Of a DNA stretch of 64,000 bases, positions 1 to 64,000 are shown one piece after another (the stretch's first letter is position 1; every line of letters starts with the position of its first letter). The notes beneath the pieces were generated by a model, which did not search any database, was not told the origin of the DNA, and saw only the letters and a program-made list of their open reading frames with translations. This DNA is from Hyphomicrobiales bacterium (GTDB lineage: Bacteria; Pseudomonadota; Alphaproteobacteria; Rhizobiales; Devosiaceae), in NCBI GenBank assembly GCA_004144345.1, contig SEEL01000001.1:62001-126000 (forward strand). Reading direction: 5' to 3'. The translations under genes were made by a program, and so were the position numbers.

Positions 1-1685
1 AGCGACCGGCTCTTCTCGACGAGGTCGAAGATCGCCGGATCGGTCACGCGCAGATAGTTGCCGTTGAGCGGCTCGGTCGAGTCGAACGGCTTCACATTGT
101 CCGGGTTGAGCGCCGACCAGGTGTTGGTCCAGTTCGCGTTGTAGACGCAAGTCGTCGCCCAGTTGACCTGCAGCTCGTTGCGGCCGTTGGTTTGCTGGAC
201 GGTGTTCCATTCGCCGCCGTCGACCTGACGGGCGGTGACATTGAACCCGGCCTTGCGCCAGCTGTCGGCGATCGAGAAGCCGATACGCTGCAGCACCTTG
301 TTCCAGTCAGCCGGAATGGTGAGTTCGATCGGCCAGGGCGAACCGTCCGCCTTGGTGTAGAACCCGTCCGCGCCCTTCTTGATGCCCACGGAAGCGAGCA
401 GCTTTTCGGACTGGGCGAGATCGTACTTCCACCACCCAGCGCCGAAGCCCGCCTTGATGGCGTCGCCGCTCGGCAGCTGGTCGGCAGGCACGCCCTGCGT
501 CTTCAGCTTTTCGATCAGCTCAGGCCCGAAGTTCGGGTTGAACGGCTTGTAGCCGTCGGCCAGGGTCAGGTTGTTCAGGAAGTCGTTCAGCGGATCGTAG
601 AACATCGGTCCGGTGATCGGCGTGTCGGCAAGCGGCAGGGCGCCCGGCTTGAACTGGCCGCTGACGGAGGTGATGCCCACCGTCTGCAGGTCGAGCGCGA
701 GCGCGAGGGCCCAACGCACTTCCGGCTGGTCGAACGGCGCCTTCTGCTGGTTGATGTAGACGCCCCACGAGCAGGCGTCGTTCATGTCGTGATAGGGCAG
801 CGTCTTCGAGAAGGTCTCGATGGCCGGATTGCGCGCCTGAGCGGCGGCAATGGAGTCCGGGCTCATGAAGGTGTCGATGTCGTACTGGTTCTGGACGAAG
901 GCCAGCGTACGGGTCTCTTCAGCGCCGAAATCCTTGTAGAGGACGTATTTCGGCTTCGGCTCACCCAGATTGCCCCAGGCGGAGCGCTGCCAGTCTTCGC
1001 GCTTCTCCCACAACTGCCAGAAGCCGTTGGGATCGAATTCCTTGATCTTGTACGGCCCAAGCGTGACGGCGGGAGCGTTCTTGAAGGTGACGACGTCGGC
1101 GCCAAGCGGCTCGAAGATGTGCTTGGGGACGATGATGAACAGCGAGCCCCAGGTGTAGACGCCCATCACGGTATTGAAGTCGTAAGCCGGCTGCTGGGTC
1201 TCGACCTCGAAGGTGTAGTCGTCGATCTTGGTCCAACTGGCTTCCTTGATGTAGCCGTTGGCGCGGAAGACGAAGGTCAGCTTGTCCTTGTACTTGAAGG
1301 ACGTATCGAGGGTGTAGAGGATGTCGTCGACGGTGAACTCGACGCCGTCGCTCCAATAGACGCCGGGACGGATCTTGATACGGAACTTCGTGTACTCGTC
1401 GTTGAGCACTTCGGGCATGCCGTCGGCGAGTTCGGGGTAGGACACGCCTGTCGACGTGTCCATTTCCCACAGCCAGCCCCAGCCGAGTTCGCGAAGACCC
1501 CGCCACAGCGTGAACTGGTTCAGCGGGTTCTGCGCGTCGGGGTTGGATGCCTTGCCGTCGAACGTCTGGACGATGAGGGTTTCCGCGCGCGGCGTCCCTA
1601 CGTCGGTCATGGTCTGCGCATAGGCGGCGGTGCCCATCAGGGCCGCCAGCACGGGCGCCAAAAGATATCGGCCGAGCTTTGCCAT
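1..1685 (-). CDS. ABC transporter substrate-binding protein, family 5 (partial, C-terminus off the left edge)
   Basis: Periplasmic binding protein of the peptide/nickel/oligosaccharide family (SBP_bac_5). The start ATG at 1685 follows a strong ribosome site (AAGGAGGAG). The N-terminus is a Sec signal peptide ending near residue 23 (AYAQ). The body shows family hallmarks: a YELADGMPEV-like segment, a WSDGVEFTVDD segment and the LGPYKIKEFDPNGFW stretch. About 561 residues are visible and the frame is open to base 1, so the C-terminus and probably the permease and ATPase genes lie outside the window. It runs in the same direction as the DeoR gene upstream, so I infer that it imports the substrate of the divergent transketolase/kinase/isomerase operon. 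Family 5 proteins also bind oligosaccharides, so a peptide substrate should not be assumed. Confidence 0.9.
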   Translation of the reverse strand, partial: MAKLGRYLLAPVLAALMGTAAYAQTMTDVGTPRAETLIVQTFDGKASNPDAQNPLNQFTLWRGLRELGWGWLWEMDTSTGVSYPELADGMPEVLNDEYTKFRIKIRPGVYWSDGVEFTVDDILYTLDTSFKYKDKLTFVFRANGYIKEASWTKIDDYTFEVETQQPAYDFNTVMGVYTWGSLFIIVPKHIFEPLGADVVTFKNAPAVTLGPYKIKEFDPNGFWQLWEKREDWQRSAWGNLGEPKPKYVLYKDFGAEETRTLAFVQNQYDIDTFMSPDSIAAAQARNPAIETFSKTLPYHDMNDACSWGVYINQQKAPFDQPEVRWALALALDLQTVGITSVSGQFKPGALPLADTPITGPMFYDPLNDFLNNLTLADGYKPFNPNFGPELIEKLKTQGVPADQLPSGDAIKAGFGAGWWKYDLAQSEKLLASVGIKKGADGFYTKADGSPWPIELTIPADWNKVLQRIGFSIADSWRKAGFNVTARQVDGGEWNTVQQTNGRNELQVNWATTCVYNANWTNTWSALNPDNVKPFDSTEPLNGNYLRVTDPAIFDLVEKSRS

Positions 1686-2043
1686 GTAGTCTCCTCCTTC
1701 TCGTGTCGGCCTGCCCCACGGCAGCCGGATCAGGGTGTGGAGATCGAATGTGCGAACGTCCGGCCGCGCCTGCCGCCTTCAGGCGGTCTTTGCGCACTCC
1801 CTTCCGGTACGTCCCTTCCCTCCCCGCGCCACCCGGCGCATCGCAAGCAACCGAATTTCGTCTTGTTTCGGTTTTTTGCGATTGCTTACGATTACGAAGC
1901 AGTCCTGGGGGAGTCAATGGGCATCGCCGTCGCGATCCAAAAAATCGAAAGCGCTAAACGGCCGCGATTCCGCGTGCCCTAACCCGCCCGCTGTTGCCCG
2001 CGGTTTGGAGGCATTTCGCAGTTACGGCGATGATTGGAAGGGC
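1686..2043. other. Non-coding gap between DeoR gene and solute-binding protein gene
   Basis: About 358 bases with no convincing gene. It contains two direct TTTCG copies at 1856-1860 and 1866-1870, exactly 10 bp apart, followed by a T-rich stretch. TTTCG-type repeats are a known operator feature of some DeoR-family regulators, so this may be a control site for the leftward transporter gene. That role is an inference. Confidence 0.4.
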
Positions 2044-2856
2044 TCAGCGGGCGACGATCACGTCGATGCCGCGCTGCTCGAAGCCGGCCACGTCCTCGGC
2101 AGCGATGCCGTCATCGGTGATCAGCGTGTGCACCAGCTCCACCCCGCCCAGCGAGGAGAAGGACATGCGGCCGATCTTGGTGGAATCGGCCAGCAGATAG
2201 ACCTTTGAGGCGGCCTTGATCATGGCGCGCTTCACATAGATGTCGCCGATCGCCGGATAGGTCAGGCCCGCATCGAAGGAGATGCCGGCGGTCGCGAGGA
2301 ACAGCTTTTCGGCATAGATGCCGACGAAGAAATCGACCGATTTCTCGCCGCTCAGCGACAGCGTCGGCGCCTTGAACTGGCCGGCGGGCATATGCACCGT
2401 ATTGGTCGGATTGCCGCCCAGCAGCAGCGCGATATTGAGCGCGTTGGTGATGATGTTGAGGTTCTGGCGCGGCCGCAAATGCTCGGCAAACTGCGTGGTT
2501 GTCGTGCCCGAATCGATGATGATCGTTTCGGAATCGCCCACGAGGGCCGCCGCCGCCTGGCCGATACGCTTCTTGCGGTCCATGTTCTGCACATGATGCA
2601 GCGACATGGACTCGACCTGTTGCGGCACCGATTTCAGATAGGCGCCGCCATGCTCGCGGGTGATGTAGCCATCGACCTCAAGCCGCTCGAGATCCTGGCG
2701 GATCGTGGCCTCGGACACGGCAAAGGCCGCCGACAGATCGCGCACTCGCGCACTGCCCTCTTCCTGCAGCCATTCAAGGATTTTCATGCGGCGCGGCTCG
2801 GCCAGCAGATTCTGCCGCTGCGCGCCGCCCGTCCGATTGCTGCTGTCTGCTGCCAT
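2044..2856 (-). CDS. DeoR/GlpR-family transcriptional regulator
   Basis: A 270-residue DeoR-type repressor. The N-terminal winged helix-turn-helix covers roughly residues 20-75 (RRMKILEWLQEEGSARV, then SEATIRQDLERLE). The C-terminal sugar-phosphate-sensing domain has the family's typical IDSGTTTTQFAEHL and LLADSTKIGR segments. The ATG at 2856 was chosen because GGATGGGG precedes it; the frame stays open for another 35 codons, but that extension does not look like the family. It lies between a leftward transporter gene and the rightward transketolase operon, the usual place for a local sugar-catabolism repressor. The effector is probably a phosphorylated intermediate of that pathway, by family analogy. 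Confidence 0.9.
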   Translation of the reverse strand: MAADSSNRTGGAQRQNLLAEPRRMKILEWLQEEGSARVRDLSAAFAVSEATIRQDLERLEVDGYITREHGGAYLKSVPQQVESMSLHHVQNMDRKKRIGQAAAALVGDSETIIIDSGTTTTQFAEHLRPRQNLNIITNALNIALLLGGNPTNTVHMPAGQFKAPTLSLSGEKSVDFFVGIYAEKLFLATAGISFDAGLTYPAIGDIYVKRAMIKAASKVYLLADSTKIGRMSFSSLGGVELVHTLITDDGIAAEDVAGFEQRGIDVIVAR

Positions 2857-3305
2857 AGCCCCATCCTGCGGTCCCGTGGCGGGACCGGCCTTTGCTAGAT
2901 CAATTGCAAACGATCGCGAATGACAAGGCCCCTGCCCCATCGAACGCGCTGCTATTCGCAAACCCGACGCCCCGTCCTATATTGCCCGGAGCGCCCGATT
3001 AGCAGGCGTGCCGCGTGTTTTGTGCGACGGAAAATTTCCGTCGATTTGAGACGAAAGTCGTATTCGGCTTTCTGCGCCATCCGAAGCAATTCGATAGCAA
3101 ACGCAAATTTTCCGTATTGCGCGAAAGGGTGGCCGCGGTTAGTTTCGCCGTCAACCGCAAGAGACCTCGGATACCCACCGGGGCGCGTGGGGGAGCCAGT
3201 CGACAGATGCACGAGGCGCCGCACAGGATCCTTTCCCTGGGGCATCGCCTTGCTGTCGCGGCGGCGCCGCAGCGGCCAACGATATTTCACTGTTAGGACA
3301 AGGTC
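2857..3305. other. Divergent intergenic control region (deoR / split transketolase operon)
   Basis: About 449 bases between divergent genes. It holds the 19-bp palindrome at 3025-3043, a second inverted partial copy (ACGGAAAATTT on the minus strand at 3105-3115) and several GCGAAA/TTTCGC words between 3050 and 3160. It should carry the promoters for both directions. A 93-codon frame inside it (3015-3296) shows no family features and was not called. Confidence 0.5.
3025..3043. promoter_or_regulatory. Perfect 19-bp palindrome, candidate DeoR operator
   Basis: CGACGGAAAATTTCCGTCG: 9-bp arms around a single central base, with no mismatches. Eleven of its bases (ACGGAAAATTT) recur in opposite orientation at 3105-3115, about 80 bp away. 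The position between a regulator gene and its divergent operon suggests an operator. Binding by the DeoR protein at 2044-2856 is inferred. Confidence 0.6.
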
Positions 3306-4148
3306 TTGTCGTCGCTCGCTTCCGCCCCCCTCCGCAACGACCCGCTGGAGACGATCCGCGCCAAGGCGCTGTGGATCCGCCGCCGCAGCTTCCAGATGGT
3401 CTATGAGGCCCAGCTTGGCCATCCGGGCGGCGACTTCAGCGCCGCCGACATCCTCGCCACCCTCTATTGGGGCGTGCTGCGCTTCGACCCCAGCCAGCCC
3501 AACGATCCCGGCCGCGACCGCTTCGTGATGAGCAAGGGCCACTGCACCGGCGCCTTCTACTCGGCCCTCGCCGGCGCCGGCTACTTCCCCGAGGAGCTGC
3601 TCTCCACCTACATGCAGCCGCTGTCGAAGCTCAACGGCCATCCCAACCGTAACTACCTGCCGGGCGTCGAGACCAACACCGGCCCGCTCGGCCATGGCCT
3701 CCCCGTCTCTATCGGTATTGCCATTGCCGGCCAGATGGATAGCGCCCCTTTCCGCACCTTCGTCCTCACCGGCGATGGTGAGTTGCAGGAAGGCAGCAAT
3801 TGGGAAGCCGCGCTCAATGCCGGCCACCGCAAACTCGAGAACCTCACCCTCATCATCGACCGCAACCGCCTGCAGCAGGGCGCCGGCACCGAGGAGACGG
3901 CCAGTCTCGACCCGCTCGACGACAAATGGCGGGCCTTCGGCTGGCACGTCGAGATGGTCGACGGCCACGACCACCAGGCGCTCTACGACGTGCTCAGCGC
4001 CTCCCCCGCGGGCCGCGGCAAACCACTCTGCGTCATCGCCAACACCATCAAGGGCAAGGGCGTCAGCTTCATGCACGACAATGTCTCGTGGCATCACGGC
4101 GTGCCGAACAAGGACCAGTTCGAGCAGGCGATGCGGGAGCTGGTGTGA
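3306..4148 (+). CDS. Transketolase, N-terminal (thiamine pyrophosphate-binding) subunit
   Basis: A 280-residue protein matching the first half of transketolase. It starts at TTG, preceded by AGGACAAGG. Visible features are H38 in QLGHPGG, the SKGH segment at 76-79, TGPLGHG near 125-131, and the thiamine pyrophosphate/metal motif GDGELQEGS at 156-164 with DRN at 185-187. It needs the C-terminal subunit encoded next; the two genes overlap by one base (TGATG). Split transketolases usually act on dedicated sugar routes, moving a two-carbon ketol unit between sugar phosphates. With the kinase and isomerase behind it, this one probably channels a ketose phosphate into the pentose phosphate pool. 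The exact donor sugar is unknown. Confidence 0.93.
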   Translation: MSSLASAPLRNDPLETIRAKALWIRRRSFQMVYEAQLGHPGGDFSAADILATLYWGVLRFDPSQPNDPGRDRFVMSKGHCTGAFYSALAGAGYFPEELLSTYMQPLSKLNGHPNRNYLPGVETNTGPLGHGLPVSIGIAIAGQMDSAPFRTFVLTGDGELQEGSNWEAALNAGHRKLENLTLIIDRNRLQQGAGTEETASLDPLDDKWRAFGWHVEMVDGHDHQALYDVLSASPAGRGKPLCVIANTIKGKGVSFMHDNVSWHHGVPNKDQFEQAMRELV

Positions 4149-5104
4149 TGAGCGCCGCCACCGCGACTGCCGCTAACCTCTTCGACTGCCGCGATAGTTT
4201 CTCGCGCACCCTCGAATCCCTCGCCGAAGCCGACCCGCGCATCGTCACCGTGGTGAGCGACAGCGTGGGCTCGTCCAAGCTGGTCAATTTCCGCAAGCGC
4301 TGGCCCGAGCGCATGGTCAATGTCGGCATCGCCGAACAGACCGTGGTTGCCGTGGGCGCCGGCCTCGCCAATGGCGGCAAGGTGCCGTTCGTCTCGGCTG
4401 CCTCGTGCTTCCTCACGGCGCGGGCGCTTGAGCAGATCAAGGCCGACATCGCCTACACCAATGTGAACGTGAAGCTGATCGGCCAGTCGAGCGGCATCGC
4501 CTATGGCGAGCTCGGCCCGACGCATCACTCCATCGAGGATCTCGCCTGGCTGCGCCTCCTCAACAATCTCACGCTCATCGTCCCCTCAGACCCATGGGAA
4601 ACCGAACAGGCGATCCGCGCGGCGGCCGCCATCGATGGCCCGGTCTTCGTGCGCGTCAGCCGCATGCCGGTGCCGGCCATCGAGCGGAAAGTGCAGAAGT
4701 TCGAAGTCGGTAAGGCCGAGCTTTTGCGCGACGGCGACGACCTCGCGATCATCGCCAACGGCGTGATGGTGCACCGCGCCCTCGCCGCAGCCGCGGCGCT
4801 TGCCGCCGACGGCATCGAGGCGCGCGTCGTCAACATGTCGACGGTCAATCCGCTCGACGAAGCCGCCATCATCGCCGCTGCCGAAACGGGCGCCATCCTG
4901 ACCGTCGAGGAACACTCGGTGCGCGGTGGTCTTGGCGGTGCGGTGGCCGAGGTGATCACTGAGCACAATCCCGTGGCGATGCACCGCATGGGCTTTCCCG
5001 GCTTCCTGCCGACAGGATCGGTGGAATGGCTGCTCGAGCATTACGGGCTCACACCGACCGGTATCGCCGGGGCGGCGCGGACTCTGATTGCCAGAAAGCG
5101 ATAG
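4148..5104 (+). CDS. Transketolase, C-terminal (pyrimidine-binding) subunit
   Basis: A 318-residue partner of the preceding subunit, containing the pyrimidine-binding and C-terminal transketolase domains. The catalytic glutamate that activates thiamine pyrophosphate is E63 in the NVGIAEQ motif. Later segments YGELGPTHH and VPSDPWETEQA are typical of the family, and EEHSVRGGLGGAVAE marks the C-terminal domain. The ATG at 4148 overlaps the upstream stop by one base, suggesting translational coupling and equal subunit amounts. The next gene starts directly after its stop codon. Confidence 0.93.
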   Translation: MSAATATAANLFDCRDSFSRTLESLAEADPRIVTVVSDSVGSSKLVNFRKRWPERMVNVGIAEQTVVAVGAGLANGGKVPFVSAASCFLTARALEQIKADIAYTNVNVKLIGQSSGIAYGELGPTHHSIEDLAWLRLLNNLTLIVPSDPWETEQAIRAAAAIDGPVFVRVSRMPVPAIERKVQKFEVGKAELLRDGDDLAIIANGVMVHRALAAAAALAADGIEARVVNMSTVNPLDEAAIIAAAETGAILTVEEHSVRGGLGGAVAEVITEHNPVAMHRMGFPGFLPTGSVEWLLEHYGLTPTGIAGAARTLIARKR

Positions 5105-6583
5105 ATGGACGGGCTGATCCTCGCGGTCGACCAGGGGACGACCAACACCAAGGCGCTCGCCGTGGCAGCCGATGGCCGCATCCTCGCGCAAGCCTCTGTG
5201 CAGATGCAAATTTCCTATCCGCGTCCCGGCTGGGCCGAGCAATCGGCCAACGACATCTGGACCAGCGTGCAGCGGGTCATCGCCGATGTAGTGGCGCAGA
5301 CCTCTGACACCATCGACGCGGTCGCAATCTCCAACCAGCGCGAGACGATCGTCGCGTGGGATGCCGCGACAGGCGCGCCGCTTGCGCCGGCCATAACGTG
5401 GCAATGCCGCCGCTCCACCTCGCGCTGCGACGAGATCCGCGCCGCTGGACATGCCGAACTGATCGAGCAGAAGACGGGCCTCGGCCTCGATCCGCTGTTC
5501 CCCGCCGCCAAGATCGGCTGGCTGATGGACAATGTCGCGGACGTCCGCTCGGCCGCGGAGCGCGGGACGCTGCGTGTCGGCACAGTGGATGCGTGGCTGC
5601 TGTTCAAGCTGACTGGCGGCGCGGTGCACGCCACGGACCATTCCAACGCCTCGCGCACACAACTGCTCGACACCGGCGCCCTCGCCTGGGACGACGAGTT
5701 GCTGGCTATCTTCGGTGTCCCCGCGAGCGCCCTGCCCCGTCTGCTTCCGTCCGACAGCCATTTCGGCGACGTCGCTGAGGGCGCCACGGCCCTTCCCGCC
5801 GGCACGTCCATCCACGCCATGATCGGCGACTCCCATGCCGCGCTGTTCGGCCATGGTGTCCGCACGCCCGGCATTGTGAAGGCGACCTATGGCACCGGCT
5901 CGTCGTTGATGACGCTGACAAGCGAGCGCCGGCGCAGCACGCACGGCCTGTCGGCCACTATCGCGTGGAGCACGGCTGCCGGTGGCGCGGTCCATGCGCT
6001 TGAGGGCAATATCTCGGTCTCCGGCCAAGCTGCTGCGTTCATGAGCGAATTGCTCGGCGTTCAGTCCGCCGACGCACTTGCCGACCTCGCGGCCAGTGTG
6101 CCCGACAGCAATGGCGTCAGTCTTGTGCCGGCGCTGGTCGGCCTGGGCGCGCCGCACTGGGCACCCGACGCCCGCGGTCTGATAACCGGCCTGTCGCTGG
6201 GCACGAAACCGGCCCACCTCGCCCGCGCCTCCATAGAGGCGATCGCGCAGCAGGTGGCCGATGTGTTCGAGGCCATGCAGGACGATCTGGGCGTGCCTTT
6301 GGCCCAGCTTTCGGCCGATGGCGGCGCCAGCCGCAACGGTGCGTTGATGCAGTTTCAGGCCGATATCATCGGCCGCCCGGTGATCCGCGGCGACCGTGCC
6401 GAAGTCAGCGCACTCGGTGCCATGATGATGGCCGCGCAGGGTATGGGCATGCCGGTCACGCAACCAGCCGGCGCCGTGAGCTTCGAACCGAAAATGCCGC
6501 CAGAGCAACGCGACGAGATTCGCGCCGCCTGGCGCGAGGCGGTGGGCCGCGCTCTGTGGCAGCCGCAGACAGACAAGAACTGA
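5105..6583 (+). CDS. FGGY-family carbohydrate kinase (glycerol kinase/xylulokinase-like)
   Basis: A 492-residue sugar kinase of usual family length. The N-terminal phosphate-binding loop is DQGTTNTK at residues 9-16. The middle region has the WQCRRS and DNVADVRS segments, the second lobe has TYGTGSSLM, and the C-terminal FGGY signature region reads [17 protein letters not shown]. It phosphorylates a ketose or polyol using ATP in the cytoplasm. It looks closest to glycerol kinase and xylulokinase, but the substrate cannot be fixed from sequence. The start codon follows the transketolase stop with no gap, and an isomerase gene follows, giving an isomerase-kinase-transketolase pathway. Confidence 0.9.
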
Positions 6584-6599
6584 GACAGGGAGGACTGCC

Positions 6600-7580
6600 A
6601 TGGGCAATCTCAAATTCGGCGCCGGCATCTGGCACTTCGCTACTTATCTCGACCGCTATGCCACTGACGGCTATGGCGAACCCCGCGACGTGATCGAGGC
6701 GATCGACCTCGCGGGTCAGGTCCGCGATCTGTCGGTTGTCGATCTCAACTGGCCGTTCTTCGGCGGCAATTTCTCCAACGCGCAGATCAAGGCAGCGCTG
6801 GACCGCAACAAGCTCGGCGTCGTCGGCATCACGCCCGAAATGTACACCAAGCAGTTCCGCAAGGGCGCCTTCACCAACCCCGATCCGGGCGTCCGTCGCG
6901 CGGCGCACGACCTCATCACCGAGGCCTGCGATGTGGTGCGCTACTTCAAGGCCGACTATGTGAAGGTGTGGCCGGGCCAGGATGGCTGGGACTATCCGTT
7001 CCAGGTGGATCACGGGCAGCTGTGGAAGCACTCGCTCGAGGGCATCGGCCAGCTCGCCAGCGAGAACCCCGACCTCAAATTCGTCATCGAGTACAAGCCG
7101 CGCGAACCGCGTGTCTATATGAGCTTCAGCTCAGTGGCCCGTACCCTGCTCGGCATCGAGAAGATCGGCCTGCCCAATATCGGCATCCTGCTCGATTTCG
7201 GCCACGCCATCTTCGGCGGGGAAAACGCCGCGGACTCAGCGCAGTTGGCGCTCGACTACGGCCGGCTGTTCGGCATGGATGTGAACGACAATTACCGCTC
7301 GTGGGACGACGACCTCGTCGCCGGCAGCCTCCACCCGCTCGAGCTGTTCGAGTACTTCCACGTGCTGCGCAAGAATAAGTGGGAGGGTGTCTGGCAGCTG
7401 GACCAGTTCCCATTCCGCGAAGATTCCGTCGAGACCGCCAACCACGCGATCGACTTCCTCAAGCAGGTCGACCGCGCCCTCGACGTTCTCGACTGGGAGG
7501 CATTGAAGGCGGCGCAGGCCAAGCACGATGCTATCGGCGCGTTACGCATCGCGCAGAAGGCGCTGTTCAGCTCCTACTAG
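6600..7580 (+). CDS. Xylose isomerase-like TIM-barrel protein (sugar isomerase/epimerase)
   Basis: A 326-residue protein of the AP endonuclease 2/xylose isomerase superfamily, with GGGAGGA before the ATG. Candidate metal or catalytic residues are E164 and K166 in [10 protein letters not shown]199 and H202 in LLDFGHA, D227 with N229, the D236-D238 run and D268. It has no signal peptide, so it is cytoplasmic. As the last gene of the operon it probably converts an imported aldose to the ketose that the FGGY kinase phosphorylates. An epimerase role is also possible. The family is very broad and no specific member is recognisable. Confidence 0.82.
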
Positions 7581-7591
7581 CCCGCCGCAGG

Positions 7592-8041
7592 TCAGGCCGG
7601 GACGCGTAGCTCGATCGGCAGCACTTCCTCGTCGGCGTCGCGCATCTGCGCGAGCGTGGTCGAGTCGAGCACCTCGGCGATGGCGTTGCGGACCGTCAGC
7701 ATGATCTGGCGCACCTGACAGGTCGCTACGTCGCAATCGTCGCACGCCCGGTAGCGGGTGTGGCTGGCGCAGGAAATTGGCGCCAACGGGCCGTCGAGCA
7801 CGCGGACCACGGAGCCCACCTTGATCTCCTCGGGCGTGCGGTTGAGGCGGTAGCCGCCGCCCTTGCCCTTGCGGCTCTCGACGAAGCCGGCGTTGCGCAA
7901 CTCACCCAGAATGGCGTCGAGGAATTTTTTGGGGATGTTGTTGCTGGTCGCAATGCTGTTGACCAGGGCAAGCTCGCCCGGCCGCAGATTGGCGAGATGC
8001 ACCAGTGCCTTGAGGCCGTACTTCCCTTTGGCAGTCAACAT
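7592..8041 (-). CDS. Rrf2-family transcriptional regulator
   Basis: A 149-residue winged-helix regulator. The N-terminus (MLTAKGKYGLKALVHLA) and the ESRKGKGGGYRL wing are diagnostic of Rrf2 proteins. Four cysteines (C91, C100, C103, C108) lie in the C-terminal part, spaced unlike the classic IscR three-cysteine motif, so binding of an iron-sulfur cluster is possible but unproven. It converges with the isomerase gene (11 bases between stops). An inverted repeat 43 bases upstream of its start suggests autoregulation. Confidence 0.9.
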   Translation of the reverse strand: MLTAKGKYGLKALVHLANLRPGELALVNSIATSNNIPKKFLDAILGELRNAGFVESRKGKGGGYRLNRTPEEIKVGSVVRVLDGPLAPISCASHTRYRACDDCDVATCQVRQIMLTVRNAIAEVLDSTTLAQMRDADEEVLPIELRVPA

Positions 8042-8084
8042 CGCGGAGGAGACTTTCGCGCTGGCCCAGCGCGCGAGATATAAA

Positions 8085-8103
8085 GTCCACTGGATAAGTG
8101 GAC
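8085..8103. promoter_or_regulatory. 19-bp inverted repeat upstream of rrf2-type gene, candidate operator
   Basis: GTCCACTGGATAAGTGGAC has 7-bp perfect arms and a 5-base centre. Its size and position match operators of autoregulated Rrf2-family genes. No binding evidence can be read from the sequence itself. Confidence 0.5.
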
Positions 8104-8241
8104 AAGGCCGCGCGCGGCGCGCTTGCGGGAGCCCTACCCGCCTGGCCGGCTGCTACCGGTGCTAACCAACGCGTAGCGGGTAGAGAAGACTTGATGCAGC
8201 CTTGCTTTATCGGCGCAAAGCAGGTTTAAGGCGCGTCGGTA

Positions 8242-8332
8242 GGAGAGGTGGCCGAGTGGTCGAAGGCACGCCCCTGCTAAGGGCGCAGACGTCAAAAGCG
8301 TCTCGTGGGTTCGAATCCCATCCTCTCCGCCA
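8242..8332 (+). tRNA. tRNA-Ser (anticodon GCT)
   Basis: The 7-bp acceptor stem GGAGAGG pairs with CCTCTCC at 8322-8328, followed by discriminator G and an encoded CCA (8330-8332). The anticodon loop CTGCTAA places GCT at 8276-8278. A long variable arm (GACGTC to GGCGTCT-like stem) and the GGTTCGAATCC T-arm confirm a class II serine tRNA reading AGC/AGT codons. Confidence 0.97.
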
Positions 8333-8338
8333 GTTTCA

Positions 8339-8765
8339 TCACGATTCCAAGCGCTTAGCTGGTGTCCGCAAAAAAGCGGGCAGCAGCATGAGGGCGGCTG
8401 GCAGGAGCGCCAGGGCGGCCCAGAACGGGGCGATGCGGGCGCGCGCGGCCCATTGCTCGTCGGCGATATAGGCGTCGACGACGCGGCCGGCGACGCGGAT
8501 TCGATTGGCCTGCGCGGCGCGGCTCAGGGTGCCGCGCATGAACACCCTGAAACCATTGGACAAATCGGCGGCCGCCAGACGGCCCGAGGCGACGGCTGCC
8601 TCGATGGCCGCATGCCCCTCGGAGTCGAGGGGGAAGAGTTCGACGCCGCGTGTCCTCCCGGAAGGTCACGCCCAGGGATTCGACCTGGGGAAACAAGAGC
8701 CAGGGGGCGAAGGCAGCGGTGACCAATGCCCCCCAAACCGCGGCCAACAGCGGGAGCTTTTTCAC
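8339..8765 (-). pseudogene. Small two-helix membrane protein gene, frameshifted
   Basis: Two minus-strand reading frames together make one plausible protein of about 141 residues. The first starts at 8765 with MKKLPLLAAVWGALVTAAFA and a hydrophobic helix; the other continues with LFPLDSEGHAAIEAAVASG and ends with a second hydrophobic helix near 8400 and a TGA at 8339. The frame switch falls near 8640-8650. Removing one base there would join them smoothly, so this is a one-base insertion, real or from sequencing. The family is not recognised. The layout (anchor helix, soluble middle, anchor helix) suggests a small inner-membrane protein. Confidence 0.6.
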
Positions 8766-8837
8766 TGTCCAACCGGCAAAGTCGGCGTTTGCATGCGCTC
8801 AGTTCTACTCCGGTTTTGCACCGCCGTAGAACTTTAG

Positions 8838-8866
8838 TTGACATTCCCGCAGCCGTCCGCTTGATT
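8838..8866 (+). promoter_or_regulatory. Predicted sigma-70-type promoter for the lacI gene
   Basis: A consensus TTGACA at 8838-8843, a 17-base spacer and a weaker TTGATT at 8861-8866. It lies about 34 bases upstream of the LacI start codon. Confidence 0.45.
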
Positions 8867-8899
8867 TGTGAGATCGATCCCACAGGGAGGCGGGACCGG

Positions 8900-9913
8900 A
8901 TGCCGACAATCGACGACGTCTCAAAACGAGCCGGCGTCTCGCGATCCACCGTGTCACGGCTGATCGCGGGAAGCGGCTACGTATCCGAGACGGCCAGGAG
9001 CGCCGTGGAGGCTGCGATACGCGAGCTCGGCTACCGGCCGAACACGCTGGCGCAGGCCCTTCGCTCGAACCGGTCGAACATGATTGGCGCCGTGGTGGTC
9101 GACGTCGGTACGAACTACTTCGCCAACATGGTCTATGGCATGCAGCGCATCTGCCGCGGGGCCGGCAAGTCGCTGATGATCTCGTCAGGCTATGCCGACC
9201 AGGACGAGGAAGCGCGGGCCATCATCGAGCTGATAGACCGCTCCTGCGACGGCATCGTGCTCTATCTCGAAAAGCCGCTGAGGGCCGATGTCGCCGACAT
9301 GCTGCGGCGCGCCAACATCCCGGTGGTGATGATCGGGCGTGAGAGTTCGTCGGTGGCACAGGGCATTGTGCTGCTCGACAATGTGGGTGGAGCCGCGACG
9401 GCGATCCGGTTCCTCCTCGACCGCGGTCACCGCAAGATTGTGCACCTCACCGGCCAGGCTGAGTTCGGCGATACGGTGGCCCGCCTCGAAGGCGTGCGCA
9501 TCGGCCTCGAATCGTTCGGCCTTTCCGGCGACGACGTGCATGTCGTGCAGGGCAATTACTCCGAAGAGTTCGGCTACAAGGCGACGACCGATCTGCTCAA
9601 CCAGGGCGTCGAGTTCACCGCGATCTTTGCCGGCGACGACGACATGGCGGCGGGCGTGCTGATGGCGCTGCGTCATGCCGGCAAGCACGTGCCCGATGAC
9701 GTGTCGGTCATCGGCTTCGACGACACCTTCCACGCCAAGCATTTGTGGCCGCCGCTGACGACGATCCGCCAGCCGGTCGACACGCTTGGCCATGCAGCGA
9801 TCGAACAGCTGCTCAAGCTCATGGGCGAGCCCGAAGCGGCGCCGCTCCGTACAGTCATTGGCACAAGCCTGGTGCGACGCGAGAGCGTCGGCTGGGGTGG
9901 TGCGCAACCATAG
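8900..9913 (+). CDS. LacI-family transcriptional regulator
   Basis: A 337-residue LacI/GalR repressor of standard length. The N-terminal helix-turn-helix (residues 3-22, TIDDVSKRAGVSRSTVSRLI) is followed by the hinge helix region and a periplasmic-binding-like sensor domain. The ATG at 8900 is preceded by AGGGAGG; the reading frame continues upstream but the HTH begins right after this codon. It is the first gene of a rightward island with two ABC transporters and three enzymes, so it is the natural candidate to sense the imported sugar or a derivative and control the whole set. Confidence 0.93.
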   Translation: MPTIDDVSKRAGVSRSTVSRLIAGSGYVSETARSAVEAAIRELGYRPNTLAQALRSNRSNMIGAVVVDVGTNYFANMVYGMQRICRGAGKSLMISSGYADQDEEARAIIELIDRSCDGIVLYLEKPLRADVADMLRRANIPVVMIGRESSSVAQGIVLLDNVGGAATAIRFLLDRGHRKIVHLTGQAEFGDTVARLEGVRIGLESFGLSGDDVHVVQGNYSEEFGYKATTDLLNQGVEFTAIFAGDDDMAAGVLMALRHAGKHVPDDVSVIGFDDTFHAKHLWPPLTTIRQPVDTLGHAAIEQLLKLMGEPEAAPLRTVIGTSLVRRESVGWGGAQP

Positions 9914-9940
9914 AGGGGAGAGGAGGAAGAGCGTTCTAGG

Positions 9941-9993
9941 TGCCGGCAATATTGCAGCCGGCAAGGGAGAGAACGGCTCCGCAAATCGGAGCC
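9941..9993 (+). promoter_or_regulatory. Structured leader with two perfect hairpins before the transporter operon
   Basis: Two inverted repeats precede the solute-binding protein gene. TGCCGGC (9941-9947) pairs with GCCGGCA (9957-9963) and encloses the palindrome GCAATATTGC (9946-9955). GGCTCCG (9975-9981) pairs with CGGAGCC (9987-9993). Either could be an operator or a leader structure. No poly-T follows, so a simple terminator is unlikely. Confidence 0.4.
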
Positions 9994-10047
9994 AGAACGA
10001 AAACGTCTGATCATGCCCGGGAGAGGGCGATCGACCAGGAGGACACT

Positions 10048-11730
10048 ATGAAGATGAGGACTATGACCGCGCTGGGCAGCTTGACGCTGGCTCTCGCGCT
10101 CACCGCGCCCGTCATGGCGCAGGAGGAAGTTATCCTCCGTCTGCTGCCTGCTCACACCGACGCGATGGTGGAAAACTACAATCCCAACAGCCCCGGACCG
10201 GGCGCCCAGCAGCGTACCCGCGACTTCACCTATGAGCCGTTGTGGATCGACAATGTGTGGCATCCCGGCGTGAGCGAAGAAGCGCTCGCCGTCTCGTGGG
10301 AAGTGGGTGCCGACCTCAAATCCGTCACCTACAAGCTGCGCGAAGGCGTCAAGTGGAGCGACGGCGAGGACTTCAACGCCGACGACGTGGTGTTCAGCTT
10401 CGACTACGCCAAGGCGAACCCGGACTACCCGATGGGTATCGACGTCTACAATGGCGAGTCCGGCAATGTGACGTCGGCCGAAAAGATCGACGACTACACC
10501 GTCAAGTTCAACCTCAACGAACCCGACGCGCTGGCCCGCTATGGCCTCAATGGCCTCTACCCGCTGCCCGAGCACGTCTGGAAGGACGTGACCGACCCCA
10601 AGACCTTCGCCAACACCACGCCGGTTGCGACCGGCCCGTGGACTGCACCGCGCAACTTCTCGCGTAACGGCTACGACATGTGCCGCAACGAGCTGTTCCG
10701 CGGCAATGCCGACAATGCGATCGACTGCCTGCGCTTCCCGCAGATGAACGGCAACGAGCAGACCGTGGCCGCCATCTCGGCCGGCGATCTCGACTGGCTC
10801 GGCGACGGCCTCACCGATCCGGACGTGACGTTCCTGCCGCAGTCGGAGTTCAACAATTACTGGCTCCCGGCCGGTTCTGACGTGAACCTCCAGCTCAACA
10901 CGACCAAGGCGCCGTTCAACAACCTCGCCTTCCGTCAGGCCATCTCGGTGGCTACCGACCGCCAGACCCTGCTCGACATCTCGACCTTCGGCCTGACGAC
11001 GGCGACGAAGTTCCCCATCGGCACCGGTGAAATGTACTCCACCTGGTACGATGAAGCGGCTCTCGCGCCCTACACCTGGCTGATGGAATACAACCCCGAC
11101 AAGGCCAAGGAGCTGCTCGACGGAGCTGGCTTCGTCGACAAGGACGGCGACGGCTGGCGCGACAATCCCGATGGCACCCCGATCAGCTTCGGCATCTCGA
11201 TGCCGTCCGGCTGGACCGACTGGGTGAACTCGGGCCAGACGGTTGCCGAGAACCTCCAGGACATCGGCATCAACGCCTCGCTCAAGACGATGGACCAGGG
11301 CGCCTGGTTTGACGCCGTGCCGCGTGGCGACTTCGACGTGTACGTCATGTGGACCAATGGCGGTCCGACGCCGTACAACCAGTATCAGCCGATGTTCAAC
11401 CCGCGCCTGATGGTGTCGGGCCAGATCGACTTCCAGTCGATGCATCAGCTGCCGATCCCGGCCATCGTTGAGGCTCTCGACAAGTTCAAGAGCACGGCCG
11501 ATCTCGACGCGCAGAAGGCTGCGCTGACCGACGTGCACAAGCTGGTGGCCGAGAATGTGCCGGTGGTGTCGCTGTTCGCGAACCCGATCTGGTACGAGTA
11601 CTCGACCCGCCGCTTCACCGGCTGGGTGACCGAAGAGAACCCCTTCGTTCGTCCGCAGGTGCATGACGGCAACCGCGAGCGCGTGCTGCACGCCCTGGCG
11701 CTGAAGCCCATCGACGGCGCCAAGTTCTAA
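10048..11730 (+). CDS. ABC transporter substrate-binding protein, family 5
   Basis: A 560-residue periplasmic binding protein. The start ATG follows CAGGAGGACACT. The Sec signal peptide (MKMRTMTALG..., hydrophobic core, cleavage near VMAQ) spans about 25 residues. Family features are LREGVKWSDGEDFNADDVVF and repeated aromatic sugar/peptide-contact positions. It delivers substrate to the DppBC-type permease and ATPases encoded directly downstream. Similar proteins in sugar loci bind oligosaccharides, and the glycosidase gene further down the island makes that plausible here. A strong hairpin separates it from the permease genes. Confidence 0.92.
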   Translation: MKMRTMTALGSLTLALALTAPVMAQEEVILRLLPAHTDAMVENYNPNSPGPGAQQRTRDFTYEPLWIDNVWHPGVSEEALAVSWEVGADLKSVTYKLREGVKWSDGEDFNADDVVFSFDYAKANPDYPMGIDVYNGESGNVTSAEKIDDYTVKFNLNEPDALARYGLNGLYPLPEHVWKDVTDPKTFANTTPVATGPWTAPRNFSRNGYDMCRNELFRGNADNAIDCLRFPQMNGNEQTVAAISAGDLDWLGDGLTDPDVTFLPQSEFNNYWLPAGSDVNLQLNTTKAPFNNLAFRQAISVATDRQTLLDISTFGLTTATKFPIGTGEMYSTWYDEAALAPYTWLMEYNPDKAKELLDGAGFVDKDGDGWRDNPDGTPISFGISMPSGWTDWVNSGQTVAENLQDIGINASLKTMDQGAWFDAVPRGDFDVYVMWTNGGPTPYNQYQPMFNPRLMVSGQIDFQSMHQLPIPAIVEALDKFKSTADLDAQKAALTDVHKLVAENVPVVSLFANPIWYEYSTRRFTGWVTEENPFVRPQVHDGNRERVLHALALKPIDGAKF

Positions 11731-11742
11731 GCCGACGATCTT

Positions 11743-11770
11743 GGCGGGGCCCCTCCTCCGGGGCTCCGCC
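11743..11770 (+). promoter_or_regulatory. Strong intercistronic hairpin between binding protein and permease genes
   Basis: GGCGGGGCCCC (11743-11753) pairs with GGGGCTCCGCC (11760-11770) with one G-T wobble and a 6-base loop. It lacks a T-run, so it probably stabilises the upstream binding-protein mRNA or partly attenuates the permease genes instead of acting as a full terminator. Confidence 0.55.
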
Positions 11771-11800
11771 ATCCTTGCTGATCCCGAGGGGCCGAGCGTT

Positions 11801-12778
11801 ATGATTTTCCTGGCACGAAGACTCGTCTTCTATTTCGCGGCGTTCGTTCTTGCGATCACCTTCAATTTCCTGATTCCCCGGCTGATGCCCGGCAGCCCGT
11901 CGGACCGCATTATCGCGTCGTTCCAGGGGCGGCTCAGCGAGTCGCAGGTGGCGGCCATCCGCCGATCCTACGGCTTCGACGGCAATCTGTGGGAACAGTA
12001 CATCACCTATGTGCAGAGCGTGTTCCGGCTCGATTTCGGCATCTCGACGGTGCAGTTTCCGGAGCCGACAGCGGCACTGCTGTTTTATGGTGCGCAATGG
12101 ACGCTGGTGCTGGTGGGACTGGCGATTTTCCTCGCCTTCTTCATCGGCAGCTTCATGGGCATTCACGCAGCCTGGAACCGCGGCGGCTTTTTCGACAGCT
12201 TCTTCACGCCCATCAACGTGATGATGAATGCCTTCACGCCGGCCATCGTCGCGCTGCTGCTGTTCTATGCCTTCTCGCTGCAGCTCAAATGGTTTCCGCT
12301 GGGCCGCGCGCATGATCCGAACCTCATGCAGAACTGGTTCGACCTCAAATTCGTGGGCAGCGTCCTCTACCACGCGACGCTGCCGGTGCTCTCGATCCTG
12401 CTGGTGAGCTTCGGCGGCTGGCATCTGGGCATGCGCAACGTGATGATCAATCTGCTCAACGAGGATTTTGTCGTGCTGGCGCGGGCCAAGGGGCTCAGCG
12501 AGAACCGGATCAAGTACCGCTACGTCGCCCGTAACGCCATTCTACCGCAGATCACCTCGCTGGCGCTTTCGATCGGCTTCATGCTGGGCGGCGCGCTGGT
12601 GGTTGAGCAGGTGTTCAACTATCCGGGCCTCGGCAAGTTCACCTTCACGGCGATCGGCGCGCGCGACTATTCCTTCATCCAGGGCCAGTTGCTGCTGCTC
12701 ACCTGTTCGGTGCTGGTGGCCAATCTGGTGTCCGACATTGCCAATGTCATGCTCGATCCACGGCTCAGGGGACGCTGA
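11801..12778 (+). CDS. ABC transporter permease, DppB-type
   Basis: A 325-residue inner-membrane permease. The N-terminal helix begins MIFLARRLVFYFAAF, followed by LIPRLMPGSP, which is diagnostic of DppB/OppB proteins. The cytoplasmic coupling loop is around LARAKGLSENRIKYRYVARNA (starting near residue 227), followed by the NAILPQITSLALSIGFMLGG helix. The ATG at 11801 has GAGGGG upstream. It pairs with the DppC-type permease two bases downstream. Confidence 0.93.
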   Translation: MIFLARRLVFYFAAFVLAITFNFLIPRLMPGSPSDRIIASFQGRLSESQVAAIRRSYGFDGNLWEQYITYVQSVFRLDFGISTVQFPEPTAALLFYGAQWTLVLVGLAIFLAFFIGSFMGIHAAWNRGGFFDSFFTPINVMMNAFTPAIVALLLFYAFSLQLKWFPLGRAHDPNLMQNWFDLKFVGSVLYHATLPVLSILLVSFGGWHLGMRNVMINLLNEDFVVLARAKGLSENRIKYRYVARNAILPQITSLALSIGFMLGGALVVEQVFNYPGLGKFTFTAIGARDYSFIQGQLLLLTCSVLVANLVSDIANVMLDPRLRGR

Positions 12779-12780
12779 CC

Positions 12781-13815
12781 ATGAGTGACCTCACGCATAC
12801 CCAGCCCTTCGCGCTACGCGCCGAGAGTGCCTCGGAATTCGCGTCACGCGCGCCCGACCATGTCGAACTGATGCGCGAACTGGGCGTCCGGCCACGGCCG
12901 GGCTGGACCTCGCGCCTGCCACCCGGCCTCGCTTCGTTCGTCACCAATGGCAAGGGAATGGCGGGCGTTGTCATCCTCCTGGTGCTGGTGCTGATGTCGG
13001 CGTTTGCGCCGCTGCTCAGCGACTACAACCCGAACCGGCGGGCGGGCAAACCGCATGTGCAGCCGGGCTATGAGCATGTGCTGGGCACAACGCGGCTGGG
13101 CAAGGATGTGTTCACGCAGCTGGTCTATGGCGGCCGCGTCAGCCTTGGCGTTGGCCTCGGCGCCGGCGCCTTCGCCGCCGTGATCGGGCTCGCGCTGGGG
13201 ATCTCGGCCGGCTATTTCGGCGGCCGCGTCGACGACATCATCACCTTCTTCGTCAATGTGGTGCTGGTCCTACCGGGGTTACCCCTCATCATCGTGATCG
13301 CAACCATGGTGGAGGCGGCAAGTCCGATGGTGATCGGCCTTGTCCTTGCCCTCACCGGCTGGGGGTGGTCGGCGCGAACGATCCGAACGCAGACGCTGTC
13401 GCTGCGCACGCGGGAATTCGTCACCTCGGCGGAGCTGCTGGGTGAGCGGAAGTGGCGGATCATCCTGGTCGAGATCTTCCCCAACATGCTGAGCTTTTTC
13501 GTCGGCGGGCTGGTGCTCGGCACCATCGCCGCGATCCTCGCGGAGGCGGCGCTGGAGTTCATCGGGCTGGGCGATCCCAATGCGGTCACCTGGGGCACCA
13601 TGCTGTTCTGGGCGCAGAACAACCTCGCCCTGCAATCGGGCGCGTGGTGGGAAGTCTGGCCGCCCTGCATCGCCATCATGCTGACGGGCGCGGCACTGGT
13701 GCTGATCAATTTCGCGGTAGACGAGATCACCAATCCGCAGCTCAAGGCGTCGCGCAAGATCGGCCGGATCAAGCGCTTCCTCACCCGTCGTGGAAGGGGT
13801 GCCGATGTCTTCTGA
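12781..13815 (+). CDS. ABC transporter permease, DppC-type
   Basis: A 344-residue permease with a long cytoplasmic N-terminus (about 60 residues), then the first helix, FAPLLSDYNPNRR and the HVLGTTRLGKDVFTQLVYGGRVSL segment typical of DppC/OppC. The coupling loop is near TLSLRTREFVTSAELLGERKW. Its 3' end overlaps the first ATPase gene by 11 bases. Confidence 0.93.
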   Translation: MSDLTHTQPFALRAESASEFASRAPDHVELMRELGVRPRPGWTSRLPPGLASFVTNGKGMAGVVILLVLVLMSAFAPLLSDYNPNRRAGKPHVQPGYEHVLGTTRLGKDVFTQLVYGGRVSLGVGLGAGAFAAVIGLALGISAGYFGGRVDDIITFFVNVVLVLPGLPLIIVIATMVEAASPMVIGLVLALTGWGWSARTIRTQTLSLRTREFVTSAELLGERKWRIILVEIFPNMLSFFVGGLVLGTIAAILAEAALEFIGLGDPNAVTWGTMLFWAQNNLALQSGAWWEVWPPCIAIMLTGAALVLINFAVDEITNPQLKASRKIGRIKRFLTRRGRGADVF

Positions 13816-14776
13816 TCGTGCATTGCTGGAAGTACGCAATCTGACCGTGGACTATGTGGGCGACAATTCGATCGCCCGCGCCGTCGACGGCATCGACTTC
13901 GACATTCGCGAAGGCGAGGCGTTCGGCCTCGCCGGCGAAAGCGGCTGCGGCAAATCCACGGTGGCGTTCGCGCTGGCGCGGCTGACGCGGTTGCCGGGCC
14001 TGGTCAGCGGCGGCGAGGTGCGGCTCGATGGACAGGACGTGCTGAAGTTCGACAAGGCGCGGCTCAAGGCCTATCGCTGGCGTGAGGTGAGCTTCGTGTT
14101 CCAGTCGGCGATGAATGCGCTGAACCCGGTGATCCCGATCTCGGAGCAGCTCATCGACGTGATGGAGACGCATGAACCGGGACTGAGCAAGGAGGAGGCG
14201 CGCAAGCGCGCCATCGATCTGTTCGATCTCGTCGGCATCCCCCCTGCCCGGCTCGACGAGTTCGCGCACCAGTTCTCGGGCGGCATGCGGCAGCGCATCT
14301 GCATCGCGATCGCGCTGGCGCTGAAGCCGCGGCTGATCATCATGGACGAGCCGACGACGGCGCTCGACGTGGTGGTACAGCGCGACATCATCGAGCAGAT
14401 CGTCGAACTGAAGAACCGGCTCGGCTTCTCGGTGTTGTTCATCACCCATGATCTCGGGCTGATGATCGAGTTCTGCGACCGCATCGGCGTGATGTATTCG
14501 GGCGAACTGGTGGAGGTGGCGCCGTCGGGCTCGATCCTCACCAACCCGCAGCACCCCTATACCAGGGCGCTGGGCAACAGCTTCCCGCCGCTCACCGGAC
14601 CGCGCGTGCGGCTCGAGGGGATTTCGGGCACGCCGCCGCGCCTCACCGATCTGCCACCGGGCTGCCGCTTTGCGCCGCGCTGCCCGCACGCCATGCCGAT
14701 CTGCCACACGCAAGCGCCTGAACTGCGCTTTTATCCGCAGCACCAGAGCGAGGCCGCATGTCACTTGCTGAACTGA
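13805..14776 (+). CDS. ABC transporter ATP-binding protein, DppD-type
   Basis: A 323-residue ATPase. Walker A is GESGCGKST at residues 44-52, the signature is FSGGMRQR and Walker B is LIIMDEP, with the switch histidine in ITHDLG. The C-terminal oligopeptide-transporter extension contains CRFAPRCPHAMPICH, a cysteine cluster that holds an iron-sulfur site in some Dpp ATPases. The ATG at 13805 follows GGAAGGGG; an in-frame ATG 15 bases earlier would place that site inside the gene. It overlaps the next ATPase by 19 bases. Confidence 0.93.
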   Translation: MSSDRALLEVRNLTVDYVGDNSIARAVDGIDFDIREGEAFGLAGESGCGKSTVAFALARLTRLPGLVSGGEVRLDGQDVLKFDKARLKAYRWREVSFVFQSAMNALNPVIPISEQLIDVMETHEPGLSKEEARKRAIDLFDLVGIPPARLDEFAHQFSGGMRQRICIAIALALKPRLIIMDEPTTALDVVVQRDIIEQIVELKNRLGFSVLFITHDLGLMIEFCDRIGVMYSGELVEVAPSGSILTNPQHPYTRALGNSFPPLTGPRVRLEGISGTPPRLTDLPPGCRFAPRCPHAMPICHTQAPELRFYPQHQSEAACHLLN

Positions 14777-15768
14777 ACCCTGCCCCGGCGTCCGACGCCG
14801 CGTCGCCTGCCGCGATCGAGGTGGACAATGTCGACATGGATTTCGGGCTGGGCGGCGCGCTGCTCAACCGCCGCGTGCTGCGGGCGCTATCGGGCGTATC
14901 GCTGCAGCTGACACGCGGCCGGGCGCTGGCGCTGGTGGGCGAATCCGGCTCGGGCAAATCGACCTGCGCGCGCATGGTGGCCGGCGTCTACAAGCCGTCG
15001 CATGGCGAAGTGCGGTTCAAGGGGCAGAACATTGCGCAGATGCGGGGCGCGAGGCTGCAGGCCTATCGCTCGGAAGTGCAGATGGTGTTCCAGGACCCGT
15101 TCGGCTCGCTGAACCCGACGCAGAGCATCGGCTATCATCTGATCCGGCCGCTGAAACTGCATCGGCCGGAGCTGAAGGGCAAAGCGGTGGAAGCGGAAGC
15201 GCTGATGCTGCTCGAAAGCGTCGGCCTCCATCCAGCGATGGACTATTTCAAGCGGCGGCCGCATGAGCTTTCGGGCGGGCAGCGGCAGCGCGTGGCGATC
15301 GCCCGCGCCCTGTCGGTGCATCCGCAGGTGCTGCTGGCGGACGAGCCGACCTCGATGCTCGACGTGTCGGTGCGGCTCGGCATTCTCAATCTGCTCGAGG
15401 ACCTGAAGCAGCAGCGGCAGCTCGCGGCGCTCTACATCACGCATGATATCGCGACGGCGCGCTATTTCGCCGAGGAGACGGCAGTGCTCTATGCCGGCCA
15501 TCTCGTCGAACAGGGGCCGAGCGAGGAGATCACCGACCGGCCGCAGCATCCCTATACGCAGCTGCTGATCGACTCCGTCCCCAACCCGGGGCGCAAGATC
15601 GCGACGGACCGGGCGCGGCGGGCGACGGACATTCCGCTGTGGACGCCCGAGAGCCGGGGCTGCCCGTTCGTGTCGCGCTGCCCGCGGGCGACGGCGGTGT
15701 GCAAGGAGACAATGCCGGGGCCGACGGCGCTTGGCGACAAGCACTGGGTGCGCTGCCACAACCTCTAA
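14758..15768 (+). CDS. ABC transporter ATP-binding protein, DppF-type
   Basis: A 336-residue second ATPase of the dipeptide-type transporter. Walker A is GESGSGKST (61-69), the signature is LSGGQRQRVAIARAL, Walker B is VLLADEP and the switch is ITHDIA. The C-terminal extension again has a cysteine cluster (CPFVSRCPRATAVC). With its partner it drives import by ATP hydrolysis. It is the last gene before a 320-base gap. Confidence 0.93.
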   Translation: MSLAELNPAPASDAASPAAIEVDNVDMDFGLGGALLNRRVLRALSGVSLQLTRGRALALVGESGSGKSTCARMVAGVYKPSHGEVRFKGQNIAQMRGARLQAYRSEVQMVFQDPFGSLNPTQSIGYHLIRPLKLHRPELKGKAVEAEALMLLESVGLHPAMDYFKRRPHELSGGQRQRVAIARALSVHPQVLLADEPTSMLDVSVRLGILNLLEDLKQQRQLAALYITHDIATARYFAEETAVLYAGHLVEQGPSEEITDRPQHPYTQLLIDSVPNPGRKIATDRARRATDIPLWTPESRGCPFVSRCPRATAVCKETMPGPTALGDKHWVRCHNL

Positions 15769-16088
15769 GCCACGCACCCCGTTGACAGTTCGGCGAAATG
15801 AGACAAGCATCGGCATTCTGTGAGGGAATAATCCCCCAGGATCGGCCGGAGACACGTAATGGGCGGGGTTCACCCCCTGAGCCCAGCCGGGGTAAGCGGT
15901 AAAGCGTGCGCTACGCGCAACATCTGTGGCTGGACCGTCTAACCAACCGCCACTGCTTGTTGCGACCTTCTGAGAGACCCGAGCAGGTTTCAACCGTGCG
16001 GTCCCGGTTGATGGCGAAGGCTCCTAAGCTGCCATTTCCAGCCGCACATCAAGGCCCCGACAGAGGGCCGGATGCTGGGAGGCTGCTC
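15769..16088. other. Intergenic gap before the PhyH gene, with a possible promoter
   Basis: About 320 bases without a supported gene. A consensus TTGACA lies at 15782-15787 with only a weak -10 candidate (AAGCAT, 15805-15810). A small GGGG-TTCA-CCCC hairpin lies near 15867. TGCGC-TAC-GCGCA at 15907-15919 is a short inverted repeat. The gap may carry a separate promoter for the enzyme and second-transporter half of the island. Confidence 0.35.
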
Positions 16089-16955
16089 GTGAACGAGCAT
16101 GTGGCTCAAGTGCGGGCCTGTAGCGACATGGAGGAGTACCTGTTCGATCTGAACGGGTATCTGATCCTGCGCAACGCGCTGACGCCCGCCCAGGTGGCCG
16201 CCTGCAACCACACCTATGACGAGCTCGATGCCGCCAATGTCGAAGGCCGTGGCTGGCACGGCAATGTGGTGGTGCACAATTCGGGGCGGCAGGAAGGACT
16301 GATCTTCCAGCAGCTCTATGAGGCCGGTCCGGTGTGGGAGGAACTGCTCGACCACCCGTCTTGGTACGGCAAGGCGATCCATTTCATCGGCACCGATGAT
16401 CCCGAGAATTTCGACGGCCATCACGGACCGGCCTTCATCGACGAGTGCTTTGGCACGATCCGCGGGCCGGGTGGCGCGCAGCGCCTGCATTCGGGCGGGC
16501 ATGTGGGGACAATCCGCACCCAGTTCCGCTACCACGCCGGCAAGTTCCATTGCGGGCAGATCAACGTCTTGATGGCGTTCAACGACATCGGGCCGGGCGA
16601 CGGCGCGACGATGGTGATCCCCGGCTCCCACAAATCCAACATCCGCCACCCGCAGACGGTGGCGATGGAGAAGCGCGGGGAGGAAGTGTCGGTCGATGGC
16701 GTCGAGGGGGCGATCGAGTGCCACCTCAAGGCGGGCGACGCGCTGCTGTTCGTCGACGCCATCGCGCATGGCTCGGCGCGACGCACCAATCCCGGTCAGC
16801 GCCGCATTGCGGTCTATCGCTACGGGCCGAGCTGGGGGCACTTCCGCCTGCCCTACCGGCCGAGCCCGGAATTGCTCGAACGGCTGACGCCCCGGCGGCG
16901 CAGCCTCGTCTATCCGCATGGCAAAGAGGTGCTGCCCCCTGGCCGGGCAGCCTGA
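16089..16955 (+). CDS. Phytanoyl-CoA dioxygenase (PhyH)-family protein
   Basis: A 288-residue member of the PhyH branch of iron(II)/2-oxoglutarate oxygenases. GTG at 16089 was chosen because GGGAGG lies six bases upstream; the frame is open further 5'. The typical core GPGDGATMVIPGSHKSN is at residues 168-184, and AHGSARRTNPGQRRI near 226-240 supplies the distal histidine (H227) and the 2-oxoglutarate-binding arginine region. I do not see a clear HxD/E pair; the expected region reads LHSGGH (H134, H138). It may hydroxylate a small substrate or may not use the standard metal triad. It sits directly before the glycosidase gene. Confidence 0.8.
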   Translation: MNEHVAQVRACSDMEEYLFDLNGYLILRNALTPAQVAACNHTYDELDAANVEGRGWHGNVVVHNSGRQEGLIFQQLYEAGPVWEELLDHPSWYGKAIHFIGTDDPENFDGHHGPAFIDECFGTIRGPGGAQRLHSGGHVGTIRTQFRYHAGKFHCGQINVLMAFNDIGPGDGATMVIPGSHKSNIRHPQTVAMEKRGEEVSVDGVEGAIECHLKAGDALLFVDAIAHGSARRTNPGQRRIAVYRYGPSWGHFRLPYRPSPELLERLTPRRRSLVYPHGKEVLPPGRAA

Positions 16956-17014
16956 CGACAAGTCGAACGATCGGGCGCCGGTGGCGTTCGCAGGATTTGG
17001 AGGTACGTAACGCA

Positions 17015-18652
17015 GTGCTGGCGCGCGGCAACGATCTGCTGGAGAGAATGCGCACGCTCGACGTCGCCACGACGGTTGGCGCGGCGGATTCCGCGCTGCT
17101 CGCCGAATGGCAGCGATCGGGCGTGAAGTTCGCCGCGTCCACCCCGCAGATGGAGGCGCAGTATTATCGCGCGGTGCGCGAACTGCTCGGCTGCATCCGG
17201 CCGGCCGCCGGCGGCGCGCCGATCCTCTATGAGGGCGGCGTCTACAATGGCTGCTGGCTCGAGAGCACGGGCACGATCAATGCGGAACTGCTGGCGCGCT
17301 TCATGCCGGACGTCGCGCAGCGGACCTTCGCCGCCTTTGCGGCGCACCAGCGGACAGATGGGTGCCTCCCCTACAAGGTGACGCCGGAGGGACCGGTGTT
17401 CTCGCAGATCCAGCTGGTGTCGCCACTGGCGCGCAGCGTCTGGACGCATTACCGGCTGAGCGGCGACCGCGACTTCCTCGGAACGATGTACAAGGCGATG
17501 GCCCGCTATGATGAGTGGCTCGCGACCTGGCGCAATACGCGTGGCACTGGCGGCGTCGAGGCGTTCTGCACTTATGATACCGGGCACGATCTGTCGGCGC
17601 GCTTCTGGCACATACCCGACAGCCCGCAGAACAATGACCCGACGCGCTACAACGCAGACAATCCGCTGCTGCCGCTGGTGGCGCCAGACCTCACGGCCAA
17701 CGTCGCCTGCCAGCGGTCCTATCTCGCACTGATCGCGGAAGAGCTGGGCGAGGATGGCGCTCTATGGCGCGGCAAGGCGCAAGCCAGCGTGGACGCGCTG
17801 TTCGCCAATTGCTTCGACGCAGATGACGGCTTCTTCTACGATCTCGACCGCAACGGGAACTTCATCCGCGTGCAGTCGGACGTGCTGCTGCGCGTGCTGG
17901 CCTGCGAGATCGGCGACGACGACTTCTTCGCCGAAGCGCTGCAGCGCTATCTGCTCAACACGCGAAAGTTCTTTGCGCGCTTCCCCTTCACCTCGATCGC
18001 GCTCGACGATCCGCGCTACGACGCAGCCTTCGACTACAACAGCTGGTCGGGACCGACCAACTTCCTCAGCCTGATCCGCGCCCCGCACGCCTTCGAGGCG
18101 CATCACCGGCATGTGGAACTGAGCTGGGTGATCCACCCTATTCTCTCCGCCCTGTTCCGCGCCCCACGCTTCGCGCAGACCCTGAGCCCCTTCACCGGCG
18201 ATGCCGGCTACACCGAGCAATACTCGCCGTCGCTGCTTTGCCTCCTCGACTATATCGAGCGGCTGAGCGGAATCATGCCGCGGCCGGACCAGACGCTGTG
18301 GTTCACCGGACTGGTGCCGCAGCAGATCGAGCATCGCGACGCCCAGCATGAAACCGCCTATAGCCGCGTGGTCGATGGCGTGACGTTCGAACTGGCGAAC
18401 AGCGCCTCGGCCTCTACGGCATGGCGCGATGGCCAATTGCTGTTTGCGGTGCCGCGCGGCGCGCGAATCGTGACCTCGCGTCGCGGCGACATCGTCTCGC
18501 TCATCGGCATGAGCGTGCGCGACGTCGAAGGCGTACTGACCCTGCCCGCTGGCGACATTCCGTTCCGCATCGCCAGCAATGAACAACTCGATTTCAATAA
18601 CGGACGGTTCGTTTCCGTGCGAAAGCCCGGCATCGTGCCACCGTCGACGTGA
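17015..18652 (+). CDS. Six-hairpin (alpha/alpha-6 barrel) glycosidase-like protein
   Basis: A 545-residue cytoplasmic protein that resembles trehalase/GH63/MGH-type six-hairpin glycosidases in overall pattern. Aromatic-acidic clusters include GGVYNGCWLEST, QRTDGCLPYKV, CTYDTGHD, a RYNADNPLLP segment and FDYNSWSGPTNFLS; the last matches the substrate-pocket strand seen in that superfamily. A beta-type C-terminal domain follows from about residue 450. No signal peptide is visible, so it probably acts on an imported oligosaccharide or glycoside. The GTG start follows GGAGG; a TTG six codons earlier is also possible. The exact GH family and bond are uncertain. Confidence 0.68.
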   Translation: MLARGNDLLERMRTLDVATTVGAADSALLAEWQRSGVKFAASTPQMEAQYYRAVRELLGCIRPAAGGAPILYEGGVYNGCWLESTGTINAELLARFMPDVAQRTFAAFAAHQRTDGCLPYKVTPEGPVFSQIQLVSPLARSVWTHYRLSGDRDFLGTMYKAMARYDEWLATWRNTRGTGGVEAFCTYDTGHDLSARFWHIPDSPQNNDPTRYNADNPLLPLVAPDLTANVACQRSYLALIAEELGEDGALWRGKAQASVDALFANCFDADDGFFYDLDRNGNFIRVQSDVLLRVLACEIGDDDFFAEALQRYLLNTRKFFARFPFTSIALDDPRYDAAFDYNSWSGPTNFLSLIRAPHAFEAHHRHVELSWVIHPILSALFRAPRFAQTLSPFTGDAGYTEQYSPSLLCLLDYIERLSGIMPRPDQTLWFTGLVPQQIEHRDAQHETAYSRVVDGVTFELANSASASTAWRDGQLLFAVPRGARIVTSRRGDIVSLIGMSVRDVEGVLTLPAGDIPFRIASNEQLDFNNGRFVSVRKPGIVPPST

Positions 18653-18708
18653 CTACGCCACCGCTCCGAGGGGAGCATTGAACTGAGAGCTCAAAAGGGA
18701 GGACTACA

Positions 18709-20007
18709 ATGAGCTTCTACAACCGCAGGAAATTCCTGACGACGACGGCAGGCGCCGCCGGTGCGCTGGCCGTGGCCAATGCGCTGGGCATGCCTGCCTT
18801 CGCGCAGGATCGCCGCATCCGCCATTTCTGGTGGGGCAATCCGGAGCGCGACAAGCGCACGCTGGCCGTGATCGACATCTTCAACGGCAAGAACCCCGGC
18901 ATCGTGGTCGAGGGCGAGACGCTGGGCTTTGCCGACTATTTCACCAAGCTGACCACGCAGATCGCCGGCGGCAACATGCCCGACGTGATCCAGATGGGTT
19001 ATGGCGTGATGTTCGAATACATCAACAATGGCGCCATCGTGCCGCTCGACGACTATGTCGGGAAGAGCCTCGATGTGTCGAAGATCGACCAGAGCGCGCT
19101 CGATGCGGGCACCGTCGGCGGCAAACTCTACGCCGTGTCGATCGGCGCGAACTCGCACGTCACGATGTACAACAAGCGCCTCTATGAAGCGGCCGGCATC
19201 AAGGTGGGCGAGAATTTCGACCCCTTCGGCTGGACCTATGATGACCTGGCCCGCATCGGCAAGGCGATCAAGGACGCGACCGGCGTCGCCGGCACCGACG
19301 ACAACACGGCCGACTACCAGAACTTCTCCGACTTCGTCGGGCAGAAGGGCGCCGTCATGTACACGGACGGCGAATACACCGTGCCGCAGGAAGTGGTCGA
19401 GGAATACTGGGCGACCTGGAAGGGGATCCGCGATGCGGGCGCCACGGTAGCGGCAGAGGAAACGGCGGCGCTCGCCGGCGTGGCCGAGCTGGCACAGACC
19501 GGCCTCGTTACCGGCAAGTCGGCGACATCGTTTGCATGGTCGAACCAGCTGGTGGGCACGCAGGCGCTGATGCAGGACCCGATCGGGGCGGCAATGTATC
19601 CCAATACGCCGGCGATGCTCCCCGGCTCGATCGTGCAGCCGAGCCAGTTCGTCTGCCTCACCCGCGACAGCAAGGACGCCGAAGCGGCCACCACCTACAT
19701 GACCGCCTTCGTCAACGATCTCGACATGACCAAGGTGCTGGGCCTCGAGCGCGGCATTCCGAGCAATCCCGATGTGCGCGCGGCGCTCGAACCGCAGCTC
19801 ACCGATATCGAAAAGGTGTCGGTGGCCTTCTTCGACGGCATCCAGGGCAAGACTGCGGTGCTGCCGCCGCCGCCGCCTTCGGGCGCCAATGAAGTCGAGC
19901 AGACCTTCGAACGCCTGGCGGTCGAAGTGCTGATCGGCGGCCGCTCGCCGTCGGAAGTCGCCGCCGACTTCCTGCAGCAGGCGAAGGATATTATCGGCCG
20001 CGCGTAA
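18709..20007 (+). CDS. Sugar ABC transporter substrate-binding protein, family 1
   Basis: A 432-residue extracellular solute-binding protein of the CUT1 sugar type. The N-terminus has a twin-arginine-like export motif (NRRKFLTTTAGA) with cleavage near AFAQ at about residue 34, so export in folded form is possible. FADYFTKLTTQIAGG and the PDVIQMGYG segment are family hallmarks. GGGAGGA precedes the ATG. It feeds the two permeases and the MalK-type ATPase downstream. A hairpin follows the stop codon. Confidence 0.93.
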   Translation: MSFYNRRKFLTTTAGAAGALAVANALGMPAFAQDRRIRHFWWGNPERDKRTLAVIDIFNGKNPGIVVEGETLGFADYFTKLTTQIAGGNMPDVIQMGYGVMFEYINNGAIVPLDDYVGKSLDVSKIDQSALDAGTVGGKLYAVSIGANSHVTMYNKRLYEAAGIKVGENFDPFGWTYDDLARIGKAIKDATGVAGTDDNTADYQNFSDFVGQKGAVMYTDGEYTVPQEVVEEYWATWKGIRDAGATVAAEETAALAGVAELAQTGLVTGKSATSFAWSNQLVGTQALMQDPIGAAMYPNTPAMLPGSIVQPSQFVCLTRDSKDAEAATTYMTAFVNDLDMTKVLGLERGIPSNPDVRAALEPQLTDIEKVSVAFFDGIQGKTAVLPPPPPSGANEVEQTFERLAVEVLIGGRSPSEVAADFLQQAKDIIGRA

Positions 20008-20014
20008 CAAGTAC

Positions 20015-20042
20015 GGCGAGGCCCGCCAGAGTGGGCCTCGCC
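20015..20042 (+). promoter_or_regulatory. Intercistronic hairpin after the sugar-binding protein gene
   Basis: GGCGAGGCCC (20015-20024) pairs perfectly with GGGCCTCGCC (20033-20042) around an 8-base loop. No T-run follows. It is in the same place as the hairpins at 11743-11770 and 29314-29340, so it probably raises binding-protein expression relative to the permeases. Confidence 0.6.
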
Positions 20043-20077
20043 TCGACCACGATGGGTGGAACAGGAAGCACGGACAC

Positions 20078-20971
20078 TTGACCAAATTCATCCGCAAGAA
20101 CCTGGCCGGCTATGCGTTCCTGACGCCGTGGCTGATCGGCTTCCTGCTGCTCGCCATCGGGCCGATCCTGGCGTCGCTCTATCTGAGCTTCACCAAATAC
20201 AATGTGATCAACCCGCCGCGCTGGATCGGGCTCGACAATTACACCTACATGTTCGGGCGCGACGCGCGCTTCCGCAAGGCGCTGCAGGTGACGTTCACCT
20301 TCGTGGCCTTCGCGGTGCCGGCGAAACTGATCTTCGCGCTCGGCGTGGCGATGGTGCTCGACAAGGGCATCCGGGCCATCGGGCTCTATCGCGCGCTCTT
20401 CTACCTGCCCTCGATCCTTGGCGGCTCGATTGCGGTGGCGATCCTCTGGCGACAGCTGTTCAATGCCGATGGCGTGATCAATTCCTTGCTCGAGCTGGTC
20501 GGCATCAATGGCCCATACTGGCTGGCCGATCCGAACTACTCGCTGTGGACGCTGGTGGTTCTGGCGGTGTGGCAATTCGGTTCGCCGATGCTGATCTTTC
20601 TCGCCGGGCTGCGCGCCATTCCGCAGGAGCTCTATGAGGCGGCGGAGATCGACGCGGCGAGCAAGGTGAAGCAGTTCTTCGCCATCACCGTACCGCTGCT
20701 GGCGCCGGTGATCTTCTTTAATCTCGTGTTGCAGATGATCGAGGCGTTCAAGAGCTTTTCGGGTGCCTTCATCATTTCGGGCGGCTCCGGCGCGCCGCTC
20801 GACTCGCTGCTGTTCTACACGGTGTATTTGTTCAACGAGGCGTTCTCGTTCCTCAGAATGGGCTATGCCTCGGCGCTCGCCTGGGTGCTGCTGCTGATCA
20901 TCGCGCTGTTCACCGCGATCGCCTTCTGGAGCAGCAAATACTGGGTGCATTACGAAAGCGAGCGAGGCTGA
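20078..20971 (+). CDS. Sugar ABC transporter permease, MalF-type
   Basis: A 297-residue six-helix permease. It starts at TTG with AGGAAG upstream; the opening (FIRKNLAGYAFLTPWLIGF) is typical. The coupling loop EAA motif reads YEAAEIDAASKVKQFFAITVPLL. It overlaps the next permease gene by one base (TGATG). Confidence 0.93.
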   Translation: MTKFIRKNLAGYAFLTPWLIGFLLLAIGPILASLYLSFTKYNVINPPRWIGLDNYTYMFGRDARFRKALQVTFTFVAFAVPAKLIFALGVAMVLDKGIRAIGLYRALFYLPSILGGSIAVAILWRQLFNADGVINSLLELVGINGPYWLADPNYSLWTLVVLAVWQFGSPMLIFLAGLRAIPQELYEAAEIDAASKVKQFFAITVPLLAPVIFFNLVLQMIEAFKSFSGAFIISGGSGAPLDSLLFYTVYLFNEAFSFLRMGYASALAWVLLLIIALFTAIAFWSSKYWVHYESERG

Positions 20972-21864
20972 TGGATACCGCCCTCACCGCCGATCCGCGC
21001 GAAATTGCCCGCACCCTGCGCGAGGCGAAGGCCAAGCGCGCGCGGCGCAGCGCTCTGCTCAAGCACATCTTCCTGATCTGCGCCTCGCTGATCATGATCT
21101 ATCCGCTGCTCTGGATGCTGGCGAGTTCGTTCAAGCCGAACAACCAGATCTTCGGGCAGCTGTCGCTCTGGCCGCGCGAGTTCACCTGGCAGAACTATCC
21201 CGAGGGCTGGAACGGCATGGCCGTTAGCTTTGGGACGTTCTTCAAGAACTCGCTGTTCGTGACAGTCCTGTCGGTGATCGGCAATGTGATCAGCTGCTCG
21301 TTCACTGCCTATGCTTTCGCGCGGCTCGAATTCACCGGCAAGCGGCTGTGGTTCGCGCTGATGATGATGACGCTGATGATCCCCTATCATGTGGTGCTGA
21401 TCCCCCAGTACATCACCTTCCTGCAATTGGGTTGGGTGAACACCTATCTGCCGCTGATCGTGCCGCAGTTTCTCGCCGGCGATGCGTTCTTCATCTTCCT
21501 GATGGTGCAGTTCTTCCGGCAGCTGCCGCGCGAACTGGACGAGGCGGCAATGATCGATGGCTGCTCGCCGTTCAAGATCTACTGGGCGATCATCATGCCG
21601 CTGTCGATCCCGGCGATCGCCACGGCGGCGATCTTCAGCTTCATCTGGACCTGGGACGATTTCCTCGGCCCGCTGGTCTATCTCAACGACGTGAAGGACT
21701 ACACGGTGCCGCTGGCGCTGCGCATGTTCAACAGCCAGGACAGCGTGACGCAATATGGCCAGATGTTCGCTATGTCGATCCTGTCGCTGCTGCCGATCTT
21801 CCTGTTCTTCCTCATCTTCCAGCGGCTTATCATCCGCGGCATCGCCATGAGCGGGCTGAAGTGA
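20971..21864 (+). CDS. Sugar ABC transporter permease, MalG-type
   Basis: A 297-residue partner permease. After a basic cytoplasmic N-terminus, the first helix reads IFLICASLIMIYPLLWMLAS. The EAA loop is LDEAAMIDGCSPFKIYWAIIMPL. It follows the MalF-type gene with a one-base overlap and precedes the ATPase gene by 13 bases. Confidence 0.93.
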   Translation: MDTALTADPREIARTLREAKAKRARRSALLKHIFLICASLIMIYPLLWMLASSFKPNNQIFGQLSLWPREFTWQNYPEGWNGMAVSFGTFFKNSLFVTVLSVIGNVISCSFTAYAFARLEFTGKRLWFALMMMTLMIPYHVVLIPQYITFLQLGWVNTYLPLIVPQFLAGDAFFIFLMVQFFRQLPRELDEAAMIDGCSPFKIYWAIIMPLSIPAIATAAIFSFIWTWDDFLGPLVYLNDVKDYTVPLALRMFNSQDSVTQYGQMFAMSILSLLPIFLFFLIFQRLIIRGIAMSGLK

Positions 21865-21877
21865 AAGGGTTTTCTAC

Positions 21878-22915
<1,038 letters not shown>

Positions 22916-23006
22916 GGCGTACCGTATCCGCCTAATTGCGGCTTGCCGGGACTCTGCGCGACCCGCTACAGCAGGCGGACGCGTCGTGCCGAGGGGGAGC
23001 CGTTCG

Positions 23007-24110
23007 ATGAAGATCACCGCCATCAAGGCTTGGCAGATTGACCTGCCGCTGGTCGAGGGCCGCTATTCGTGGTCGAACGGCAATTACATGGACGTGTTCG
23101 ACACGACCGTGGTGGCGGTCGAGACCGATGCCGGGATCACCGGCTATGCCGAATGCTGCCCGCTGGGCTCGGCCTATCTGCCGTCCTATGCGCTGGGCGT
23201 GCGCAGCGGCCTCATGGAAATCGCGCCCAAGCTGATCGGGCTCGACCCGACCAATCTGGGTGAACTCAACCGGCACATGGACAGCGTGCTGCGCGGCCAC
23301 CCCTATATCAAGGCGCCGATCGACATTGCCTGCTGGGACATTCTGGGCAAGTTCACGGGCCTGCCCGTCTACACGCTGCTCGGCGGCGCGGCGCAGGAGA
23401 AGGTCGCGCTCTATCGCGCCATCTCGCAGCAGGACGCGGCGACCATGGCGGGCAAGATCGCCGGCTATCGGGCCGAGGGCTATACGAAGTTCCAGCTCAA
23501 GGTGGGCGGCAATGCGGATGACGATATCGCCCGCATTCGCGCCTGCCGCGAAATCCTGCAGCCGACGGATATCCTCGTGGCCGATGCGAACACCGGCTGG
23601 ACGCAGCATGAGGCGGCGCGCGTGGTGGCGGCGGTGAAGGATGTCGACGTTTATATCGAGCAGCCCTGCACGAGCTATGACGAGTGCCTGTCGGTCCGCA
23701 AGCGCACCGCCCTGCCCTTCGTCCTCGACGAGATCATCGGCGATGTCGAGGGCCTGCTGCGCGCGCTGTCGGACGACGCCATGGACGTGATCAACCTCAA
23801 GATCTCGAAGGTCGGCGGGCTGACCAAGGCCAAGCTGATCCGCGACCTCTGCGTGCAGCGGCGCATTCCGATGACGATCGAGGATACGTGGGGCGGCGAT
23901 ATCGTGACGGCGACGATCGCGCATCTCGCCCGCTCGACGCCGGAGGAGTTCTGCTTCTCGGCGACGGACTTCAATTCCTACGTGACGCGCGGCCTCGCCG
24001 ATGGCGCACCGCGGCGCGAGGCGGGCTTCATGACGGCGGCGGATCGTCCCGGACTGGGAATTGAGCCGAAGCTCGCCGAGTTCGGCGAGCCGGCGCTGGC
24101 CATAAGCTAA
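23007..24110 (+). CDS. Enolase-superfamily enzyme (mandelate racemase/muconate lactonizing type)
   Basis: A 367-residue protein with the N-terminal capping domain and a TIM barrel. Active-site candidates are K161 and K165 (KFQLK), metal ligands D193 (VADAN), E218 (YIEQP) and D241 (VLDE), and K265/K268 (INLKISK). A KxxxK pair plus a strand-6 lysine is the muconate-lactonizing/dipeptide-epimerase arrangement, for proton abstraction next to a carboxylate. It looks most like the hydroxyproline or proline-betaine branch, but I cannot fix the substrate. GAGGGGGAGC precedes the ATG. Its stop overlaps the stop of rhaK by three bases on the opposite strand. Confidence 0.85.
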
Positions 24111-25462
24111 GTCGCGCCGAGGGCCCCGACGGCCTCGCGCCAGGCGGCGGCATAGGCGGACCAGGACGAGCCAGGGTCGCTGATCGTTTCGCCGCCCGGC
24201 TTGAGATTGGCATCGCCTGCCAGCAAGGCGGCGCCGATGCTGGTGCCGGTGCCGGCGGCTTCGATGATGACGTCGCGGCCGGTCGCAGCGCGCAGCATGC
24301 TCGCGAATTCAGTATTGGCCGCGAACGGGCCTTCGATGATGGTCGGGCCGTCGGCACCGATGAGGTCGAGGCAGGTGGCGGCCATCAGCGCGAGGTAGAA
24401 GGACAGCGCAGCGCGCTGTTCCGCCGGCGTGCCATCGCCGGTCCAGCGGCCGGCATTGTGCGGGAACGGACCCGAGCCCTGTTGGGCGGCCGGCAGGTAC
24501 ATGAGGCCGCGGCCCAGCACCCGTTCGATCGCCGCCGGATTGGTGGGCGGCAGTTCCTCCCCGAGGATGGCGTTCTCGCGCCCGCCCATGAAGCGCGCCG
24601 AGGGGGTCGGCTGGCCGAGCGCATTGACGTTGATCAGCGTGTCGCGCGCCGGATCGAGCGCGATGGTCCGCGCGCCGACGGCGAGGCTGATCACCCAGGT
24701 GCCGGTGGAGAGGACGGCGAAGGGCGCCCGGCGCGCCAGCAGATGCGGCAGCAGCGAGGCGTTGGAATCATGGATGCCCACATGAACCGGCGTGGTTGCC
24801 GGCAGGCCCGTCCGTTCGGCGATTGCCGGCAGCAACGTACCGAGCCGGTCGGCGGCCTTGGCCATGGGCGGAAAGAGTCTCGTCCAGCCTAGGCGCCCGA
24901 CCATGGACGAGAAGGTGCCATCGGCAGGCGCCCAGAGATCGGTGTGGCAACCGAGCGAGGTGGCTTCACTCACCTGATGGCCGGTGAGGCGGAAGCCCCA
25001 ATATTGCGCATACATCAGGAGCGAGGTGACCTCCGCCCAAGCTGCGGGAAAACTCTGCTGCTGCCAGTAGAATTGCGCGCCGAGATTGAGTCCCGTGGCG
25101 AGTGGCGGCGTACCGCTCTCCGCGAAGGGCGGACGCAGCTTTTCGTAGGCAGCGCGCGTGTCCTCAATGCCGGTGTGCTCATAGTCGAGGATCGGCAGAG
25201 CGAGACTACCATCGGCCGCGAGCAGGACACCGGTGGCGCCGTGGGTGGTGATGGAGATGGCCTCGATCTGGGCTTCGCGGGCGAGGTCGCGCAGGCTGTC
25301 GAGGATGAAGGTCCAGAGGCGCTCGACATCGAAATGCGGATAGGGCGCAGCGCGCACCACCTCATTGGGCGTGCGGCGGACGGCGATCTCCGCGAGTTGC
25401 GCGAGGTCGACCAGCGCCAACTTGGCGTTGGTCTTGCCGATATCGATGACGGCGATGGCCAC
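24107..25462 (-). CDS. rhaK: L-rhamnose catabolism kinase (rhamnulokinase/rhizobial RhaK type)
   Basis: A 451-residue FGGY-family sugar kinase with GTG start. The phosphate loop is DIGKTNAK (residues 7-14), and [12 protein letters not shown] and [19 protein letters not shown] mark the second lobe. In rhizobia, RhaK phosphorylates L-rhamnulose and is also needed for rhamnose transport. It is the last gene of the rhaRSTPQUK operon, three bases after rhaU. Its stop codon overlaps that of the convergent enolase-family gene. Confidence 0.92.
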
Positions 25463-25465
25463 CGG

Positions 25466-25783
25466 TCAGTCCATATGAAAGAGACGGACGAGCGGCGGAT
25501 TGACCGGCGAATTGTCGGCGTTCGTCTCCATGATGTCGCCCATATGCGCCCACCAGCGCTGCATGATCGGATCGAGCGGCAGCTGGTCCATCGTGTGGCC
25601 GGCCGTACGCGTCAGCACGCCGAAGAGTAAATCGGTCTCCTCGTCGAGCCAGATATCGTAGTCGCTCACCCCTGCCCGGTGCAGCAATTCGACCAGTTCA
25701 GGCCAGATCTCGTCGTGGCGCTTCTGGTACTCGGCGCGCTGGCCCGGATTGAGCCGCATGCGAAAGGCAAAGCGTTCGCTCAT
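25466..25783 (-). CDS. rhaM: L-rhamnose mutarotase (RhaM; RhaU of rhizobia)
   Basis: A 105-residue protein of full family length that interconverts alpha and beta anomers of L-rhamnose. Expected features are FRMRLNPGQ at 7-15, the catalytic histidine H23 in [23 protein letters not shown], and a tryptophan pair at 77-78. It overlaps rhaQ by four bases and precedes rhaK. Confidence 0.95.
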
Positions 25784-26781
25784 TTGCGCAGTCTTCTCAA
25801 CCTGCCCAGCACGATGGGCAAAGCGATGACAAGGATCAAGAGGAGGCCGATGAAGATCGACTGCACGATGCCGGGAACATTGAGCAGGCCCATGCCGAAG
25901 GTAACGAGGCCCATGATGAAGGCGGCGATGACGACACCGGCGATCGAACCCGAGCCGCCGAGAATGCTGACGCCGCCCAGCACCACCATGGTGATGACTT
26001 CAAGCTCCCAGCCCTGCGCGATGGAGGGCCGGGTGGAGCCGAGGCGGCTGGTGAGCAGCACCGCCGCGATACCCGACATCAGGCCGGTGAGGCAGAACAG
26101 CAGGAACTTGATGCGTTCGACGCGTACGCCGGAGAATTGCGCGGCCGTCGCATTGTTGCCGATGACATAGACGCGGCGGCCGAAGCTCGTCCGGTGCAAG
26201 AGCACATAGTAGATCACGGCCAGCCCGAGGAAGAGCACAAACTCGAAGCTCACCACCCACCAGACATAGCCCTGCCCGAAGAAGGCAAAGCTCGCGGGAT
26301 AGCCTTTGAAGGCCTGGTCGCCGAGCACGATGTAGCTGAGGCCGCGGAAGAGGCTCATGGTGCCGATGGTGACGACGATGGATGGCAGGCCGAGCCGCGT
26401 CACCAGCGCGCCGTTGAAGGCGCCGCAGAGGAGGCCCGTGCCGATGCCGATGGCGACAAGGGCGGGCGTGTCGGCGCCATATTGCAGCGCAAGGCCCATG
26501 GCGGTCGAGGCGAGCGCGATGATGGCGGCAACGGAGAGATCGATCTCACCCGAGATGATCAGCAGCGCCATGGCGAGCGCGATGATCGCCTTCTCGGTGA
26601 AGTTGAAGGTGGCGTCGCTCAGGGACCAGGGCGAGAGGAAATAGGGCGAGGCGAAGGAGTTGACGGTGAATATGATCACCGCGACGACCAGCAGCAGCGC
26701 CGGCCACGAGAGTATCGCGGCGCGCAGCGGACTGTCGAGCCGGTCGGGGATGTTGCGATGCGTCGGCGCGTCGTTACTCAT
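25780..26781 (-). CDS. rhaQ: L-rhamnose ABC transporter permease RhaQ
   Basis: A 333-residue CUT2 (ribose/rhamnose-type) permease with about eight to ten helices. The [15 protein letters not shown] and [19 protein letters not shown] segments are diagnostic of the RbsC family. It overlaps rhaP by four bases upstream and rhaM by four downstream. It forms the inner-membrane channel with RhaP. Confidence 0.93.
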
Positions 26782-27755
26782 GCCCCCTCCGCCTGCTTGA
26801 GGATGATGCGGCCGGTCTTGCGCTCGCTGCGGGCATTGAGCACGACGGCGAGAATGATGGCGGCGCCGGAGATGGCCAACTGCCAGAAGGGCGAGACGCC
26901 GATCACCGGCAGTGCGCGACCGATGATGCCGAGGAAGATGGCGCCGAGCACGGCGCTGCCTACCGTGCCGATGCCGCCGGCGATGGAGACGCCGCCGATG
27001 ACGCAGGCGGCGATCACCTGCAGCTCATAGCCGATGGCGGTCTCGGAGGACGCGATGACGAATTTGGAGACCCACAGATAGCCGCAGAGGCCAGCAACGA
27101 AACCCGACATGCAGAAGGCGAGGAATTTCGTGCGGCCCACATCGATGCCGGCATAGACCGAGGCGGTCGGGTTGACGCCGATGGCATAGATGGCCCTGCC
27201 CCATGGCGTGCGCGTCATCACCACCCAGAAGGCAATGGCCGTCGCGATGGCGAACCAGCTCAGCAGCGGCAGGCCCAGCAGATTGAGACGCGTGATGGCG
27301 ATGAAATCGGGCGTCATCTCGTCGGCATTCACCCACTGCCCGCCGGCGATGAGGAAGGTAAGGCCACGATAGATGGTGAGTGTGCCGAGCGTCACCACGA
27401 TAGACGGGATATCGAGCTTCCACACGAGGAAACCGTTGATGGCGCCGAAGGCGAGGCCGAGCAGCGGCGCGGCGGCGATCAGCAGCGGCACCGGCACATC
27501 GGGCCAGGTCGAATTGATCAGCGCCAGCACCATGCCCGACAGCGCGACATTGGCGGCGATGCTCAGATCGATCGAGCGCGTCAGGATCACCACCATCTGG
27601 CCGAGCGCAAGGATCAGGAGGATCGAGGTGTCGTTGAAGATGGATGCCAGATTTTCGGGCGTCGAGAAGCCCGGCGCGCGGAAGGTAATCGCGACGAGCA
27701 GCGCGAGGATGGCAAGCCCTAGCCAGGTTTCGCGGACTTTCAGCAGCCGGTTCAT
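26778..27755 (-). CDS. rhaP: L-rhamnose ABC transporter permease RhaP
   Basis: A 325-residue CUT2 permease. RSIDLSIAANVALSGM and GGVSIAGGIGTVGSAVLGA are the family motifs. Four-base overlaps with rhaT and rhaQ indicate translational coupling. Assignment as RhaP rests on gene order matching the rhizobial rhaRSTPQUK operon. Confidence 0.93.
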   Translation of the reverse strand: MNRLLKVRETWLGLAILALLVAITFRAPGFSTPENLASIFNDTSILLILALGQMVVILTRSIDLSIAANVALSGMVLALINSTWPDVPVPLLIAAAPLLGLAFGAINGFLVWKLDIPSIVVTLGTLTIYRGLTFLIAGGQWVNADEMTPDFIAITRLNLLGLPLLSWFAIATAIAFWVVMTRTPWGRAIYAIGVNPTASVYAGIDVGRTKFLAFCMSGFVAGLCGYLWVSKFVIASSETAIGYELQVIAACVIGGVSIAGGIGTVGSAVLGAIFLGIIGRALPVIGVSPFWQLAISGAAIILAVVLNARSERKTGRIILKQAEGA

Positions 27756-29257
27756 GCCGCCACCTCTTCGGCACCGATGGCGAGACGCACGACGCGGTCG
27801 GCGGTGAGGTTGTTGTTATCGAGCATTTCGACCATGCGCCCTGCCCGCATCACCACGATGCGGTCGGACATGCCCATCACTTCGGGCAGTTCGGACGAGA
27901 CCATGATGACGGCAAGGCCCTCGGCCACGAGTTCGGCCATGAAGGCATGCACGGCGGCCTTGGAGCCGATGTCGATGCCCTTGGTCGGCTCATCGAGAAT
28001 GATGACGCGCGGCTTCGTCGCCAGCCATTTGGCGATCACCACCTTCTGCTGGTTGCCGCCCGACAGCGTGCCGGCATTCTGGCTCAGCGAGGCGGCGCGC
28101 AGGTCGAGCCGCTCCGTATATTGGCGCGTCAGCGCGAATTCCTCGGCGAGCCTGAGGAAGCCGTTGCGGCCGGTTTTCTTCAGCGAGGGCAGCGCGACGT
28201 TCTGGAAGATCGGCAGGTCGACGACGACGCCCTGCTTGCCGCGCTCCTCCGGCACATAGACAATGCCTGCCTCGATGGCGTCGGCGGGCGAGCCGAGGCT
28301 CAGCGCCTTGCCGTCGAGCGCGATGGTGCCGCGCGATGGCTTCGTCAGCCCGAACAGCGCCTGCATGATCTCGCTGCGGCCGGCGCCAACGAGCCCATAG
28401 AAGCCGAGGATCTCGCCGGCATGCAGCGTGAAGCCGATGCTGTCGAACTCGGTGGGGTGGCTCAGATCCTTCACCTCGAGCACCGGCGCACCGATGCTGG
28501 GCGTACGCGCCGGGAAGATGTGATCGACATTGCGGCCGACCATCAGCTTGATGATGTCGGACTGGCTGGTCTCCCTGATCAGCCCCTTGCCCACCATCTC
28601 GCCATCGCGGAACACGGTGAAGCGATCGGCGATGCGGTAGATCTCGTCGAATTTGTGCGAGATGAAGAGCACGGCCTTGCCGTCCTGCTTCAACAGATCG
28701 ACCAGCACGAACAGATCCTCGATCTCCTTGTGCGAGAGCGAGGCGGTCGGCTCGTCCATGATGACGATCTCGGCGTCGATCGACATGGCGCGCGCCACGG
28801 CGACGAGATGCTTGTTGGCAATCGAGAGATCGCGCAGCCGCGCCTCGGCGTCGATGTGCCCGGCGCCCATGTCCTTGAGCAGTCTGCGGGCGTCGCTGCG
28901 CATCTTCGGCCAATCGATGGTGGCGAGGCGCGTGCGCGGCGCATGGCCCAGATAGATGTTTTCGGCGACGCTCAGATCGTCGAACAGCACCGTCTCCTGA
29001 TGGATGGCGGTAATGCCGAGCTCGAACGCCTTGTGAGCGGAGCTCAGGCTGACGGGCTTGCCGTCGAGCGTGATGGTGCCTGCATCGGGCTGGTAGATGC
29101 CGGTGAGTGTCTTGACCAGCGTCGACTTGCCGGCGCCGTTCTCGCCGATCAGCGCGGTGACCTGGCCCGGATAGAGTTCGAGGCTCACCTCGTGCAGCGC
29201 CCGCACGCCGGGGAAGCTTTTCGAGATGCCCGACAATGTGAGCTTGGGTTGGGTCAT
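27752..29257 (-). CDS. rhaT: L-rhamnose ABC transporter ATP-binding protein RhaT
   Basis: A 501-residue double-domain sugar ATPase of the RbsA/MglA type. The first domain has Walker A GENGAGKST and Walker B IVIMDEPTASLS; the second has a degenerate loop GAGRSEIMQ with a normal LSGGNQQKVVIAKW signature. The ATG at 29257 (MTQPKLTLSGISKSF) was chosen over 65 upstream low-complexity codons that do not match the family. This RhaT is the rhizobial ATPase, not the unrelated E. coli proton symporter of the same name. Confidence 0.93.
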   Translation of the reverse strand: MTQPKLTLSGISKSFPGVRALHEVSLELYPGQVTALIGENGAGKSTLVKTLTGIYQPDAGTITLDGKPVSLSSAHKAFELGITAIHQETVLFDDLSVAENIYLGHAPRTRLATIDWPKMRSDARRLLKDMGAGHIDAEARLRDLSIANKHLVAVARAMSIDAEIVIMDEPTASLSHKEIEDLFVLVDLLKQDGKAVLFISHKFDEIYRIADRFTVFRDGEMVGKGLIRETSQSDIIKLMVGRNVDHIFPARTPSIGAPVLEVKDLSHPTEFDSIGFTLHAGEILGFYGLVGAGRSEIMQALFGLTKPSRGTIALDGKALSLGSPADAIEAGIVYVPEERGKQGVVVDLPIFQNVALPSLKKTGRNGFLRLAEEFALTRQYTERLDLRAASLSQNAGTLSGGNQQKVVIAKWLATKPRVIILDEPTKGIDIGSKAAVHAFMAELVAEGLAVIMVSSELPEVMGMSDRIVVMRAGRMVEMLDNNNLTADRVVRLAIGAEEVAA

Positions 29258-29313
29258 GGCTGCCGGGAACAAGGACAAGGACGGCGCGAGATGACTCGAT
29301 CGCGCGGAGACGA

Positions 29314-29340
29314 GGGCCCGCAGCCGAAGCTGACGGGCCC
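29314..29340 (-). promoter_or_regulatory. Intercistronic hairpin between rhaS and rhaT
   Basis: GGGCCCG (29314-29320) and CGGGCCC (29334-29340) form a 7-bp perfect stem with a 13-base loop just after rhaS. There is no T-run. The likely effect is higher abundance of binding protein than of the ATPase and permeases. Confidence 0.5.
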
Positions 29341-29354
29341 CCGCGGAGGAACGC

Positions 29355-30350
29355 TTAGTAGATCTTGGAGAACTCTTCGATGTTCGACTTGTCGAACTGG
29401 AACGGCGCAGCCATGGCCGCCGAGTTCGTGTCATCGAGCGTGATCGAGCCAACGCGGCCGATCGAGATGGTGGCGCCCGGCTCGGCCTTCGCCGTGCCCT
29501 TCACTAGCTGGTACGAGATCTGCACGGCCGAGTAGCCGAGGTCGATCGGGTTCCAGAGCGCCACAGCCTGCGACGCGCCGTTGTCGATGAACTTCTTGAA
29601 CTCGGACGGCAGGGCCAGACCGGTGACATTGATCTTGCCGATCAGATTGTCGTCGGTCACGACCTGCGCAGCAGCAACGACACCGACGGTGGTCGGGGCG
29701 ATGATGGCCTTGAGGTTCGGGTAGGAGGCGATGAGGCCCTTGGCTTCGTTGGTCGACTTCACCGAGTCATCGTCGCCATAGACGGTGGCGACCAGGTTGA
29801 TGTTCGGGAACTTGGTCGGCAGGATCGCCTTGGCAGCTTCGATCCAGGCATTCTGGTTCGTCGCGGTGGACGAGGCCGAGAGGATCGCCACATCGCCGCC
29901 ATCGGGCAGATAGTCGGCGGCCAGCTTGATGATGGTTTCACCGATGAGGCCGGTATCCGAGGGGTTCAAATGAACCTGACGGCCATCCTGCGCCACGCCC
30001 GAGTCCCACGAGATCACGGTGATGCCGCGTTCCATGGCCCGCTTGAGCGCCGGCGCCACGGCGTCGGGATCGTTGGCGGAGATGGCGATGGCGTTGACGT
30101 TCTGCGCGATCAGCGAGTTGATGATCTCGATCTGGCCTTCCGCGGTGGCGGTGGTCGGACCGGTGTAGATCACTTCGACGTCGCCGAGTTCGGCGGCAGC
30201 TTCCTGCGCGCCCTTGTTGGCGGCATCGAAGAAGCCGTTGCCGAGCGACTTAACGACGAGAGCAATCTTGGTCTGGGCGATAGCGGCCGGGGCCGACAGC
30301 ATCACCGTGGCGAGCGCCGTGGCGAACGCCAGTTTCTTCAGCAAGCTCAT
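29355..30350 (-). CDS. rhaS: L-rhamnose-binding periplasmic protein RhaS
   Basis: A 331-residue periplasmic binding protein of the ribose/rhamnose (Peripla_BP_4) type. The signal peptide MSLLKKLAFATALATVMLSA ends near AIAQ (about residue 26). GGAGGAAAAC precedes the ATG. Family features include KSLGNGFFDAANKGAQEAA and ITVISWDSGV. It lies between rhaR and rhaT, as in rhizobial operons. It captures L-rhamnose for RhaPQT. Confidence 0.94.
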   Translation of the reverse strand: MSLLKKLAFATALATVMLSAPAAIAQTKIALVVKSLGNGFFDAANKGAQEAAAELGDVEVIYTGPTTATAEGQIEIINSLIAQNVNAIAISANDPDAVAPALKRAMERGITVISWDSGVAQDGRQVHLNPSDTGLIGETIIKLAADYLPDGGDVAILSASSTATNQNAWIEAAKAILPTKFPNINLVATVYGDDDSVKSTNEAKGLIASYPNLKAIIAPTTVGVVAAAQVVTDDNLIGKINVTGLALPSEFKKFIDNGASQAVALWNPIDLGYSAVQISYQLVKGTAKAEPGATISIGRVGSITLDDTNSAAMAAPFQFDKSNIEEFSKIY

Positions 30351-30385
30351 GTTTTCCTCCCTGAGCGATTGCGATGTCCGGCCGC

Positions 30386-31213
30386 TTAGGCGACCGATTG
30401 GATAGTCCCTTGCTCACCAGCATCCGTCACAACGAGATTGACGCCAGCTTTCTCAAGCATGGTGCGATCTTCGTCGCGAATGCCGCCGTCGGTGATAACG
30501 GTGGCGATCCGGTCCAGCCCGCACAGGATCAGGCTTGAGCGTCCGGAGAATTTCGATGAATCGGCGAGGACGATCAGTTCCTCGGCCTGGTTGATGAGCG
30601 CCAGTTCGGACTGCACGACCATCGGGTCGGCCTCCATCAGGCCATGCCGGCCGAGGCCCTGGCAGCCGATGAACATGCGCTTGGCGTAGAAGTGCGAGGC
30701 GACGACGCCGCCAAAGGGCGACAGAATGACGTTCTGCTCGCGATAGACGGTGCCGCCCGGAATGACGACGCTGTTGCGCGAATTGTGCAGCAGATGCTCG
30801 GCGATGGCGAAGCTGTTGGTGAACACCGACATGCGCTTGGAGGTGAGGTAATGCACCATCTGGTAGGTGGTGGTGCCACCATTGAGAATGATCGGCTCAC
30901 CGTCGCGGCACAGCTCGGCAGCGGCCTTGGCGATGGCGCGCTTGGCTTCGATGTTGATCGTCTCGTTGACGGCGAAGGTGCGGCCGACGAGACCGCCCTG
31001 CTCCGGCGGGTTGAGCGCTTCGGCGCCGCCACGCACGCGGCGCAGCCGGCCCTCGACATGCAGCGCCGAGATATCGCGCCGAATCGTCGCTTCCGACGTG
31101 CCGGTCATCTCCACGAGGTCGGAGATGGTCGCGACCGGCCGCGCCTGGACGGCGGCCAAAATCACGCGATGACGCTCGGTTTCGTGCAAATTCCTTCTCC
31201 CTATCGCTTGCAT
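30386..31213 (-). CDS. rhaR: DeoR-family regulator of rhamnose catabolism, RhaR
   Basis: A 275-residue DeoR-type repressor. The winged helix-turn-helix contains VATISDLVEMTGTSEATIRR (residues about 26-45), and the sensor domain contains NGGTTTYQMVHYL and LADSSKFSGRSS. The ATG at 31213 was preferred because it lies just before the conserved HETERHRVIL start; in-frame ATG (31228) and TTG (31237) codons lie upstream. It heads the leftward operon and diverges from rhaD. In rhizobia, RhaR represses both units in the absence of rhamnose. Confidence 0.92.
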   Translation of the reverse strand: MQAIGRRNLHETERHRVILAAVQARPVATISDLVEMTGTSEATIRRDISALHVEGRLRRVRGGAEALNPPEQGGLVGRTFAVNETINIEAKRAIAKAAAELCRDGEPIILNGGTTTYQMVHYLTSKRMSVFTNSFAIAEHLLHNSRNSVVIPGGTVYREQNVILSPFGGVVASHFYAKRMFIGCQGLGRHGLMEADPMVVQSELALINQAEELIVLADSSKFSGRSSLILCGLDRIATVITDGGIRDEDRTMLEKAGVNLVVTDAGEQGTIQSVA

Positions 31214-31231
31214 TCCACCAAAACCCATCAG

Positions 31232-31304
31232 TGTCAATCACGATCTGCCGGAATTTGGCAGCACTCGCTCAGACATGACGTATCTTGATCGTTTCTGATT
31301 GACA
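31232..31304. promoter_or_regulatory. Divergent rhaR/rhaD control region with inverted TTGACA-containing repeats
   Basis: TGTCAATCA (31232-31240) and TGATTGACA (31296-31304) are exact reverse complements 55 bases apart. Each contains a consensus -35 hexamer TTGACA pointing outward toward its own gene, at 31299-31304 for rhaD and at 31237-31232 on the minus strand for rhaR. The -10 matches are weak. The repeats may serve both as promoter elements and as RhaR sites. Confidence 0.5.
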
Positions 31305-31367
31305 GTGACGCTCCGTTTGGAGCATGTCTGCCGCCAAAGACAACAGCATTTTCCGGGGAGGAAAACC

Positions 31368-33467
31368 ATGTCCGATGCTGCGCCCGCGCGGCTCCTCGAT
31401 CTTTGGGACGACGCCAAGGCGGCCGCGATGAACGAGGCCGAGCGCCTCGTCTATCGGTCCAACATCCTCGGCTCGGACAAGCGCGTCACCAATTACGGCG
31501 GCGGCAACACGTCCTCCAAGATCATGGAGAAGGACCCGCTCACCGGCGAGACCGTCGAAGTGCTGTGGGTGAAGGGCTCGGGCGGCGACAGTGCCTCGAT
31601 CAAGCTCGATGGCTTCGCGACGCTCTATATGGACAAGCTCCGCGCGCTGAAGAAGATCTATCGGGGCGTCGCCTATGAAGACGAGATGGTGGGCTACCTC
31701 CCCCACGCGACGTTCAATCTGAACCCGCGCGCTGCCTCGATCGATACACCGCTGCACGCCTTCGTGCCGCATGCCTATGTCGATCACATGCATCCCGACG
31801 CGATCATCGCCATTGCCGCGTCGAAGGATTCGAAGGCGCTGACCAAGGAGATTTTCGGCGACGAGATCGGCTGGCTGCCATGGAAGAAGCCGGGCTTCGA
31901 GCTTGGCCTGTGGCTAGGCAAGTTCTGCGAAGAGAACCCGAGCGCCAAGGGCGTGGTGCTCGAGAGCCACGGTCTCTTCACCTGGGGCGACACGCCCAAG
32001 GAATGCTACGAGCAGACCATCGCGACCATCAACAAGGCTATTGCCTGGTTCGAGCAGAAGACCGCCGGCAAGGCGATCTTCGGCGGCCCGGCCGTGACGC
32101 CGCTGGCGCCGGCCGAACGCCGCGCCATCGCGACAAGGCTGATGCCGGCGATCCGCGGCCTCATCGGCAAGGATTCGCTGAAGCTCGGGCATTTCGACGA
32201 CAGCCCGGCCGTCCTTGAATTCGTGTCGAACAAGAGCCTCCGGCCGCTGGCCGCGCTCGGCACCTCCTGTCCCGACCATTTCCTGCGCACCAAGATCAGG
32301 CCCCTGGTGGTCGAGTTCGACCCGGCCAAGCCTGATGTGGACGCCGTGGTTGCCGGGCTGGCCGACGCCACCGCAGCCTATCGCGAGGACTATGCGGGCT
32401 ACTACAACCGCTGCAAGCATCCGGACTCGCCGGCCATGCGCGACAGCAATGCGGTGGTCTATCTCGTCCCCGGCGTCGGCATGCTGACCTTTGCCAAGGA
32501 CAAGGCCACCGCGCGTATCTCGGGCGAGTTCTACGTCAACGCCATCAATGTGATGCGCGGCTCCTCGACAGTCTCCGAATATCAGGGCCTCGACGAGCAG
32601 GAAGCGTTCGACATCGAGTACTGGCTGCTCGAAGAGGCGAAACTCTCGCGCATGCCCAAGCCGAAATCGCTGGCCGGCCACATTGCGCTGGTCACCGGCG
32701 GCGCCGGTGGCATCGGCCGCGCCACCGCAAGGCGGCTGCTGGGCGAAGGCGCCTGCGTGGTGCTGGCCGATTATGACGAGACCGCGCTCGGCAGCGCCAA
32801 TGATGAACTGACCAAGGCCTATGGCAAGGACTTCGTCCGCCCGGTCAGGATCGACGTCACGAGGGAAGACCAGGTCATCCACGCCTTCGCCGAAGCCGCG
32901 GTGGAATTCGGCGGCGTCGACATTCTCGTATCGAATGCCGGCCTCGCCTCCTCTGCGCCGATCGAGGAAACCTCGCTTGAGCTCTGGAACAAGAACATCG
33001 ACGTGCTGACGACGGGCTATTTCCTCGTCAGCCGCGAGGCGTTCAAGATTTTCCGCGTGCAGAAGACCGGCGGCAATGTTGTGTTCGTCGCGAGCAAGAA
33101 CGCGCTCGCGGCCTCGCCCAATGCTGCTGCCTATTGCACGGCGAAGGCGGCGGAACTGCATCTCGCCCGCTGCCTTGCGCTTGAGGGCGCGGAAGCGCAG
33201 ATCCGCGTCAACACGGTGAACCCTGACGCGGTGCTGCGCGGCTCGAAGATCTGGGCCGGCGAGTGGCTGGAGCAGCGCGCCTCGACCTACAAGACCGACA
33301 AGGAAGGGCTGGAGGAAATGTACCGCCAGCGCTCGCTGCTCAAGCGCAGCGTCTTCCCCGAGGACATCGCCGAGGCGATCTATTTCTTCGCCTCCGACAT
33401 GTCGGCCAAATCCACCGGCAACATCATCAATGTCGATGCCGGCAACGCGCAGAGTTTCACGCGATGA
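31368..33467 (+). CDS. rhaD: Bifunctional rhamnulose-1-phosphate aldolase / lactaldehyde dehydrogenase RhaD
   Basis: A 699-residue two-domain enzyme of the usual fused length. The N-terminal class II aldolase domain (about 1-420) has NYGGGNTSSK and the HMHPDAIIAIAAS metal-site region. It cleaves L-rhamnulose-1-phosphate to DHAP and L-lactaldehyde. The C-terminal short-chain dehydrogenase domain has the nucleotide loop TGGAGGIG near residues 442-449 and YCTAK near 589-593. It would oxidise lactaldehyde to lactate. GGGGAGGAAAACC precedes the ATG. The stop overlaps rhaI by four bases. Confidence 0.95.
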   Translation: MSDAAPARLLDLWDDAKAAAMNEAERLVYRSNILGSDKRVTNYGGGNTSSKIMEKDPLTGETVEVLWVKGSGGDSASIKLDGFATLYMDKLRALKKIYRGVAYEDEMVGYLPHATFNLNPRAASIDTPLHAFVPHAYVDHMHPDAIIAIAASKDSKALTKEIFGDEIGWLPWKKPGFELGLWLGKFCEENPSAKGVVLESHGLFTWGDTPKECYEQTIATINKAIAWFEQKTAGKAIFGGPAVTPLAPAERRAIATRLMPAIRGLIGKDSLKLGHFDDSPAVLEFVSNKSLRPLAALGTSCPDHFLRTKIRPLVVEFDPAKPDVDAVVAGLADATAAYREDYAGYYNRCKHPDSPAMRDSNAVVYLVPGVGMLTFAKDKATARISGEFYVNAINVMRGSSTVSEYQGLDEQEAFDIEYWLLEEAKLSRMPKPKSLAGHIALVTGGAGGIGRATARRLLGEGACVVLADYDETALGSANDELTKAYGKDFVRPVRIDVTREDQVIHAFAEAAVEFGGVDILVSNAGLASSAPIEETSLELWNKNIDVLTTGYFLVSREAFKIFRVQKTGGNVVFVASKNALAASPNAAAYCTAKAAELHLARCLALEGAEAQIRVNTVNPDAVLRGSKIWAGEWLEQRASTYKTDKEGLEEMYRQRSLLKRSVFPEDIAEAIYFFASDMSAKSTGNIINVDAGNAQSFTR

Positions 33468-34756
33468 GCGACACGCTGATTTCCGCCGATGTGCTCGGCA
33501 GCGACAACAAGAAGCGCGAAGCAGCGCTGACCTCTGACTACGCGCATCTGGGCGAACAGCTCAGCCGGCGCGGCATCGACATCGACGCCATCCGCGACAA
33601 GGTGGCGGCGTTTCATGTCGCCGTGCCGAGCTGGGGCGTCGGCACGGGCGGCACCCGCTTTGCCCGCTTCCCCGGCGCGGGCGAGCCGCGCGACATCTTC
33701 GACAAGATCGAGGATTGCGCCGTCATCAACGAGCTGACGCGCGCAACGCCTACCGTGTCGCTGCATATCCCGTGGGACAAGGCCGATCCCAACCGCCTCA
33801 AGCAGGCGGCGTCGCGCTTCGGACTTAGCTTCGATGCGATGAACTCGAATACGTTCTCCGACGCCAAGGGCCAGGCGAACTCCTACAAATTCGGGTCGCT
33901 CTCCCATGCCGACAAGGGTACGCGGGCGCAGGCGGTCGAGCACAATCTTGAATGCATCGAGATCGGCGAGACCATTGGCAGCAAGGCGCTGACCGTGTGG
34001 ATCGGCGATGGCACCAATTTCCCCGGACAGGCCGATTTCACCAAGAGCTTCGAGCGCTATCTCGACGCGATGCGCGAAATCTACGCCGCCCTTCCCGCCG
34101 ACTGGAAGCTCTTCACCGAGCACAAGATGTATGAACCGGCGTTCTATTCGACGGTGGTGCAGGACTGGGGCACCAATTACATGATCGCCAAGGAGCTCGG
34201 CGACAAGGCGTACTGCCTCGTCGATCTCGGCCATCATGCGCCCAACGTGAACATCGAGATGATCGTGGCGCGGCTGATCCAGTTCGAAAAGCTGGGCGGC
34301 TTCCATTTCAACGACAGCAAATATGGCGACGACGACCTCGACGCCGGCTCGATCGATCCGTTCCGGCTGTTCCTCGTGTTCAACGAGCTGGTCGATGCGG
34401 AACTCCGCCGCGCCAAGGGCTTTGCGCCTGCGCATATGCTCGACCAGAGCCACAATGTGACCGATCCGATCGAGAGCCTGATGCGCTCGGCCAACGAGAT
34501 CCGCCGCTGCTACGCGATGGCGCTGCTGGTCGATCGCAAGGCGCTGGCGGCTTATCAGGACGACAATGACGCCCTGATGGCATCGGAAACGCTGAAGACC
34601 GCCTTCCGTACGGATGTCGAGCCGATCCTCGCCATGGCGCGCCTCAAGGACAATGGCGCGATTGATCCGATCGGGGCGTATCGTGCCGCCGGTTACCGCC
34701 AGAAAGTGGCGCTGGACCGTCCGGCTGTCGAGTCAGGTGGCGGCGGCATCGTCTAG
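33464..34756 (+). CDS. rhaI: L-rhamnose isomerase RhaI
   Basis: A 430-residue TIM-barrel isomerase of the rhizobial/Pseudomonas stutzeri type, converting L-rhamnose to L-rhamnulose. Motifs include FHVAVPSWGVGTGGTRFARF, LHIPWDKADP, TEHKMYEPAFYSTVVQDWG and LVDLGHHAPN, the last supplying metal-ligand histidine and aspartate residues. ATGA overlap with rhaD shows translational coupling. With RhaK and RhaD it completes the pathway. Confidence 0.96.
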   Translation: MSDTLISADVLGSDNKKREAALTSDYAHLGEQLSRRGIDIDAIRDKVAAFHVAVPSWGVGTGGTRFARFPGAGEPRDIFDKIEDCAVINELTRATPTVSLHIPWDKADPNRLKQAASRFGLSFDAMNSNTFSDAKGQANSYKFGSLSHADKGTRAQAVEHNLECIEIGETIGSKALTVWIGDGTNFPGQADFTKSFERYLDAMREIYAALPADWKLFTEHKMYEPAFYSTVVQDWGTNYMIAKELGDKAYCLVDLGHHAPNVNIEMIVARLIQFEKLGGFHFNDSKYGDDDLDAGSIDPFRLFLVFNELVDAELRRAKGFAPAHMLDQSHNVTDPIESLMRSANEIRRCYAMALLVDRKALAAYQDDNDALMASETLKTAFRTDVEPILAMARLKDNGAIDPIGAYRAAGYRQKVALDRPAVESGGGGIV

Positions 34757-34952
34757 GCGCCGCCCGGCTTTCCTCACCACCGCACTTTTTCTTCGGGCGC
34801 ACGCGTCCGAAGCGATTTGTGTTGCGTTTCAGGTGCAACACCGGTCGAACTAGTAACGAGCTACGCGCCATATATTTGCGCGAATCGGGCGCAGTGATGT
34901 GCTCTTGGCGACGTTGCGTTGCGGCTGGAGCGACCGGCGAGAGGTGGATTAA

Positions 34953-35510
34953 GTGCGGCTTCTTAATAAGGCGATTGCCATAGCAGCGTTGGCGCTTTGC
35001 GCTGGGTTTTCCGGCGGCACGCAGGCACAGACCGCGGCCGCGATAACGCCGGTGGTGCCAACAGTGCCGGCAGCGCCGATTGAAGGCACCTGGAAGACAC
35101 TCAATGGCTCCGAGATCACGGTGGCGCCCTGCGCCACCGGGTTCTGCGGCACGCTGAGCTGGATCGTCATCCCGCCCCAGCAGGTGTCGATGTGCCAGTC
35201 GATGCCGAAGGAGGATTTTGCGTCGCTGATCCTCGACTACAACAATGTAGACCGGGCCCTGCAGACGCGGCCGCTGATGGGCGTGCCGATGCTCGCGATC
35301 AAGCCGACCAAGGACCCCTATGCGTACACGGCCTCGATCTACAATGCCGAAGACGGCAAGACCTATGACGGGCTGTTCTGGGTGGTGAACGGCACGCAGA
35401 CCTTGCGCCTCGGCGGTGGCTGCCTGGGCAGCCTGTGCGCCGTGACGCAGGATTGGCCGAAGGTGCCGGATCGCGCGGACGCGCCCGGCTTCAGCTGCGA
35501 CGGTGCCTGA
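34953..35510 (+). CDS. DUF2147-family exported protein
   Basis: A 185-residue secreted protein starting at GTG, with GAGAGGTGG upstream. The Sec signal peptide spans about 26 residues (cut near TQAQ). A proline/valine-rich linker follows, then a DUF2147 domain from about residue 43 (IEGTWKTLNGSEITVAPC). Four cysteines are spread over the domain and could form disulfides in the periplasm. Function is unknown. Its stop codon directly abuts the stop of the convergent GST gene. Confidence 0.82.
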   Translation: MRLLNKAIAIAALALCAGFSGGTQAQTAAAITPVVPTVPAAPIEGTWKTLNGSEITVAPCATGFCGTLSWIVIPPQQVSMCQSMPKEDFASLILDYNNVDRALQTRPLMGVPMLAIKPTKDPYAYTASIYNAEDGKTYDGLFWVVNGTQTLRLGGGCLGSLCAVTQDWPKVPDRADAPGFSCDGA

Positions 35511-36230
35511 TCAGCGCTGGCCGAAAAGGATTTTCTGCGCGTCGTCGTCCTTTGACAGGTCGACCGGCTTTTCCGGCGTCTTGAACGCCAGCGCCTTGGC
35601 GACGGCCGGGCGCGCCTTCATGCGCGTGTGCCACTGCTTCCAGAACGGGAACTCGGCCTCGTCGATGGCATAGTTGGCATAGCCGTTCGACCAGTCGAAG
35701 ATCGCGAAATCGGCGATCGAGAGGTCGTCACCGGCAATGAAATCCTTGCCGGCCTGCGCCTGCTTTTCGAGCTGGGTGTTCAGCACGCGGTAAAGCCGGT
35801 GCGTCTCGTTGATATAGCGGTCGATGGCGTAGGGGATCTTTTCCTTGGCATAGACGGCGAAGTGGTTCGCCTGCCCCAGCATCGGGCCGAAACCGCCGAC
35901 CTGCCAGAACAGCCACTCGTCGATCTTGACGCGTTCGCTCCAGCTCTTGCCGTAGAAACGGCCGAACTTTTCCGCGAGATATTTGAGGATCGCGCCGGAT
36001 TCGAAGATCGAGATCGGCTTGCCGTCCGGACCTTCCGGATCGACGATCGCCGGGATCTTGTTGTTGGGCGAAATTTCGAGGAATTCGGGCTTGAACTGGT
36101 CGCCCTTCGAGATGCTGATCGGGTGCACGGTGAAGGGCACATCGCCCAGTTCCTCGAGCATGATGGTGATCTTCCGGCCGTTCGGCGTGCCGGTGTAGTA
36201 AAGGTCAATCGGCTTGGTCTGCGTGGTCAT
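35511..36230 (-). CDS. Glutathione S-transferase, YfcG/YghU-like (nu class)
   Basis: A 239-residue two-domain GST. The N-terminal thioredoxin-like domain has TPNGRKITIMLEEL and NNKIPAIVDPEGPDG with SIFESGAILKYLAEK (glutathione-binding ESGA). The helical domain contains WQVGGFGPMLGQANHF, which is characteristic of the YfcG/Ure2p-like group with disulfide-bond reductase activity. It is cytoplasmic. Confidence 0.92.
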   Translation of the reverse strand: MTTQTKPIDLYYTGTPNGRKITIMLEELGDVPFTVHPISISKGDQFKPEFLEISPNNKIPAIVDPEGPDGKPISIFESGAILKYLAEKFGRFYGKSWSERVKIDEWLFWQVGGFGPMLGQANHFAVYAKEKIPYAIDRYINETHRLYRVLNTQLEKQAQAGKDFIAGDDLSIADFAIFDWSNGYANYAIDEAEFPFWKQWHTRMKARPAVAKALAFKTPEKPVDLSKDDDAQKILFGQR

Positions 36231-36245
36231 TGTTCTGTCTGCTGC

Positions 36246-36283
36246 TCAAAAAGAAGCGGCGCGTCAGGGTGGTGACGCGCCGC
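36246..36283 (-). terminator. Intrinsic terminator downstream of the glyoxalase-like gene
   Basis: GCGGCGCGTCA (36256-36266) pairs perfectly with TGACGCGCCGC (36273-36283), an 11-bp stem with 6-base loop. On the minus strand it is followed by TTCTTTTTG. It lies 48 bases past the stop of the gene at 36331-36771 and upstream of the GST gene. Confidence 0.75.
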
Positions 36284-36330
36284 AAGGGAGGTCTGCCCTC
36301 TTATATCGGCATTTACCGATGTTTAGCAAC

Positions 36331-36771
36331 CTAAGCACGGCGGATGCGCATATGGGGCTCGCCGTCCGAGGTGCGCGACAGCGAGACGCCATCGATGCCG
36401 AGGGTCGCCCGCACCCGCTGGCGGTTGTGCACCATCGAGTCGAACTTGCTCACATTGACCGGCTTGTCGAACTTCACGGTCACCTCATAGTGCCGCATGT
36501 CGGCCAGCAACTGCATGCCCAGCACGAGGCCGGCAAACGGCCGCCCCAGATAGGTGCCGGTGACGCGCTGCCCGACCTGCACCGGAATGTGCACGCGCTC
36601 GGGCAGGCTCGCGCTGGCGGTGTTCCAGTCGCGATAGCCGTGCTTGCGGGAGATTTCTTCCAGCGCCTGGCCTTGGCCGAGGGGAGTTCCGGCGCGGGCG
36701 CGCTCGTCGCGCAGCGCCTTGGCCTCGGATTTGAGGGTCTGGATGGACAGGGTGTCGAGAGAATAGCTCAT
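36331..36771 (-). CDS. Glyoxalase superfamily-type small protein
   Basis: A 146-residue protein. Its N-terminal 60 residues match a small domain annotated in some proteins as glyoxalase-like: LKSEAKALRDERARAG, then QALEEISRKHGYRDWNTASA. The rest (VGQRVTGTYLGRPFAGLV onward) is a beta-rich domain I do not recognise. The typical metal residues of true glyoxalase I are not visible, so enzyme activity is doubtful. Confidence 0.65.
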   Translation of the reverse strand: MSYSLDTLSIQTLKSEAKALRDERARAGTPLGQGQALEEISRKHGYRDWNTASASLPERVHIPVQVGQRVTGTYLGRPFAGLVLGMQLLADMRHYEVTVKFDKPVNVSKFDSMVHNRQRVRATLGIDGVSLSRTSDGEPHMRIRRA

Positions 36772-37028
36772 GGATCGATCCTTCAGATCGAGGCGTCAGT
36801 TCATGGGAGTTCGCCTTGCCATGAGCGCCCCGAAGGAAACGTCCATGTAGATCGGGTCCGCGCGGATCGCGGGCTGGCTTCACCATCGGGTCTCCCCGGC
36901 GAACGGCTGGCGCCAGCAGCCATGGCGTAGATGGGGCGCGGCAGCCGCCTTGTCAATCGCGGCGGGTGATGGGCCTGATCACACAATTGCGTTTGCCTCT
37001 TGCCCCGGACCGGGGTAGCCCGCTCGGC

Positions 37029-37796
37029 GTGAACGAACTTCTCCTCCTTGTCGCGGGCCTGTTGGGTGGCGCGGTCAACACGCTGGCCGGCGGCGGCAGC
37101 TTCATTGTGTTTCCGGCCCTGCTCGCCGTAGGCGTGCCGCCGGTCCTCGCGAACGCCTCCAACACCTATGCCGCCCTGCCCGGCTATGTCTCCGGCGCCT
37201 ACGGCCTGCGCGCGCAGATGATGGCGCAGAAGCACCTGTTCCTGCCCTACGGGCTGGTCGCCGTGATCTTCGGCTATATCGGCGCCGAACTGCTGCTCCG
37301 CGTCTCGGATGCGCAGTTCTCGCTGGTCGTCCCCTGGCTGATGCTGTTCGCCGTGGTGCTGTTCGCCTTTGGCGGCCAGCTCAACGCCTTCGTTGCCGCC
37401 CGGGCCGGGGGTAGTCGCGGGGCCAAGGCGGCCGGCGCGATCCTGCTCTATCTGCTGCTGGCCGGTGTCTCGATCTATGGCGGCTTCTTCAATGCCGGGC
37501 TCGGCGTGCTGCTGCTCGCCTTCCTGACCCTGGCCGGGATCGCCAACATCCACGCCGCCAATGGGCTGAAACTCTACATCTCGGCGCTGATTGCGCTGGT
37601 CGCGGTGATCCGCTTCGCGATCGCTGGCTCGATCGACTGGTATCACGGCAGCATCGCGCTGATCGGCGTCACCACCGGCGCCTATGTTGCCGCGCGGCTC
37701 GCCACGCGCATCCCGACGAAGATCATTCGCGCGCTGGTGCTCGTTTATGGCGCCGGGCTGACGCTGTACTTCTTCTGGCAGACCTACGCGGCCTGA
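37029..37796 (+). CDS. TSUP-family (TauE/SafE) membrane permease
   Basis: A 255-residue inner-membrane protein with about eight helices. The first helix and loop, LLGGAVNTLAGGGSFIVFPAL, is the TSUP signature, and a second repeat appears near GFFNAGLGVLLLAFLTLAG. Members export sulfite, sulfoacetate or other organosulfur and organic anions. GTG at 37029 places the protein start just before helix 1; an ATG at 36966 would add 21 residues and cannot be excluded. It ends in a 13-base overlap with the convergent molybdoenzyme gene. Confidence 0.88.
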   Translation: MNELLLLVAGLLGGAVNTLAGGGSFIVFPALLAVGVPPVLANASNTYAALPGYVSGAYGLRAQMMAQKHLFLPYGLVAVIFGYIGAELLLRVSDAQFSLVVPWLMLFAVVLFAFGGQLNAFVAARAGGSRGAKAAGAILLYLLLAGVSIYGGFFNAGLGVLLLAFLTLAGIANIHAANGLKLYISALIALVAVIRFAIAGSIDWYHGSIALIGVTTGAYVAARLATRIPTKIIRALVLVYGAGLTLYFFWQTYAA

Positions 37797-39880
37797 GCCG
37801 GCCTGATCCAGACGGTCGCGTCGTGGAACGCCACGCCGCCGAAGGGCGGCACCTGATCCGAGCCGATCAGCGTGTTGATGCCGTTGCCATTGCCATGCGA
37901 GCGGTTCATGTGGATGCCTTCGGCAATCAGCACGCCCTGCCGCAGGCCCTCGAAGATTTCGGCGGTCAGCTCGACCATGCCGCGATGATTGCCCAGCACC
38001 ACCTTCATGCCATCGGCAATGCCGTGCGCGGCCGCATCGTCGGCGCGGATGAGTACCGTCGGCCGGGGCTGGCGCTTCTGTGAGCCCGCCGTCTCGCTGA
38101 AGGATGAATTGAGGAAGCCGCGCGATGGGCTGGTGGCGAGGCGGAACGGCACGTCCGCGCCGGTCTTCTCGTTGATGTCCCAATAGTCGACCATTTCGGG
38201 CATCGCCGCGCGGTCGATGGTCCACAGGTACCCGTCGCGCGCCGCGATCTCGTCCCAGGCTGGCCGGAAGCGGAATTTGCCGTCGGCGAAGCGGAAGCCA
38301 TCGGCGAAGCGCGCCTTCTCGTCGGGCGGGTTGTTCTCGATGAAGCCGATCTTCTCGATCTCGTCGAGCTCGCCATAGTTGGATCGCTTCAGTGTCTCGG
38401 CCACCATCTGGCGGTCGGTCAAGTGCAGCGATTCATCCTCGACGCCAAGCCGGCGCAGCAGCTCGTTGACGACGTCGAAATTGGAACGGCATTCGCCGGG
38501 CGCCTCGACCAGCTTGGGGCCGATCAGCAGGCGGGTGTGGCCGCCGCGCCGGTAATAGTCGTTGTGCTCGAGGAACATCGTCGCGGGCAGCACGATATCG
38601 GCCATCTGCGCCGTCTCGGTCATGAACTGCTCATGGACGACCGTGAACAGATCCTCGCGTGCGAAACCGGCGCGGACGAGCCCCTGCTCCGGCGCGACAT
38701 TGACTGGGTTGGTGTTCTGGATGAACAGCGCCTTGACGGGAGTTGGTCCCTTCAGTGCCGTCGCATCGCCGGTCAGGATCTTGCCGATCTCGGACATATC
38801 GAGCTCGCGGCCGGCCTTGCCCATCGCCTTGCCTGTTATCAGCGACTTGTCGAGATGCCAGGTGCCCGAGTTTGAGTGGAATGCGCCCCCTGCCCGGTGC
38901 TGCCACGCGCCGGTGACAGCCGGAATGCAGAGCGCGGCATGCATGTTGGTCGAGCCGTTGCGCTGGCGCGTGAAGCCATAGCCCAAGCGGAAATAGGTTT
39001 TCGGCGTCGTGCCGACGAGCCGCGCGAAAGCTTCGATCTCGGCGACGGACACGCCCGTGATACCGGCTGCCCATTCGGGCGTCCGGCTCATGATGTGCGC
39101 CTCGACCGCCGCGTCGAAATCGGTCAGGCGGGCCAGATAGGCGCGGTCGGCCAGCCCGTCGCGCAGCAGCACATGCATTACCGCCAGTGCGAACGCGCCA
39201 TCCGAGCCCGGGCGCAGCAGGATCGGCATGTCCGCCTGATCCATGGTGGCGTTCTGGTAGATGTCGATGGCGACGATCTTGGCGCCATGTTCCTTCCGCG
39301 CGCGCATCGCATGGGTCATCACATTGACCTGCGTGTTCACCGCATTGGTGCCCCAGATCACCACGCAATCGGCCTCGGCCATCAGCTCGGGATTGGGTCC
39401 ACCCAACAGGCCCGTGCCGGCTAGATAGCCCGGCCATGCCGCACCGGTGCAGATCGTGTCATACTGGTCCGAATAGCCGCGCGCATGGCGCAGCCGGTTG
39501 ATGCCGTCGCGATGCACATGGCCCATCGTGCCGGCATAGAAATAGGGCCAGATCGCCTCGGGCCCGAACTCGGCCTCGATGCCCGTCCAGCGCGCGACGA
39601 TCTCGTCGAACGCCTCGTCCCACGAAATGCGCTGCCACTCGCCGCTGCCCTTCTTACCCACCCGCCGCATTGGATAGGTCAGCCGGTCGGCGTGGTGGAT
39701 GCGTTCGGCATAGCGCGCCACCTTCTCGCAGATCACGCCGGCCGTGTAGGGATCGTCCTTCGCCCCGCGGACGCGGCCAATCGTGTGCGCATCGATGATC
39801 TCGACATCGAGCGCACAGGTCGACGGACAATCATGCGGGCAGACCGATCGGGCGACCCTGCTGACGACGGGCTTGTTCAT
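37784..39880 (-). CDS. Molybdopterin-dependent oxidoreductase with [4Fe-4S] cluster
   Basis: A 698-residue molybdopterin oxidoreductase. The N-terminal cluster motif is C14-x3-C18-x3-C22-x28-C51 (CPHDCPSTC). A bis-MGD-type core follows, with WGTNAVNTQ and a C-terminal molydopterin dinucleotide-binding domain near residues 575-690. C145 in DTICTGAAW is a candidate molybdenum ligand. There is no twin-arginine signal, so it is probably cytoplasmic. The substrate is unknown. BisC/formate-dehydrogenase-like reductases are the nearest named types. Confidence 0.9.
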   Translation of the reverse strand: MNKPVVSRVARSVCPHDCPSTCALDVEIIDAHTIGRVRGAKDDPYTAGVICEKVARYAERIHHADRLTYPMRRVGKKGSGEWQRISWDEAFDEIVARWTGIEAEFGPEAIWPYFYAGTMGHVHRDGINRLRHARGYSDQYDTICTGAAWPGYLAGTGLLGGPNPELMAEADCVVIWGTNAVNTQVNVMTHAMRARKEHGAKIVAIDIYQNATMDQADMPILLRPGSDGAFALAVMHVLLRDGLADRAYLARLTDFDAAVEAHIMSRTPEWAAGITGVSVAEIEAFARLVGTTPKTYFRLGYGFTRQRNGSTNMHAALCIPAVTGAWQHRAGGAFHSNSGTWHLDKSLITGKAMGKAGRELDMSEIGKILTGDATALKGPTPVKALFIQNTNPVNVAPEQGLVRAGFAREDLFTVVHEQFMTETAQMADIVLPATMFLEHNDYYRRGGHTRLLIGPKLVEAPGECRSNFDVVNELLRRLGVEDESLHLTDRQMVAETLKRSNYGELDEIEKIGFIENNPPDEKARFADGFRFADGKFRFRPAWDEIAARDGYLWTIDRAAMPEMVDYWDINEKTGADVPFRLATSPSRGFLNSSFSETAGSQKRQPRPTVLIRADDAAAHGIADGMKVVLGNHRGMVELTAEIFEGLRQGVLIAEGIHMNRSHGNGNGINTLIGSDQVPPFGGVAFHDATVWIRPAQAA

Positions 39881-39928
39881 GGCTCAGGCGTAGCGCCGCG
39901 CCGGACGGCGCGCAAGCCTGGGTAGAGA

Positions 39929-41035
39929 CTAGGCCTTGGCGGCCAGGCGCTCGCGCTCGGCCTCGACCCGCCGGATCATCAGGTCCTTGCGGAGCATGCG
40001 CAGCCCCCGGGCGATACCCCTTCCCAGCGCGCTCCAGATCGAGTGCTCACGCTTGGGACGGCTCTGCAACAGGGCGCTGGCGCGCTGCAGCGGGTGCCAG
40101 CGCGACGCCGAAATCAGCCTAGCAAGCGGCTCCTTCGGCACCGGCACTTCCAGCGGGCCGGCCAGATAAGACAGTGCGATTGCCGCGTGGGACGACGTGC
40201 CCCGCTGCCGGGCAAGCTCGATGAACAGCGGCCAGTCCACTTCCCCGCCCTGCACCAGCAGCGCGCTATCGACCAGCCAGTCGCTGTTTTCGTGCCCGCC
40301 AATGCCGCCATGGGCAATCGCCATCAGCAGGCGGTCGGTGGCCGAGGGAACGAAGACGTCGTGACCGAAAAATCTGTGCTTGGTGGCCCGGGCCCACAGC
40401 CCGTCCGGCGTCACGTCGGACAGCAGCAATTGGTGATAGGGGTACTTATGGAGGTCGAGTTCGTCCTCCTTGCCACGCGTCAGATTGGCGCCGATGAGGC
40501 GACCGAGGTTGGGCCGGAAGCCCACCACATATTTCCAGCCGGCCGCCTCGATGGCGTCCCAGGTCCGCACATATTCCTGCGGCCGCACCAGCAGGTCGAG
40601 TTCCGCCGCATAGCGTCCGCGCAAATCGGAGATGTCGAGCGCCGATCGTGCCGCGCCCTTGAACACCATCACATCGACGCCGGCTTGCTCGATCGCGGCC
40701 AGTGCCGGTTCGGCGGCTTTGAGCGCCACCATGCACTGGCTCCAAAGCTTGCGCTCGACGCCCTTCAACCGCGCCCGGTCCACCGCCGGCAAAATGCTCT
40801 CCGGCATGCGATAGGAAATGGCCACCAGCAGGCGCTGCGTCGCCATATAGGCATTCTCGAATGGAACGGTCTTCTGCCACTCATCATAGGCTGCGGCGGC
40901 CTTGGCGAGATCCGGCATGATCGCCGCGCGGAGCAGCAGGTCGCGCTCGCCCGTCGGCCATGCCCAGGCGAGTGTGGGGAACGGCCCGCGCGGCGTTGTC
41001 GGCTTCAGCTTGGCAAGCTGCTCGCGGATCGTCAT
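39929..41035 (-). CDS. Nucleotidyltransferase-fold protein (PF14907-type) of the PqqD/HprK-like cluster
   Basis: A 368-residue protein of the uncharacterised nucleotidyltransferase family. The core reads VMVFKGAARSALD (K126-G127) followed by RGRYAAELDLLV (E145, D147). The usual D-x-D metal pair is replaced by E-x-D. Relatives occur next to HprK-like kinases in RiPP and polysaccharide clusters; in one lasso-peptide system a related protein attaches hexose to a phosphorylated residue. It is the last gene of the leftward cluster and overlaps the preceding glycosyltransferase gene by four bases. Confidence 0.8.
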   Translation of the reverse strand: MTIREQLAKLKPTTPRGPFPTLAWAWPTGERDLLLRAAIMPDLAKAAAAYDEWQKTVPFENAYMATQRLLVAISYRMPESILPAVDRARLKGVERKLWSQCMVALKAAEPALAAIEQAGVDVMVFKGAARSALDISDLRGRYAAELDLLVRPQEYVRTWDAIEAAGWKYVVGFRPNLGRLIGANLTRGKEDELDLHKYPYHQLLLSDVTPDGLWARATKHRFFGHDVFVPSATDRLLMAIAHGGIGGHENSDWLVDSALLVQGGEVDWPLFIELARQRGTSSHAAIALSYLAGPLEVPVPKEPLARLISASRWHPLQRASALLQSRPKREHSIWSALGRGIARGLRMLRKDLMIRRVEAERERLAAKA

Positions 41036-41706
41036 TTCTCATCCTTCGCGGCCGCGCGCCGCCGCAACAGGGCAGCACGGGCAACGCTCAGATATCCAGC
41101 CGCCACATTGCTCGCGCCCTTGGCGGTCATGCTCGCGGCGTGCGCCCGGCGCAGGGTAACGAGCTCTGGCAGGACGATCATGCGATGCCCACCCTCGCGC
41201 ACGCGCGCCAGCCAATCCACCATGTCGCCAGCGCCGGGCGGATCGATGATCGGTCCCGTCGCAAGGGCCACCGCCGTGCGGATCACCATGGTCGAGCGGC
41301 TCAGCCCGTCATAGGCCGCCGCAGGGTCCGCGTTCGCGGGATCGTCGCGGAAGTTGGTCATGCGCCCGAACAGGCCGGCGATATCCGCCGTCATCGCGGC
41401 GAGCTGGCGTTCCACCTTATCGGCGAGCCAGAGGTCGTCGGCGTCGAGCGTCGCGATGATCCCGTTCCTTACGGCAGCAAATCCTGTCGTCGTTGCCTTG
41501 CCCGGACCGCCATTGGCCTGCCGGATCACCTCGACGCCAGCAATGCTCCCGGCGATTTCGGCCGTGTCGTCGGACGAGCCGTCGTCCACCACAATGATCT
41601 GCGACGGCGGCAGGGTCTGCGCCATGACGGAGGCAAGCGTTTCGCGAATAAAGGCCGCCGCATTGTAGGCGGGAATGACGACGGAATAGGCTTCAGTCAT
41701 CGCCAT
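41032..41706 (-). CDS. Family 2 glycosyltransferase (first of two)
   Basis: A 224-residue GT-A glycosyltransferase. The nucleotide-sugar fold starts YSVVIPAYNAAAFIRETL, with VVDDGSSDDT and the metal motif in ATLDADDLW. It has no membrane helix and is shorter than many GT2 proteins. The start may be the ATG at 41706 or the one at 41700. It overlaps both neighbours, so it is translationally coupled within the cluster. It probably adds a sugar to the product of the cluster. Confidence 0.88.
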   Translation of the reverse strand: MAMTEAYSVVIPAYNAAAFIRETLASVMAQTLPPSQIIVVDDGSSDDTAEIAGSIAGVEVIRQANGGPGKATTTGFAAVRNGIIATLDADDLWLADKVERQLAAMTADIAGLFGRMTNFRDDPANADPAAAYDGLSRSTMVIRTAVALATGPIIDPPGAGDMVDWLARVREGGHRMIVLPELVTLRRAHAASMTAKGASNVAAGYLSVARAALLRRRAAAKDEK

Positions 41707-42460
41707 GCCACCAGTCTATGCCCCCGAGCGTTTCGCTCCCGTCGAAGAAGCCAGCGGGGACGCCCGGTGCATTCGTGGCGCGCCGCCGACGGATCGACAT
41801 CAGCGTCGCACGCGCAAAATCACGACGCGCGGTCGCGGTGTCGCGGCTGATATTGCCGTTGTGCCGACGATAGAAATAGCACAGGTCATCGACGAGCTTC
41901 ACGTTCGGCGACAGTTCCAGGGCACGGAAGATGTAGTCGGTGTCTTCGGCCTGGGCGAAGGCATCGTCGAATTTACCAATGCGCTGGACGAGCGGCAGGC
42001 GGGCGAGCAGCGTCCCCAGATGGATGCCACGTACTCTGGCCGTCAACGCCGATGCTACCGGCGCCAGGTCATCGCCAATCGCTCCCCGGAACACCTGCAT
42101 GTAGCCGTAATGCATGTCGAGGTCCGGATCCTCCGCGAACCATCGTATGTCCCGAGCGAAGCGCCCTGCCGGTGAGAGGTCGTCGGAGTCGAGCGTCGTC
42201 ACGAGATCAGTATCCGGCGCCAAGGCATCGAGCAGCATGTTGCGCGTGCGCGTGATGCCCTGGTTAGGCGTCTCGATGAGCCTGATCTCCGGCGCCTCGG
42301 CGGCAATGCGTCGGACCACATCGCCGGTGCCATCGGTCGAGCCGTCATTGACGACGATAATATCGAGCTTGGCGTCGCCGCGCTGCCGCAACAGCGAGCC
42401 GAGCGAATAGTCGAGCGTCGCTGCCGCGTTGTAGGCGGCCATCATCACCGCGACTTTCAT
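41693..42460 (-). CDS. Family 2 glycosyltransferase (second of two)
   Basis: A 255-residue GT2 enzyme: MKVAVMMAAYNAAATLDYSL, VVNDGSTDGTG, the metal motif in TTLDSDDLS, and a C-terminal AEDTDYIFRAL acceptor-site segment. It overlaps the HprK-like gene by four bases and the other GT2 gene by several. The two transferases are only distantly similar, so they probably add different sugars or act at successive steps. Confidence 0.88.
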   Translation of the reverse strand: MKVAVMMAAYNAAATLDYSLGSLLRQRGDAKLDIIVVNDGSTDGTGDVVRRIAAEAPEIRLIETPNQGITRTRNMLLDALAPDTDLVTTLDSDDLSPAGRFARDIRWFAEDPDLDMHYGYMQVFRGAIGDDLAPVASALTARVRGIHLGTLLARLPLVQRIGKFDDAFAQAEDTDYIFRALELSPNVKLVDDLCYFYRRHNGNISRDTATARRDFARATLMSIRRRRATNAPGVPAGFFDGSETLGGIDWWHGDD

Positions 42461-43518
42461 GACCGGGGCTCCGCGATGAACGTAGCAATAGCGTCGGCGA
42501 TCTCTGACGGGTCGGTGCTGAGATCGAGGTAATAGGCCGGCAAGCGGCGGGCGATTTCGGCGGTGAAGCCGAGCCCCTCGCGCCAGCCACCTGGCAATTG
42601 CTGCAGATTGCTCGGCGCCAGACCGATCATGGCAGCGCGCGCCGGCGCCCTGGTGAAGGTCGAGCGCGCTTGGTGCGCGATACGGGGCAAGAGGATCGCC
42701 TGCAGATCGATCTGCCGGGCACGGCGGCCACGTTCCAGCACTTCAAAATCGAACTCGTACTTGTTCTGCCAATTGGGCTCGCCAAGCCCGAATTTCGCGG
42801 CATCGATCCCGGTGCGGGCTAGCCCTTTGGCGTCCTGCTTCATCAGCTTGATGACGGGGTAAGCGCGCACGCCCGCCTCGGTCAGTTGCATGGCCACGTA
42901 GTCGTCGCCGACGCTCTCGAGCCCACCCATGACGCCCGCCAATGATGTGCCCGATTTTCCCGAGCCGCCCGCGCCGATCAGCATGATGCCGCGGCCGTCG
43001 ACGGCCAGGGTGCCGGCATGGATCAGGCGCCAGCCCAGCCGCTGGTATCCCCAATGGGCGAAATTGCGCAGCGGGAACGACGCCACCCAGGGCGGAAAGG
43101 CGCCGGGGCGCTTCTGTGCTTCGACGCCCTCGCCCGTTGCCGGGTCGAAGAACTGCCACAGGTAGTTGTCGACGTCGAAGGCGCCCTCGATGCCGCCGGG
43201 CGCGAGGCCAGTGGCCAGCGGCGCAATGCCAAAATCGGTTTCGGCCCACATAGCGCGCGGCACGTCGGGGCGCGTCTCGTGGTCGAAAATGGAGACGGCC
43301 AGCGATTGCTGCTGGCCATCCGCGTAAGCCGGATCATTGACGACTGCGCGCCTGCACAGATCGGCATAGCCCGGCGTCAGGAAGCTGGCGTCGATGCGGA
43401 TGCCCGGCAGGCTGAAGGCGATCATCTCACCCTGCCCGCGCAGGGCCCGCCCACGCGCGATGAGGTCGCGCGCGACAATGTGGGCATTGCTGCTGTCGAG
43501 GCTGGCGGTGTCGCCCAC
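42457..43518 (-). CDS. HprK-like P-loop serine kinase
   Basis: A 353-residue protein with GTG start. The C-terminal half resembles the HPr kinase/PEP carboxykinase fold: HAGTLAVDGRGIMLIGAGG leads into the P-loop GAGGSGKSG at 182-190, with the acidic segment SVGDDYV at 202-208. The N-terminal 160 residues resemble the domain found in HPr-rel and lasso-peptide-associated kinases. Such kinases phosphorylate serine in a peptide or small protein. It lies three bases after the PqqD-like gene, the expected partner that would bind and present a substrate. Confidence 0.82.
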   Translation of the reverse strand: MGDTASLDSSNAHIVARDLIARGRALRGQGEMIAFSLPGIRIDASFLTPGYADLCRRAVVNDPAYADGQQQSLAVSIFDHETRPDVPRAMWAETDFGIAPLATGLAPGGIEGAFDVDNYLWQFFDPATGEGVEAQKRPGAFPPWVASFPLRNFAHWGYQRLGWRLIHAGTLAVDGRGIMLIGAGGSGKSGTSLAGVMGGLESVGDDYVAMQLTEAGVRAYPVIKLMKQDAKGLARTGIDAAKFGLGEPNWQNKYEFDFEVLERGRRARQIDLQAILLPRIAHQARSTFTRAPARAAMIGLAPSNLQQLPGGWREGLGFTAEIARRLPAYYLDLSTDPSEIADAIATFIAEPRS

Positions 43519-43521
43519 CGA

Positions 43522-43944
43522 TCAGTCGTCCTGCGGCCGGCGCGGCCAACCGGCCCCCTGGTCCACATCGTGGATCGGGTCGGCAACCAGCAGATCGGCA
43601 AGGTCGTCGTAGACTTCGACCGTAAACGGACCACCCGACGCGGCCACCGCCTGCGCCGTGGCCTCCGACGGCGTCGCCGCCGTCGCTTCGGCAACGATCA
43701 GCGTGTGCGCCACCAGTGCGCCAACGAGGCTTTCGATCGTTCCCCGGCGCGTGTCGCCCGCGGGAAGGCCGGCGGTCATCGACTCGATGGAATGTCCGTC
43801 CTGCAGCGCACGCCACACGACGCCGGCGCCATCCGCCAGGCTGAAATACTTGCCGCTCTCGAGATCCAGAACGACGAACTCGCCGTCAAAGTCCTCGGAA
43901 GCGACGTTGCTGTCGCGGGGCCGGAAGGTGTCGGTCAGTTGCAT
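43522..43944 (-). CDS. PqqD-family peptide-binding protein
   Basis: A 140-residue protein whose first 90 residues form a PqqD/RiPP-recognition-type winged helix: VVLDLESGKYFSLADGAGVV is the strand-turn motif and the helical part follows to about residue 85. The rest is an alanine-rich tail. The ATG at 43944 is preferred; a TTG twelve bases upstream is possible. PqqD proteins chaperone a leader peptide to modifying enzymes. Here it would recruit a substrate to the kinase. Confidence 0.82.
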   Translation of the reverse strand: MQLTDTFRPRDSNVASEDFDGEFVVLDLESGKYFSLADGAGVVWRALQDGHSIESMTAGLPAGDTRRGTIESLVGALVAHTLIVAEATAATPSEATAQAVAASGGPFTVEVYDDLADLLVADPIHDVDQGAGWPRRPQDD

Positions 43945-44023
43945 GGATTCTGCCAAAGCGAGTGATTTCCCGCTTCAAACACGAACTGGCGACACCGTTC
44001 AACCGAATACTCGGCTTGTTGCC

Positions 44024-44212
44024 CTATTCCGCGCGAATGCGGGCGAGTTCGAAGTTGAACAGCCGCAGCGACAGATAGATGGCGAAGGCGAAGGAGGTGA
44101 TCCCCATGATGCTGTTGACCGGCAGCAGGGCGAAGAACGGCAACTGCTTGGCAATGAGGAGAAGGAGGAGAAGCGCAAGAACTGAGGCGACTTCGGACAC
44201 ACGAACGGGCAT
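44024..44212 (-). CDS. Small two-helix membrane protein, hypothetical
   Basis: A 62-residue protein (ATG at 44212, AAAGG upstream in the loop of a 6-bp hairpin at 44213-44232). Two hydrophobic stretches, VASVLALLLLLLIA and MGITSFAFAIYL, span the membrane, and the C-terminus is basic and acidic (FNFELARIRAE). It lies 79 bases upstream of the PqqD-like gene on the same strand, so it may belong to the cluster. No family recognised. It does not resemble a modified precursor peptide. Confidence 0.55.
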   Translation of the reverse strand: MPVRVSEVASVLALLLLLLIAKQLPFFALLPVNSIMGITSFAFAIYLSLRLFNFELARIRAE

Positions 44213-44328
44213 GGTTTGCCTTTCAACAAACCGCTTTGGCCGACGCTCCGCCATTGCGAGGGGTTGCTCCTGGAGGCGCGAAAATCATTCGCGCCCGCTT
44301 ATGCTTAAGCGAAAGCCCAAAAGGTTCC

Positions 44329-44418
44329 ATGAAGATTTTCGGCAGGAGCAAAAATGTCGCGGCGCCGTTGCCGCCCGGCAACATCGGGGTTGCGCTTCAG
44401 CTCAGGAGAACAGCTTGA
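44329..44418 (+). CDS. Candidate 29-residue small protein, opposite strand
   Basis: An ATG at 44329 with AAAAGG at a fitting distance (44319-44324) opens a 29-residue frame beginning MKIFGRSKNVAAPLPPGNIG. Its stop overlaps the 3' end of the exporter gene on the other strand. It lies between two leftward genes. Composition does not resemble a typical chance frame from this GC-rich strand, but nothing else supports it. Confidence 0.22.
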   Translation: MKIFGRSKNVAAPLPPGNIGVALQLRRTA

Positions 44419-44716
44419 GGCCGATGATCCCCGCCACAATCAGGCCGATACAGCCGATGCGGAGCGCCGTTGCCGGCTCGTCGAAGAGGATCATCCCGAG
44501 GATCGCGGCGCCGACCGTGCCGATGCCGGTCCAGATCGCGTAGCCGGTGCCGACCGGCATCTCGCGCAGCGCGAGGCCGAGCAGGATCACGCTGAGGATC
44601 ATGCCGACAACGGTGATGGCGGAGGGGACGAGCTTGGTGAAACCCTCGGCGTATTTGAGACCGATCGCCCAGGTGATTTCAAACAGGCCCGCGAGCACGA
44701 GATAGACCCAAGCCAT
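44402..44716 (-). CDS. gdx: SMR-family guanidinium exporter (SugE/Gdx type)
   Basis: A 104-residue four-helix small multidrug resistance protein. The SugE/Gdx subtype motif WAIGLKYAEGF is at residues 16-26 with E13 in the first helix, which sets it apart from EmrE-type drug exporters. A guanidine-II riboswitch and an AAGGAG ribosome site precede it. It should export guanidinium in exchange for protons when guanidine accumulates. Confidence 0.93.
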   Translation of the reverse strand: MAWVYLVLAGLFEITWAIGLKYAEGFTKLVPSAITVVGMILSVILLGLALREMPVGTGYAIWTGIGTVGAAILGMILFDEPATALRIGCIGLIVAGIIGLKLFS

Positions 44717-44734
44717 TGGGATTTCTCCTTAAAT

Positions 44735-44782
44735 GGCGGGTCGTCCCGACCGAACAGAGTGGCAGCGCAGGGCCGTCCCCGC
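44735..44782 (-). promoter_or_regulatory. Guanidine-II (mini-ykkC) riboswitch upstream of gdx
   Basis: Read on the minus strand, two short hairpins each have an ACGR loop. The first (44782-44767) is GCGGGG-ACGG-CCCTGC. The second (44751-44735) is GGTCGGG-ACGA-CCCGCC with a T bulge. A 15-base linker joins them and the AAGGAG ribosome site lies just downstream. This is the defining architecture of guanidine-II riboswitches, which switch translation on when guanidine binds both loops. Confidence 0.88.
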
Positions 44783-44799
44783 GCCAAGGCATTAGCGTA

Positions 44800-44958
44800 T
44801 CAGCCGCGGCGCGGCAAATGCCGGAAGCGGCCGCGGTCGATTTCGCGCTGGCGCATTTCGAGGTCTGCGACCGACATCGACTCGTTCAGATAATCCAGTT
44901 CGGCGTCGCCACGCGAGCGGGGGCGCACCACCGATTTGAGGCTATCGATAAATCCCAT
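44800..44958 (-). CDS. DUF3563-family small protein
   Basis: A 52-residue protein, MGFIDSLKSVVRPRSRGDAE onward, with the diagnostic LDYLNESMSVADLEMRQREI segment and a basic RFRHLPRRG end. GGAGAAAAGG precedes the ATG. The stop codon is 17 bases upstream of the guanidine riboswitch. The family is common in Alpha- and Betaproteobacteria; function is unknown. Confidence 0.85.
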   Translation of the reverse strand: MGFIDSLKSVVRPRSRGDAELDYLNESMSVADLEMRQREIDRGRFRHLPRRG

Positions 44959-45064
44959 GATCCTTTTCTCCTTTCATATCCGTGAGATGGGGCATGAAAG
45001 GTGATCCGGCAACCGCCGGGCGTGCATGTCTGCTACCCGCCAAGGCGCCGGGTGACTGGCGGCG

Positions 45065-45253
45065 TCAGTGCCGGCGGAGCTTGGCAGCCTCGCGCTCGAG
45101 GGCGTCGCGGTCATTGCCGATCCGCTCGATCATCTCGATCACCTCGTCGGGGCTCATGCCATGCCGACGGGCGAAGGCCGCCACTTGATATTCTTCCTCG
45201 GCTGCCACGCGGGCGCGGTCCTGCCCGGCAACAAAGGTCTTGTCGTCCGCCAT
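45065..45253 (-). CDS. DUF3606-type small protein
   Basis: A 62-residue protein. VAGQDRARVAAEEEYQVAAF and ARRHGMSPDEVIEMIERIGN match the helical DUF3606 domain. The ATG at 45253 follows GGAGAG; an upstream extension of the frame is not conserved-looking. It is a soluble, mainly helical protein of unknown function. Confidence 0.8.
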   Translation of the reverse strand: MADDKTFVAGQDRARVAAEEEYQVAAFARRHGMSPDEVIEMIERIGNDRDALEREAAKLRRH

Positions 45254-45400
45254 CTGGCTCTCCTTCTGCGCTCTGGGGGGCAAACCCCTACTTGGCCCGC
45301 TGGTTCCCGAGCCGCCCATCAACGCGCCTGATGGCTGATCGCACCCGAATTTGTTGGCATCACCCGAGGCGGTCCGCTATCGCCGATTCCGGAGGCTCCG

Positions 45401-46615
45401 ATGACATCCCCTGCCCGCTCCGGCCTGCGCGTCACCCTGTTGCTCGCCGCGAACGCGTTCGCCATGGGCTGCATCTTCGCCTCGACCGTCAATTACGGCT
45501 CGATCGTCGCCATCGAGGCGCTGGGCCTGCCCAATGCCGCCTATTCGCTGATCCTGTCGGTATCGTCGCTGGTCGGTGCCGCGGCAGCGCTGGCGCTGGG
45601 TTATCTCTCGGACCGGATGCCCGACCGGCGCCTGCTCGTGATCGGCTGCGCCTTGACCGGGGCCGTGGGACTTGGGCTGATCCTGCTGTTCCGGACGCAA
45701 TTGGCCTTCATTGCCGCCATGTGCGTCCTCCTGCCCTTCGGCATGGCGGTGTTCTCGCAGTCCTTCGCCTATGCGCGGGCCTACTACAATCGCGAGGCGC
45801 CAGCCCGCGCCGAGTTCATGAACTCGGTGATGCGGACCATCTTCGCCGTCGCCTGGACCGTCTTGCCGCCCATCGTCGGGTGGGTTGCGGTCAGCAATGG
45901 CGTGTTCAGCGTCTATGGTATCGCCATCGCCGCCTACCTCGCCAGCGCGGCGATCTTCACGCTGATCCTGATGACGCCCGAGGGCCGGGTCGCCGGCGCG
46001 CCGAAGGCCGCCGATGGTCGGAGTACTGCGCCGGCTGCGGCGATCGATCCCGCCATCATGGTCGGCATTGGCGGGCTGTTCCTCATCATGATGGCGACGC
46101 AGATCACCATGGTCTCGACGCCGCTGCTCGTCACCATCACGCTCGGCGGCAGCTATGCCGATCTCGGCCTCTATGCCGGGCTCGCCGCGGGCGTCGAGCT
46201 GCCCTTCATGCTGCTCTGGGGCTATCTGCTCCGCTGGGTGCCCAAATATGCGATCATCGCCGCGGCGGCGCTGCTCTACGGCCTCTATCTCTATTTCCTG
46301 AGCCGCGCCGGTTCGGTGACCGAGATCCTGTGGCTGCAATTGCTCAACGGGCCGGCGACGGCGGCGCTGGTCAGCATACCCATCAGCTACATGCAGGACG
46401 CCATCCGCAACCGCGTCGGCCTCTCGACCTCGCTGCTCGACGTGACCCGCGTGGCGGCGGTGATCGCCTCGGCAGGCCTCTTCGGCCTGCTCACCTCGGC
46501 CAGCCCCGACTATCCGCTGATGTTCGTGGTGGCGGCCGGGCTGGCCGCCGGCGGCGCGGTGATCCTGGTCGCGGCGCACCTGTTCGTCGGCGCGCGGCCC
46601 GCTACAGCTCGCTGA
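45401..46615 (+). CDS. MFS transporter, SetA-like
   Basis: A 404-residue, roughly twelve-helix major facilitator. ALGYLSDRMPDRRLLV is the loop 2-3 motif, and RAEFMNSVMRTIFAVAWTVLPPIVGW resembles the SetA/sugar-efflux group. It is an inner-membrane exporter, substrate unknown. The 3' end overlaps the convergent tautomerase gene by 14 bases. Confidence 0.85.
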   Translation: MTSPARSGLRVTLLLAANAFAMGCIFASTVNYGSIVAIEALGLPNAAYSLILSVSSLVGAAAALALGYLSDRMPDRRLLVIGCALTGAVGLGLILLFRTQLAFIAAMCVLLPFGMAVFSQSFAYARAYYNREAPARAEFMNSVMRTIFAVAWTVLPPIVGWVAVSNGVFSVYGIAIAAYLASAAIFTLILMTPEGRVAGAPKAADGRSTAPAAAIDPAIMVGIGGLFLIMMATQITMVSTPLLVTITLGGSYADLGLYAGLAAGVELPFMLLWGYLLRWVPKYAIIAAAALLYGLYLYFLSRAGSVTEILWLQLLNGPATAALVSIPISYMQDAIRNRVGLSTSLLDVTRVAAVIASAGLFGLLTSASPDYPLMFVVAAGLAAGGAVILVAAHLFVGARPATAR

Positions 46616-46787
46616 AGGGCACGCCGCCGCGGGACTTGTTGTCCTTGGACGATTCGACGATCTGGACGACCACGCGCTCCGCAGCGACGCCGAAATTCTT
46701 CACCACGGCGTCGGTGATGTCCTTCATAAGCGCCTTCTTGGACTCCGGCGTCCGGCCCTCGGCGATGTGGACGAGGATTTCGGGCAT
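46602..46787 (-). CDS. 4-oxalocrotonate tautomerase-like protein
   Basis: A 61-residue tautomerase with the catalytic proline at position 2 of the precursor (MPEILVHIAEGRTPESKK) and R39-type arginine region near VAAERVVVQI. It is the right length for the 4-OT family. It overlaps the preceding tautomerase gene by one base and follows it on the same strand, so the two may form a heteromer. Confidence 0.85.
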   Translation of the reverse strand: MPEILVHIAEGRTPESKKALMKDITDAVVKNFGVAAERVVVQIVESSKDNKSRGGVPFSEL

Positions 46788-47050
46788 CAGGCTTGGCGCG
46801 TCGCGGCCTTCTTTGCCGGCGCCTTCTTCGCGGTCGCCTTAGTGGCAGCGGCCTTGGCGGCGCGCAGCTTGGTCACCGTCGTGCTGCGGTGGCCCCAATT
46901 GTCGGTCGGGACTTCGTCGATGACGACGAAAGTGGTCGCCGGGTCCTTGCCCAGTTCCTCGACCAGCACCTGGGTAATGCGCTGGATGACGCGCTCTTTC
47001 TGTGCCGCCGTGTTGTTATCGGCGGTAATGCGGACGTTGACATACGGCAT
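46787..47050 (-). CDS. 4-oxalocrotonate tautomerase-like protein with alanine/lysine tail
   Basis: An 87-residue protein. Residues 1-62 are a tautomerase domain with Pro2 (MPYVNVRITADNNTAAQKE). The C-terminal tail of about 25 residues is a repeat-like alanine/lysine stretch (KAAATKATAKKAPAKK) resembling histone H1 tails. The tail is outside the normal family length. The downstream gene is coupled by a one-base overlap. Confidence 0.8.
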   Translation of the reverse strand: MPYVNVRITADNNTAAQKERVIQRITQVLVEELGKDPATTFVVIDEVPTDNWGHRSTTVTKLRAAKAAATKATAKKAPAKKAATRQA

Positions 47051-47070
47051 TTGGGTTCCCCTCCCCCTCA

Positions 47071-47101
47071 AATGAAAAGGGCCGGCATCGCTGCCGGCCC
47101 T
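47071..47101 (-). terminator. Intrinsic terminator of ndk
   Basis: AGGGCCGGCA (47078-47087) pairs perfectly with TGCCGGCCCT (47092-47101) around a 4-base loop. On the minus strand it is followed by TTTTCATTT, immediately after the ndk stop codon. Confidence 0.85.
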
Positions 47102-47107
47102 CAAATC

Positions 47108-47530
47108 TTAGCCGACGATCTCGGCGTCGGTGAAGAAGAACTTGATCTCCTGCGCCGCGGTCTCCGGCGCGTCGGAACCGTGCACCGAGTTCTCGCCCAC
47201 GGACAGGGCGAAATCCTTGCGGATGGTGCCCGGCGCGGCATTGGCCGGGTTGGTGGCGCCCATCACTTCACGGTACTTGAGGATCGCGTTCTCGCCTTCG
47301 AGAACCTGCACGACCACCGGAGCGGCGCTCATCTGCTCGACCAGCTCGCCATAGAACGGGCGTTCCTTGTGGACGGCGTAGAAACCGCCGGCCTGGTCCT
47401 TGGTCATGTGGATGCGCTTGGAAGCGACGACGCGGAGGCCAGCCTCCTCGATCTTGGCAATGATCTTGCCGGTGAGGTTGCGACGGGTCGCATCGGGCTT
47501 GATGATCGAGAAGGTGCGCTCGAGAGCCAT
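47108..47530 (-). CDS. ndk: Nucleoside diphosphate kinase
   Basis: A 140-residue enzyme that makes NTPs from NDPs by a phosphohistidine intermediate. K11 ([15 protein letters not shown]) contacts phosphate and the active histidine is H117 in [12 protein letters not shown]. The ATG at 47530 gives the standard length; the longer open frame upstream has no similarity. Confidence 0.97.
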
Positions 47531-47643
47531 GTGAAATGTCCTGAAAGGTGCGGAAAAGGTCGCGCCTTTTATCCGCGACGGGTGACGGTGGCAAGTCCGG
47601 TCCGGTTGCCAAGACTCCCGCAAATCCTTATGTGACCGCCCTT

Positions 47644-49527
47644 ATGCTTAGTGTTTCCAGCCTCACATACCGCATTCAGGGCCGCCCGCTGTTCGAGGGG
47701 GCGTCAATCGTGCTGCCAGACGGGGCGAAAGCCGGGTTTGTCGGCAAGAATGGCAGCGGCAAGACCACGCTGTTCAAGCTGATCCTTGGGCAGATTGCCG
47801 TCGATTCCGGTTCGATCGAGGTCAACCGGCGCGCCCGGATCGGCGCCGTGGCCCAGGAAGCGCCGGCCACCTCGCTGTCGGTGCTGGAAACGGTGATGGC
47901 CGCCGATACCGAGCGTGCCGCCCTCCTGGCCGAGGCGGAAACGGCGCATGACGCCCACCGCATCGCCGACATCCACATGCGTCTCGCCGATATCGACGCG
48001 CACACCGCCGAAGCGCGCGCCGCGACCATTTTGAAGGGCCTCGGCTTCGAGCAGGACCGGCAACTCGGCCCGACGTCGGAGCTGTCGGGCGGCTGGCGCA
48101 TGCGCGTGGCGCTCGCCGGCGTGCTGTTCAGCCAGCCCGATCTGCTGCTGCTCGACGAGCCGACCAACTATCTCGATCTCGAAGGCACGCTGTGGCTCGA
48201 GAAATATCTCGCGACCTATCCCTACACCGTGTTCATGATCAGCCACGACCGTGACCTGCTGAACAAGGCGGTGACGTCGATCGTCCATCTCGAGCACGGC
48301 AAGCTCACCTACTACAAGGGTGGCTACGACACGTTCGAAGAAACGCGCCGCATGCAGATGGAGCTCAACAACAAGAGTCGTGAGCGCACGCTGGAGCAGA
48401 TCGCGCATCTGCAGAGCTTCGTCGACCGCTTCAAGGCCAAGGCCACCAAGGCCAAGCAGGCGCAGGCCCGCGTCAAGATGATCCAGAAGCTGAAGCCGCC
48501 GGCCGCGATGTTCGACGAATATGCGGCGCCGTTCCAGTTCCAGAATCCGAAGAAGATCCCGGCCGCGCCGATGATGACCTTCGACAATGTGTCGGTGGGC
48601 TATGGCGACAAGGTGATCCTGCGCCACATCAACAACCGCATCGACCCCGACGACCGCATCGCGCTCGTCGGCGTCAATGGAAATGGCAAGTCGACCTTCG
48701 CCAAGCTCCTCGCTGGCGGCCTCAAGCCGATGGGCGGCGAGATGCGGCGCTCGAAGGGGCTCGATATCGCCTATTTCGCGCAGCACCAGATGGACAGCCT
48801 GAAGCCCGAGCAGACGCCGCTCGAGCATGTCATCGACATGATGCCGTATGACAGCGAGGCCAAGCGCCGCAGCCGCATCGCGCAGATGGGCCTCACCACC
48901 TCGCGCATGGACACGCCGGTCAAGAATCTGAGCGGCGGCGAGCGCGCACGCCTGTTGCTCGGCCTCATCACCTTCGGCGGCCCCGGCATGCTGATCCTCG
49001 ACGAGCCGACCAACCATCTCGATATCGACAGCCGCGACGCATTGGTCGAAGCGCTGAACGATTACACCGGCGCCGTGCTGATCATCTCGCATGACCGGCA
49101 TCTGATCGAGGCGACCGTCGACAAGCTCTGGATCGCGCAGAACGGCACGATCGAGGAATTCGACGAAGATCTCGACAGCTACCAGCGCATGCTGACCTCG
49201 GGGAAAGACAAGCAGAAGGTCGCCCCCGCGCTCCAGCCGGCCGCGATCGTCGACAAGAAGGCGGCCCGGCAGGACAGCGCCGCGCGCCGCGCCGAAGTCG
49301 CGCCCCTGCGCAAATCCATCAAGGAGACCGAGCAGAAGCTCGCCCGCCTCAAGGTCGAGCTCGAAAAGGTCGATGCCCTCCTCGCCGACCCCAAGCTCTA
49401 TGACGGCGCCCCCGCCCGCATCGCCCTCCTCGGCAAGGACAAGGCCCGCTTCACCGCCGACCTCGCCGCCGCCGAAGAACGCTGGCTGACGCTCAGCGGC
49501 GAGTTGGAAGAAGCGGAGCGGGCATGA
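47644..49527 (+). CDS. ABC-F family ATPase (ribosome-associated, Uup/YheS-like)
   Basis: A 627-residue cytoplasmic protein with two ABC domains and no membrane part. Walker A motifs are GKNGSGKTT near residue 36 and GVNGNGKST in the second domain; signatures are LSGGWRMRV and LSGGERARL. The long linker (near residues 230-300) and a basic, acidic coiled-coil C-terminus (about 540-627) are ABC-F features. Family members act on ribosomes in translation. The start could also be a GTG four codons earlier. It overlaps the GT39 gene by four bases. Confidence 0.92.
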   Translation: MLSVSSLTYRIQGRPLFEGASIVLPDGAKAGFVGKNGSGKTTLFKLILGQIAVDSGSIEVNRRARIGAVAQEAPATSLSVLETVMAADTERAALLAEAETAHDAHRIADIHMRLADIDAHTAEARAATILKGLGFEQDRQLGPTSELSGGWRMRVALAGVLFSQPDLLLLDEPTNYLDLEGTLWLEKYLATYPYTVFMISHDRDLLNKAVTSIVHLEHGKLTYYKGGYDTFEETRRMQMELNNKSRERTLEQIAHLQSFVDRFKAKATKAKQAQARVKMIQKLKPPAAMFDEYAAPFQFQNPKKIPAAPMMTFDNVSVGYGDKVILRHINNRIDPDDRIALVGVNGNGKSTFAKLLAGGLKPMGGEMRRSKGLDIAYFAQHQMDSLKPEQTPLEHVIDMMPYDSEAKRRSRIAQMGLTTSRMDTPVKNLSGGERARLLLGLITFGGPGMLILDEPTNHLDIDSRDALVEALNDYTGAVLIISHDRHLIEATVDKLWIAQNGTIEEFDEDLDSYQRMLTSGKDKQKVAPALQPAAIVDKKAARQDSAARRAEVAPLRKSIKETEQKLARLKVELEKVDALLADPKLYDGAPARIALLGKDKARFTADLAAAEERWLTLSGELEEAERA

Positions 49528-51008
49528 GCTGGGACCCGGCCCGCCGCGAACATGCGGCATGGATCTGGATCTACCGGCTCGTCGTTCTCTATTTCATCGG
49601 CCTGCGTCTATGGTTCGATTTCGCCGTCAACCCGATGGGCGACGAAGCCTACTACTGGATCTGGGGGCAGCATCCGCAATGGTCCTTTTTCGACCATCCG
49701 CCGCTGCATGCCTGGCTGCTGGGCATCGTCGCCTCTGTACTGGGCTGGTCGCCCTTCGCGTTGCGCATCCTGACGCTCTTCACGCTGGCCGGGTCGCTGG
49801 GCATTCTGTGGGGCTTCGCGCGACGTCTCGCCCCCGACAACACCGAGCAGTGGTTCTGGAAGTCGGCGGCAATCTTCATGACGATGCCGGTAGTCTTCAT
49901 CTTCACGACACCGGCCTTTCACGACCATTTGCTGGCGTTCCTGATGCTGGCGTCCTGCTTCTGCGCGCTGGAGTTTGCCTTACGGATGGAGGCGGACCGG
50001 CGGGTGGCCCTGCGCTGGTTCTATGCTGCCGCGGTTCTCGCTGGGCTCGCCACGCTCACCAAATATAACGGCATTCTCCTTGCCTTCGGGCTGGCGGCCT
50101 TCCTCGTCATACATCCGCGGCTCCGGCGCCTGTGGGCCACTCCGCACCCCTACCTCGCGGTGCTGGTTATCGCGGCGATCCAGCTGCCAGTGCTGATCTG
50201 GAACGTGCAGGAACAGTTCGCCACGCTGACCTTCCACTTCATCGAACGCCCGGACAGCAATTGGAGCCGCATCGACTGGCTCGGGCCGGTCAAATTCCTG
50301 CTGCTGATGGCGATCCCGCTTGGGCCGTTCTTCCTGATCGGCGCGGTCATCATGCTGTTCCGCCGCCCTGTCCCCGAAGCGCAACGCACCGCCCGCGTGC
50401 TGGCAATCAGCATTTTCGCGATCTCGACCTTGTGCCTCGCGACGGTCGCGCTCTACCGCGATATCTTTCTGCACTGGAATATCGCGGCCTTCATGGCGCT
50501 GGCGGCGATCGGCCCAATGGTCATTGGCCGCAAATGGCTGCTGCTCCCGCAGATCGCGCTTGCCCTCTACATGGGCAGCGTCGCGGGCTGGAACTATGCC
50601 GTCGTGCCGATGCGCTCGCCTATCTTCTACGATCCCGGCACCGCGGCGAACTATGGATGGCCCGAGGTCGGCGAGGCCGTCCGCGAGGCGACGGCCGCAC
50701 ATCCCGGTTCGATACTCGCCGCAACGCGCTACACCTACGCTGCACAGTTGGCGTTTGCCCTCCACGATCCCCAGGTAACGGCCTTCAACCCGCTGCCATC
50801 ACAATATGACTTCTGGTGGAATGCCGACGCCAATCGCGGCCGGGATGCCATAGTTGTGGCCGACAGGCTGTTCAACATAGACTTCACCGCAAGCCAGTTT
50901 GCCAAGGTCACCAAGCTCGATGAAGTGCAGGTGATGCGCGCGGACCGGCATGTCTGGACGTTCGATATCTACCTCGCCGAGGATTATGACCCTGCTCAAC
51001 CGGATTGA
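49524..51008 (+). CDS. Family 39 glycosyltransferase (ArnT/PMT-like)
   Basis: A 494-residue polytopic membrane protein. The first periplasmic loop has NPMGDEAYYWIWGQHPQWS with the DE acidic pair of GT39 enzymes, followed by about eleven more helices and a periplasmic C-terminal domain. Such enzymes move a lipid-linked sugar to lipid A, protein or polysaccharide. It is coupled to the ABC-F gene by ATGA and overlaps the LptG-type gene by 23 bases. Confidence 0.88.
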   Translation: MSWDPARREHAAWIWIYRLVVLYFIGLRLWFDFAVNPMGDEAYYWIWGQHPQWSFFDHPPLHAWLLGIVASVLGWSPFALRILTLFTLAGSLGILWGFARRLAPDNTEQWFWKSAAIFMTMPVVFIFTTPAFHDHLLAFLMLASCFCALEFALRMEADRRVALRWFYAAAVLAGLATLTKYNGILLAFGLAAFLVIHPRLRRLWATPHPYLAVLVIAAIQLPVLIWNVQEQFATLTFHFIERPDSNWSRIDWLGPVKFLLLMAIPLGPFFLIGAVIMLFRRPVPEAQRTARVLAISIFAISTLCLATVALYRDIFLHWNIAAFMALAAIGPMVIGRKWLLLPQIALALYMGSVAGWNYAVVPMRSPIFYDPGTAANYGWPEVGEAVREATAAHPGSILAATRYTYAAQLAFALHDPQVTAFNPLPSQYDFWWNADANRGRDAIVVADRLFNIDFTASQFAKVTKLDEVQVMRADRHVWTFDIYLAEDYDPAQPD

Positions 51009-52050
51009 CTCGATCGTCCTGCGCCGCGTGCTGGCGCGCGTCGGCACTGTGGTCGTAGTCTTTCTCGGGCTGATGATCCTGGTCGAGTCCCTCAACACCT
51101 CACGCTTCGCCACGCTCTCGGCCGTCGGCGGTCTGCCACTGGCGGTACTGGGCATGGTGGTACCGGCGATCCGCTGGTCCATCGGTTCGCTGCCAATCAC
51201 GGTGCTGATCGGCACCATGGCGGCGGTGCTCGATCTGCAGGGCCGGCAGGAGCTCACCATCCTCAAGGCGGTCGGCTACTCGCTGTGGCGGCTTATCCGC
51301 GTGCCGGTTGCCGTCCTGTTCGTGCTCACCGCCGGGGCCTCGCTGCTGGGCGAATCGTGGACGGTCAGCACAGACCGCTCGCTGTCCGGTGGCACCAGCC
51401 GCAGCACGCGCGACATCTGGCTCGAGCAGACGGGCAGCAGTGGCCCTTACATCCTCCACGCCGACCGGGCCCGCGCCACGGCACCCCCGCACCTCGAAGG
51501 CGTGCGCATCTTCGAGACCTCGGCCTCCCCCCGAGCGCAATACGTCGCCGCCACAGCCGTGCTGTCGCTGGGTCACTGGACGCTCAGCGACGGTGCGATC
51601 CACCGCCCGGACCGGGCGCCCGAACCCTTCTCAAGCCTGGACATATCGACGACGACCACGCTGGCAGACCTCGATCTTGCCGTGTCGAAGGCGCGCGATC
51701 TCACCGTGGCCGAGCTGCTATCCGCTGCGGTGGCCGACGTTACCAGCCCTGAACTGAGGGCCGTGTCCCTGACGAGCCTTTACCGCGCCTTCGCCCTGCC
51801 CGTGATGGTGGTGGGCGCCATGTTGGTCGCCTTCGCGCTGACGGCGCGCTATCGGCGCCGCGCCAATTATGGCGGGGCGATGATGCAGGGTCTGGTCGTG
51901 GGCTTCGTGCTCTTCACGCTCAACGAGATGGCGATCCGCGCCGGCAATGCGCAGGTCATCACGCCACTCGCCGCAACGGGTGGTCCGGCCGTCGTCGCTG
52001 TCCTGGTCGGGCTGACGGCGCTGCTGTTCCTTGAGGACGGCTACGTCTAG
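50986..52050 (+). CDS. LptF/LptG-family permease, LptG-like
   Basis: A 354-residue LPS-transport permease. Three N-terminal helices (first near residues 17-35), a jellyroll-type periplasmic region around 115-265 and three C-terminal helices give the LptF/LptG layout. Its C-terminal 65 residues align with the short protein encoded at 56156-56389 (shared YGGA, GF, EDG positions). With LptF it would extract LPS from the inner membrane. The ATG at 50986 gives family length. Its last four bases overlap the convergent hydrolase gene. Confidence 0.85.
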   Translation: MTLLNRIDSIVLRRVLARVGTVVVVFLGLMILVESLNTSRFATLSAVGGLPLAVLGMVVPAIRWSIGSLPITVLIGTMAAVLDLQGRQELTILKAVGYSLWRLIRVPVAVLFVLTAGASLLGESWTVSTDRSLSGGTSRSTRDIWLEQTGSSGPYILHADRARATAPPHLEGVRIFETSASPRAQYVAATAVLSLGHWTLSDGAIHRPDRAPEPFSSLDISTTTTLADLDLAVSKARDLTVAELLSAAVADVTSPELRAVSLTSLYRAFALPVMVVGAMLVAFALTARYRRRANYGGAMMQGLVVGFVLFTLNEMAIRAGNAQVITPLAATGGPAVVAVLVGLTALLFLEDGYV

Positions 52051-52970
52051 AACTGCGACGTAAACCCCGCCCTGAGCGCGCCGCTTGCCACCAGCGCATC
52101 GACGGCCTCGAGATCGTGCCCGGGCACGATTGCCAAATCCGGCTCCGCTTCGTGCAGGGCCTTCAGCCAGGCGAGTTCGGCGAACACCGCGTCGCGGTCC
52201 TCGTTGAGGATGAACTGCGACACCAGTCGCGGGCGGCCCTTGCCCGTCTCGATATTGCGCTCGGTCCAGCCGATGTCGCCGATGAACAGCAATTCGCGGC
52301 CGTCCTCGCGCTTCACATAAACCAGCTGGCTGCCCGGGGTGTGGCCGGGCGCCCGAACCAGCACGACGCCGGGCGCCAGCGCGATCATGTCGGCATAGTC
52401 GAGCGGCATGTAGTCGCTCAGCGCGGTTGGCAGCGCGAGGCCATAGCTCGGCAGACTGGCGACCTGTTCGCTGGTGAGGCGCAGCGCCTTCTGCAGGCGC
52501 GCCGGATCGTCATTGGCGACGATGCCGCCAATATGGTCGGCATGCTCATGGGTGACCACGATCTGCGTCGCGTCGGCCATCGCCTGGTCCATACGGGCAT
52601 AGGCCGCCGCGTCGATATCGGCATCGATGCCGGTCACGAGATCCGCCGGAAACGCCGTATCAACGACGATCGTGTCGGTGGGCAGCACGATCTGGTACGA
52701 GAACACGCCCAAGGGCTTCCCCTCCCAGCCATCGCCCCCCACGGCCGCCACGGCCGGAAAACTGAAGCGGGCAATTGTCTCGACTTCGATGGCGCTCGCC
52801 TTGCCGCCCGGCAATTCCTCCGCCTTGGCGCGCACGGCTTCAAGGTCGAGACGATAGGCTTGCAGCGTCCCCGGCGGGTTGCCGTCGCCGATCAGCCAGT
52901 AATAGGCACCGCCGCCCGTCACCAGCAGCAGAACGAGAATGATCAGCGTGATCCGCAACCAACGCGGCAT
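52047..52970 (-). CDS. Metallo-beta-lactamase-fold hydrolase, membrane-anchored
   Basis: A 307-residue protein. An N-terminal helix (WLRITLIILVLLLVTGGGAY) anchors it in the inner membrane with the enzyme outside. The metal motif is THEHADHIGG near residues 140-149, with LVRAPGHTPGSQLVYV and FIGDIGW as the other ligand segments. The fold covers lactonases, glyoxalase II and others; the substrate is not evident. Confidence 0.87.
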   Translation of the reverse strand: MPRWLRITLIILVLLLVTGGGAYYWLIGDGNPPGTLQAYRLDLEAVRAKAEELPGGKASAIEVETIARFSFPAVAAVGGDGWEGKPLGVFSYQIVLPTDTIVVDTAFPADLVTGIDADIDAAAYARMDQAMADATQIVVTHEHADHIGGIVANDDPARLQKALRLTSEQVASLPSYGLALPTALSDYMPLDYADMIALAPGVVLVRAPGHTPGSQLVYVKREDGRELLFIGDIGWTERNIETGKGRPRLVSQFILNEDRDAVFAELAWLKALHEAEPDLAIVPGHDLEAVDALVASGALRAGFTSQF

Positions 52971-53003
52971 TGAGTGTCTCCAGTCAGTTCAGTGGCGCCG
53001 GCG

Positions 53004-53450
53004 TCAGGCCATCTTGGCCCAGCGGCCGCCTTCGTCCTGCTGCCAATAGGTCAGCGTGTTGCCGTCCTTGAGCGTGCGCCACGCGGCGCGCGCTTCGGTC
53101 ACCGCGTCGGGGTCATGCCCCGAGAACATGAACACGATACGCTCATAGCCCTCGCCCGATTGCGGCACGGCTCGATCGACATAGAAGCGCACATTGGCGC
53201 CGTTGGCGTTGCCCTCATTGGCGACGATGATCACCGGCTGCTCCGGATCGTGCTCGCTGCCGGCCATGCCGTGCGGCAGGAAGCTGTCGTCGCGAAAGGT
53301 CCAGAGCATCGCGTCGATCGCCGCCGCGCGCTCGATGCTCGAGGTCTCGACCACCGCCCGCCAGCCGCGCTCCAGCGTCTTTTCGAGCAACACCGGCAGC
53401 ACCCGCTCAAGCGGCTGCACTTCCAGATGGTAGAAGAGGATGTCGGTCAT
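53004..53450 (-). CDS. holC: DNA polymerase III chi subunit
   Basis: A 148-residue HolC protein: MTDILFYHLEVQPLERVLPV opens the fold, with GWRAVVETSS and a WRTLKDGNTLTYWQQDEGGRW end that is diagnostic. Chi links the clamp-loader complex to single-strand binding protein. ATGA overlap with pepA is the common proteobacterial arrangement. Confidence 0.94.
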   Translation of the reverse strand: MTDILFYHLEVQPLERVLPVLLEKTLERGWRAVVETSSIERAAAIDAMLWTFRDDSFLPHGMAGSEHDPEQPVIIVANEGNANGANVRFYVDRAVPQSGEGYERIVFMFSGHDPDAVTEARAAWRTLKDGNTLTYWQQDEGGRWAKMA

Positions 53451-54949
53451 TGCTCTTCGTAGCCGTCGCGGAGGAAGCGGTCGAGCAGCGCTACGCCGAA
53501 TCCCGGTCCCCACGACACATTGGTCTCGCTGTGCGGCGAACCCAGCGCCACGCCAGCAATGTCGAGATGCGCCCATGCCGTGCCATTGGCGATGAAGCGC
53601 GCGAGGAACTGCGCGGCGGTGATCGACCCCGCCGGCCGGCCGCCGGAGTTCTTGATGTCGGCAAAGCGGCTCTCGATGATCTTGTCATAGGCCGGCGCGA
53701 GCGGCATGCGCCACAGCTTCTCCCCGGTCGCAAGACCCGCCGCGAGCAACTGGCCCGACAATTCGTCGCTGTTGGAAAAGAGGCCCGCATGATCATTGCC
53801 CAGCGCCACCACGATGGCGCCGGTGAGCGTTGCAAGGTCGATGATGGCGCGCGGCTTGTAGCGCTGCTGCGCGAACCACAGCGCATCGGCCAAAACCAGC
53901 CGCCCCTCGGCGTCGGTGTTCACCACTTCGATGGTCGTGCCCGACATGGCGGTGAGGATATCGCCCGGCCGCATCGCGGTGCCGCTGGGCATGTTCTCGA
54001 CCAGCCCGACGATCCCCACGACGTTGACCTTGGCCCGGCGCGACGCCAGCGCCTGCATCGTGCCGACCACGGCGGCCGCGCCGCCCATGTCGCCCTTCAT
54101 GTCCTCCATGCCCAGCCCGGGCTTGATCGAGATGCCGCCGGAGTCGAACACCACGCCCTTGCCCACCAGCGCCACCGGCGCCGTGTCCGCTGCGCCGCCG
54201 TTCCAGCGCATGACGATGAGCCGCGGCGGGCGCGCCGAACCCTGCGCCACCGCCAGCAGCGCATTCATACCGAGCGCCCGCATTTCGGGCTCGCCCAGCA
54301 CCTCGATCTCGACGCCCAGCGCGGCGAGCTTCTGTGCTTCGGCGGTGAACTCCTCGGTGCCCAGCACATTGGCCGGCTCGTTGACGAGGTTGCGTGCCAA
54401 CAGCGTCCCCTCGGCCACCGCCATCCGCATGGCGATGGCCGCGTCGGTGAGCGCCTGTTCATTGACGTGCAGCGTGAGGGTGAGCGTCGCGGGCGACTCG
54501 TCGTCCTTGCGGCGGGTCTTGTATCGGTCGAATTTGTAGTGCCGCAGCCGGATGCCGGCAGCCAGTTCCGCCACCGCCGCGGGCATCGCCTCGTGCCCAT
54601 CGAGCAGCACCGATACGCTGCTCACCTCGGCCGGCAGCTTCGCCATCAGCGACCCGCCCCGGTCCGACCACGCCGTCGCACTCGCCGGCTTGTCGGGATC
54701 GAGCTTGCCCGCGCCGAGCACCAGCAAGCGCTTCGCGGCGAGTCCTGCCGGCGCGTGAAACAGCATCATCTGCCCGGGCTTGCCGGTGAAGCGCGCGGCA
54801 CCCGCCACCTGCTCGAAATCGAGCCCGGTGGCGGCCCACGCTTCGGCCGCGGCAGCGCGAGGCGCCATGCCCTCACCGGCATAGATGACAAGGACATCTG
54901 CCGGAATAAGCGGCAGGGCGGCGGTACGGATCACGAGAGTCTGGGACAT
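53447..54949 (-). CDS. pepA: Leucyl aminopeptidase (M17)
   Basis: A 500-residue dizinc aminopeptidase. The C-terminal catalytic domain has VGKGVVFDSGGISIKPG, GDMGGAAAV and the signature NTDAEGRLVLADAL. The regulatory N-terminal domain fills the first 160 residues. ATG at 54949 gives the usual start (MSQTLVIRTA). It diverges from lptF and is upstream of holC, with a four-base overlap. Confidence 0.96.
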   Translation of the reverse strand: MSQTLVIRTAALPLIPADVLVIYAGEGMAPRAAAAEAWAATGLDFEQVAGAARFTGKPGQMMLFHAPAGLAAKRLLVLGAGKLDPDKPASATAWSDRGGSLMAKLPAEVSSVSVLLDGHEAMPAAVAELAAGIRLRHYKFDRYKTRRKDDESPATLTLTLHVNEQALTDAAIAMRMAVAEGTLLARNLVNEPANVLGTEEFTAEAQKLAALGVEIEVLGEPEMRALGMNALLAVAQGSARPPRLIVMRWNGGAADTAPVALVGKGVVFDSGGISIKPGLGMEDMKGDMGGAAAVVGTMQALASRRAKVNVVGIVGLVENMPSGTAMRPGDILTAMSGTTIEVVNTDAEGRLVLADALWFAQQRYKPRAIIDLATLTGAIVVALGNDHAGLFSNSDELSGQLLAAGLATGEKLWRMPLAPAYDKIIESRFADIKNSGGRPAGSITAAQFLARFIANGTAWAHLDIAGVALGSPHSETNVSWGPGFGVALLDRFLRDGYEEQ

Positions 54950-55091
54950 GCAGCGAAGCAACAGGTCTTGCCCTATCGCGTCAATAGCGGCGCCCTCGCC
55001 TTGCCTTCGCCGCCGAACCTCCCCAGACTCCGCCACGGGGGACGAACAACGGGGTTTTGGCGATATTCGGCCTTAAGTGCGGCGGCATAAT

Positions 55092-56159
55092 ATGCGCCTA
55101 AGTCGCTATCTTCTCAGGCTTTTTTCGATCGAAGCGATGGCCCTGTTCGGCATCGCGGCGTTTCTGCTGTTCCTGATTCAGTGCCTGAGATTGTTCGACG
55201 TGGTGGCCACCCGTGGCCAGAGCCTGTGGACATTGCTGGGCCAGGCACTGCTCGGCATGCCTTCGCTCGGCATCGTCTTCCTCTACGTCTGCATCGGCAT
55301 CGGCCTCGGCCGCGCCCTGCGCAGCCTGCAGGACCGCAGCGAGCTGCAAATCATCCACGTCAGCGCCCTCGTCCCCTCGCTGATGCGGGCGATCGCCGGC
55401 TACGCACTAGGTGGCGCGGCGGCCCTGCTGCTGCTGACCCATGTGATCGAGCCGCTCGCCAACCGCTCGATCACCAACTGGTCGGCCAGCATCGCGGCCG
55501 ATCTTGTGTCGCGCAGCATGGTGCCGCACCGCTTCACCGAAATCGCAGACGGCGTGTCGCTGGTTATCGGTTCGCGTGATTCTGAGGGCCGCATTGTCGA
55601 TTTCTTCGCCGACGATTCGCGAGGCGAGCCGCGACGGACCTACTTTGCCAAATCGGCGATCATCACACGCGACGAGCAAGGCTTCGTGCTGCGCATGCAG
55701 GACGGCGCAATGCAGCAGATGACCTCTGAGGGCCGCTTCTCCGAGATTTCCTTTGCCCGCTACGACCTCGAACTCAGTTCGCTGACCGGGCAAGACGGTA
55801 GCGGCACGAGCCTCGATTCGACCCCGAGCTACGAGTTCTTCGCCCAACCCGTCGGCGAGGGCGAAATGCGGTCGCTGCAGCGCCGTACAGCCGAGGCTAT
55901 GCGCGTCATGGCAATCTGCCTGTTCGTGGCCGCGCTGGCAGCCTTTCCCTCCGGCAAGCGCAGGCGCGCGGGGCTGCCGATCGAACTGAGCGTGCTTGGG
56001 GCTGCTTTTTTCGAACGGAGCCTGACGACCTTCCTGCCAGGACCCATGGCGCTCAGCGGGGCCGGCGGCAGCATGGTTCTCGCGGCTTTGTCGTTGCTGG
56101 TGCTGCTGGTTCGCCTGCGGCCGCGGTCGCCTCTCAGGCTACGGAGGGCCGTCGCATGA
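55092..56159 (+). CDS. lptF: LPS export permease LptF
   Basis: A 355-residue permease of the LPS transporter. MRLSRYLLRLFSIEAMALFG opens the first helix; a periplasmic domain of about 150 residues (near 120-265) follows, then three C-terminal helices. It works with LptG and the LptB ATPase. The ATG at 55092 is preferred over a GTG 15 bases earlier. It diverges from pepA and its stop overlaps the next small gene by four bases. Confidence 0.92.
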   Translation: MRLSRYLLRLFSIEAMALFGIAAFLLFLIQCLRLFDVVATRGQSLWTLLGQALLGMPSLGIVFLYVCIGIGLGRALRSLQDRSELQIIHVSALVPSLMRAIAGYALGGAAALLLLTHVIEPLANRSITNWSASIAADLVSRSMVPHRFTEIADGVSLVIGSRDSEGRIVDFFADDSRGEPRRTYFAKSAIITRDEQGFVLRMQDGAMQQMTSEGRFSEISFARYDLELSSLTGQDGSGTSLDSTPSYEFFAQPVGEGEMRSLQRRTAEAMRVMAICLFVAALAAFPSGKRRRAGLPIELSVLGAAFFERSLTTFLPGPMALSGAGGSMVLAALSLLVLLVRLRPRSPLRLRRAVA

Positions 56160-56389
56160 GCGCCTCAGGCGGGTCGTTTACCTCAACTTATCAAAGGACA
56201 AATAAGTATGGTGGGGCAGTCCTTTATGGCGTCGTTCTTGGTTTTGTGGTTTATGTGGTGACTGAACTGGCGAACCGCTCAGGGTTCGCCGGGGTGTTGG
56301 ATCCCGCATTTGCCGCCCTCGGGCCGGCATTCGTGGCCGTGGTGATTGGGTCGACGGTACTGCTGTACAAGGAAGACGGGCGAGCGTGA
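56156..56389 (+). pseudogene. C-terminal remnant of LptG (internally deleted)
   Basis: A 77-residue frame in the usual lptG slot between lptF and lptD. From about residue 12 on it matches only the last two helices and the terminus of an LptG permease (YGGA, GFVVYVV, GPAFVAV, LLYKEDGRA), and compares well with the end of the full gene at 50986-52050. The first ten residues look like a separate start. It keeps ATGA and TGATG overlaps with lptF and lptD, so it is still probably translated. The missing part is about 280 residues. Confidence 0.75.
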
Positions 56390-58653
56390 TGGTATTCCGC
56401 CCCAGCATTGATGCCGCCTTCCTGTCGCGCACCACCCTGGTCCGCGCTGCGCTTACCGGATTCCTGCTTTTCGGCAGCACCGCGCTGCCTGCCCAGGCGG
56501 CCCTGCTGCCCGAAGGCTTCTTCGACATGCAGATCAGCCCGGGCGAAGGCCCGGCGGCGGTCGAGGCCGACCGGCTGAACTACGACGCCCGCCGCGACCT
56601 GATCTCGGCCGAAGGCGATGTGCTGTTCTCCTACCAAGGCTACACCATCCGCGCCGACCGGCTGGAGTACAACCAGCAGACCGGCGACCTCCTCGCCATC
56701 GGCGGCGTGGTGATGCGCGATCCCGCTGGCTCGGTCTATGAGACCGAACGGATCGAAGTGACGGGCGAGATGAAGGAAGCCTTCTTCGACACCCTCACCC
56801 TCACCACCGCGCAGGGTGCCGTCATCACGGCGCGCGACGTCCGCTATGCGGCCGAACTCGAAACCGTGCTGACCGAGGCGAGCTATTCGCCCTGTGGCCT
56901 GTGCGTCGACGAAAAGGGCCGCCGCATCGGCTGGCAGGTCAAATCGGCCCGGCTGATCTATGACCGCGACCGCGCCTCGGTCACGCTCGAACAGCCCTCG
57001 CTTGAACTGTTGGGCATTCCGGTCGCGTGGTTGCCCTGGTTCTGGGTGCCCGATCCGACGCAGCCGCGCGCCACGGGGCTGCGCATGCCGTCGGTCAATT
57101 ATTCGCAGGAGCATGGCGCCGAGCTCACCGTGCCGTTCTTCGTGCCGGTGGGCGAAGACGCGGACATCATTCTCAGCCCGACGCTGATGAGCCGGCAGGG
57201 CTTTCTCGCCCGCGCCGACGGCACCTGGCGGTTCCCGGGCTATGGCCAGATCGATATCAAGGCGTCGGGTATCTATCAGCTCGATCCCAGCGCCTATGCC
57301 GGCCTGCCGGGCGACCGGAACTGGCGCGGCGCCATCCAGACGGCGGGCGAGTTCACGCCGGTCGAGGACTGGAAGGCCGGCTGGTCCTATTCGGTGTTCA
57401 CCGACAATGCCTATTTGCCCGATTATGCCCTCTCGGATGAGGACAGTTCGGTCAACCAGGTCTATGCCACGCACCTGACCGACCAGACCTGGATCGACGC
57501 GCGCATCCAGCGCTTCAACCGGCTCGGCAATTTCGACGCCAGCGACGACCAGAAGCAGGGCATGAACCTGCCCAAGGTCACGGCCAGCCATGTGCAGGAT
57601 CTCGAGCCCGGCTGGGGCCGCTTGAACTTCAATGGCGAGTTGCTGGGCGTCCACCGCGAAGCCGACCACACTGGCGCCGGCTACGACTGGGGCTATGAGG
57701 GCAACAAGGTCCACGCCATGGTCGAAGGCGCGTGGGAAAACCAGCTCATCGCGCCCGGTGGCCTCGCCTTCACGCCCTATCTCGGCCTCCGGCTCGACGG
57801 CGCCTTCTATGACGGCGCCAGCGGCCTCGGCCCGCCGCCCACCTCGCTGCTCTCCGCCACGCCGATCGCGGCGATGGACGTGCGCTGGCCGCTCATGGGC
57901 CAGGGCCTCGGCGGCACGCATCTGGTCGAACCCATCGCGCAGCTGGTGTATCGCGGCTCGTCAGAAACTCATGTCGGCATCAACAATGACGATGCCCACA
58001 GCTTCGTCTTCGATACGTCGAACCTTTTCTCCTACAACCGCTTCTCCGGCATCGACCGGCAGGAAACCGGGCTCCGCGCCAATATCGGCGGCCATTATCT
58101 CGGCAGCTTCGATGATGGCAGCTGGCTCGATCTGGTGGCCGGGCAGTCCTTCCACCTCGCGGGCCTCAACGCGCTCGGCGTGACCGATCAGGTCAATATC
58201 GGCGCGGCGACCGGGCTCGGCACCGATGCCTCCTACATCGTCGCGAGCGCCCGTGGCGGCTTCAGTGGCGGCCTGTCGGGTGGCGCCAAGGTGCAGGTCG
58301 ATCCGGCGCTCTGGCGCATCACCCGCGCCGGCGTCGGCGTCAGCTACGCCCCGCCCTCCTGGTTCAGCGTCGGGATGGATTACATCTACGTCGCCGCCGT
58401 TCCCGCCATCGGGATCGTCGACGATCAGCATGAGATTGCCGGCCGTGCCAAGGTCACGATGTGGGACTATTGGTCGGTCAATGGCGCCCTGACCTGGGAT
58501 CTCAGAACCAATGCTTGGTCCAGCGCCAAGACCGGCATCGACTATGACGACGGCTACCTCGCTTTGGGCGGCTCGGCCAATTTCACCCCCAGCAGCTGGG
58601 GCTTCGGCTTCAACTTCAAATTGAAGGGACCGGACGGCGAGCTTGCCTTCTGA
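56389..58653 (+). CDS. lptD: LPS-assembly outer-membrane protein LptD
   Basis: A 754-residue outer-membrane protein. The hydrophobic N-terminus (about residues 15-38) is a signal peptide. The periplasmic OstA domain begins near VEADRLNYDARRDLISAEGD (residue about 55) and the barrel follows to a C-terminal phenylalanine (GELAF), as expected for an outer-membrane barrel. Two cysteines near residue 166 (CGLC) are close together, unlike the two disulfides of E. coli LptD. It overlaps the lptG remnant by one base. Confidence 0.92.
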   Translation: MVFRPSIDAAFLSRTTLVRAALTGFLLFGSTALPAQAALLPEGFFDMQISPGEGPAAVEADRLNYDARRDLISAEGDVLFSYQGYTIRADRLEYNQQTGDLLAIGGVVMRDPAGSVYETERIEVTGEMKEAFFDTLTLTTAQGAVITARDVRYAAELETVLTEASYSPCGLCVDEKGRRIGWQVKSARLIYDRDRASVTLEQPSLELLGIPVAWLPWFWVPDPTQPRATGLRMPSVNYSQEHGAELTVPFFVPVGEDADIILSPTLMSRQGFLARADGTWRFPGYGQIDIKASGIYQLDPSAYAGLPGDRNWRGAIQTAGEFTPVEDWKAGWSYSVFTDNAYLPDYALSDEDSSVNQVYATHLTDQTWIDARIQRFNRLGNFDASDDQKQGMNLPKVTASHVQDLEPGWGRLNFNGELLGVHREADHTGAGYDWGYEGNKVHAMVEGAWENQLIAPGGLAFTPYLGLRLDGAFYDGASGLGPPPTSLLSATPIAAMDVRWPLMGQGLGGTHLVEPIAQLVYRGSSETHVGINNDDAHSFVFDTSNLFSYNRFSGIDRQETGLRANIGGHYLGSFDDGSWLDLVAGQSFHLAGLNALGVTDQVNIGAATGLGTDASYIVASARGGFSGGLSGGAKVQVDPALWRITRAGVGVSYAPPSWFSVGMDYIYVAAVPAIGIVDDQHEIAGRAKVTMWDYWSVNGALTWDLRTNAWSSAKTGIDYDDGYLALGGSANFTPSSWGFGFNFKLKGPDGELAF

Positions 58654-58714
58654 CACGAGATTTCGCCGCAATTAGCGGCGACAAGGCAAGCGGGCGTTCC
58701 AAGATAGGCAAACT

Positions 58715-59596
58715 ATGAAGATGCACCGCGTTCTCAGCGCCATGCTTTTGGCCATGATCCTTCTGGCAGCAGGCCCGGCCATCGCGGCCTCGGTGAAGGT
58801 CACCGTCAATGGCGAACCCATTACTGACGTGCAGATCTCGCAGCGTGTCGCGCTGCTCAAGCTCGAGGGCGGCGGCGGTTCGGCCAAGGCCACGCAGCAG
58901 CTGATCGAGGATCTGGTCCAGATCCAGGAAGCGGCGCGCCAGGGCATCGAGGTCAGCGAGGCCGATGTCGATTCCGGCTTCCTCGACGTCGCCCGCAACA
59001 TCAAGGTGTCGGCGACCAACCTCAGGACGCTCCTCACCAATAATGGCGTCCCCGTCGAAGCCCTGCGCGCCCGCATCAAGGCCAGCATCGCCTGGAACCG
59101 CCTCGTCGGTCGCGTCATCAGCGCCCGCGTACAGGTTTCCGAAGCCGATATTGACGCCAAGGCGAAGACCGAACTGACGGCCGCCAACAGCTTCGACTAC
59201 ATCCTCAAGGAAGTGCTGTTTATCGGCAGCAATGCCAGCAAGCGCACCGCCGACGCCAACCGCTACAAGAAGGCTTTCAACGGCTGCGACAATGCCGTGA
59301 ACCTCTCGCTCAGCTACACCGACGCCGCCGTGCGCGACCTTGGCCGCCGGCATGCGACGCAGTTCCCCGATGCGCTGTCCAACGAGTTGAGCAAGCTCAA
59401 TGTCGGCGGCATCACCAAGCCGCGCGTGGTCGAGAATGGCGTGTCGATGCTGGCCATCTGCGCCAAGTCGGTGTCGCAGGACACCACCTTCATTGCCAAC
59501 AACATCCGGCAGGACGCCGGCAATAACGGCCTCAAGCAGGAAGCCGAGAAGTACCTCGCCGAGCTTCTGGCGAAAGCCCAGATCATCAGGAAGTAG
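58715..59596 (+). CDS. surA: SurA-type periplasmic chaperone
   Basis: A 293-residue exported protein with a signal peptide of about 26 residues (cleavage near AIAA). The SurA N-terminal chaperone domain follows (VNGEPITDVQISQRVALLKL, then a helical part to about 180). The C-terminal half is a divergent parvulin-type region ending with coiled helices; a clear isomerase active site is not visible. It assists outer-membrane protein assembly. It follows lptD by 61 bases. Confidence 0.85.
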   Translation: MKMHRVLSAMLLAMILLAAGPAIAASVKVTVNGEPITDVQISQRVALLKLEGGGGSAKATQQLIEDLVQIQEAARQGIEVSEADVDSGFLDVARNIKVSATNLRTLLTNNGVPVEALRARIKASIAWNRLVGRVISARVQVSEADIDAKAKTELTAANSFDYILKEVLFIGSNASKRTADANRYKKAFNGCDNAVNLSLSYTDAAVRDLGRRHATQFPDALSNELSKLNVGGITKPRVVENGVSMLAICAKSVSQDTTFIANNIRQDAGNNGLKQEAEKYLAELLAKAQIIRK

Positions 59597-59598
59597 CC

Positions 59599-60597
59599 AT
59601 GGCGGCGCTCGCTCCCATCGCCGTCAGCATGGGCGAGCCGGCCGGCATCGGCCCCGACCTCATTCTGAGGCTCTACGAACAAAGGGCGGAGCTCCAGCTT
59701 CCGCCCTTCATCGTCTTCGGCAGCGTGGCCTTCCTCGCGGCCCGCGCCCGCCGGCTCGGCCTCAACATCAATTTCGCACAGACCACGGTAGGCGAGGCCA
59801 ATGGCCAGTTCCCGGTTGCGCTGCCCGTCGCGCATGTCGAGGGCCTCGTGCCTGACAAGCCGGGCGACACCAGCCCGCTCTCGGGCAAGGTGGTGATGGA
59901 ATCGATCAGCCGCGCCGTGGGCGAGACGCTGGCCGGCCATTGCCGCGCGCTGGTCACCGCGCCCATCCACAAGGCGGCGCTCTACAATGCCGGCTTCAAA
60001 TATCCGGGCCACACCGAATATCTCGCCGCGCTCTGCGCCAATGGCGAGGGCACGCCCCTCCCCGTGATGATGCTGCTGCATGACGATCTGCGTGTCGTGC
60101 CGCTGACGGTCCATGTCCCCCTGCGCGACGTGCCCGGGCTCATCACGCCGCGGCTGGTCCGCGAAACGGCGATGATCGTCGAGCATGACCTCCGCACCCG
60201 CTTCGGCATCGAGGAGCCCCGGCTCTGCGTCACCGGTCTCAATCCGCATGCGGGCGAGAGTGGCTCCATCGGCACCGAGGATCGCGACATCATCCTGCCG
60301 ACCGTGCTCGACCTGCAGCGCAACGGCATCAACATCGAAGGCCCGGTCTCGGCCGATACGATCTTCTATCTGCCCAATTGGCGCCGGTACGATGCGATCA
60401 TCGCAATGTATCACGACCAGGCCCTGATCCCGATCAAGACCGTCGCGTTCGACGAAGGCGTCAACATCACGCTTGGCCTGCCGATCGTGCGAACCTCGCC
60501 CGACCATGGCACGGCGTTCGATCTCGCCGGCAGCGGCAATGGCTCGATGAACTCGATGCTCGCCTCGATCCGCCTCGCGGACCGGCTGACCGCGTGA
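59599..60597 (+). CDS. pdxA: 4-hydroxythreonine-4-phosphate dehydrogenase
   Basis: A 332-residue enzyme of pyridoxal phosphate synthesis. [14 protein letters not shown] is the N-terminal signature and the metal-binding histidines lie in [18 protein letters not shown] and YHDQALIP-type segments. [20 protein letters not shown] is the C-terminal signature. It follows surA by two bases and overlaps rsmA by four. Confidence 0.97.
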
Positions 60598-61430
60598 GCC
60601 AGATCGACAGCCTGCCGCCGCTGCGCGAAGTGATCGCGCGGCATGGGCTCAGCGCCAAAAAGCAGCTGGGCCAGAATTTCCTGCTCGACCTCAATCTGAC
60701 GGCACGCATCGCCCGCACGGCTGGACCGCTCGAGGGCGTCACCGTGATCGAGGTCGGCCCCGGCCCCGGCGGCCTCACCCGCGCACTGCTTGCGGAGGGC
60801 GCGAGGAAGGTCATCGCCATCGAGCGGGACGACCGCGCCCTGCCCGCCCTCGCCGAGATCGCGGCGGCCTATCCCGGCCGGCTGGAGATCATCTCCGGCG
60901 ACGCGATGGAAACCGACTACGCCGCGCTCGCCGATGGCCCGACGCGCATCGTTGCGAACCTGCCCTACAATATCGGCACCGAGCTCCTCATCGGCTGGCT
61001 CACCACCGATCCGTGGCCGCCCTTCTTCCAGTCGCTGACCCTGATGTTCCAGCGCGAGGTGGCCGAGCGCATCGTGGCGAAGCCCAATGACGACCAGTAT
61101 GGCCGCCTTGGCGTCCTCTGCGGCTGGCGCACCGATGCCCGCATCGCCTTCAATGTCGGCCGCGAGAATTTCACCCCGCCGCCCAACGTCACCTCGGCCG
61201 TGGTGCATCTCGTGCCCAAGCCGGTGACCGGCGATGTGCGCGTCAAGGACCTCGAACAGGTAACGCGAGCCGCCTTCGGCCAGCGGCGTAAAATGGTGCG
61301 CCAGAGCCTCAAGGCGACGGGCGTGCCGGTAGAAAAGCTGCTGACCGCCGCCAGCCTCAAGGGCGACGAACGCGCCGAGACCCTGCCGGTCGAAGCCTTC
61401 CTCGAAATGGCGAAGGCGCTGCGGGCGTAG
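60594..61430 (+). CDS. rsmA: 16S rRNA dimethyladenosine transferase
   Basis: A 278-residue KsgA/RsmA methyltransferase that dimethylates two adjacent adenosines near the 3' end of 16S rRNA. GTG start at 60594 overlaps the pdxA stop. [12 protein letters not shown] and [16 protein letters not shown] bind S-adenosylmethionine, and [11 protein letters not shown] is the catalytic NLPY motif. The C-terminal helical domain is complete. Confidence 0.97.
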
Positions 61431-61442
61431 CACAAGCGGCAC

Positions 61443-61589
61443 CACCCTCATCCGCCCTTCGGGTACCTTCTCCCATCAAGGGAGAAGGGAGAGCGGCAGC
61501 CATCGAGATTCTGTCCGTCCTGAAGCTGGCGCCACGGTTCTATTGCCTTCTCCCTTGATGGGAGAAGGTGGCGAAGCCGGATGAGGGTG
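61443..61589. repeat. Extragenic inverted-repeat element (CCTTCTCCC type)
   Basis: CACCCTCATCCG (61443-61454) and CGGATGAGGGTG (61578-61589) are perfect outer arms. Inside are two near-identical palindromes based on CCTTCTCCC...GGGAGAAGG (61465-61488 and about 61545-61568) in opposite orientations. The unit of about 147 bp can fold into a large cruciform. Similar CCTTCTCCC elements are scattered through many alphaproteobacterial genomes. Confidence 0.8.
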
Positions 61590-61712
61590 GGGAAGCTTGC
61601 ACAGTGCCTGTTGCCGCCCCGCCACCGCTTCTCGGGGGAGAGATATGGGTACCTGCGCCGCTTTGGCCCTGGCTGCCGACAGTGCTACGCTGCCCTTTGC
61701 TGGGGGGCGGGA

Positions 61713-62081
61713 ATGGAAACATTCGAGATCATCACACTGGCGCTGATGGCTCTTGGGTTCTTCCCGTTGCAGGCTCTGCGATCGCGGCGGGTCATCGCAA
61801 TCGTTGGCGCCATGGCGGTCGCGGCATTGGCAGCAACGTTGGTCTTTATGCACCTGGTAACGACGTCCACGAATGAGCCCCAGCACATGAGCACTATCGG
61901 TGGCACAGTCATTTTGGCCACATTGGCCGTGTGCGTCATCTATGGTTGCGTGTGCGGCGCGCTCACCCGCTACCTCGTGCTGTGGCAGGCGTCGATGACG
62001 CTGATCCAAAGTATGGCGGTCACAGTTGCGGCGTTCGCGTTGTTTGCCTATGTCGGCTGGGCTGGCTGGCTCAACGTGTAG
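61713..62081 (+). CDS. Small membrane protein, hypothetical
   Basis: A 122-residue protein with about four hydrophobic helices: ITLALMALGFFPLQAL, VIAIVGAMAVAALAATL, ILATLAVCVIYGCVCGAL and MAVTVAAFALFAYVGW. The ATG at 61713 has a GGGGGGCGGGA purine run in front; the frame upstream runs into the repeat element. No family is recognised. It is convergent with gmk, four bases from its stop. Confidence 0.6.
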   Translation: METFEIITLALMALGFFPLQALRSRRVIAIVGAMAVAALAATLVFMHLVTTSTNEPQHMSTIGGTVILATLAVCVIYGCVCGALTRYLVLWQASMTLIQSMAVTVAAFALFAYVGWAGWLNV

Positions 62082-62084
62082 CGC

Positions 62085-62726
62085 CTAGAGGCTGTCGATC
62101 TGCTTCTGCAGATCCTTCACGAACCCATCGAGGCCGCTCTGGCGTTCGCGCCTCAGGCGGGCAGACACGAGGATGCTGCGCACCCAGGCCGTCGATTGCT
62201 CGAGGTCTTCGTTGACGAGGACGTAGTCGTACTCGTCATAGTGCTCCATCTCGATGCGCGCATTCTTGAGGCGCTTCTCGATCGTGCCCGCCGAATCCGA
62301 GGCCCGGCGCTCAAGGCGCGACTTCAGTTCCGTGATCGAGGGCGGCAGGATGAACACCGTCACCATGTCCGGGCGGCACTTCTCATAGAGCTGCAGCGTG
62401 CCCTGATAGTCGATGTCGAATAGAATGTCGTTCCCCTGCGACAGCTGTTCCTCGACCTGGGCGCGCGGTGTGCCGTAGTAATTGTCGTGCACCTTGGCCC
62501 ATTCGAGCAGCTCATCATTGTCGCGCATCCGCTCGAAGGTCTTTATGTCGCGGAAGTAATAGTGCGTGCCCTCGATCTCGTCGGTGCGGCGAGCGCGGGT
62601 CGTCACTGAGACCGAGAGGCGGATATTGGTGTCCTGCGCGAACAGGGCGCGGGTAATGGAGGATTTGCCGGCGCCGGATGGCGACGCCAGAACCAGCATG
62701 ACCCCCCGGCGAGCGAATTCGACCAT
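62085..62726 (-). CDS. gmk: Guanylate kinase
   Basis: A 213-residue enzyme making GDP from GMP. The P-loop is SPSGAGKSS (residues 15-23), and SVSVTTRARRTDEIEGTHYYF is the GMP-binding segment. The DYQGTLQLYEKC stretch and ERRASDSAGTIEKR-type lid are present. It follows yicC by four bases, a common arrangement. Confidence 0.97.
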   Translation of the reverse strand: MVEFARRGVMLVLASPSGAGKSSITRALFAQDTNIRLSVSVTTRARRTDEIEGTHYYFRDIKTFERMRDNDELLEWAKVHDNYYGTPRAQVEEQLSQGNDILFDIDYQGTLQLYEKCRPDMVTVFILPPSITELKSRLERRASDSAGTIEKRLKNARIEMEHYDEYDYVLVNEDLEQSTAWVRSILVSARLRRERQSGLDGFVKDLQKQIDSL

Positions 62727-62730
62727 CGTT

Positions 62731-63624
62731 CTACTCCAGATTCTGCACTTGCTCGCGGAACTGGTCGATCACGGCCTTGAGGTCAAGGCCGATGGCTGTC
62801 AGGTCCACGGCGTTGGATTTGCTGCAAAGCGTATTCGCCTCGCGGTTAAATTCCTGTGACAGGAAATCGAGCTTGCGGCCCACCGGCCCGCCCTCCTTGA
62901 GCAGCGAGCGCGCCGAGGCGACATGGGCGTTCAGCCGGTCGAGCTCCTCGCGGATATCGGCCTTGGTGGCGAGCAGCAGCGCTTCCTGCGCCAGCCGCTC
63001 CTCGGAAAAGCCCGTACTCGAACTGACGAGGTCGGCGATGTTTTCCTTCAACCGCGCGAGGATCGCGTCGCGGCTGCGTCCGGGATGCACCGCCGCGAGG
63101 TCGCGTAGCCGCGCAATCTCGTCCACCTGCGAATTGAGGATCGCCGCGAGGTGCACGCCTTCGGCGCGGCGCGCATTCTGCAGATCGCTCAGCGCGCCAT
63201 CGAGCGCCGCGTAGATCGCGGCGTGGAGCTTGTCCTCGGTGTCGGCAGCGAGCGGCGCGTCATGCTGTTCCAGCACGCCCTTGAGGCCGAGAATGCCATC
63301 CAGCGTCGGCTTCTGTGCCTCGACCTTGCCGGAGATTTCGCCGAGCGCGGCCAGCACCGCGTTCAGCGCCTCGTGGTTCACCACGACGCGGCCGCCCTCG
63401 CCTTCCCGCTCGACATTGAGGTTCACCGTCACCGAGCCGCGCGACAGCGCCTTGCCGATGCGGCGGCGGATCTCCGCCTCCAGCGCGTCATAGCCCGGCG
63501 ACATCCGCATGCGGATATCGAGGCCGCGCGCATTGACGGTCTTGATCTCGATGGAGAACGAAATGCCGGGCACGCCCCCTTGGGCGCGTGCGTAGCCGGT
63601 CATGCTCGACAGGGCGTTGGCCAT
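62731..63624 (-). CDS. yicC: YicC-family endoribonuclease
   Basis: A 297-residue YicC protein. The N-terminus ANALSSMTGYARAQGG and a C-terminal FLSQEFNREANTLCSKSN segment are diagnostic of the family. YicC cleaves small regulatory RNAs in E. coli. It precedes gmk by four bases. The ATG at 63624 matches the usual start of the family; an upstream ATG at 63639 is also possible. Confidence 0.94.
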   Translation of the reverse strand: MANALSSMTGYARAQGGVPGISFSIEIKTVNARGLDIRMRMSPGYDALEAEIRRRIGKALSRGSVTVNLNVEREGEGGRVVVNHEALNAVLAALGEISGKVEAQKPTLDGILGLKGVLEQHDAPLAADTEDKLHAAIYAALDGALSDLQNARRAEGVHLAAILNSQVDEIARLRDLAAVHPGRSRDAILARLKENIADLVSSSTGFSEERLAQEALLLATKADIREELDRLNAHVASARSLLKEGGPVGRKLDFLSQEFNREANTLCSKSNAVDLTAIGLDLKAVIDQFREQVQNLE

Positions 63625-63642
63625 GCGAGCGGCGTACACGAA

Positions 63643-64000
63643 TTATTGGGTCGTGTCTCCGGCTTCCGACGCTTCCTGCGCTTCCAGTTCCTCGCGGGCA
63701 GCCTCGTCCTCGGCCTTGCGGTAGAGAGCGACGTTCTTGCGGTGCTCGGCATAGGTCGCGGCGAACAGGTGGCCGTCGGAGGGGTTGGTGCCCTTGGCGA
63801 CGAAATAGAGGTAGTTCGTCTCGGCCGGGTGGGCGACTGCTTCGAGCGCCGCCGTGCCCGGATTGGCGATCGGCGTCGGCGGCAGGCCGTCGATCTGGTA
63901 CGTGTTGTACGGCGTCTTGGCGTTGAGTTCCGACCGGGTCAGGCCGCGGCCCAGCGGCCCCTGCCCGTTGGTGATGCCATAGATCACGGTCGGGTCGGTC
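63643..64000 (-). CDS. mltG: Endolytic murein transglycosylase MltG (partial, C-terminal part)
   Basis: About 119 residues of the C-terminus are present; the start lies beyond base 64000. The visible part has YGITNGQGPLGRGLTRSELN, the PYNTYQIDGLPPTPIANPG segment and the YLYFVAKGTNPSDGHLFA core of YceG/MltG proteins. It ends in an acidic, alanine-rich tail. MltG is an inner-membrane lytic transglycosylase that ends glycan strand growth. It is upstream of yicC on the same strand. Confidence 0.93.
   Translation of the reverse strand, partial: TDPTVIYGITNGQGPLGRGLTRSELNAKTPYNTYQIDGLPPTPIANPGTAALEAVAHPAETNYLYFVAKGTNPSDGHLFAATYAEHRKNVALYRKAEDEAAREELEAQEASEAGDTTQ

Follow-up and report, generated by a model that had tools for sequence, protein, structure and literature searches.

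A five-gene kinase, glycosyltransferase and nucleotidyltransferase-like cassette whose PqqD-like protein carries a conserved C-terminal tail

Gene content of the cassette

Five open reading frames (ORFs) on the minus strand of the 64,000-nucleotide stretch of DNA analysed here (the window) make up the cassette, and ORF coordinates and Pfam matches confirmed all five as originally predicted. The features are as follows:

43525..43956, minus strand: PqqD-like protein (RRE fold expected) with fused C-terminal tail (Pfam PqqD, 27.3 bits)
43525..43635, minus strand: conserved tail, residues 108-144 (the last 37), defined by alignment columns and outside all Pfam and NCBIfam models
43543..43581, minus strand: DPIHDVDQGAGWP, residues 126-138, the most conserved tail piece in the main subfamily (alignment)
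43609..43620, minus strand: tail strand VEVY, residues 113-116, at the leader-like [FYW]xxPx[LVIF] position (DSSP strand, AlphaFold model)
42457..43518, minus strand: HprK/PEPCK-like P-loop kinase (H167, GxGGSGKS, D205-D206 and K253 kept)
41693..42460, minus strand: GT2 glycosyltransferase (PF00535 match, acidic DxDD motif kept)
41032..41706, minus strand: GT2 glycosyltransferase (PF00535 match, acidic DxDD motif kept)
39929..41035, minus strand: PF14907 nucleotidyltransferase-like protein (Pfam; E145-x-D147, D-x-D in most relatives)
39916..44026, no strand: 4,111-bp insertion relative to the same-genus genome G008, with the five genes and nothing else inside (DNA comparison)

With its stop codon (43522-43524) the PqqD-like ORF occupies 43522-43956; it encodes 144 aa from a TTG start, with an ATG 12 nt further in. 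Its PF05402 score exceeds the cut-off of 23.4 bits, giving it the PqqD domain by which RiPP recognition element (RRE) proteins are identified, and PF05402 matched 66 of the 106 scanned rows, a PqqD protein being present in 67; one relative matched TbiB1 (4.7e-10). The kinase ORF (353 aa, GTG start) lies 3 nt past the PqqD stop in the identical frame. It scored 20.3 bits against Pfam Hpr_kinase_C, under the cut-off of 33.3, and likewise missed every NCBIfam cut-off, despite which the conserved His, the P-loop and the DD pair are all retained; PEPCK structures are the nearest to its structural model. The remaining domain assignments were above their Pfam cut-offs (PF00535: 65.9 and 105.5 vs 23.3 bits in the two GT2 proteins; PF14907: 80 vs 31.2 bits), and Pfam identified no SipW-like SpI peptidase among the five genes.

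The corresponding site in G008 holds 6 bp in place of the 4.1 kb of the window, a clean insertion, and the five genes therefore move as a unit. Since the gene set also recurs in dozens of distant genomes, it is more than a chance assembly, and its original description as one unit holds. The stretch 43957-44212, which had been counted with the gene set, does not belong to it: it enters a 76-aa ORF (44024-44254) that is also found in same-genus relatives, in at least four of which it lies directly next to the following core gene with the cassette absent.

The conserved tail of the PqqD-like protein

The family consensus of the tail is [FYW]xxPxLxxYTDMQ[DE]LLLLDPIHEVDExGWP. The 80 kept loci were chosen by two patterns inside the tail followed by tblastn confirmation with a tail, and tail conservation among them is biased because of this selection. 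The end of the tail was nevertheless kept where it had not been selected for: among 38 loci matching only the other search pattern, P-x-H was present in 38 and GW in 36. No Pfam or NCBIfam model spans the tail, a search of the open-access literature did not find a description of it, and comparison with solved structures gave chance-level matches only (best E 0.38).

The first half of the tail resembles, at the level of sequence motifs, the leaders gripped by RREs, for which the published motif is [Y/W]xxPx[L/V/I/F/A] (PMC13381572, in the part of that report describing it). The aromatic form of the RRE-type motif occurs in 82 of 97 tails and is absent from 15, including that of the window, where the exact motif is missing; the strict [Y/W] form occurs in only 25 of the 97. 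In the AlphaFold model of a Desulfuromonas protein the tail strand has a mean pLDDT of 95. The segment DPIHEV..GWP has no assigned position in the modelling (pLDDT 42-55). A profile of the lasso leader from the window's own genome gave no significant result with the tail, its score being equalled by 349 of 6,126 small ORFs and 894 of 5,000 shuffles, and the NCBIfam lasso-leader models matched none of 40 tails. Homology to lasso leaders by profile was therefore rejected, and the likeness is claimed at motif level only.

No tail position has a conserved Ser, Thr or Tyr. Past the strand, Ser and Thr are lacking altogether in six of the 97 tails, including that of the window, and each of the six has a kinase gene nearby; three tails of one subfamily terminate in DPPLP.., and in two of these that end contains no Ser/Thr. 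Phosphorylation of a peptide, as first proposed for this gene set, is thus not supported for the tail, nor is the tail as a Ser/Thr phosphoacceptor.

Distribution and co-occurrence across genomes

The scan of public genomes confirmed 177 tail stretches, and the genome names of the 80 kept loci span at least 15 phyla. In all 80 the tail sits on a PqqD-like ORF; at L127 this ORF is 800 aa long, has the tail in its interior and includes the kinase domain as well. Within 9 kb a kinase was found in 78 of 87 loci, a GT2 gene in 81 and a PF14907 gene in 67, and the three occurred together in 62 of the 87 (57 of the 68 with at least 5 kb downstream). A kinase is missing within 9 kb at nine of the 87 loci, three of which extend for 9.5 kb or more in either direction; at L187 the tail, GT2 and PF14907 genes are present and the kinase is absent in 20 kb.

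In a phylum sample of 398 genomes (up to the best 19 tail and best five kinase candidates per genome), tail (E<1e-10) and kinase (E<=1e-20) selected the identical six genomes among the matches listed, and the two adjoin in all six, one of which is the window's own and three of which belong to one genus. In a class sample (up to the best ten PqqD and best five kinase candidates per genome), all seven full-length kinase matches listed (E<1e-30) lay at most 1.3 kb from a PqqD place. The modules co-diverge in a mirror-tree test (r 0.46-0.66, 59 loci), in which no partner of the tail stands out (partial r 0.25 for the RRE, 0.18 for the kinase, 0.12 for GT2 and 0.11 for PF14907). A conserved tail accompanied by kinase, GT2 and PF14907 genes, and the joint insertion of all five genes, are thus established.

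Searches for a separate precursor and for lasso genes

No free short ORF was common to more than four of the 87 loci. Among 10,377 small ORFs (<=110 aa) around these loci the leader motif occurred 310 times vs 308.9 in shuffles, and the strict motif 0 times vs 0-6. A free precursor peptide was rejected on these counts. The conserved short peptide expected from the original prediction does co-occur with the genes, but as part of the PqqD protein, whose C-terminal tail it forms, and not as a free product.

Using the cyclase and B2 peptidase from the lasso cluster of the window's own genome (L195) as phmmer queries, no match was obtained at E<=1e-3 among ORFs of at least 70 aa in the 87 loci (no separate positive control was included). 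The predicted lack of a lasso cyclase or precursor nearby was upheld, and membership of a lasso pathway was rejected on the lack of these matches and of a free leader-bearing precursor. Lasso-like precursors next to plain PqqD genes of other loci were seen at L195 alone.

Comparison with known systems

Linear polyphosphorylated peptide (LPP) clusters, in the part of PMC13381572 that deals with them, comprise an RRE, an HprK-like kinase, an NTP transferase and an exporter. The cassette shares with them the first three of these and often an MsbA-like exporter; its RRE, discrete in LPP, is PqqD-like by Pfam and extended by the tail. Both are frequent in glycan loci, and that part of the report describes LPP without a macrolactam cyclase. 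LPP clusters have a SipW-like peptidase, which is not among the window's five genes, and free precursors with the N-terminal motif YxxPxVLxHQxIxFETxxS. In the cassette no such precursor was found; its peptide forms one protein with the RRE, and its core includes GT2 genes.

Paeninodin/pseudomycoidin-type lasso clusters (PMC9266682, as far as excerpted; L195) have in common with the cassette a PqqD/B1 protein, an HprK-like kinase and a PF14907 protein, and the likeness to lasso-type tailoring genes noted at the outset therefore stands. PsmK and PsmN are the close published relatives in that source. In contrast to these clusters, the cassette has no cyclase or B2 match in the 87 loci and no free precursor, and its kinase is of a different subfamily (62 bits for the own-genome lasso kinase vs 163 to 354 for cassette kinases against one profile). 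HPr-rel-A (NCBIfam TIGR04352, TIGR04353) also combines, by its model names, an HprK-related kinase and a PqqD-type chaperone; membership was rejected, the window kinase scoring 21.4 bits against a TIGR04352 cut-off of 200 and TIGR04353 being matched at E<=0.001 by only seven of the 106 scanned rows. The SynChlorMet cassette (ScmC/ScmD) and other PqqD-type peptide chaperones gave weak PqqD and kinase profile matches, below the cut-off where one was shown.

Proposed function and alternatives

We consider the chances evenly balanced that the cassette is a self-contained RiPP-like phosphorylation and glycosylation pathway, related to the lasso and LPP systems, in which a self-loaded recognition element has the organising role. 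The PqqD-like protein would be the RRE, and, judging from the motif and the structural model, the leader-like strand of its own tail may fill the RRE groove in cis, so that no separate precursor would be needed. The remaining tail (DMQELLLLDPIHEVDExGWP) would project outwards and serve the kinase, GT2 enzymes and PF14907 protein as a docking or presentation element. By analogy with PsmK/PsmN and LppK these proteins may jointly add phosphate and sugars to an acceptor, candidates for which are the tail, another part of the PqqD-like protein or another molecule.

A bolder extension, which we put forward tentatively, is a pan-bacterial class of ribosomal glycoconjugate pathways combining RRE and peptide in one protein, in which the tail, near-invariant across phyla, would be a genetically tethered carrier and the kinase, GT2 and PF14907 proteins would build a phosphate-linked glycan on or next to it. 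The PQQ and mycofactocin precursors offer an analogy for such constancy. RiPP pathways are usually discovered through a free precursor encoded close to a recognition element; the cassette would escape such searches because its conserved peptide is fused to that element, and yet it occurs in many different phyla. Should the tail be the peptide that the kinase and sugar enzymes serve, the cassette would be a tractable test system for the PF14907 family and would point to a bacterial glycoconjugate or signal that is common but not yet described.

It is doubtful that the tail is itself the leader and core of a RiPP that receives phosphate and sugars while still attached to its own RRE and afterwards either serves as a glycan carrier or is cleaved off for export. 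The retention of the tail end in unselected loci, the negative search for a free precursor and the peptide substrates of relatives of the kinase and PF14907 protein agree with such a fused precursor, as does an ABC-exporter cluster in 36 of the 87 loci (Pfam confirmation on one representative; the count of 38 of 87 within 9 kb is an upper bound, and the window's ABC protein is distant and outside the cassette). The variable Ser, Thr and Tyr of the tail and the tails without Ser/Thr, including the two ending in DPPLP.., speak against it. LppK accepts Ser and not Thr or Tyr (PMC13381572, in the part consulted).

That the cassette makes or regulates an ordinary capsule or exopolysaccharide, with the PqqD-kinase pair regulating the glycosyltransferases, is unlikely. 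Many relatives do have added GT4-type, GT2 and ABC transporter genes, and capsule loci also house LPP and paeninodin clusters (PMC13381572, same part). A plasmid search with the window's PqqD gave no match; with two relatives as queries it identified one Crinalium plasmid, whose copy also holds an FkbM methyltransferase and others. The original prediction was to give way if relatives showed a larger polysaccharide locus with no small protein partner: larger loci do occur, but the tail persists in them. The window's insertion, moreover, lacks any polymerase, flippase or export gene, and a pure glycan pathway leaves unexplained why an RRE should carry a conserved peptide tail.

Highly improbable, given the lack of leader-motif excess in ORFs of up to 110 aa around the 87 loci and of any extra gene in the insertion, is a distant or too variable free precursor for which the tail, as a pseudo-leader, keeps the RRE shut until displaced, although the tail is leader-like, some RiPP precursors are short and differ widely in sequence, and a true lasso precursor is present in the same genome, at L195 on another contig.

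Composition and insertion site of the cassette

The C-terminal tail of the PqqD-like protein (residues 108-144 in the window) and the gene set around it form one unit, which we regard as firmly established. With respect to function we infer, at about an even chance, that the cassette is a self-loaded recognition element serving a phosphorylation-glycosylation pathway related to those of lasso peptides or linear polyphosphorylated peptides (LPP). The five leftward, near-contiguous or overlapping genes of the original prediction were borne out by ORF calling and Pfam searches:

39929-43956, minus strand: PqqD-like protein, P-loop kinase, GT2, GT2 and PF14907 protein (Pfam)

The kinase start follows the PqqD stop after 3 nt with the frame unchanged, the genes that follow overlap by 4, 14 and 4 nt in turn, and a 76-aa ORF (44024-44254) lies outside the cassette. 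In G008, a genome of the same genus, 6 bp separate the flanking core genes at the DNA level as compared with 4,111 bp in the window (39916-44026), and from this near-empty site the five genes behave as one inserted unit. Using protein matches, the gap that separates the oxidoreductase gene from the 76-aa ORF was 41, 162, 119, and 57 bp in the compared genomes G008, G010, G001, and G002, respectively, vs. 4,146 bp in the window. By spacing only, it was about 0.7 kb in G004, while the two genes fell on separate contigs in G006 and G007. Other sequence of 1.3 to 4.3 kb occupied the cassette site in G005, G011, G003, and G009, and the cassette profiles gave 0 matches in the eight relatives' sites searched. 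The site (window 39880-44254) is a variable spot that in relatives is either empty or holds 1.3-4.3 kb of other genes; the proteins encoded there in G011 and G003 look by eye like calcium-binding repeat proteins.

Distribution and conservation of the tail

The tail recurs in relatives though the PqqD domain diverges. Among 61 genomes, tailed PqqD proteins were found in the window's own genome, 2 of 18 same-genus genomes (G002 and G012, two each), and two further family members (G026 and G019), the G019 tail lacking GWP. Public genome contigs were scanned with the tail alignment, whereby 250 pattern matches yielded 177 confirmed relatives and 80 loci were kept, all 80 with the tail carried by a PqqD-like ORF. 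According to their labels, which mostly belong to MAGs so that individual assignments may be wrong, these 80 loci represent at least 15 phyla (Pseudomonadota, Desulfobacterota-type, Cyanobacteria, Bacteroidetes, Planctomycetes, Acidobacteria, Chloroflexi, Actinomycetota, Ignavibacteria, Nitrospirota, Verrucomicrobia, Lentisphaerae, Gemmatimonadota, Hydrogenedentota, Bipolaricaulota, and Bacillota).

Selection was via the first search pattern only for 38 loci, the second only for 23, and both for 19. The unselected second half of the tail had P-x-H in 38/38 and GW in 36/38 first-pattern-only loci, and the unselected first half had D-[ML] in 23/23 second-pattern-only loci, counts that are somewhat biased by the use of the tail as query in the tblastn confirmation. 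Outside the 80-locus set the tail varies (DIVHDT..GWP in locus L188). Scans of 40 tails against Pfam and NCBIfam gave no fitting model, and a profile of nine tails gave only chance-level matches to solved structures. Three variant loci (L185-L187, from G227, G324, and G401) have tails ending LALDPPLP.. without His and Trp, and their cassettes carry two PF14907 genes each; one locus lacks a kinase in 20 kb. In locus L127 (9641-12055) the tail is internal to an 800-aa ORF with three PqqD-like stretches by eye, the full tail on the first only, and the kinase domain following at the ORF end.

Co-occurrence and gene neighborhood

Of 398 genomes sampled from the phylum, the tail profile (E < 1e-10; next best 0.00275) and the kinase profile (E ≤ 1e-20) each matched six genomes, and these were identical (G000, the window's own, G542, G484, G488, G769, and G547; G484, G488, and G547 are one genus), with tail and kinase adjacent on one strand in 6/6. 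In the class sample of 372 genomes the kinase profile (E < 1e-30) gave 7 matching places, spread over 6 genomes and each at most 1.3 kb from a PqqD-profile place. In the looser reverse test, 8 of 11 PqqD places reaching model position 125 or beyond had a kinase beside them, namely the same 7 and one in G444; the G401 place had no kinase in 20 kb, and those in G067 and the second in G242 had no kinase match at E < 1e-30.

The neighborhood was determined for 87 loci (the 80 kept, six relatives, and the window) using profiles grown from the window kinase, GT2, and PF14907 proteins. Over all ORFs these matched 78, 81, and 69 loci, respectively; with the distance from the tail limited to 9 kb the counts were 78, 81, and 67. 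All three occurred together in 62/87 loci, or 57/68 where at least 5 kb downstream was present. The kinase domain started within 600 nt downstream of the tail in 59/87 loci, and the same-strand order kinase, GT2, ..., PF14907 was found in 37/87. No kinase was present within 9 kb in 9/87 loci, among them L078, L099, and L106, whose flanks reach at least 9.5 kb on either side, and L068, whose flanks reach at least 6 kb. Protein clustering, with one representative each checked by Pfam, placed an ABC-type transporter cluster in 36/87 and a GT4-type cluster in 33/87 loci. On a Crinalium epipsammum plasmid, where the tail is FTDMEDLLLLDPIHEVDVEAGWP, genes for a PqqD family protein, a nucleotidyltransferase family protein, an HPr kinase, an FkbM methyltransferase, and glycosyltransferases lie in a row. 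Fusions of the kinase with one or two GT2 domains are encoded in L064 (14456-16255) and L115 (11942-14497).

Predicted structure, leader motif and enzymes

AlphaFold chains were the joined PqqD and kinase genes with the natural stop read as Ser. The window model (mean pLDDT 86.3, pTM 0.73) has a tail strand at 113-116 and block means of 81 for 111-120 and 42-52 for 121-150; the Desulfuromonas model (locus L050; pLDDT 90.7, pTM 0.87) has the strand at 116-119 and block means of 95 for 111-120 and 46-55 for 121-160. By these values, the leader-like part of the tail is predicted to have a confident position, and the DPIHEV..GWP part is left unplaced in the models.

The leader-like element [FYW]xxPx[hydrophobic] lies at constant distance upstream of the D[ML] pair in 77/87 tails (82/97 in a larger set). 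The published leader motif (PMC13381572) starts with Y or W, which holds for only 25/97 tails, and the window tail matches neither form.

In the alignments the window kinase retains the P-loop together with H167 (79/79), D205 (76/79), D206 (77/79), and K253 (71/79), and both GT2 proteins retain their Asp motifs. The PF14907 protein (39929-41035) keeps D147; Glu145 replaces the first Asp of D-x-D, an Asp in 63/67. The closest structures to both AlphaFold models were PEPCK, and the closest solved structures in a sequence-profile search were HPr kinases (1ko7, 8.5e-5).

Putative substrates

Position 117 of the tail is Thr in 47/87, Ser in 18/87, and Asp in 12/87 loci, and some Ser/Thr past the Tyr/Phe occurs, at varying places, in 91/97 tails. 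The remaining six (L063, L098, the window, L185, L186, and L194) have none and each lies near a kinase gene, so the tail is not supported as a general Ser/Thr phosphoacceptor. Small ORFs around the 87 loci revealed no free precursor peptide. The reading that ranks next, in which the tail is itself a precursor fused to the PqqD-like protein, we consider unlikely, at about half the weight given to the self-loaded recognition element.

No description of the tail or cassette was found in the open-access literature, subscription papers being mostly outside that search. The nearest accounts concern LPP clusters (PMC13381572) and PsmK and PsmN (PMC9266682); RiPP recognition elements (RREs) are treated in PMC12710340 and PMC7470986, the latter mentioning RRE-glycosyltransferase fusions.

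A lasso cluster in the same genome

A separate lasso cluster (L195) adjoins a polysaccharide export gene on contig 77 (72000-91900) of the window's own genome.

Features of the lasso cluster L195 (contig 77)
Precursor MKKRTYSTPRLTAHGSVEKITKG..: above cut-off for the NCBIfam lasso leader and lasso_cyano models
B2: above cut-off
Cyclase-like protein: below its own cut-off (409 of 525 bits)
Plain PqqD, 91 aa, without tail: below cut-off
HprK-like kinase
PF14907 protein

This cluster has a free precursor and a plain PqqD, whereas in the cassette the tail is fused to PqqD, making L195 a natural comparison.
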